From positions 1 to 23,446 of the IMG/VR virus record IMGVR_UViG_3300031539_000323: a DNA stretch of 23,446 bases; one strand, given 5' to 3'. The notes beneath the pieces were generated by a model. The model worked only from the letters and a program-made list of their open reading frames with translations. It searched no databases and was not told the origin of the DNA. The number at the start of each line of letters is the position of its first letter. Positions within the stretch are counted from its first letter, which is position 1. This document shows, in pieces, positions 1 through 23,446 of this stretch. Position numbers and translations under genes: made by a program. The DNA comes from a virus.

Positions 1-749
1 TTTATACAGTTATCTAATAACCCAGAAGGTAATATTGCTACATTTGTTAATCTAAATGCTTGAGTAAGAGATGTTAAAGCTGTACAGTTATCTAAAAGAT
101 TAGCTGGAATAGCTGTTATAGATGTTTGTGAAAATGTATTGTTTAATGAATCTATACTTTGACCTGTGTCTAAAAAACCATCAGGTATTGAAGTTATACC
201 TGTATTGTTAAATCCATATGTTATAGATACAGGAGTTAGGTTGTGTAAAAGATTATATGGTAATACTGTTAATCCTGAACATAATCTAAATATTTGATTA
301 ATGTTAGCTAAAGGATCACAACCAGTTATTGGACCATTTGGTATTTCAGTTAAATTAGAACAACCATAAAACGAATTATTTAAAGTTGTAAATCCTACAT
401 CCCCCCACTGAATAACCTTAGTGATTAATTGGTCAATTGAGGAATTATTATTAATATAAAACCAAGGGAAAGTTCCTCTCACTTTAATTTGATATGTAGA
501 CGCTGATGCATATACATGTGTTAAATTTGCATCATTATAAGTACTAATTGTTTTCCAACCAGAACCATCACCAAAATCAATTTCAGAATCATATGTTCCT
601 ACATTTCCAGCAGGAAAAGTAAAACTTCCAGAAGGTAAATTCCATTCAGTTACAAATTCATTTGATTCAATAGGTGCATATCTATATGGATTGATTATAT
701 TCATTTTATATTTATCTTGAATATTTAATTGAGATTTAATTTTTTTCAT
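1..749 (-). CDS. BspA/DUF285-type repeat surface protein, 3' end outside window
   Basis: The frame is open from the ATG at 749 to the left edge (249 codons), so the C-terminus is missing. A second ATG at codon 16 begins MNIINPYRYAP and could be the true start. Residues about 30-95 look like a PKD/Ig-like beta domain (motifs IDFGDGSGW and THVYASASTYQIKVRG). From about residue 105 the protein has repeats of the type LNNSFYGCSNLTEIP, FNNTGITSIPDGFLD and TALTSLTQAFRLTNV. These are typical of the DUF285/BspA leucine-rich-like family of surface proteins. In this setting it is probably an adhesin or fibre tip that contacts the host surface (inference). It lies 15 bases after the preceding gene, so it is probably co-transcribed with the three small genes upstream. 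The repeat-family call is fairly firm; the tail location is inferred from neighbours. Confidence 0.75.
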   Translation of the reverse strand, partial: MKKIKSQLNIQDKYKMNIINPYRYAPIESNEFVTEWNLPSGSFTFPAGNVGTYDSEIDFGDGSGWKTISTYNDANLTHVYASASTYQIKVRGTFPWFYINNNSSIDQLITKVIQWGDVGFTTLNNSFYGCSNLTEIPNGPITGCDPLANINQIFRLCSGLTVLPYNLLHNLTPVSITYGFNNTGITSIPDGFLDTGQSIDSLNNTFSQTSITAIPANLLDNCTALTSLTQAFRLTNVAILPSGLLDNCI

Positions 750-764
750 TATTAAAACATGAGA

Positions 765-1334
765 CTATTCATTTTCTGGATCAATATTTATCCATCCTGA
801 ATCAATATCGGGTTCTTCACTAATATCAACCAATTCTATCATATCTTTACCATTTTGGTCATTTTGCCATATCGATAATGCTTTATCATGAATTAACTCC
901 AATAAAGTTATTTCTTTTGGGGTTAAAGAAGCACCATCGATTTTTCTATTTAATATTCCAATTCCTAATGTTAAATATTTCAATTGTTTTGTTTTCGGAA
1001 ACACATTCGTATTTGATAATTCTTCTGCATTCCTAATTGCAATTATTTGTTCATCTAATGACCTCTTTATTGTTTGATATTCAACTCTCCATTGTTTTAA
1101 ATTAGGATATGTTGGATGATATTCTGTTGCACCACTTCCCGGTCCTTCTAATATTCCCAACATATATAATCTTGAATCGTATTCGGGAATTATAAATGGA
1201 ACATATTTAGCCAAAAATTCTAAATCTGGGTCTAAGCCATTAACTGGTTGGGTTGGGTCGATATTTGGGTAATTAATATTATGGTTTAATATTTCACCAC
1301 TACTGATTCTTCTTAAAACACACTGTACTGACAT
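765..1334 (-). CDS. Small tail-associated protein, possible fibre assembly factor
   Basis: A 189-residue protein without a signal peptide or membrane segment. The N-terminal third has the pattern YPNIDPTQPVNGLDPDLEFL followed by PEYDSRLYML. The rest is mainly helical and polar, with an acidic C-terminus (ISEEPDIDSGWINIDPENE). The same N-terminal layout occurs in the next gene upstream (YPRNDLKPIVGLSDDF, then PNYDNRTHSL), so the two are probably diverged paralogues. Only 3 bases separate its ATG from the stop of that gene. Small proteins with a YP-DP-PV-GLDPDL start, encoded among fibre genes, suggest a tail-fibre assembly chaperone or fibre-attached protein. I do not recognise a characterised family, so the function is an inference from position. 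Confidence 0.7.
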   Translation of the reverse strand: MSVQCVLRRISSGEILNHNINYPNIDPTQPVNGLDPDLEFLAKYVPFIIPEYDSRLYMLGILEGPGSGATEYHPTYPNLKQWRVEYQTIKRSLDEQIIAIRNAEELSNTNVFPKTKQLKYLTLGIGILNRKIDGASLTPKEITLLELIHDKALSIWQNDQNGKDMIELVDISEEPDIDSGWINIDPENE

Positions 1335-1337
1335 AAT

Positions 1338-1901
1338 TTATTGTTTTTTATTATTTTTATTATTTAAAATTTTAGGTTTATCTGGTCTATTATCCCAAAT
1401 AAAATCAGGAATAATATTATTCATTAATTCATATTCATATAAATCCCTTTTAAGTCTACATGATCTAACCCAATCAGCAGTATTTATTATCCACTCATAT
1501 CTAGCAATATCAAATTCATCCCACTCACTCTTTTCTTTTTGTAACCTAAGACGTAATATCTGACCAGTATGTTTATTTTGTTCCCATAAAGGATAATTAT
1601 TATCAATCCAATCACCAACAGAATTATTTAAATTTTCAATTATTATTTCATTTGGTAATTGAGATAAATAATAATTTTTATAACAAATTTTTATATGTTC
1701 TTTATCCTCATATATATCATCACTCCATATCTCATTAAATTTTAATGAATGTGTTCTATTATCATAATTAGGTTTATCCGACTCTATTACATAATAAACA
1801 ATAAAATCATCAGATAAACCAACAATTGGTTTTAAATCATTTCTTGGATATTTCTTAAATATCCGTTCTTTAGTTATTTTATTATAAAGTATTATATTCA
1901 T
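1338..1901 (-). CDS. Small tail-associated protein, paralogue of the following gene
   Basis: A 187-residue, charged and aromatic-rich protein (several Trp: WSDDIY, GDWIDNNYPLWEQ, ARYEWIINTADW). The first 45 residues share spacing and key residues with the gene at 765-1334: YP, N/D, P-V-GL-D, then P-YD-R. The rest has diverged strongly. The C-terminus is a low-complexity Asn/Lys run (NNKNNKKQ). Its ATG begins 2 bases after the stop of the gene at 1904-2443, so the three small genes form one tight cluster. No catalytic motif or membrane segment is visible. The function is unknown; a role in fibre folding or attachment is the simplest guess from context. Confidence 0.7.
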   Translation of the reverse strand: MNIILYNKITKERIFKKYPRNDLKPIVGLSDDFIVYYVIESDKPNYDNRTHSLKFNEIWSDDIYEDKEHIKICYKNYYLSQLPNEIIIENLNNSVGDWIDNNYPLWEQNKHTGQILRLRLQKEKSEWDEFDIARYEWIINTADWVRSCRLKRDLYEYELMNNIIPDFIWDNRPDKPKILNNKNNKKQ

Positions 1902-1903
1902 AC

Positions 1904-2443
1904 TTATTGAATTAAATATATTTTTAAGCCAGTACCAGCAGTAATTGCACCAATTTGGTCAATATCAACAGTAATCTCAGAATCAAAAGTTAAATCATTA
2001 TCTGAAATTACTGGTTGGGTTGCTGCTGTAACAGATGTTTTTTCTCCAGAATCAATAGTAATTTCAGTACTTAATACACTACCACCATTTTTATTTATAT
2101 CAACAATTAATGTCGAACCACTTGGTGCTGTACTTACTGATGCTATAACATTATTTAATTTGAAATTATATGGAATTCTTAATGTTGTTTTTGTTGTATT
2201 AACAGTTAAGTCAGTTGTTTCATCACTAACAGCAAATGAGATTGATGTTGTTCCAGTTTGACCAGTTATTTGATATAACAAATATTCCTTATTAACTAAT
2301 GAATTACTTGTGAATCCAGAAGAATAATCACCACCATACTCTATATTACCATATATTATAGTAGTTCCAGATAAACTTAACGTATCAACACTAATTTGTT
2401 CGAACTTACCATCAATTAATTTTAATTTAGTATTATTTGCCAT
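1904..2443 (-). CDS. Short fibre-like structural protein
   Basis: A 179-residue protein. I place the start at the ATG at 2443 (MANNTKLKLIDGKFEQI). A TTG seven codons upstream, at 2464, is in frame but less likely, because this N-terminus matches another fibre gene. The segment FEQISVDTLSLSGTTII aligns with FVQHSGDTLTLRGETRI near the start of the 383-residue protein at 11163-12314. It is followed by YGGDYSSGFTSNSLVNKEYL, one copy of the module present five times in the 1179-residue fibre at 5359-8898. The C-terminal 110 residues are beta-rich, alternating hydrophobic and Thr/Ser (for example LIVDINKNGGSVLSTEITI), like a small jelly-roll or collar domain. It is probably a minor fibre or decoration protein. 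No homing endonuclease features spill into it. Confidence 0.75.
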   Translation of the reverse strand: MANNTKLKLIDGKFEQISVDTLSLSGTTIIYGNIEYGGDYSSGFTSNSLVNKEYLLYQITGQTGTTSISFAVSDETTDLTVNTTKTTLRIPYNFKLNNVIASVSTAPSGSTLIVDINKNGGSVLSTEITIDSGEKTSVTAATQPVISDNDLTFDSEITVDIDQIGAITAGTGLKIYLIQ

Positions 2444-2463
2444 TTCATTAAAATTCTTTTCCA

Positions 2464-2471
2464 ATAAATAC
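2464..2471 (-). promoter_or_regulatory. Intergenic octamer GTATTTAT (site 1)
   Basis: The octamer reads GTATTTAT on the gene-bearing strand. It sits 20 bases upstream of the ATG at 2443, in the gap after the homing endonuclease gene. The same octamer in the same orientation occurs in five other gaps of the window (4288, 5271, 12410, 16239 and 22569). It may be a phage promoter or regulator site; its function is not shown by the sequence alone. Confidence 0.35.
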
Positions 2472-2534
2472 TTAAAGAAAGAACTTAATTCACAATAGAT
2501 GAAATTTTTTTAAAATAAAAAACCCATAAAATAA

Positions 2535-4262
2535 CTATTTTTCTTTATTAATCCAAACAAATTTTAAATTACCAGAATCATAAACTCTATAATATTTTCT
2601 TTCTGTCATTATTTCATACTCAGTCATATTCGAATTAAAACCTTCTTTAATTAATATGTCTTTCCTAAACTTATATCTATGATACCTAATCAATTCATTT
2701 TTCTTAAAATACCAATAATTTGGTTTAGTTTTTTTTATTAATTCAAAATTTAATTTATCATATAAATTCCCTTTTGAATATCGTCTATCTGCAAAACTAA
2801 TTATTTCTTTGGGGTTATATGTTTTAATGAAAAAAGTAAATAATTTACTTGCACCACCAACTATTTGAGTATTTAGTTTATTACAAAATCTATACATTTC
2901 ATACTCATCTTGTAAATTCTTTTTATTACCTAAAGCAATTCTTTTCTTTCCAAAAGTCATTAATGAAACTAATTCATCATTATAAAATAACCCAATATTA
3001 ATTTTTGAGTTGACCTTTCCCTGCATATGATTATTTTCGAGAAAATTATTAACTAATTGATTGTTATTTAATAATTGTACATTACATTTACGTGCAAATA
3101 TTCTTTCATTAAATATTCCTAATTTAGATTTTATAATCGATTTAACAATATTCTTTTTAAAAAACCATTCATCTTCAAAAATATGTAATAGTTGAATGTT
3201 ATTTTGTTCGCAAACCTCTGTTTTATTTAAATGATATTTACTATCCCGATATTTATCTGAATGCCAATATAATCCATTAAATTCAATTCCCAAGCTATTA
3301 TCTAACATCAATATATCAATCTCTTTCCCACTTAGAAATTTCCTATCATTCTTAATATAATTAATATTTAGTGTCTGAATAAAATCACTAATTTCATTTT
3401 CCTTTATTGTTATTAAATCGGAAATTGGGTTACATTTTGTACAAATATTTTCAATTTTATATCGCAATCTATTGAATAGATTTTGTTTATTAATTTTAAA
3501 TGTTTGATGTATAGGACATAAATTTCTTATAGTCACATTATCATTTGGTGATGTGACTATATCTTTTTCAGATAAATTTAATTTTATTGAATATTTTTTT
3601 TGGTAATTTAACGTAATTGTTTGATTTCTTTTTTTTATAATATTAGAATTTTTATTAGGATTATCAACACCATATTTTTCCATGAATGTTTTTTTCCTTT
3701 TATTAACAACCATTTCAGAATGACTATTATGTTCAACACCATACCTTTTTAAATTAGTGTTTTTTATCTTATCCTTAATTTCTTCCGATTGGAAAGGATT
3801 ATTAACACCATACCTTTTTAAATTAGTGTTTTTTATCTTATCCTTAATTTCTTCCGATTGAAATATATTATCAACACCATACTTATTTTTTATTGTTTGA
3901 TTTCTTTTTTTTATAATATCAGAATTTTTATTAGGATTATCAAACCCAAATTTTTTTAAATTAGTTTCCCTGACCTTATTTTTTACCACCTCATCTTTTT
4001 GTATACATTGTTTCGAACAATATTTTGAAAATCCTTTTGAGAAACTAATTAATTTTGTTTTTTTATTACAGACATCACAGATAGGATTATTAATCTTATG
4101 ATATAAAATATAAACCTTTTCCTTAAATGAATAATCGTTAATTATTTCACTATGTATTTTATTATATAACAAAGGATGGTTTTTCTTAAAAAAATCATCC
4201 CTAAATCTATTGGATATAAATTTATTATCAATAAACAATATTTCATGTAATTCTTTTTTCAT
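2535..4262 (-). CDS. Free-standing homing endonuclease, Hef/Vsr-like nuclease with zinc fingers
   Basis: A 575-residue selfish DNA endonuclease. Residues 62-86 form a Cys4 zinc finger (C62, C65, C82, C86). Residues 100-205 hold about five 23-24 residue repeats (KYGVDNP, KRYGVNNPFQSEE, KRYGVEHNS), typical of DNA-reading segments in phage endonucleases. A second zinc site is likely at C249, H252, C274 and C277. Residues 313-372 (EIDIL, LGIEFNGLYWHSD, QLLHIFEDEW) form a PD-(D/E)XK/Vsr-like nuclease core with likely catalytic D316 and E327. The C-terminal part (RKC, NHMQG, VGGASKLF, ADRRYSKGN, YRVYDSGN) is the GNAT-like module often fused in these enzymes. It interrupts the run of fibre and glycosyltransferase genes, as mobile homing genes do. 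Its stop-codon region resembles that of the upstream gene. Confidence 0.85.
   Translation of the reverse strand: MKKELHEILFIDNKFISNRFRDDFFKKNHPLLYNKIHSEIINDYSFKEKVYILYHKINNPICDVCNKKTKLISFSKGFSKYCSKQCIQKDEVVKNKVRETNLKKFGFDNPNKNSDIIKKRNQTIKNKYGVDNIFQSEEIKDKIKNTNLKRYGVNNPFQSEEIKDKIKNTNLKRYGVEHNSHSEMVVNKRKKTFMEKYGVDNPNKNSNIIKKRNQTITLNYQKKYSIKLNLSEKDIVTSPNDNVTIRNLCPIHQTFKINKQNLFNRLRYKIENICTKCNPISDLITIKENEISDFIQTLNINYIKNDRKFLSGKEIDILMLDNSLGIEFNGLYWHSDKYRDSKYHLNKTEVCEQNNIQLLHIFEDEWFFKKNIVKSIIKSKLGIFNERIFARKCNVQLLNNNQLVNNFLENNHMQGKVNSKINIGLFYNDELVSLMTFGKKRIALGNKKNLQDEYEMYRFCNKLNTQIVGGASKLFTFFIKTYNPKEIISFADRRYSKGNLYDKLNFELIKKTKPNYWYFKKNELIRYHRYKFRKDILIKEGFNSNMTEYEIMTERKYYRVYDSGNLKFVWINKEK
3735..3860 (-). 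repeat. Exact 57-bp tandem-type direct repeat inside the endonuclease gene
   Basis: The segments 3735-3791 and 3804-3860 are identical over 57 bases and offset by 69 bases, which is exactly 23 codons. They encode two successive copies of the KRYGV/SEEIKDKIKNTN repeat. Identity at the DNA level shows a very recent duplication or ongoing slippage, compared with the more diverged outer copies. Confidence 0.9.
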
Positions 4263-4287
4263 TTAGTAAATTTACTATATATTAATA

Positions 4288-4295
4288 ATAAATAC
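4288..4295 (-). promoter_or_regulatory. Octamer site 2, possible promoter before the endonuclease
   Basis: GTATTTAT on the coding strand in the 54-base gap between the glycosyltransferase and endonuclease genes. Here TTG at its left end is followed after exactly 20 bases by TAAATTTA, one mismatch from the Bacteroidetes -7 box TAnnTTTG. That box nearly touches the ATG at 4262, so a transcript would be almost leaderless. Confidence 0.35.
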
Positions 4296-4316
4296 AATAA
4301 ATTCACAAAAAAATAA

Positions 4317-5228
4317 CTATTTTTGTTTATTAACTCCCTCAATTATCTCATTAATATTCAACATATTTACTGTATTATAAGGGAATTGCTGTATCTGTCC
4401 ACTGATATCAAATTGGTCAAGATAACTAAACTTATTTAATTCTCTCACATGTTCAGCATTCGGTAAAATGTTAATATTTTCTTCGTAACCAAAAATTTCT
4501 GGTTTATTACCAATCCAAACAACAGTGCTCTGTAAATCCAAAGCTGTTGCAACATGTTGTGCAAAACTATCAATAAACAATCTTTTCTGACTCAAAGGAA
4601 AAACAGCGTAAAGTTCTCTAAACGGTAGATTTAATAATTCAGTGCCTTGAAGTGCTGGTTGTTCGGGTGTACGAAGATGTAATATTCGATATGATTTACT
4701 AAAATAATTCACGAGCTTCTGCGCTATTTCAATTGGCATATCTCTGAACCATGATTTCTTACTGTATTGAGCATTTGGAGAGCCACCATGCGTTTGTAAT
4801 AACATAATTGGTCTACCATCTGGTTTTATCTTATCTTTAGCAATTTCGATTTCTCTAGGGTTTAAATAGATTTTAGGTTTAACACCATCAGGTTTAATAC
4901 TATACATATCACACCATGAATTTACTAAATGTTTTCTTTGTAATATATGGTCTTCACTATGATAAACTTCGTGTTTAAAAATTTTGGTATCAGGTTTAAT
5001 AAAATCTGTGAAGAAAAATTGCATCTGACCGAACGTATAAAACCTAAAAACATCTGGGTTGTAAAAAAAACCACCATCCCATGCACATACAACTACAATT
5101 TTATATTCTGGATATTGTTTTTTTATTGCTCTAATCACAGCAGTTGCCATAACATTTTTTCCGTGTCCACCAGATACTTCAAATATTAAATATTTATCAT
5201 TATCTCTTATTTTATCGTCTATTACCAT
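4317..5228 (-). CDS. GT9-like (ADP-heptose transferase family) glycosyltransferase
   Basis: A 303-residue soluble protein with a GT-B style layout. The N-terminal GGHGKNVMATAVIRAIKKQYP (residues 19-39, split by the acceptor loop) matches the G-x-G-D-x-x-x-x-P-x-x-x-x-L-K-x-x-x-P start of glycosyltransferase family 9 (heptosyltransferases such as WaaC/WaaF). The C-terminal half has a second nucleotide-sugar domain with RPIMLLQTHGG (about residue 139), RILHLRT (about 181) and a donor-site FIDSFAQHVATALD (about 218), where family 9 has a comparable D-S-x-x-x-H-x-A-x-A. It could glycosylate a phage structural protein or modify host surface sugar; the fibre-gene neighbourhood favours virion or receptor-related sugar transfer (inference). 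The substrate cannot be told from sequence. The stop codon TAG lies inside an A/T palindrome. Confidence 0.75.
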   Translation of the reverse strand: MVIDDKIRDNDKYLIFEVSGGHGKNVMATAVIRAIKKQYPEYKIVVVCAWDGGFFYNPDVFRFYTFGQMQFFFTDFIKPDTKIFKHEVYHSEDHILQRKHLVNSWCDMYSIKPDGVKPKIYLNPREIEIAKDKIKPDGRPIMLLQTHGGSPNAQYSKKSWFRDMPIEIAQKLVNYFSKSYRILHLRTPEQPALQGTELLNLPFRELYAVFPLSQKRLFIDSFAQHVATALDLQSTVVWIGNKPEIFGYEENINILPNAEHVRELNKFSYLDQFDISGQIQQFPYNTVNMLNINEIIEGVNKQK

Positions 5229-5270
5229 AATTTTTTTGTTACCAAATATTATAAAATTTTATATTTTTTT

Positions 5271-5278
5271 ATAAATAC
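5271..5278 (-). promoter_or_regulatory. Octamer site 3, upstream of the glycosyltransferase
   Basis: GTATTTAT on the coding strand, 43 bases before the ATG at 5228 and 35 bases after the terminator that closes the big fibre gene. A fresh promoter is expected here because the terminator isolates the glycosyltransferase. A weak AATATTTG (one mismatch to TAnnTTTG) lies downstream. Confidence 0.35.
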
Positions 5279-5312
5279 TAGATTTTTCAGTAAAAACTCA
5301 AATAACAACAAA

Positions 5313-5342
5313 AAAAATGGGAAATATATGTTTCCCATTTTT
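5313..5342 (-). terminator. Rho-independent terminator after the 1179-residue fibre gene
   Basis: A perfect 12-bp inverted repeat (arms 5313-5324 and 5331-5342, loop of 6) contains the core GGGAAA/TTTCCC. On the minus strand the stem runs straight into a run of T residues, so it terminates transcription 17 bases after the fibre stop codon. Confidence 0.85.
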
Positions 5343-5358
5343 AATATCAATTTTATTA

Positions 5359-8300
5359 TTAATTGACGAATGATAATATATACCATTCATCAAGACCTGA
5401 GTCATATACGATTTCAATTGCACCATAATCAGTATTGATTGTTGCAGTACTTGAACCATCAATATTTTTACTATTACCAGCAATATTAATATTATTTGAA
5501 AGTGCATCTCCACCTGCATCCTTAATTTTATATGCTTGACCATCTGCTGGTGAAGCAGGAAGTGTAATTGTTATTGTACCACCAGTAGTATTTGCAAGTA
5601 CAGTATATTGAATAGATGTTAATGTAACACCAGAAGTAATAGCAGTTGTTGCATAATTATTATTATTTTCTCCAAGGGTATTGCCACTAACTTTTCTAAC
5701 TACACCACCTGAAGTAATAACCATAACATCATCAGTTGAACTTGAACCAGCAGCAACAGAGCTTAATGTTAAAGCACCATCAATTCTAGCTGTTGTACTC
5801 GTATCTAAAGCTCCTGTTACACAAACAGCACCAGTAAGATTAATATTTGTGTGACTAAAACTTAAATCATAAGCACCTGTAAGATTTGTATTCCCCGTTA
5901 AAGCACCACCAAGACGAACATTCGTACCATTTTTAGTTAAACCATTATTTACTGTAGTAATACCTCCAGAAGTCAATCCAGTTACATATGCAACATCAGG
6001 AATTGAACGGTTAGTATAATTAGAAGAATAATCAGCAGCATATTTAACACCTCCAAATGAAGATTCATCTGTAATTACTATACCATTTGTTGTATGAAGA
6101 GAAATTTTTAATTCCTCACCACTAGAATTTTGAACAGAAGTATATGTTTCTGCTATAGTTGCACAAACTTTAGAATCATTATATACATAAAAATTATTAC
6201 CACCATCCCCTAAATCAATAGTAAAATTATTATAATCTATATTTAAATTGTTGTAAATATTACCAGATTCATAATAAGCATTTAAATACTGTTGATTTAT
6301 TGTAAATGCATTATTATTATATGGATTATTAATTTCTATGCTATATGAATCTTGATTGTCTATTATAACATCTGTTGATAATGTACCACCAAGACCAAGT
6401 TCTTGTGAACCACAATCAGTAAGACCGTTTGTTGCACCAGTTATACCACCGAATGATGAAGGAGATGTTTGACAAATTTGACCACTTGTTCCATCAATAC
6501 AAAGTAATCCACCACTACCAGCAACAGAGCTTAATGTTAAAGCACCACCAATTCTAGCTGTTGTACTCGTATCTAAAGCTCCTGTTACACAAACAGCACC
6601 AGTAAGATTAATCGCAGCACTAACAACACCAACTGATGTAGATGCATTAATATCTGTTGTCGTTGTTGAATACATTCCACTTGCACCAGCACAAACAGTG
6701 AAAGTATTTATTGGACTTGAACCTATACCAAAACCTAAACAACTACTATTACCACTAATAAATGTATTTTGAATTAAACATCCACCTAATTTGAAATTAT
6801 TTGATGATTTAACAATACCATTACTTGCAGTTATATAAGTAGTACCAGATACGTATTCCGCATCAACTAATGAACGAGCAACATAACCAGAAGAATAATC
6901 ATCTCCATATTGAATACCAGCACCATCATCACTATTATATGTTGTGTTTCCAGTAGAAACATTTAAAAAATTATTACATGACCATAATATTATTTGATTA
7001 TCGTCAATATATAAACCAGAATTCAATGTTTCAATACCCAAATCTTGTCCAGTTGCATTAATTGATGTTGAACCAGTTAAAGTACCACCAAGACGAACAT
7101 TCGTACCATTTTTAGTTAAACCATTATTTACTGTAGTAATACCTCCAGAAGTCAATCCAGTTACATATGCAACATCAGGAATTGAACGGTTAGTGTAATA
7201 ACTACTATAATCACCACCATAATAGAAAACACCATTTGTTAACCCACTACTACTTGCAATAATCTTAAATGGATTGCAAACCAAACACAAATGTGATTCT
7301 TCACTAACTTCTCCAGCAATTCTTAATTCATTACTATTAACCTGTAAATATATATTTGTTGGACTTAAATCAATATCAGTAAAATTAGTATCATCATATG
7401 ATTCAAGATAGAAACCCGGGGAAGAAGAATTGTAGATATACATATTAGTATCAGAAGTACCATCACCTGAACAAATATTTATATTTTGGTCACCAGTAAT
7501 GGTGGTTTCTCCTGTTAAAGTACCACCTAAACGAACTTCATTTCCTGTTGCAGTTAAACCATTTGTTGCACCAGTTATACCACCAAATGATGAAAAAGAT
7601 GTTTGACAAATTTGACCACTTGTTCCATCAATACAAAGTAATCCACCACTACCAGTAATAGTACCTTTTAGATAAGGAATACCACCAATACTTGTTGTAA
7701 CACCTGTAAGATGAAGTGAGTTAACATTTATTCCCAATAACTCTGAACCAGTAATTGTTGTTGAACCAGTTAAAGTACCACCAAGCACAACATTACCACC
7801 ACTTATTGTTAATCCATTTATTGCACCAGTAATTACACTACCACCAGATATTGCAATAGCATTATCCACATATTCCTTATCCACAAGTGAACGAGAAGTA
7901 TAATTAGTAGAATAATCACTAGCATATACAGCACCAAGAAATGTACTAGAACCATCAAAAGTTACATAATTTGGAGTATACGTAATTGTTGAACTACATG
8001 CTGCATTATTAGTTAATATTTGTGTACATCCATCATGTAAATATAGTTGTGTAAAATTAGAAACACCTTGTTGTTGTCCGATAGTTAGTCTTCTATCATC
8101 ACCACCATAAGAACTGAAATCTAAACAAATACCACAATTTGTTCCACTCCAACCAACTGTAGTTGTTTTAGTTAAAACACCACCTAATTCAATAAGTCCA
8201 CCTGTTTTTGTTAAACCATTTGAAACAGTAATTGTAGAAGCACTTACGCAAACATCAGTATAATTTTGAGCAGCACTAAGCGTAGTACCAGATACAGCAG

Positions 8301-8898
8301 CATCCCTATCATCAACATATTTTTTATCAACAAGTGAACGGTCAACATAATTTAGATGATAATCACCACCATATTTTAAACCACTAGTATCATCATAAGT
8401 TATTGAACCACCAGTAAAACTATAAAGCAAACCTGTCTCATCAATACCAAAAGTAATTGTTGAACTACCACTTGGTGTTATTTGGAAATTATTAATATTA
8501 TTAAATGTTACATTATGTAATCCTGAACCACCAATTGTAGTGCCACTTGTAAGCTCACCACCCCACACAACTGTTGTTCCGCTTTCCACGAGACGTAAAC
8601 CATTTGTTGCGCCAGTTAGTGTTCCACTACCACCCGAACCACTATTGAAGATTTCCCAACCAGCAGCATTACCAATGTTTGTAATGTCTACTAGTACGTA
8701 ATATGCAGTTTCACCACTAACATAAACAATTGATGCGTTTTCTTTAAATTGGTCAGGTACAGAAGGACTAGGGTCTAATGCATATAATGCAGTTAAGTCA
8801 GCTACTCCAGTTCTGATACCACCTCTTACGAAATCACCATCGGCAATACTATATGCTGGGTTATTATTTTCGTATATGTCTGGTCTTTTAATCGCCAT
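5359..8898 (-). CDS. Large modular phage tail fibre protein
   Basis: An 1179-residue Gly/Ser/Thr-rich beta protein. The N-terminal 90 residues (MAIKRPDIYENNNPAYS, VRGGIRTGVADL, SGETAYYVL, GNAAGWEIF) look like the conserved base domain of Bacteroidetes phage fibres. The shaft alternates two modules: NGL-LGGTLTG-T-I strands (about seven copies) and a DYS-Y-RS-D-YV linker (five copies, for example YGGDYHLNYVDRSLVDKKYV). The peptide GGLLCIDGTSGQICQTS occurs twice exactly. The last 90 residues (YTVLANTTGGTITITLPASP to the C-terminal IVYDSGLDEWYILSF) look like a C-terminal knob that may bind a receptor. Cysteines are unusually frequent for a fibre. The gene ends at a strong terminator. Long identical DNA repeats in frame suggest module shuffling. 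The fibre identity is firm; the receptor is unknown. Confidence 0.85.
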   Translation of the reverse strand: MAIKRPDIYENNNPAYSIADGDFVRGGIRTGVADLTALYALDPSPSVPDQFKENASIVYVSGETAYYVLVDITNIGNAAGWEIFNSGSGGSGTLTGATNGLRLVESGTTVVWGGELTSGTTIGGSGLHNVTFNNINNFQITPSGSSTITFGIDETGLLYSFTGGSITYDDTSGLKYGGDYHLNYVDRSLVDKKYVDDRDAAVSGTTLSAAQNYTDVCVSASTITVSNGLTKTGGLIELGGVLTKTTTVGWSGTNCGICLDFSSYGGDDRRLTIGQQQGVSNFTQLYLHDGCTQILTNNAACSSTITYTPNYVTFDGSSTFLGAVYASDYSTNYTSRSLVDKEYVDNAIAISGGSVITGAINGLTISGGNVVLGGTLTGSTTITGSELLGINVNSLHLTGVTTSIGGIPYLKGTITGSGGLLCIDGTSGQICQTSFSSFGGITGATNGLTATGNEVRLGGTLTGETTITGDQNINICSGDGTSDTNMYIYNSSSPGFYLESYDDTNFTDIDLSPTNIYLQVNSNELRIAGEVSEESHLCLVCNPFKIIASSSGLTNGVFYYGGDYSSYYTNRSIPDVAYVTGLTSGGITTVNNGLTKNGTNVRLGGTLTGSTSINATGQDLGIETLNSGLYIDDNQIILWSCNNFLNVSTGNTTYNSDDGAGIQYGDDYSSGYVARSLVDAEYVSGTTYITASNGIVKSSNNFKLGGCLIQNTFISGNSSCLGFGIGSSPINTFTVCAGASGMYSTTTTDINASTSVGVVSAAINLTGAVCVTGALDTSTTARIGGALTLSSVAGSGGLLCIDGTSGQICQTSPSSFGGITGATNGLTDCGSQELGLGGTLSTDVIIDNQDSYSIEINNPYNNNAFTINQQYLNAYYESGNIYNNLNIDYNNFTIDLGDGGNNFYVYNDSKVCATIAETYTSVQNSSGEELKISLHTTNGIVITDESSFGGVKYAADYSSNYTNRSIPDVAYVTGLTSGGITTVNNGLTKNGTNVRLGGALTGNTNLTGAYDLSFSHTNINLTGAVCVTGALDTSTTARIDGALTLSSVAAGSSSTDDVMVITSGGVVRKVSGNTLGENNNNYATTAITSGVTLTSIQYTVLANTTGGTITITLPASPADGQAYKIKDAGGDALSNNINIAGNSKNIDGSSTATINTDYGAIEIVYDSGLDEWYILSFVN
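5905..6015 (-). repeat. 111-bp exact direct repeat, copy 1 (fibre gene)
   Basis: Identical over 111 bases to 7084-7194. It encodes the end of one LGGTLTG-type strand module and the RSIPDVAYVTG linker. The offset is 1179 bases, exactly 393 codons, so recombination between the copies would delete 393 residues and keep the frame. Confidence 0.9.
7084..7194 (-). repeat. 111-bp exact direct repeat, copy 2 (fibre gene)
   Basis: Partner of 5905-6015. Two more near-identical pairs lie in the same gene: a stretch starting at 6431 and at 7565 (offset 1134 bases, 378 codons), and one starting at 5753 and at 6521 (offset 768 bases, 256 codons). All offsets are multiples of three. Confidence 0.9.
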
Positions 8899-8931
8899 TA
8901 TCGTATGTTTTTATTTTCCATTATTTTATTG

Positions 8932-11151
8932 TTAACTAAATGCTACACTATTTGCTGTAAATGCACCCGGTAAATTACTCTTATAAACTCTATAATTAAG
9001 TGATTCACCATAACTATTTGTCACACTAAGTGCACTATTAATTTCAGTAAATGCACCTAATATCGGTGTTACTCCATCTAAAATAATACTTGTAATAGCA
9101 CCATAACTTGCTGGATAACTATAATATGTATACTCTAATAAAGCAGCAGTAAATGTATCTGTCATTGCACGACTTGCTAAGAAATTCTTATTTGCAAGTG
9201 CAATAACTTGTCCACTAGTTAATGATGTTCCAGTATTATATCCCCAATGTGAAAAATAATTAAATATTATTGATTGCGCACCACCATTACCACTATTATA
9301 TTCATCAACATATGTAATTCTATAATTAATAGTAGTAGCAGTTGTTGGTATAGTATTATCAAGTGTTGCTGAAATAGTAACACCTGAAGTACTTAAACTA
9401 GTTCCAGAAGCCAAAACAATATAACCACCACCATCATATTGTCTTTCAAGTGTCCAATCAGTAATATCAACTAATAACCTATTCGAATTTATTGAACCAC
9501 TTGGATTACTTATAACATTACCCTTTTCCCTACTGGTTTGAGTTTCAGGACTAATAACAGTTCCACCAAGACTAAGAGCCATTGTTGGTGCTGCGTATGC
9601 TTGCGGAGTAACATTATGGGTTGCTGTTGCACTTGCACCAGCACTATCAGTTACCGTATATCTATAATTAAGAATATCTGTATTAAATCTATTTGCAGTA
9701 TCATCAATATTATGATTATAAGTAGTATCACCAGTTGTAATTGTAAGTCCTGTCCAAACACCTATTCCACCTCTTCTCCATTCTAAAGTAGTTCCAGATA
9801 CACTAGCACCCAAAGTATTAATAGTGTAACTGAAATTCAAATTAACTGTTTTTCCTGACTCACCAAATGTCACATTATTTCCACTTGAACTTAAATTAAC
9901 AGTAGGATTTTTTGCTTCAAAACAAGCTAAAATTATCACCTCATTTGCTGTTAACCCAGAAGCTGGAATTGTATCACCGTTTTCATATTTTCCAAAAGTC
10001 TTACCAGCATCAATACTCACAATAATATCATCAGTAAATAATTCCATACCACCACTTGAATCAACAACAATTTCATTACCAACTGTTATAACTGATGTCG
10101 AACCACTACCTTTAATTGTTCTTACATTTACTGTTGTTCCAGTAACATCCCTATATACTAAACCACCACCAACACCAACGTTATCAACAGTCATTGTTCC
10201 TGTACCACCAACAGAATATATTCTAATTTCATTAGGTGTTTGAACAACAGTAGTATCACCACTTCCAACAAGAGTTCTATGTTGAAGAGTTGTACCTGTT
10301 TTTTGTTTAAAAACTTGAGCACCACTACCAAGATTACTACCATTGATTACTGATGAAACACCAGAAAAACGAACATAATAATCATCAGTTTCTATTTTTA
10401 AAAATGCTGGTGTATTACTTATAGGTGTTCTAAAATTAAGAGTCTGATTTGCTTTATCTGAATATATTGGATTTCCAATAGTTATTGTTGTTCCAGTATC
10501 CAAATTACCATATGCTGTAACTGAAGCAGAAGCAACACCACTTGAACCACTCCATGTTATTCCAGTAAAACTATAACCAGTATGACTATTAATATTAGCG
10601 ATATTACCAAGTTGAGTAGTGACATCACCCTGAATTATATTCCATTCACCCGAACTTTCATCCCAAACCCATGATTTAGTTCTTGCTGCATTAATATATG
10701 GTCGTCTAAGTGGACCGTTATGAGTGGGAGAACCTAACTTAATTTCACCTAAATCAGGTGCTTTATCCACATAATACCAATTATAATTTGAATAATAATT
10801 ACCAGCATCAACGCCAAAACCAGTACCACTTATATCAAGCCATTGAATACTATTAGTTCCTTCAAAATATCCTAAATTTGTAGCACCAGTAATAAAATCA
10901 CCAACTAGTTGTTGTGATGCAAATTTTTTCTCAATCAAATCAACATCTTGTACTCCTTCTCTCCACCAATATTCAACATTTGTTATACCAGTATCAACAA
11001 GAACAGTTAAACCTAAATATCTTTCAGATATAGGAATTGCAGAAATAGCTTCTGTTGTTGCACTATATGCAATATTACTACTATTCAAATATTTTGATTC
11101 GCTGGGTTTACCAGCGTTTATTTTAATGTTATCATTTAATATAATTGCCAT
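8932..11151 (-). CDS. Tail fibre / baseplate-attached structural protein
   Basis: A 739-residue beta-rich protein in the fibre cluster, 33 bases upstream of the large fibre gene. The N-terminal 90 residues (ISERYLGLTVLVDTG, VEYWWREGVQDVDLIEKKF) match the R-x-G-x-T-V and YWW-x-x-G-x-x-D-x-x-L-x-x-K pattern seen at the start of Bacteroidetes phage fibre proteins. Residues about 405-520 (AKNPTVNLSSSGNNVTFGESGKTVNL, TLEWRRGGIGVWTG, YRYTVTDSAGASATATHNV) look like one or two Ig/fibronectin-like domains. The last 120 residues (FNYFSHWGYNTGTSL, NSYGESLNYRVYKSNLPGAFT) share layout with the end of the 383-residue protein next door (NQTYKIYVSNYQTC). A structural role is well supported; the exact position in the virion is not. 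Confidence 0.8.
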   Translation of the reverse strand: MAIILNDNIKINAGKPSESKYLNSSNIAYSATTEAISAIPISERYLGLTVLVDTGITNVEYWWREGVQDVDLIEKKFASQQLVGDFITGATNLGYFEGTNSIQWLDISGTGFGVDAGNYYSNYNWYYVDKAPDLGEIKLGSPTHNGPLRRPYINAARTKSWVWDESSGEWNIIQGDVTTQLGNIANINSHTGYSFTGITWSGSSGVASASVTAYGNLDTGTTITIGNPIYSDKANQTLNFRTPISNTPAFLKIETDDYYVRFSGVSSVINGSNLGSGAQVFKQKTGTTLQHRTLVGSGDTTVVQTPNEIRIYSVGGTGTMTVDNVGVGGGLVYRDVTGTTVNVRTIKGSGSTSVITVGNEIVVDSSGGMELFTDDIIVSIDAGKTFGKYENGDTIPASGLTANEVIILACFEAKNPTVNLSSSGNNVTFGESGKTVNLNFSYTINTLGASVSGTTLEWRRGGIGVWTGLTITTGDTTYNHNIDDTANRFNTDILNYRYTVTDSAGASATATHNVTPQAYAAPTMALSLGGTVISPETQTSREKGNVISNPSGSINSNRLLVDITDWTLERQYDGGGYIVLASGTSLSTSGVTISATLDNTIPTTATTINYRITYVDEYNSGNGGAQSIIFNYFSHWGYNTGTSLTSGQVIALANKNFLASRAMTDTFTAALLEYTYYSYPASYGAITSIILDGVTPILGAFTEINSALSVTNSYGESLNYRVYKSNLPGAFTANSVAFS

Positions 11152-11162
11152 ATTAATTTAAT

Positions 11163-12314
11163 TTAGCTATTTCTTAATTGCATAATTGATGTTGAACAAG
11201 TTTGATAATTGCTCACATATATTTTATAGGTTTGGTTACTCCAACAAGTTGTCGTAACACCAGTAATAGAAGTTGTTGTAGGAAATAAATTCCCACCAGC
11301 ACTAACAACACCACCAATACAACCTTTATTTAATGCATCAACATACCAACAACTCTTTGTTGTACTTGCATTTGGTGTTGCAAACCATAAATAATCATCG
11401 GATGTACTATTAAATATTGTCTCAAGAGTTCCAGTACTCACCCCAACACATTTACAACTATATGTACCACCTGTTATCATATCTTTAATACAACATGTTG
11501 ATGGTCTATTTACCCCTGCTGCTACACCACCACTTGCTACAATACCAAAATACCAAGGATAAACACCACAAATTATTTTTTGACATGTAGCAGTAACACC
11601 CGTAGATAATGGTGTACTAAATGGATTACCAGCACTATCATATGGTTGTGTTCCACCACTATAACAAATTGTTGTAGAAATAATATTTGAACCAGATATG
11701 ACATTTTTCGAACCAAACGAATAAACATTACTTGGTGCATTAATTATACAACAATATGGACTACCAAATGCAGTATAAATATAACAACCAGTACCATCAC
11801 TTCTACAAGAACATGCTGTTGGTGGATATACTGGATTGATTGACCCGGGATTGAACAATGTTGTTCCAGTAACATAACTAATAGTTCCAACCTCATACAT
11901 CGTTGTACTTGGATTAAGAGTGAAACTTGATATGCTTGGATTAGTTAATGTTGGATTAAGTGTTGGTACTAAAATATTGTGAAGTATATCTACAACCTCA
12001 CAATTATATATATCACTTCCAGAATTTAAACCACCAACAGTACATGTTGTAGCAGCACTATATGGATAAACAGTTGTTCCACCTGATGAGGTAGATTCTT
12101 TTAATTTAATAACAGGACTAGACCCACTATCATCATAAGTTAAAACAAAATTATTTGACCCACCAGTTGCTTGAATAGGAATATAACCACTATCACCAAT
12201 AAGTGTTAAACCTGTCGTACTTGCAATTCTAGTTTCACCACGTAATGTTAATGTATCACCACTATGTTGAACAAATTGGTCGTCACTAAGTCTTGGTCTT
12301 GCGAAAAATGTCAT
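11163..12314 (-). CDS. Cysteine-rich fibre-like structural protein
   Basis: A 383-residue protein, first gene of the fibre operon, with a structured 130-base leader. The N-terminus (FARPRLSDDQFVQHSGDTLTL) aligns with the short fibre gene at 1904-2443. The middle and C-terminal parts are Ig-like beta sandwich sequence, and the end shares the Y-x-V/I-Y-x-S-N motif with the 739-residue protein. I count 18 cysteines (almost 5 percent), including SCKC, two CC pairs (YCC, TCC) and CSC, yet no signal peptide. Phage structural proteins fold in the reducing cytoplasm, so the cysteines may bind metal or crosslink after release. It is 11 bases upstream of the 739-residue gene. The fibre or adhesin role is inferred from shared modules. 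Confidence 0.75.
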   Translation of the reverse strand: MTFFARPRLSDDQFVQHSGDTLTLRGETRIASTTGLTLIGDSGYIPIQATGGSNNFVLTYDDSGSSPVIKLKESTSSGGTTVYPYSAATTCTVGGLNSGSDIYNCEVVDILHNILVPTLNPTLTNPSISSFTLNPSTTMYEVGTISYVTGTTLFNPGSINPVYPPTACSCRSDGTGCYIYTAFGSPYCCIINAPSNVYSFGSKNVISGSNIISTTICYSGGTQPYDSAGNPFSTPLSTGVTATCQKIICGVYPWYFGIVASGGVAAGVNRPSTCCIKDMITGGTYSCKCVGVSTGTLETIFNSTSDDYLWFATPNASTTKSCWYVDALNKGCIGGVVSAGGNLFPTTTSITGVTTTCWSNQTYKIYVSNYQTCSTSIMQLRNS

Positions 12315-12355
12315 ATCTTTATATTTATTATTTTAGTCTAATTTTACTTAATCTA

Positions 12356-12398
12356 TACACCGTAGTGTAAGTTACCAAACCCGAAGCTCTCACTTCGG
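12356..12398 (-). promoter_or_regulatory. Two hairpins in the fibre-operon leader
   Basis: On the minus strand, 12398-12381 forms CCGAAG/CTTCGG (extendable with one bulge). Right after it, 12369-12356 forms TACAC/GTGTA closed by a TACG loop, that is C(UACG)G, an extra-stable UNCG tetraloop. Both lie 42-84 bases upstream of the ATG at 12314, so they are in the mRNA leader if transcription starts near the octamer at 12410. They probably stabilise the late mRNA or act as a processing point (inference). Confidence 0.5.
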
Positions 12399-12409
12399 TT
12401 ACATTTATA

Positions 12410-12417
12410 ATAAATAC
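12410..12417 (-). promoter_or_regulatory. Octamer site 4, upstream of the fibre operon
   Basis: GTATTTAT on the coding strand, followed closely by TATAAATG, one mismatch from the T4 late promoter TATAAATA, in the same direction as the fibre genes. It lies between the terminator of the preceding operon and the two leader hairpins, where a late promoter is expected. Confidence 0.45.
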
Positions 12418-12447
12418 AAAAGAATTGAATTAAAATCTATCTTAAAT

Positions 12448-12483
12448 AAAAAAACCCGTAAGTTTTCACCTACGGGTTTTTTT
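12448..12483 (-). terminator. Rho-independent terminator of the TROVE-vWA / ARPP-1 operon
   Basis: A perfect 13-bp inverted repeat (arms 12448-12460 and 12471-12483, loop of 10) with core ACCCGTA/TACGGGT is flanked by A7 and T7 runs, so it can act in both directions. It lies 34 bases after the stop codon of the ARPP-1-like gene and separates that operon from the fibre genes. Confidence 0.9.
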
Positions 12484-12517
12484 AACCTAACTATGTTTAA
12501 CTAAAAACCTAACTATA

Positions 12518-13621
12518 TTAACTAAGACTAAATCCTTGTTGTCTACGAGCTTTTTTCCTTAACTCATTCAAATCACGAAGTGCATTAGGGTCAAATCTTT
12601 CCCTCTTAACAACACTTACAAGATAATTAAACTCGTTTTCAGTAATAACCTGACCAACATAACCTTCTGTTTTAAGAACATAAGATTTTGGTACACGTGC
12701 AGTTGAAGAAGCATGACCTTCAGTATCAAGGGTAGCATCGAATGTTAATTCAAGAAGTTCTTGAATTTTTTCATACACATTTGCTGTCATATCTGATTTT
12801 GTTTTCTTCAATGCTTTTTCAAGCAAATCAATAACATTATCTTGATGATTCTTCTTCATTTCAATATAAGTTTCAGTGAATTCTTGTCTTGTAGACTTAT
12901 CTTTCAATTCACTTATAATTGCCAATGCACCGTAGCAGTCACGAATCAATATATCCCAAATCTGTTCAGCATAAGTGAATGATGGAAATTTATCAATTGC
13001 AACAATTTCACCATCAACCAATATAATTGTACCAATCAAGTTTTTTGGACGTTCGAAGTGAGCAATAAATTGTTCTAGTTTCTTATCATACTTTTCAAAG
13101 TAAACATTAAGATAACTTCCAGCACCTGATTGAGTATCTCTACCTAATTTATCAATAGCTGGATAAATATTACCATGTCCACTTATTTGTCCAACAGCAT
13201 CGAATAACATTTCACGCATAGTTACTGGAATCATACGGAATTCAGATGTGCCACGGAAATGACCACCTTGTGAACCCTGCACACAACCAGCATCATGATA
13301 AGTAGTACTTGCCCTTGAAGGAATATAACCTGCCTTTACCATACCATGATTTTGAGCACTTTGCTTTGTCATTACAGCCATCTGAGCAGGAAGAATAACT
13401 TCCTTGTTCTCGTTATTAGTAAAATTAATTTCACCATAAGAACGGTTACCTGCTGATAAAGAAGTTAAAGGATTCGCAAAACGAGTATCCAATGAGAATT
13501 CTTTGTCAGTTGTAAGACATACTACTTGCATGTTTAATATACTTTGTACTACAATATTACCATCACTATTCTTGACAGGACGGCAACCTTTTAGTAATTC
13601 TGTAAAATCTCTTGTATTCAT
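12518..13621 (-). CDS. ARPP-1-like domain protein
   Basis: A 367-residue cytosolic protein. The order of motifs fits the ARPP-1 family (named for association with ADP-ribosylglycohydrolase and rhodanese-phosphatase genes). NKEVILPAQMAVMTKQSAQN (about residues 72-91) is in the place of the family's P-V-L-L-x-x-G-E-x-L-x-G-A-K-Q-N motif. DAGCVQGSQGGHF (about 111-123) is in the place of P-V-S-C-V-E-Q-G-R-W. GTIILVDGEIVAIDKF (about 198-213) followed by YAEQIWDILIRDCYGAL matches the family's G-x-x-x-x-x-N-G-x-V-x-G-x-D-x-F and L-W-x-x-L-x-x-S-Y-x-x-x-A segments. The C-terminal 110 residues are helical and basic. Family members are linked by context to ADP-ribose and conflict systems; the biochemical role is unproven. 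It follows the TROVE-vWA gene by 10 bases, so they probably act together. Confidence 0.65.
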   Translation of the reverse strand: MNTRDFTELLKGCRPVKNSDGNIVVQSILNMQVVCLTTDKEFSLDTRFANPLTSLSAGNRSYGEINFTNNENKEVILPAQMAVMTKQSAQNHGMVKAGYIPSRASTTYHDAGCVQGSQGGHFRGTSEFRMIPVTMREMLFDAVGQISGHGNIYPAIDKLGRDTQSGAGSYLNVYFEKYDKKLEQFIAHFERPKNLIGTIILVDGEIVAIDKFPSFTYAEQIWDILIRDCYGALAIISELKDKSTRQEFTETYIEMKKNHQDNVIDLLEKALKKTKSDMTANVYEKIQELLELTFDATLDTEGHASSTARVPKSYVLKTEGYVGQVITENEFNYLVSVVKRERFDPNALRDLNELRKKARRQQGFSLS

Positions 13622-13631
13622 AATATTCGTT

Positions 13632-15266
13632 TTAAACGTTTACACTTATTTTCTTTGTTCTTTTAACAGGTGCAGCTTCTAAAGCAATAACCTGATTTTC
13701 CAACCAACACTTTGTGTCGATTTCCAACAATCTAGCAGTGATTTGTGGCTGCAATGCAACTGGATTATTAATTGCCATTGTAATAACATCAGCACCTAAT
13801 TTACGTACATTTGAACCAACTTCTGCACCAGTAATTGGTGATATCTGGAATATTGGAACTTGACTTCCAGTTTCCTGACGATATATTGAAATCACTTCAT
13901 TTGTCAAACCATCATAAGAATTTTCATAACCATCAGTTAAAATGAAAATTGCATTATAAGGATTTGCAGTATTCTCTGATTTAAGTAATTCAATAAATGA
14001 ACTTGCAATATCAGTTGTTTCATCTTTTGTTTTCACAAAAGTTGCAGAATCTGCTGACTCTCCAAGAACCTTTGCAGTGAAATCAGCAATCGCTCTTGGT
14101 GTATTCTTTGACTCGTTTTTATGACCAGTCATTGAATTACTATCATCGATAATAACACCAATATTCTTGTAGTGGAAACCATCGATTTTCTTCTTCTTAG
14201 CCAGAACATTAATCGCTATAATCAAATCTTCTGTCCAACCAGATTCATATCCAGTCTTATATAATGCAAGGAAGTCACTTACTTTCTGAACATCAACGCT
14301 CTTCTGAACACCTAGTTTCGCAGTACTTTTTGTCTGACGAACTTGCTGGTTTACTGAAGTCACCTTCACGTTCTTACGAATCATTCCCTTTGTTGCTTCT
14401 TTCTGAAGGTCAGTGCTCCACATACTATGGTATTGAGGATGTCTTACATTTGAAATCATACCAAGTAAAACTTCTTCAGGAACATTACTAACATCAGTAA
14501 TGTCAACCTTTGCCTTTTGGTATTCACTCAAAATTGGAAACTCGGTAGCATCGAACATAATATTATCTTCTTTTTTAAATAAGAAAAGTAATAATTTAAA
14601 CGCTTTACCATTATCCCCATTATAGTACTTTAAAATACTATCATTAAGAATATTCATTTCCTTTTCAGTTCCTATGATTGTTGAATCATAACTAACTTGC
14701 TTCTCAGCAATTGAAAGCAAGATTGATGTTTTCTTAATACCATATACATGCTTCAATACTTCAGCAATCTTATTACGGTACTTCAAAGTATAGAACTCAA
14801 GATTATTTTGACCCCAAATAAAGCCAAGTATAATCTTCCTCATTCTTTCGTTGTTTACTCTTGCATTTTTCAAATCAACAAATAAACGTAAAACATAAGG
14901 AAAACCGTTTTCTTCATTCAAGTTTTTTAATGCAATAAGAATTGCTTTATCACTCAAACCATTATCATACCAATCGATTGGATTCACAATATTACATGCT
15001 CCACCTCTTGAGGTATTTTTGAACTCATTCAATAACACCTCAGATACGAATCGACCAGTTGCTCCTTTTTGAGTTGCAATGATTAACGGAAGCTCTTTTG
15101 AAAGTCTATACTGACCCATAATGGCAGTACGAATTGCTTTCATTTGCTCGTCTTTGTTGTGGTAATAAGTAGCTGAACTACGACTTCCACTTGCAATCGT
15201 CAAACCGTCAATTAAAATTTGCTTAACTGTACTCAACATCTTCTGTGTTAAAACTAAATTTTCCAT
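13632..15266 (-). CDS. Ro60/TROVE-like RNA-binding protein with von Willebrand A domain
   Basis: A 544-residue protein. Residues 1-365 are almost entirely helical, with basic patches, as in the HEAT-repeat ring of Ro60 (TROVE module). A helical segment around VPEEVLLGMISNVRHPQYH (262-280) precedes the second domain. Residues 367-515 are a von Willebrand A domain with an intact metal site: DDSNS (D374, S376, S378), a downstream Thr near 417-418 and ILTDG (D445). Ro60 proteins bind misfolded RNAs and Y RNAs and partner RNA-processing enzymes; Ro homologues occur in bacteria and in some phages. Here the gene begins 83 bases after the hairpin that ends a tRNA cluster and heads an operon with an ARPP-1-like gene. 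A weak -7 box (TATAATTG, 15308-15315) precedes it. The vWA call is strong; TROVE is moderate, and MoxR-associated vWA proteins are the alternative. Confidence 0.7.
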   Translation of the reverse strand: MENLVLTQKMLSTVKQILIDGLTIASGSRSSATYYHNKDEQMKAIRTAIMGQYRLSKELPLIIATQKGATGRFVSEVLLNEFKNTSRGGACNIVNPIDWYDNGLSDKAILIALKNLNEENGFPYVLRLFVDLKNARVNNERMRKIILGFIWGQNNLEFYTLKYRNKIAEVLKHVYGIKKTSILLSIAEKQVSYDSTIIGTEKEMNILNDSILKYYNGDNGKAFKLLLFLFKKEDNIMFDATEFPILSEYQKAKVDITDVSNVPEEVLLGMISNVRHPQYHSMWSTDLQKEATKGMIRKNVKVTSVNQQVRQTKSTAKLGVQKSVDVQKVSDFLALYKTGYESGWTEDLIIAINVLAKKKKIDGFHYKNIGVIIDDSNSMTGHKNESKNTPRAIADFTAKVLGESADSATFVKTKDETTDIASSFIELLKSENTANPYNAIFILTDGYENSYDGLTNEVISIYRQETGSQVPIFQISPITGAEVGSNVRKLGADVITMAINNPVALQPQITARLLEIDTKCWLENQVIALEAAPVKRTKKISVNV

Positions 15267-15348
15267 AGTCTACAATTTGTTAATTAAAAAATTAATACTT
15301 GCGTTTGCAATTATACAAAATATTTTCCATATAAATCACATTCACATC

Positions 15349-15399
15349 AAAAAAAAATGGGCAAGCTCACGATATTATTTATATCGAATTCCCGCCCAT
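15349..15399 (-). terminator. Long hairpin with U-run ending the tRNA cluster, possible small RNA
   Basis: On the minus strand the arms ATGGGC/GCCCAT (15399-15394 with 15362-15357) enclose a symmetric 7x7 internal loop and an inner stem CGATAT/ATATCG (15386-15381 with 15375-15370) with a 5-base loop, then eight T residues. It is a good terminator for the tRNA transcript and sits just before the Ro60-like gene. The stem, internal loop, stem and U-tail layout recalls Y RNAs, but no conserved Y RNA bases are present, so only the terminator role is well supported. Confidence 0.7.
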
Positions 15400-15570
15400 T
15401 TATAAAAACCATTATTAACCATCAAATGTTAGGTGGTATACCCCGTTTTTTACTAAAAACACTGCACCAACAACCAAAAAAAATCAAGCGGGATATAAAA
15501 TACTTACGACATTTTTTTTACCGCTTAATAAATTCGGGAATAATTTCAAAGTATTTGTTGTTTATTAAAA
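15400..15570 (-). ncRNA. Structured 3' flank of the permuted tRNA-Gln
   Basis: No coding frame worth calling. On the minus strand there is a hairpin AAGCGG/CCGCTT (15526-15521 with 15491-15486) with an A-rich internal part and an inner AAAAT/ATTTT stem, resembling P4-P5 of group I introns. Next comes GTTTTT/AAAAAC inside an outer GTTGGTG/CACC-AAC stem (about 15472-15415). The stretch 15466-15477 can instead pair with 15799-15811 on the other side of the tRNA. It may be half of a split intron or a processing scaffold (hypothesis). Confidence 0.4.
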
Positions 15571-15662
15571 CATTTATCAAAAAAATGCGCCTTTACCACT
15601 TGGCTATATCCCCAATTATCTTTATTATTGGTGGGGATAGAAGGATTCGAACCTCCGAATTA
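15571..15662 (-). tRNA. Circularly permuted tRNA-Gln(UUG): 3' half precedes 5' half
   Basis: The transcribed order is the 3' half (15662-15629), a 15-base A/T spacer (15628-15614), then the 5' half (15613-15571). The 3' half has the end of the variable loop, the T arm GGAGG-TTCGAAT-CCTTC, acceptor strand TATCCCC, A73 and encoded CCA. The 5' half has GGGGATA, TA, D arm GCC-AAGTGGTAAA-GGC, and a full anticodon arm CATTT-TTTTGAT-AAATG with anticodon TTG. The halves pair perfectly in the acceptor (7 of 7), and both look Gln-like. The 5' half is exactly 43 bases, so the break lies in the variable loop. No matching 5' half lies upstream and no 3' half downstream. A functional tRNA would need ends joined at the variable loop and the spacer removed, for example by RNase P and 3' processing. 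Confidence 0.75.
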
Positions 15663-15679
15663 CTGTAAACACTTTCAGT
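15661..15679 (-). repeat. 19-bp repeat at the 3'-half boundary, copy 2
   Basis: ACTGAAAGTGTTTACAGTA on the minus strand ends exactly where the tRNA-Gln 3' half begins. It matches 15882-15900 at 17 of 19 positions, and similarity continues weakly into the tRNA. Confidence 0.75.
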
Positions 15680-15876
15680 TTTCCCTTATACATTAAACCT
15701 TTCTAAAGTATGTGGAACAGCGAGGCACTACTGAGAAATAATTTATCGCTTTTGCAGCCTTCAGTCCGTTTTAGAATTCAGAACCGTGTCTCCATTACTT
15801 GGTTCTTAGGTTATATTTTAAAGAACTTTAGAAGAAATTTGTTAGTTTTGTTTTTGTAAGTGTCTGATTTACCGTC
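15680..15876 (-). ncRNA. Structured 5' flank of the permuted tRNA-Gln
   Basis: About 200 non-coding bases between the two 19-bp repeats. On the minus strand AGAACC/GGTTCT forms a stem around 15781-15806. Further on, ACTGA, GGC and AGCGA pair in order with TCAGT, GCC and TCGCT (15763-15719), a nested or pseudoknotted arrangement. GGAGACACGG (15793-15784) loosely recalls the R element of group I introns, but I cannot find a convincing S partner. The segment 15799-15811 pairs with the opposite flank. It is probably a folded RNA; the class is unresolved. Confidence 0.4.
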
Positions 15877-15881
15877 AAATT

Positions 15882-15900
15882 TACTGTAAAAACTATCAGT
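15882..15900 (-). repeat. 19-bp repeat near the tRNA-Met end, copy 1
   Basis: ACTGATAGTTTTTACAGTA on the minus strand starts 12 bases after the 3' end of the CAU-anticodon tRNA. It may be the remnant of an earlier copy of the boundary sequence next to the tRNA-Gln 3' half. Confidence 0.7.
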
Positions 15901-15911
15901 TCTTCTCTTTG

Positions 15912-15984
15912 TAGCGGGGGTAGGACTCGAACCTACGACCTTAACGTTATGAGCGTCACGAGCTACCAACTGCTCTACCCCGCA
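15912..15984 (-). tRNA. tRNA with CAU anticodon (Met, or Ile after lysidine modification)
   Basis: Complete cloverleaf: acceptor TGCGGGG/CCCCGCT (six pairs plus a U-U at 1:72), TA, D arm GAGC-AGTTGGTA-GCTC, G, anticodon arm TGACG-CTCATAA-CGTTA, variable AGGTC, T arm GTAGG-TTCGAGT-CCTAC, A73. No CCA is encoded. The anticodon stem lacks the three G-C pairs of initiator tRNA, so elongator Met or Ile2 fits better. The 1:72 mismatch is unusual for an elongator. Confidence 0.9.
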
Positions 15985-16021
15985 ATATATTTTTAAAAGG
16001 ACAATTCGTTTGTTATATTTG

Positions 16022-16095
16022 TTTGTAATATAGGATTTGAACCTATGACATTCTGCTTACGAAGCGGATGCTCTAACCAACTGAGCTATTTACTG
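16022..16095 (-). tRNA. tRNA-Thr(CGU)-like gene with a degenerate acceptor stem
   Basis: D arm GCTC-AGTTGGTTA-GAGC, anticodon arm TCCGC-TTCGTAA-GCAGA (one C-A mismatch) with anticodon CGT, variable ATGTC, and T arm ATAGG-TTCAAAT-CCTAT are all clear. The acceptor strands CAGTAAA and ATTACAA pair only at 3:70 to 6:67, with mismatches at 1:72, 2:71 and 7:66. No CCA is encoded. It may be a decaying tRNA, a tRNA-like RNA, or one that is edited. It is the first gene of the RNA cluster, 65 bases after the promoter. Confidence 0.75.
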
Positions 16096-16159
16096 AAATA
16101 ACAACCAGTTTCCTTTTATATTTTAAATCATTTTAAAGAACATTGTCTAAAAGACTCTG

Positions 16160-16190
16160 CAAACATAATTCTATTTTTTTTCTTATGCAA
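16160..16190 (-). promoter_or_regulatory. Bacteroidetes-type promoter for the tRNA cluster
   Basis: On the minus strand TTG (16190-16188), exactly 20 bases, then TATGTTTG (16167-16160), a full match to the -33/-7 pattern TTTG/TTG and TAnnTTTG of Bacteroidetes primary sigma factors. It faces the tRNAs and lies after the helicase stop codon, so the cluster has its own host-type promoter. Confidence 0.8.
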
Positions 16191-16238
16191 GCATTTTATG
16201 AAAAAAATTAAAAAAATTTTTGAATAGTCCTGTGCAAA

Positions 16239-16246
16239 ATAAATAC
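16239..16246 (-). promoter_or_regulatory. Octamer site 5, between helicase and tRNA promoter
   Basis: GTATTTAT on the coding strand, 40 bases after the helicase stop codon and 49 bases before the -33 box of the tRNA promoter. No -7 box follows at the right distance, so if it works it does so by another mechanism. Confidence 0.3.
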
Positions 16247-16285
16247 GAAACAGTTTTGAAAAAGTTACAAATTTTTATAAAAAAT

Positions 16286-18208
16286 TTAATTTTTAGGTAC
16301 AACTTGTTGATAATTACGTTTTTTCACAAGCATATTATATGCAGGATTTTCGTTTTTATCCACTTCATCTGGGTTGGTTGACAAAATTTCTTCCATACTT
16401 ATTTTTTCATTTTTTTCTTCATCTTTAGGTTTTTCACCTAATTTATGACTATGTATTCTCTCATATATCTCCATATCCTCATTTCGTGTTCCACCATAAA
16501 TTCCAACTCCGGGTGATTTAAATTGAGTTAAATTCAGAGGTTTTTCATCCTCTTGAATTACTGTTGGTTCATTTACAGCATCATCTTTAATTTGTTGTTC
16601 ATGTGCTTCAGCTTCGGGATAAAATTCTGTATTGGGTTTAATATCAAAATTATTTTCAGGAGCAGCATTTTCTCTTATCATAGCATTTAACTCACTACCT
16701 TTTAATTTATCTATAAGTTCTTTCTCTTTGTCTAATTGTTGACTAATGTTAGCATGCATTTCAATTGTTTTTTCATTTACTTTCTCCATCTTTTTTTCAA
16801 GACTACTAGCATCATCATAATGTTTGAGATTTTTATAGGTTTTAGTATGACGATATCTTGGGTCATCGATAATAATTTCTAAAGTATCATTATTAAAAAC
16901 ACAATCTTCAAATGCCTGACCATCTTTAGCGAACCTTGCTTTAATTATTCTTATATTAGCAAAATTTGCTTCTTGTTGTGCTTGAGTTTTAGCAATAGAC
17001 ATAAAGAAATGTGCTTTTTGAATTCTTTTAATACTCCCACCACTTTGATGTGCTTCTACGAATTCTGAACCAAAACCTGAACGATTACTTTGAATTGCAC
17101 TCCATGCTGGAATTTCGAAATCAGATGCTAATGCTTCAAAACCTTTTACAATAGTTAATTCAGCTTCATTTCTATCTGGTGATTTTTTATGTGATTCAAG
17201 ACAATCAAGATAATCTAGTACAAGGATATTAAATTTAAATCCCCATTTCTTTTCGTAACTAATCATCCAATTACGAACATCTCTCATTGTCGTATCTTCT
17301 TGACTAAATCTCTTTATTATTAATCTACCTTTCCCTTCTAATGATTTTACTTTATCATGTACTATTTTCTTTATTCTAATATTCTCATCATCATCATCAA
17401 TTTTACTTAATGCTGATTTAGACCAAATAGTATAGTGTTTACGTTTAATTTGGTCTTTAGTATCTTCGAAAATAATTTGTGCTACATTTTTTTCTTGTTC
17501 ATATGCACTATTAGCAATAACTGTAAGTGCTGTTGATTTACCAACACCAGAAGGTGTAAGAATTATCCCTATTTCACCTTTACCTAAACCACCACCAGTT
17601 AATTCATCAATAACTTCAATACCTGTTGGTATAGTTTCTCTGAATTCTTTTCTCAATGCTTTATCAATACCTTCAGTAATTGATTCAGAATCATCATCTA
17701 TTTCACCAATATGACTTATTTTTTGAAACTTTTCTTCAATAGCAGCAATTGTATGCTTATCTCTTATCCCACCGTTCTTCACTTTTTCCATAACGGTTTC
17801 AGCTAATTTACGATATTCCTGTTGTTTAATAAAAACATTGGTTGCTTTCTGAACAACATCACCATCATAAAGCATTTGCTTATTAATGATTCTTTCATTC
17901 CAGAGTTGAATTAGTTTAATAATTCCAAATAATGATTCTTCTTCAATTGGATTATTTGGAGTTTTAAATTTATTTATTGCTTGGTGAATACTTTGATTTT
18001 GAAGATTAGGAACTTTATCATATTCCCTATAATATTCAATCATAATTACAAATAACCGCTTTAAATTCGGGTTATCAAAATATTCTATTTCAAGTTCAGG
18101 TAATTTTTTCTCGGCAAATTCTGGCTCAACTAACAATTGCCACATAAGGCGTTGTTGAAATTCTGGTCCTAGATATGCTGTGAGTGTGTTTTCAATTTTT
18201 TCTGTCAT
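16286..18208 (-). CDS. DnaB-family replicative helicase, T4 gp41-like
   Basis: A 640-residue protein expected to form the hexameric ring that unwinds DNA at the phage fork. Residues 1-175 are the helical N-terminal domain. The RecA-type motor has Walker A TPSGVGKST (218-226), an acidic FEDT (247-250, likely catalytic Glu), Walker B NILVLDYLDC (327-336), the sensor QSNRSG (373-378) and a basic IKARFAKDG near 422-430 as arginine-finger region. After residue 455 a charged, coiled tail of about 185 residues follows that the 475-residue T4 enzyme lacks (SLEKKMEKVNEKTIEMHANI, later Glu/Pro-rich). The tail may bind primase or another replication partner (inference). It lies 32 bases after the 207-residue gene, in the replication operon. 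Confidence 0.9.
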   Translation of the reverse strand: MTEKIENTLTAYLGPEFQQRLMWQLLVEPEFAEKKLPELEIEYFDNPNLKRLFVIMIEYYREYDKVPNLQNQSIHQAINKFKTPNNPIEEESLFGIIKLIQLWNERIINKQMLYDGDVVQKATNVFIKQQEYRKLAETVMEKVKNGGIRDKHTIAAIEEKFQKISHIGEIDDDSESITEGIDKALRKEFRETIPTGIEVIDELTGGGLGKGEIGIILTPSGVGKSTALTVIANSAYEQEKNVAQIIFEDTKDQIKRKHYTIWSKSALSKIDDDDENIRIKKIVHDKVKSLEGKGRLIIKRFSQEDTTMRDVRNWMISYEKKWGFKFNILVLDYLDCLESHKKSPDRNEAELTIVKGFEALASDFEIPAWSAIQSNRSGFGSEFVEAHQSGGSIKRIQKAHFFMSIAKTQAQQEANFANIRIIKARFAKDGQAFEDCVFNNDTLEIIIDDPRYRHTKTYKNLKHYDDASSLEKKMEKVNEKTIEMHANISQQLDKEKELIDKLKGSELNAMIRENAAPENNFDIKPNTEFYPEAEAHEQQIKDDAVNEPTVIQEDEKPLNLTQFKSPGVGIYGGTRNEDMEIYERIHSHKLGEKPKDEEKNEKISMEEILSTNPDEVDKNENPAYNMLVKKRNYQQVVPKN

Positions 18209-18240
18209 TGTATAAAAATATGGGTATGAACTAAGACTTA

Positions 18241-18864
18241 TTATTTAAGTCCTCTTAATAAAAATTGTCTTTTACCTATGGAAAGTTCTCTTATTTGAGT
18301 AATTGAAAGTCCTTTCATATTAATCAAATCATAATCATCCCACATATTTTTAATGTCATTCCGTTTAATTTTGTTTCTAATAATTTCCATAATATCAGAT
18401 ACTGTGTACATAACATCAAGAGAATGTCTAGCAACAGGATTAAACCCATCGACATAGAATTGTCTTTCTACGATAGGATTATTATTAATATATAATCCAA
18501 TTTTACATTCAACACCCCTAATTGTTTTATCTTTAAATTTTCGAACAACAGGAATAGGAGAGTAACGCATAATATTTCTAAATTCTTCTGGATATTTAGA
18601 AATCATCATCTGGTGATATTTAAGTAAATTGTATGATTTTTCTTCAAAATCCGAATCTAAACCAACATCAAATATAACTTCATAACTTCTTCTCGATAAA
18701 ACTTTTTGTAATTTTGTAATTGCACAAGGAAGAATATCTCTTATATCAATTGAATATCTTGTAAAAGGATTAAATTTATTAGCATCGAACATTACTTCAC
18801 ATAACAAAACATCGCCTTGAGTGAGTGAGAATTTAAATAAATTACTAAATTCATTTTCGTTCAT
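18241..18864 (-). CDS. Unrecognised replication-operon protein with internal duplication
   Basis: A 207-residue soluble protein between the exonuclease and helicase genes, with its own promoter. I do not recognise the family. The sequence contains two related halves: GDVLLCEVMFDANKFNPFTRYSIDI, split near residue 26, and CKIGLYINNNPIVERQFYVDGFNPVARHSLDV near residue 126. Both share FNP-[FV]-[TA]-R-[YH]-S-[IL]-D-[IV] followed by a helix (ILPCAITKLQKVL and VSDIMEIIRNKIK). The C-terminus is helical and basic (ITQIRELSIGKRQFLLRGLK). The place next to gp41-like helicase is where T4-related phages may keep a helicase loader or late-transcription factor, and the size resembles gp59 (217 residues), but no sequence match supports either. 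Confidence 0.75.
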   Translation of the reverse strand: MNENEFSNLFKFSLTQGDVLLCEVMFDANKFNPFTRYSIDIRDILPCAITKLQKVLSRRSYEVIFDVGLDSDFEEKSYNLLKYHQMMISKYPEEFRNIMRYSPIPVVRKFKDKTIRGVECKIGLYINNNPIVERQFYVDGFNPVARHSLDVMYTVSDIMEIIRNKIKRNDIKNMWDDYDLINMKGLSITQIRELSIGKRQFLLRGLK

Positions 18865-18895
18865 TATTGTTATTTTTGATTATTACTGTCTATCA

Positions 18896-18926
18896 CAAAT
18901 ATAGAGAGAATATTTTGAAATTAAAA
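18896..18926 (-). promoter_or_regulatory. Probable Bacteroidetes-type promoter before the 207-residue gene
   Basis: A perfect -7 box TATATTTG (18903-18896) on the minus strand has TTT twenty bases upstream (18926-18924) in place of TTG. It lies in the 67-base gap after the exonuclease gene and 32 bases before the ATG at 18864, so it could boost the 207-residue protein and helicase. Confidence 0.55.
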
Positions 18927-18931
18927 GGAAA

Positions 18932-19990
18932 TTATAATCTTCCTTTATTATTTTTATTATATTCTGTAAGTAATTCTTTCTCATTCATAATTACCGTATA
19001 AAATGGTTCAACATATTGTACGAAATTACTACCATAAACAGTTAAAAATTGGTCTTCATTCATCATCTTAACTAGATTAGCACTTCCCCTATCTTCAGGA
19101 GATAAGGGTAGTTCAAGTTGTTTAAGTTCTCCAACCGCCTCATCAGTAAGCATTGGTTCTCTAAGATTTACTAATTGAAAATTAGTTTTTAATCTTTCAA
19201 TACCTTCAGGACTTATTAGATTTCCCAAGGCTTTTAATGGTTTCTTTTTATTTAAAACTCTTTCTTGATTGATTTCATCAGCACGTCCACATATTTCCCT
19301 TACTGTTAATTTTTTAAATTTTAATTCTGGAAAATGTTCTAACAATGTTTTCTCACCAACACCACCAACACCATCGATATTATCAGCACTATCACCACAA
19401 ATAATTTTCATAATCAATGCATTACTATAATGATGTTTGAAATGCATCATATAATTTGATTTTGTAATTGGTTGGTCAATATTAGGGAAAATTATTGTGA
19501 GATTTAAGTCAAGTAATTGTGCAAAATCCCTATCATTTGAGTAAATAAAAATTTCTTCTTTATTATTATATTGTAAACAATATGCAGCGATAAGGTCATC
19601 AGCTTCCACATCATCAACCTCGATTTGTCTTAAAAATAATTCTTCACCATATGCCTTTATTCTTTGTCGCTGTTTAAGAAGTGATTCTTTCTTTTTATTT
19701 TCATTTCTGATTTCAGCAGCAGTCATTTCAATTCTCTTGCTCCATTCTTTGGTTTTACGATTTGCTTTATATGCCATATCTATTCTATGACGAAAAATAC
19801 CACCACCTTCACCATCCCAAACCAACACAACTTTATTAATCATGTGTTCTTTAATCATTTTGCGAACAGTTGTTAAAAAAGAATATAAACCACCAATATG
19901 TCCGAAATTGGTGGTTTCTATATCTTTTGCCCCATGATATGAACGTTTTAAAAGATATGAACTATCAACTAAAAGTGTTCTAATTTTCAT
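18932..19990 (-). CDS. 5'-3' exonuclease, FEN / T4 RNase H type
   Basis: A 352-residue nuclease that would remove RNA primers and 5' flaps during lagging-strand synthesis. The metal site residues of the family are in place: LLVDSSYLLKRSYHG (D9), VLVWDGEGG (D59), DMAYKANRK (D71), VDDVEADDLIA (E129, D131, D132), YSNDRDFAQLL (D153, D155) and CGDSADNIDGVGGVGEKTL (D200, D203), the last also being the DNA-binding helix-hairpin-helix. T4 RNase H has 305 residues; the extra length is mostly between residues 80 and 120 and at the C-terminus. The last 90 residues (from about 265) may contact SSB or the clamp (inference). The ATG follows the recombinase stop codon with no gap, so the two genes are translationally coupled. 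Confidence 0.9.
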   Translation of the reverse strand: MKIRTLLVDSSYLLKRSYHGAKDIETTNFGHIGGLYSFLTTVRKMIKEHMINKVVLVWDGEGGGIFRHRIDMAYKANRKTKEWSKRIEMTAAEIRNENKKKESLLKQRQRIKAYGEELFLRQIEVDDVEADDLIAAYCLQYNNKEEIFIYSNDRDFAQLLDLNLTIIFPNIDQPITKSNYMMHFKHHYSNALIMKIICGDSADNIDGVGGVGEKTLLEHFPELKFKKLTVREICGRADEINQERVLNKKKPLKALGNLISPEGIERLKTNFQLVNLREPMLTDEAVGELKQLELPLSPEDRGSANLVKMMNEDQFLTVYGSNFVQYVEPFYTVIMNEKELLTEYNKNNKGRL

Positions 19991-21133
19991 TTATTCAGCT
20001 TCTTCAACATTATCACTACTTCTTTCAATAATACTTTCTTCGAATGAAACATTTCCATCAGCATCCATTGGTTGAGATTTGAATTCAATATCATCAGCAG
20101 TTAAAGTATCATCATCAAATTTATTACGAAAATAAAGAATATGTTCTTTTTTATAAGCATTTTCATGGTCTTTATCACCATAAATAAACCCATGTGGTGT
20201 TGAAATTATTTTTCCTTCCAGAGAAATCCCACCCCATTCACCATCAATATGATTCTTAGCGATATTAACCTTATTTTCAAAACCATAATTCAAATCACGA
20301 CCTTTACTGGTCGCACTTACTCTACGTGTTCCATGTGTAAGAACACCACCAAAATGATAAACCAATCTTGAACAATAATGAACTGCTTCACCACCTTTAT
20401 GTTTAACAACTTTATTCATACCATCATACCAAATTTTCTGGACAGCAGCAACTGTTGTTGTAAATTCACAATCCACTTTACGAGTATTTGGTATTGCGTT
20501 ATTTAGTAACGACATAAATGATTTTTCATAAGCACCAGCATTCCACTGATTATTATCATTTGTATCTTTTTCCAACGCATTAATTGTTTTAATACAATTT
20601 AATGTCCCAATTGAATCAATTCCAATAAATACATCACGTGGTAATTGACCACTTTTCTGCATATCAAGAAAATCATAAATAGCTTTCCCCATATCTTCAA
20701 TAGCAGCTTCTTTTCTATTTTTATCTTCAAGAATACCATATTTTTCAAGAAGATATTTATTATTTATAAGAAGATATTCACCATCCCAATCAAAACCCAT
20801 TAATGTTAATCGTTTATTCCCTTCATCAATATTGTTTTCAGTATCAATAATTATTGGGAAATCACCCATTTTTTGTGCATTAACAATTGAACGCATAAGT
20901 GCTGTTGATTTACCAGTATTAGTAAAACCACGAAAAAGTGTAACATATCCTCTTGGAATCCCGGGCATTCCAGTTGCTTCCCTTAAACCATCATCAATCG
21001 GAATCCATTTAAGTGGTTTTGATGGAATTTCTACTGCACCAATTTTCTTTTTGAAATTATCTAATGAGAAATTTTTTTTAGGTGTTGGTTTTCTTACCGC
21101 ATTTGCGGGTACTTCTGTATTTTTCTTAGCCAT
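19991..21133 (-). CDS. UvsX/RecA-like strand-exchange recombinase
   Basis: 380 residues from the ATG at 21133 (MAKKNTEVPANA). An in-frame ATG 13 codons upstream, at 21172, lies in the loop of a 12-bp hairpin and its codons encode the hairpin arm, so I reject it. Numbering from 21133, the ATPase core has Walker A GFTNTGKST (69-77), IIDTENNID with the RecA-type catalytic Glu (E99), Walker B VFIGIDS (168-174) and an FGG/THGTRR segment near 263-271. T4 UvsX has 391 residues, so the length fits. It would pair ssDNA coated by gp32 with homologous duplex for recombination-dependent replication and repair. The C-terminus is acidic (ERSSDNVEEAE), as expected for contact regulation. It lies between SSB and exonuclease genes, all three in one operon. 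Confidence 0.88.
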   Translation of the reverse strand: MAKKNTEVPANAVRKPTPKKNFSLDNFKKKIGAVEIPSKPLKWIPIDDGLREATGMPGIPRGYVTLFRGFTNTGKSTALMRSIVNAQKMGDFPIIIDTENNIDEGNKRLTLMGFDWDGEYLLINNKYLLEKYGILEDKNRKEAAIEDMGKAIYDFLDMQKSGQLPRDVFIGIDSIGTLNCIKTINALEKDTNDNNQWNAGAYEKSFMSLLNNAIPNTRKVDCEFTTTVAAVQKIWYDGMNKVVKHKGGEAVHYCSRLVYHFGGVLTHGTRRVSATSKGRDLNYGFENKVNIAKNHIDGEWGGISLEGKIISTPHGFIYGDKDHENAYKKEHILYFRNKFDDDTLTADDIEFKSQPMDADGNVSFEESIIERSSDNVEEAE

Positions 21134-21157
21134 AAATGTGTGTTTATTGGTTAGCTT

Positions 21158-21186
21158 AATAAGGGGAGACATAATCTCCCCTTATT
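21158..21186 (-). terminator. Strong hairpin between SSB and recombinase genes
   Basis: A perfect 12-bp inverted repeat (21158-21169 with 21175-21186) with core AGGGGAGA/TCTCCCCT and a 5-base loop lies 20 bases after the SSB stop. No U-run follows, so it is more likely an attenuator, or an RNA 3'-end protector that keeps SSB mRNA more abundant than recombinase mRNA, than a full terminator (inference). Confidence 0.6.
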
Positions 21187-21205
21187 TTAAACTTAATTAT
21201 TACCT

Positions 21206-22498
21206 TTAGAATGGCAAATCATCATAATCATCATAATCATCAGGTTCATCTGATGAATCATCGACACTACCAACTGTTTCAGCTACAGGAGCACTAACAG
21301 TTTCTGCTACTGGTTCAATTGTTGTTGCAACTGGTTCAGTAGCTGTTACATTAGTATTTGCTTCAGCAGCAACTTCTTTACCAACATCACTTGCATCATC
21401 ATTAAATTCACCTACTTTATCAGGTGTAATATTACTGATAGTAACACGTGGAAGTTCTTCGTTAACAACATCACTTGCTTGTTCGAAATTATCATCCTCA
21501 CTATCAAGATTCATTGTACGAGTATTGGCTTTTTCTTCCAAATCTGGACGACCCGGGAATACCCAATGTTTATTCGTTTGGTCAGTATCTTCCCAATAAG
21601 GATTAACACCATCCGCAACAGACACTAAGAATTCATAAGGTGACATGTTTGGTGCTTGTTTTGGCTTAAATACGTCTCTCCAAATTATGTCATCATCAAG
21701 CCACGCTTGTCTAACTTGAGGGTCTTGATGAAGAAGTGATTTACCTTTAGCGGTAATTGCTGAAATAGCTTTGTAAACATGACCATTAAATTCACTATCA
21801 GTCATAATAATATTAAGGTCAGTACCATTTTCAGCACTTGAAAAGTCCGATTTTTGATTATCAACATAATCCTGTAGAATAGGAAGTAATTTATCAAGAG
21901 TTCCTTGATTCTTATAATTATGTTTAAATCTCCAAAATTTAACACCATCTTTTTCTTGTCCTTTGTCAATACCTCTTACAATATAGAATTTCTTAGCTTC
22001 CCATTTAATTGCTTCTTTGTAAATCAAATCGTTTTTCGCTTTAACTTTCAATTGGAATTCATTCATATTTTCCTTCTTAACCCCTTTAATTGATGGGTCT
22101 TGAGTCTTAATTAATTCCTTATATTTCGCACATAAAGGACAGGGTGCTGGAATCATTATTGGAGCACCATTAGTATCCAACATTTTTTCACCATTCGGGT
22201 CTAATTTAGGAACTTTTGGGTCGTTGTGAGCAGGACAATAAATTATTGTGCCATGCTTTTTCTTTCCACCTGCTGCATTACTAGTAACAGCATGGAAGAA
22301 TGCTTCTTCTATGTATTTTTTACCTGCTTTTGGTGGGAGGATTCTGAAGGTCTCTTTTGTATTTCTAGGAACAAAATACTTTTTTAAGATATCTTCTCGT
22401 GATTTTCTACCTTGTTTTTGTGATTGTTTTTTCTGGTAGTCAGAAAACATTGATTTTAATTGTGACAAGTCTTCGCCTGTCTGTGTTTGTTTTTCCAT
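21206..22498 (-). CDS. gp32-like single-stranded DNA-binding protein
   Basis: A 430-residue protein. The basic N-terminus (LKSMFSDYQKKQSQKQGRKSR) corresponds to the cooperative-binding region of gp32. FRILPP (51-56) begins the OB fold. A zinc site with the gp32-type spacing is formed by C88, H91, C120 and C123 (YCPAH and CPLCAKY). Residues 150-310 complete the OB fold with many aromatic and basic residues (FWRFKHNYKN). The last 100 residues are Ala/Val/Thr/acidic and end in DDYDDYDDLPF. This ending resembles the DDDIPF tip by which bacterial SSB recruits partners, an unusual touch for a gp32-type protein. At 430 residues it is longer than T4 gp32 (301), mainly through this tail. It has its own host-type promoter and is followed by a strong hairpin. 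Confidence 0.88.
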   Translation of the reverse strand: MEKQTQTGEDLSQLKSMFSDYQKKQSQKQGRKSREDILKKYFVPRNTKETFRILPPKAGKKYIEEAFFHAVTSNAAGGKKKHGTIIYCPAHNDPKVPKLDPNGEKMLDTNGAPIMIPAPCPLCAKYKELIKTQDPSIKGVKKENMNEFQLKVKAKNDLIYKEAIKWEAKKFYIVRGIDKGQEKDGVKFWRFKHNYKNQGTLDKLLPILQDYVDNQKSDFSSAENGTDLNIIMTDSEFNGHVYKAISAITAKGKSLLHQDPQVRQAWLDDDIIWRDVFKPKQAPNMSPYEFLVSVADGVNPYWEDTDQTNKHWVFPGRPDLEEKANTRTMNLDSEDDNFEQASDVVNEELPRVTISNITPDKVGEFNDDASDVGKEVAAEANTNVTATEPVATTIEPVAETVSAPVAETVGSVDDSSDEPDDYDDYDDLPF

Positions 22499-22547
22499 TT
22501 CAATAAATTTTTACAGTAAAGTTATTTTTCAATTATAATTTATGCTA

Positions 22548-22578
22548 CAAATATAGCCTTCATTCATCATAAATACAA
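22548..22578 (-). promoter_or_regulatory. Bacteroidetes-type promoter for the replication operon, with octamer site 6
   Basis: On the minus strand TTG (22578-22576), exactly 20 bases, then TATATTTG (22555-22548): a perfect -33/-7 pair. The octamer GTATTTAT (22576-22569) overlaps the -33 box. The -7 box ends 50 bases before the SSB start codon. Confidence 0.82.
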
Positions 22579-22609
22579 GCAATTTTGAAAAAAATAGTAA
22601 GTTTTTTAA

Positions 22610-23428
22610 TTAATTTGATAATAAATTGTCAGAAACCACAGTAAAGGTCAAAGTCTGTTTATTTTCGTAATAATTACCGTTTTTCATTCTGAGTTGCAAT
22701 TTATATGTTTGTGGAATTAACCACGAAGTATCAAGATTAAAGTCATAACCAACATTTGTTCTATTAACTTTTGTGAATGGAATAACATCAATCTCATATT
22801 TTTCACCATTTGTTGTAAATAACCTATACTCTATCTCTAAAGGTATGAAATTATTTTGATTTGGGTATAGTTCTTTTATAGTTAATTTAATTTTTCTTAC
22901 ATTACCAGCACTAATGTTCTCTCCCTCTCCAATACCCCAGAAATAAAAGAAATAATTATCAAATTCAATATTTGATGGTTGGTCGAATGTATAATAATTG
23001 TTAGATGATATTAAATAAAAAGTATTTGTATGTTGAATTTCTCTGTTATTTATAACCAAATCCCATTCATCTCTGAATAATACTCCATCAGGATATAAAT
23101 CTGAATCAATATTTAATGTAATTTTATAAATTCCTTTACTTACATGTATAATTGAATCACCTGATAATGTATCAATAAGATTTTCTTCAAAATCATAAAT
23201 ATTAACACTCTCTACTTCAATATTTTGTTCAATACCACCAACATTCACATATAAATATAAATCATTATCTTTATCAAGATAGAAGTAATTCCTATCGTCA
23301 GTAATGGTATCAATAGTAGTTGTTTCGATATAAGGTTCATACCAAGTATTAGTGTTTTTTGCGTGAAATGCTACTGCTTCTCTAAATTCTGTGGCTAATT
23401 CTTCAAGTTCATCTGGAAATTTAATCAT
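22610..23428 (-). CDS. Unrecognised beta-rich protein, possibly structural
   Basis: A 272-residue protein without a signal peptide. A short helix (DELEELATEFREAVAFHAKN) is followed by beta-rich sequence rich in Tyr, Asn, Asp and Ile: YFYLDKDNDLYLYVNVGG, GIYKITLNIDSDLYPDG, YYTFDQPSNIEF. The last third (RKIKLTIKELYP, YRLFTTNGEKYEIDVIPF, YKLQLRMKNGNYYENKQTLTFTV) looks like an Ig-like domain. It resembles accessory head or tail proteins more than enzymes, but I recognise no family. Its ATG overlaps a TAA on the same strand (TAATG at 23430-23426). The frame ending there reads V-T-H-L-V-stop from the window edge, so an upstream gene probably ends here and is co-transcribed. The SSB promoter follows its stop codon, so it belongs to a different transcription unit from SSB. 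Confidence 0.7.
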   Translation of the reverse strand: MIKFPDELEELATEFREAVAFHAKNTNTWYEPYIETTTIDTITDDRNYFYLDKDNDLYLYVNVGGIEQNIEVESVNIYDFEENLIDTLSGDSIIHVSKGIYKITLNIDSDLYPDGVLFRDEWDLVINNREIQHTNTFYLISSNNYYTFDQPSNIEFDNYFFYFWGIGEGENISAGNVRKIKLTIKELYPNQNNFIPLEIEYRLFTTNGEKYEIDVIPFTKVNRTNVGYDFNLDTSWLIPQTYKLQLRMKNGNYYENKQTLTFTVVSDNLLSN

Positions 23429-23446
23429 TAAACCAAATGAGTCACC

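Follow-up and report, generated by a model that had tools for sequence, protein, structure and literature searches.

A putative phage Y-type RNA combining a predicted Ro60-binding stem with a circularly permuted tRNA mimic

In the present study, an RNA of about 150 nt, named P RNA, is described on the minus strand of a viral DNA stretch of 23,446 nt, which is referred to as the window. P RNA is most likely a tRNA imitation within a phage RNA-protein particle and not a glutamine tRNA. According to the best explanation, for which we estimate a probability of roughly three in four, it is a phage Y-type RNA in which a predicted Ro60-binding stem is combined with a circularly permuted tRNA mimic. 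Judged from the aligned relatives, the structure is well supported, and there is strong support for a tRNA-like fold that is circularly permuted and broken in the variable loop. Transcription of the P RNA, binding by Ro60 and the function of the head are what we infer.

Layout of the P RNA in the window

An earlier note had assigned 15571-15662 to a circularly permuted tRNA-Gln(UUG) gene. The order of parts that it gave, with the T arm, the acceptor 3′ strand and CCA first and with the acceptor 5′ strand, the D arm and the UUG arm 15 bases further on, was confirmed on the minus strand. The arms are correctly contained in that interval, but the outer flanks are paired as well and the feature reaches from 15536 to 15685. 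The following parts were distinguished:

15536-15685, minus strand: the entire P RNA, Y-like and with a permuted tRNA head, 46 distinct homologues aligned and 34 pairs counted
15681-15685, minus strand: 5′ strand of the terminal helix, GGGAA, with the partner TTCCC at 15536-15540
15667-15675, minus strand: 5′ strand of the inner stem, AAAGTGTTT, with the partner AAATACTTT at 15548-15556 and a conserved G.U
15660-15665, minus strand: conserved CAGTAA beside the stem, also present in sister RNAs
15640-15656, minus strand: T arm GGAGG TTCGAAT CCTTC with the loop TTCGAAT; T54, T55, C56, A58, C61 and G53 in 46/46 sequences
15633-15639, minus strand: acceptor 3′ strand TATCCCC, 7/7 pairs with double changes
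15614-15632, minus strand: acceptor loop, 19 nt here, beginning with ACCA (15632-15629) followed by 15 spacer bases
15607-15613, minus strand: acceptor 5′ strand GGGGATA, followed by TA before the D arm
15589-15604, minus strand: D arm; A14, GG and the U8 ahead of the arm present in 46/46
15571-15587, minus strand: anticodon-like arm CATTT-TTTTGAT-AAATG with the 7-nt loop TTTTGAT (UUG here), hypervariable in relatives

As RNA, the two-part end stem consists of GGGAA/UUCCC and then AAAGUGUUU/AAAUACUUU. In the alignment of relatives, a discrete RNA is delimited by GGGAA and TTCCC, outside which conservation falls sharply. The match of the window to model R1 reaches 142.6 bits (E 1.1e-27).

P RNA sits in a tRNA cluster. 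In the unrearranged window, only a tRNA-Met at 15911-15984 was seen by ARAGORN. When the sequence was rearranged as 5′ half plus 3′ half, as the earlier note had proposed, the same program called tRNA-Gln(ttg) in 61 of the 64 junctions tried. A contiguous tRNA reading of the 5′ half at 15535-15613, which at 33.9 bits lies above the Rfam cut-off, was rejected because its acceptor is paired in 67% of cells, the same value as in shuffled sequences.

Homologues, covariation and fold

A search of IMG/VR by the proteins encoded next to the P RNA gave 140 loci. Counting the window, 46 distinct sequences have the permuted arrangement in the corresponding position. Six helices with together 34 pairs were counted on their alignment, namely the terminal helix, the inner stem, the T stem, the acceptor (7 bp), the D stem and the anticodon-like stem. 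Standard pairs occupy 98.7% of the cells, compared to 38-56% in slid versions and 81% in shuffles, and double changes on both sides were observed in 24 of the 34 pairs. None of the 500 shuffles reached any of the five measures; recurrence of the permuted arrangement with compensatory changes is far beyond chance.

All seven acceptor pairs and all five pairs of the anticodon-like stem covary. The terminal helix is paired in 99.6% of cells, with a double change in two pairs, and the inner stem in 97.3%, with double changes in five of nine pairs; in sequence, this outer flank stem varies less than most of the tRNA part. Essentially the same fold was obtained from the alignment with RNAalifold and from the window sequence alone as its MFE structure, the z-score of the single-sequence fold being modest (−1.75). 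The earlier claim that the joined halves form normal arms and a 7-bp acceptor, with a break in the variable loop, is thereby borne out by covariation in 46 homologues.

Conservation of the tRNA elbow and variation of the decoding end

The elbow positions U8, G10, A14, the D-loop GG, G53, T54, T55, C56, A58 and C61 are kept in all 46 sequences. The anticodon-like loop keeps its length of 7 nt and takes 26 different forms, its triplet has 15 forms, and U33 is kept in 30 of 46 only. Behind the acceptor, 29 of 46 sequences have NCCA (ACCA or GCCA). The acceptor loop measures 5-23 nt in relatives, with 5 nt in nine of 46; in ten it has 5-6 nt without NCCA, so that the acceptor is there a simple hairpin. 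As loops and triplets vary, U33 is limited to 30 sequences and ten lack NCCA, the alignment supports neither a decoding tRNA nor the designation as a tRNA-Gln(UUG) gene.

The downstream Ro60-like and ARPP-1 genes

Two genes follow the P RNA on the same strand:

13632-15266, minus strand: divergent Ro60/Rsr (TROVE + vWA) protein of 544 aa, matched by the fold of its AlphaFold model
12518-13621, minus strand: ARPP-1 domain protein (PF20208; Pfam E 2.6e-13, 50.4 bits, cut-off 27)

The first of them lies 269 nt downstream of the P RNA in the window. Searches of Pfam, NCBIfam and PDB by phmmer and profile returned no TROVE or Ro60 sequence match for its product, and Pfam TROVE (PF05731) matched none of the 27 members of the protein family. 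The AlphaFold model (pLDDT 74) is predicted to have the helical-repeat ring and vWA fold of Ro60/Rsr proteins. Its best ten PDB matches are all Ro60/Rsr/TROVE structures (Z 12.0-14.5, residues 16-533), including 9kop (TROVE, Z 14.5), 9l5y (Ro60 of Thermus phage phiLo), 1yvp and 2nvo (Rsr), with 12-14% identity and an rmsd of 5.7-6.7 Å, whereas vWA-only proteins reached Z 10.6 at most against the same model. The assignment of the product as Ro60-like, drawn from the predicted fold only, is supported. The ARPP-1 gene is the next gene after it, and the two also adjoin in the distant phage LR756500; according to Burroughs and Aravind, ARPP-1 is reportedly linked to RNA repair systems.

Occurrence and linkage to the Ro60-like gene

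In 50 of 53 sources, model R1 had a single match (121-158 bits), and in large phage contigs there is one match per contig, near the Ro60-like gene. When 2.9 million viral contigs were scanned with a DNA pattern, blind to the protein, 47 stretches were obtained; the Ro60-like gene is present in 35 of these, and 11 of the 12 others stop within about 1 kb downstream. The RNA and the gene are separated by a few hundred nt in some loci and by as much as about 1.6 kb in others (e.g. locus L189). Since the P-class phages are relatives of each other, their synteny is weak evidence by itself.

One contig (G010) kept the RNA and lost both the Ro60-like and the ARPP-1 gene; the outer T-stem pair of its RNA copy is broken, as would be expected if the RNA decays once its partner is lost, although this is a single case. 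At locus L061 the Ro60-like gene region is present and an R1 match absent. The large contigs G019 and G020, found by their helicase and without the Ro60-like gene, also lack the RNA. A scan of genome contigs confirmed no relatives in bacterial genomes. Among named phages, LR756500, a phage genome of 462 kb, alone has homologues of both proteins, the Ro60-like one only 26% identical. Neither TROVE nor YrlA was matched above the cut-off in the Listeria phages A511 and P100, and R1 matches there are weak.

Sister RNAs and neighbouring elements

RNAs with similar stems sit among the tRNA genes, two of them in the window:

15831-15905, minus strand: class B sister RNA, stem GAAGAACTG..AGTTTTTACAGTAA / AAAACTAACAAATTTCTTC with a non-tRNA head, 36 aligned homologues
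15999-16113, minus strand: class A sister RNA, similar stem on the acceptor end of a tRNA-like body in normal order, 24 homologues

Both are secondary R1 matches, class B at 15830-15906 (E 6.1e-5) and class A at 15997-16115; the class A body is the 'tRNA' at 16024-16093 (Rfam tRNA, 48.2 bits). Since the class A stem is invariant in sequence among homologues, the evidence for its pairing is conservation together with the flanks in LR756500, which differ but are complementary. In class C, which was found in relatives, the stem is inserted in the D loop of a tRNA-like cloverleaf; across 25 sequences, 98.2% of cells are paired and 17 pairs have double changes. LR756500 carries class A-like and class C-like RNAs just upstream of its Ro60-like gene and a further class C-like RNA near 86 kb.

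Several further elements were observed around these RNAs. Between P RNA and the Ro60-like gene, four relatives have a further class B-like RNA (L007:1759-1848, L008:3256-3346, L018:3263-3349 and L054:2278-2370), and none was seen at this position in the window. Between class B and P RNA, an RNA-like segment at 15692-15812 on the minus strand reads AACCTAAGAACC...GGTTCT...CACATA...GGTT; its counterpart in relatives is clearly similar, with differing complementary arms CCTAAGAATC...GATTCTGAA...TTGAATGAACATGAAAAGGCTGGCAAACCGATAAATTAC...AATGTTCAATGG, and Rfam gave no identification of the segment. The motif TTCTTTAAAAT occurs in the window at 15815-15825 and 16130-16140 (minus strand). In the loci of relatives (L004-L063) it was counted, allowing TTCTTTAACAT, 36 times forward versus three times in reverse, often 4-9 nt ahead of class C RNAs, and it is possibly a phage promoter. 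Small hairpin-like segments, for example CTCGGTAAAGCCTCTTACGAAAGTAATGTAACCGAG and TTCCCCGTTGTCCCTGTGGCAACACAAACTTCGGGG, recur a few hundred bases upstream of P RNA (L011, L022, L047 and others). The tRNA-Met(CAT) at 15911-15984 (minus strand) has a U1.U72 mismatch, with which it may be a phage-encoded initiator-type tRNA. Outside the cluster, a homing endonuclease-like protein is encoded at 2535-4262 on the minus strand (PHROG 3339, E 4.8e-135).

Proposed function and alternative explanations

In the proposed mechanism, the ends of the P RNA pair into the two-part stem, which most likely binds the Ro60-like protein encoded downstream. At the other end stands a complete permuted tRNA-shaped head, attached via what would be the variable loop of a tRNA. 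By analogy with YrlA, this head probably recruits tRNA-binding factors or imitates tRNA towards them, candidate partners being a PNPase-type nuclease, tRNA-modifying enzymes and anticodon nucleases. The Ro60 particle would then act in phage RNA decay, repair or tRNA defence. ROT/TROVE proteins have been noted in jumbo phages; in cells, these proteins act together with a tRNA-like partner (PMC7824862).

If the locus were a genuine permuted tRNA-Gln gene, the acceptor spacer would be excised from its transcript and the outer ends ligated via a circle, which would give a UUG tRNA. The halves encoded in reversed order do fold into a cloverleaf, which after rearrangement is called tRNA-Gln by ARAGORN, and ACCA or GCCA after the acceptor in 29 of 46 relatives would suit such a gene. 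However, a conserved anticodon with U33 fit for decoding is absent from the 46 homologues, given 15 triplet forms, U33 in 30 and a 5-nt acceptor loop in nine, and a covarying, conserved outer stem would be odd for a leader and trailer that are discarded, so that this origin is extremely unlikely. The joining route of its own that the phage had been thought to need is not required either: with its two flanks paired in a conserved stem, the RNA can work as transcribed, like YrlA. As a fallback, the earlier note had offered a tandem tRNA duplicate with one half deleted in each copy. The location in a tRNA cluster would be in keeping with such decayed remnants, but they are excluded because the structure is conserved and covarying, its six helices being kept with compensatory changes in 46 distinct sequences, and their probability is practically nil.

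The position upstream of the Ro60-like gene on the same strand, at 269 nt in the window, would also suit a 5′ leader element that acts in cis on the Ro60-like mRNA, for instance in autoregulation by Ro60 or T-box-like sensing, with no free RNA. This is made unlikely by the variable distance to the gene, by the sharp limits of conservation at GGGAA and TTCCC, and by the occurrence of similar stems in sister RNAs that lie among tRNA genes and, in LR756500, elsewhere in the genome as well. The constant length and highly variable sequence of the anticodon-like loop (26 loops in 46 sequences) would agree with a Ro60-independent decoy, a tRNA-shaped bait for host anticodon nucleases, and a decoy role has already been suggested for YrlA (PMC7790460). 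It is nevertheless very unlikely, as it would leave unexplained both the linkage to the Ro60-like gene and the conserved outer stem, which is common to class B with its head of non-tRNA type.

For the phage Y-type RNA as the preferred reading, a wider scheme is possible but doubtful, in which one protein-binding stem would have been grafted on a tRNA body at three points within the Ro60 particle system. These points would be the acceptor end (class A), the D loop (class C) and the variable loop (P RNA), class B being without a tRNA head. With this set, tRNA surfaces would be offered in differing orientations, whether to lure or sense anticodon nucleases or, with ARPP-1, to guide the repair of tRNAs.

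The results indicate that tRNA mimicry by Y RNAs occurs in more than one topology, here as a complete cloverleaf including the anticodon arm. They tie a clearly structured phage non-coding RNA to a Ro60-like protein that is missed by sequence searches, and they give a testable model for Ro60/Y RNA particles during infection. Moreover, they are a warning that tRNA finders may mistake such heads for tRNA genes or pseudogenes.

Comparison with known systems

The permuted two-piece tmRNA (RF04321) shares with P RNA the order of T arm, acceptor 3′ strand, CCA, spacer and acceptor 5′ strand; P RNA differs from it in having D and anticodon arms and no tag-coding piece. As a candidate this family was rejected, with 21.6 bits against a cut-off of 47 and a match to model positions 36-95 of 213 only. 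In permuted tRNA genes of algae and archaea, the T/acceptor 3′ half is likewise encoded before the 5′ half. P RNA, in contrast, has an unconserved anticodon, needs no joining and has outer flanks that form a conserved stem.

On the protein side, the Rsr of Deinococcus radiodurans and vertebrate Ro60 (2NVO, 1YVP) and the phiLo Ro60 (9L5Y) have the same helical ring and vWA fold as the model of the phage protein, which at 12-14% identity to these Ro60s was missed by Pfam TROVE and by a PDB profile search. For Listeria phage CKA15, an Rsr-like protein and abundant putative Y RNAs transcribed within 2 kb upstream are described in the available text of PMC12282133, where mycobacteriophage Y RNAs (Chen et al. 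2014) are also cited. The CKA15 RNAs are only proposed Y RNAs and are given there without a structure, whereas the structure of P RNA was derived from covariation.

The closest likeness in design is to YrlA (RF02553; Salmonella structure 6CU1). YrlA holds Rsr with its end-paired stem, and its tRNA-like domain with D, T and acceptor-like parts can hold PNPase and carries modifications made by tRNA enzymes (PMC8394870); YrlA has been described as a circular permutation of tRNA (PMC11472068). Against the Rfam YrlA model, P RNA scored 17.1 bits with a gathering cut-off of 69, and no relative exceeded the cut-off. As weak YrlA matches also occur in ordinary control genomes, the match was taken as a lead only, and P RNA was kept outside RF02553 because it failed the cut-off. 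Like YrlA, P RNA has a basal stem formed by its ends and the permuted order of T arm, loop-closed acceptor hairpin, UA and D arm. YrlA lies beside the Ro60/Rsr gene, and such a gene, assigned by predicted fold, adjoins the P RNA in 35 of 47 stretches. According to the consensus structure of RF02553, the closing helix of YrlA follows directly after the D arm, so that its permutation opens in the anticodon stem. P RNA, unlike YrlA, has a 7-bp acceptor with loops of 5-23 nt and a complete anticodon-like arm whose loop has 7 nt, and it opens in the variable loop.
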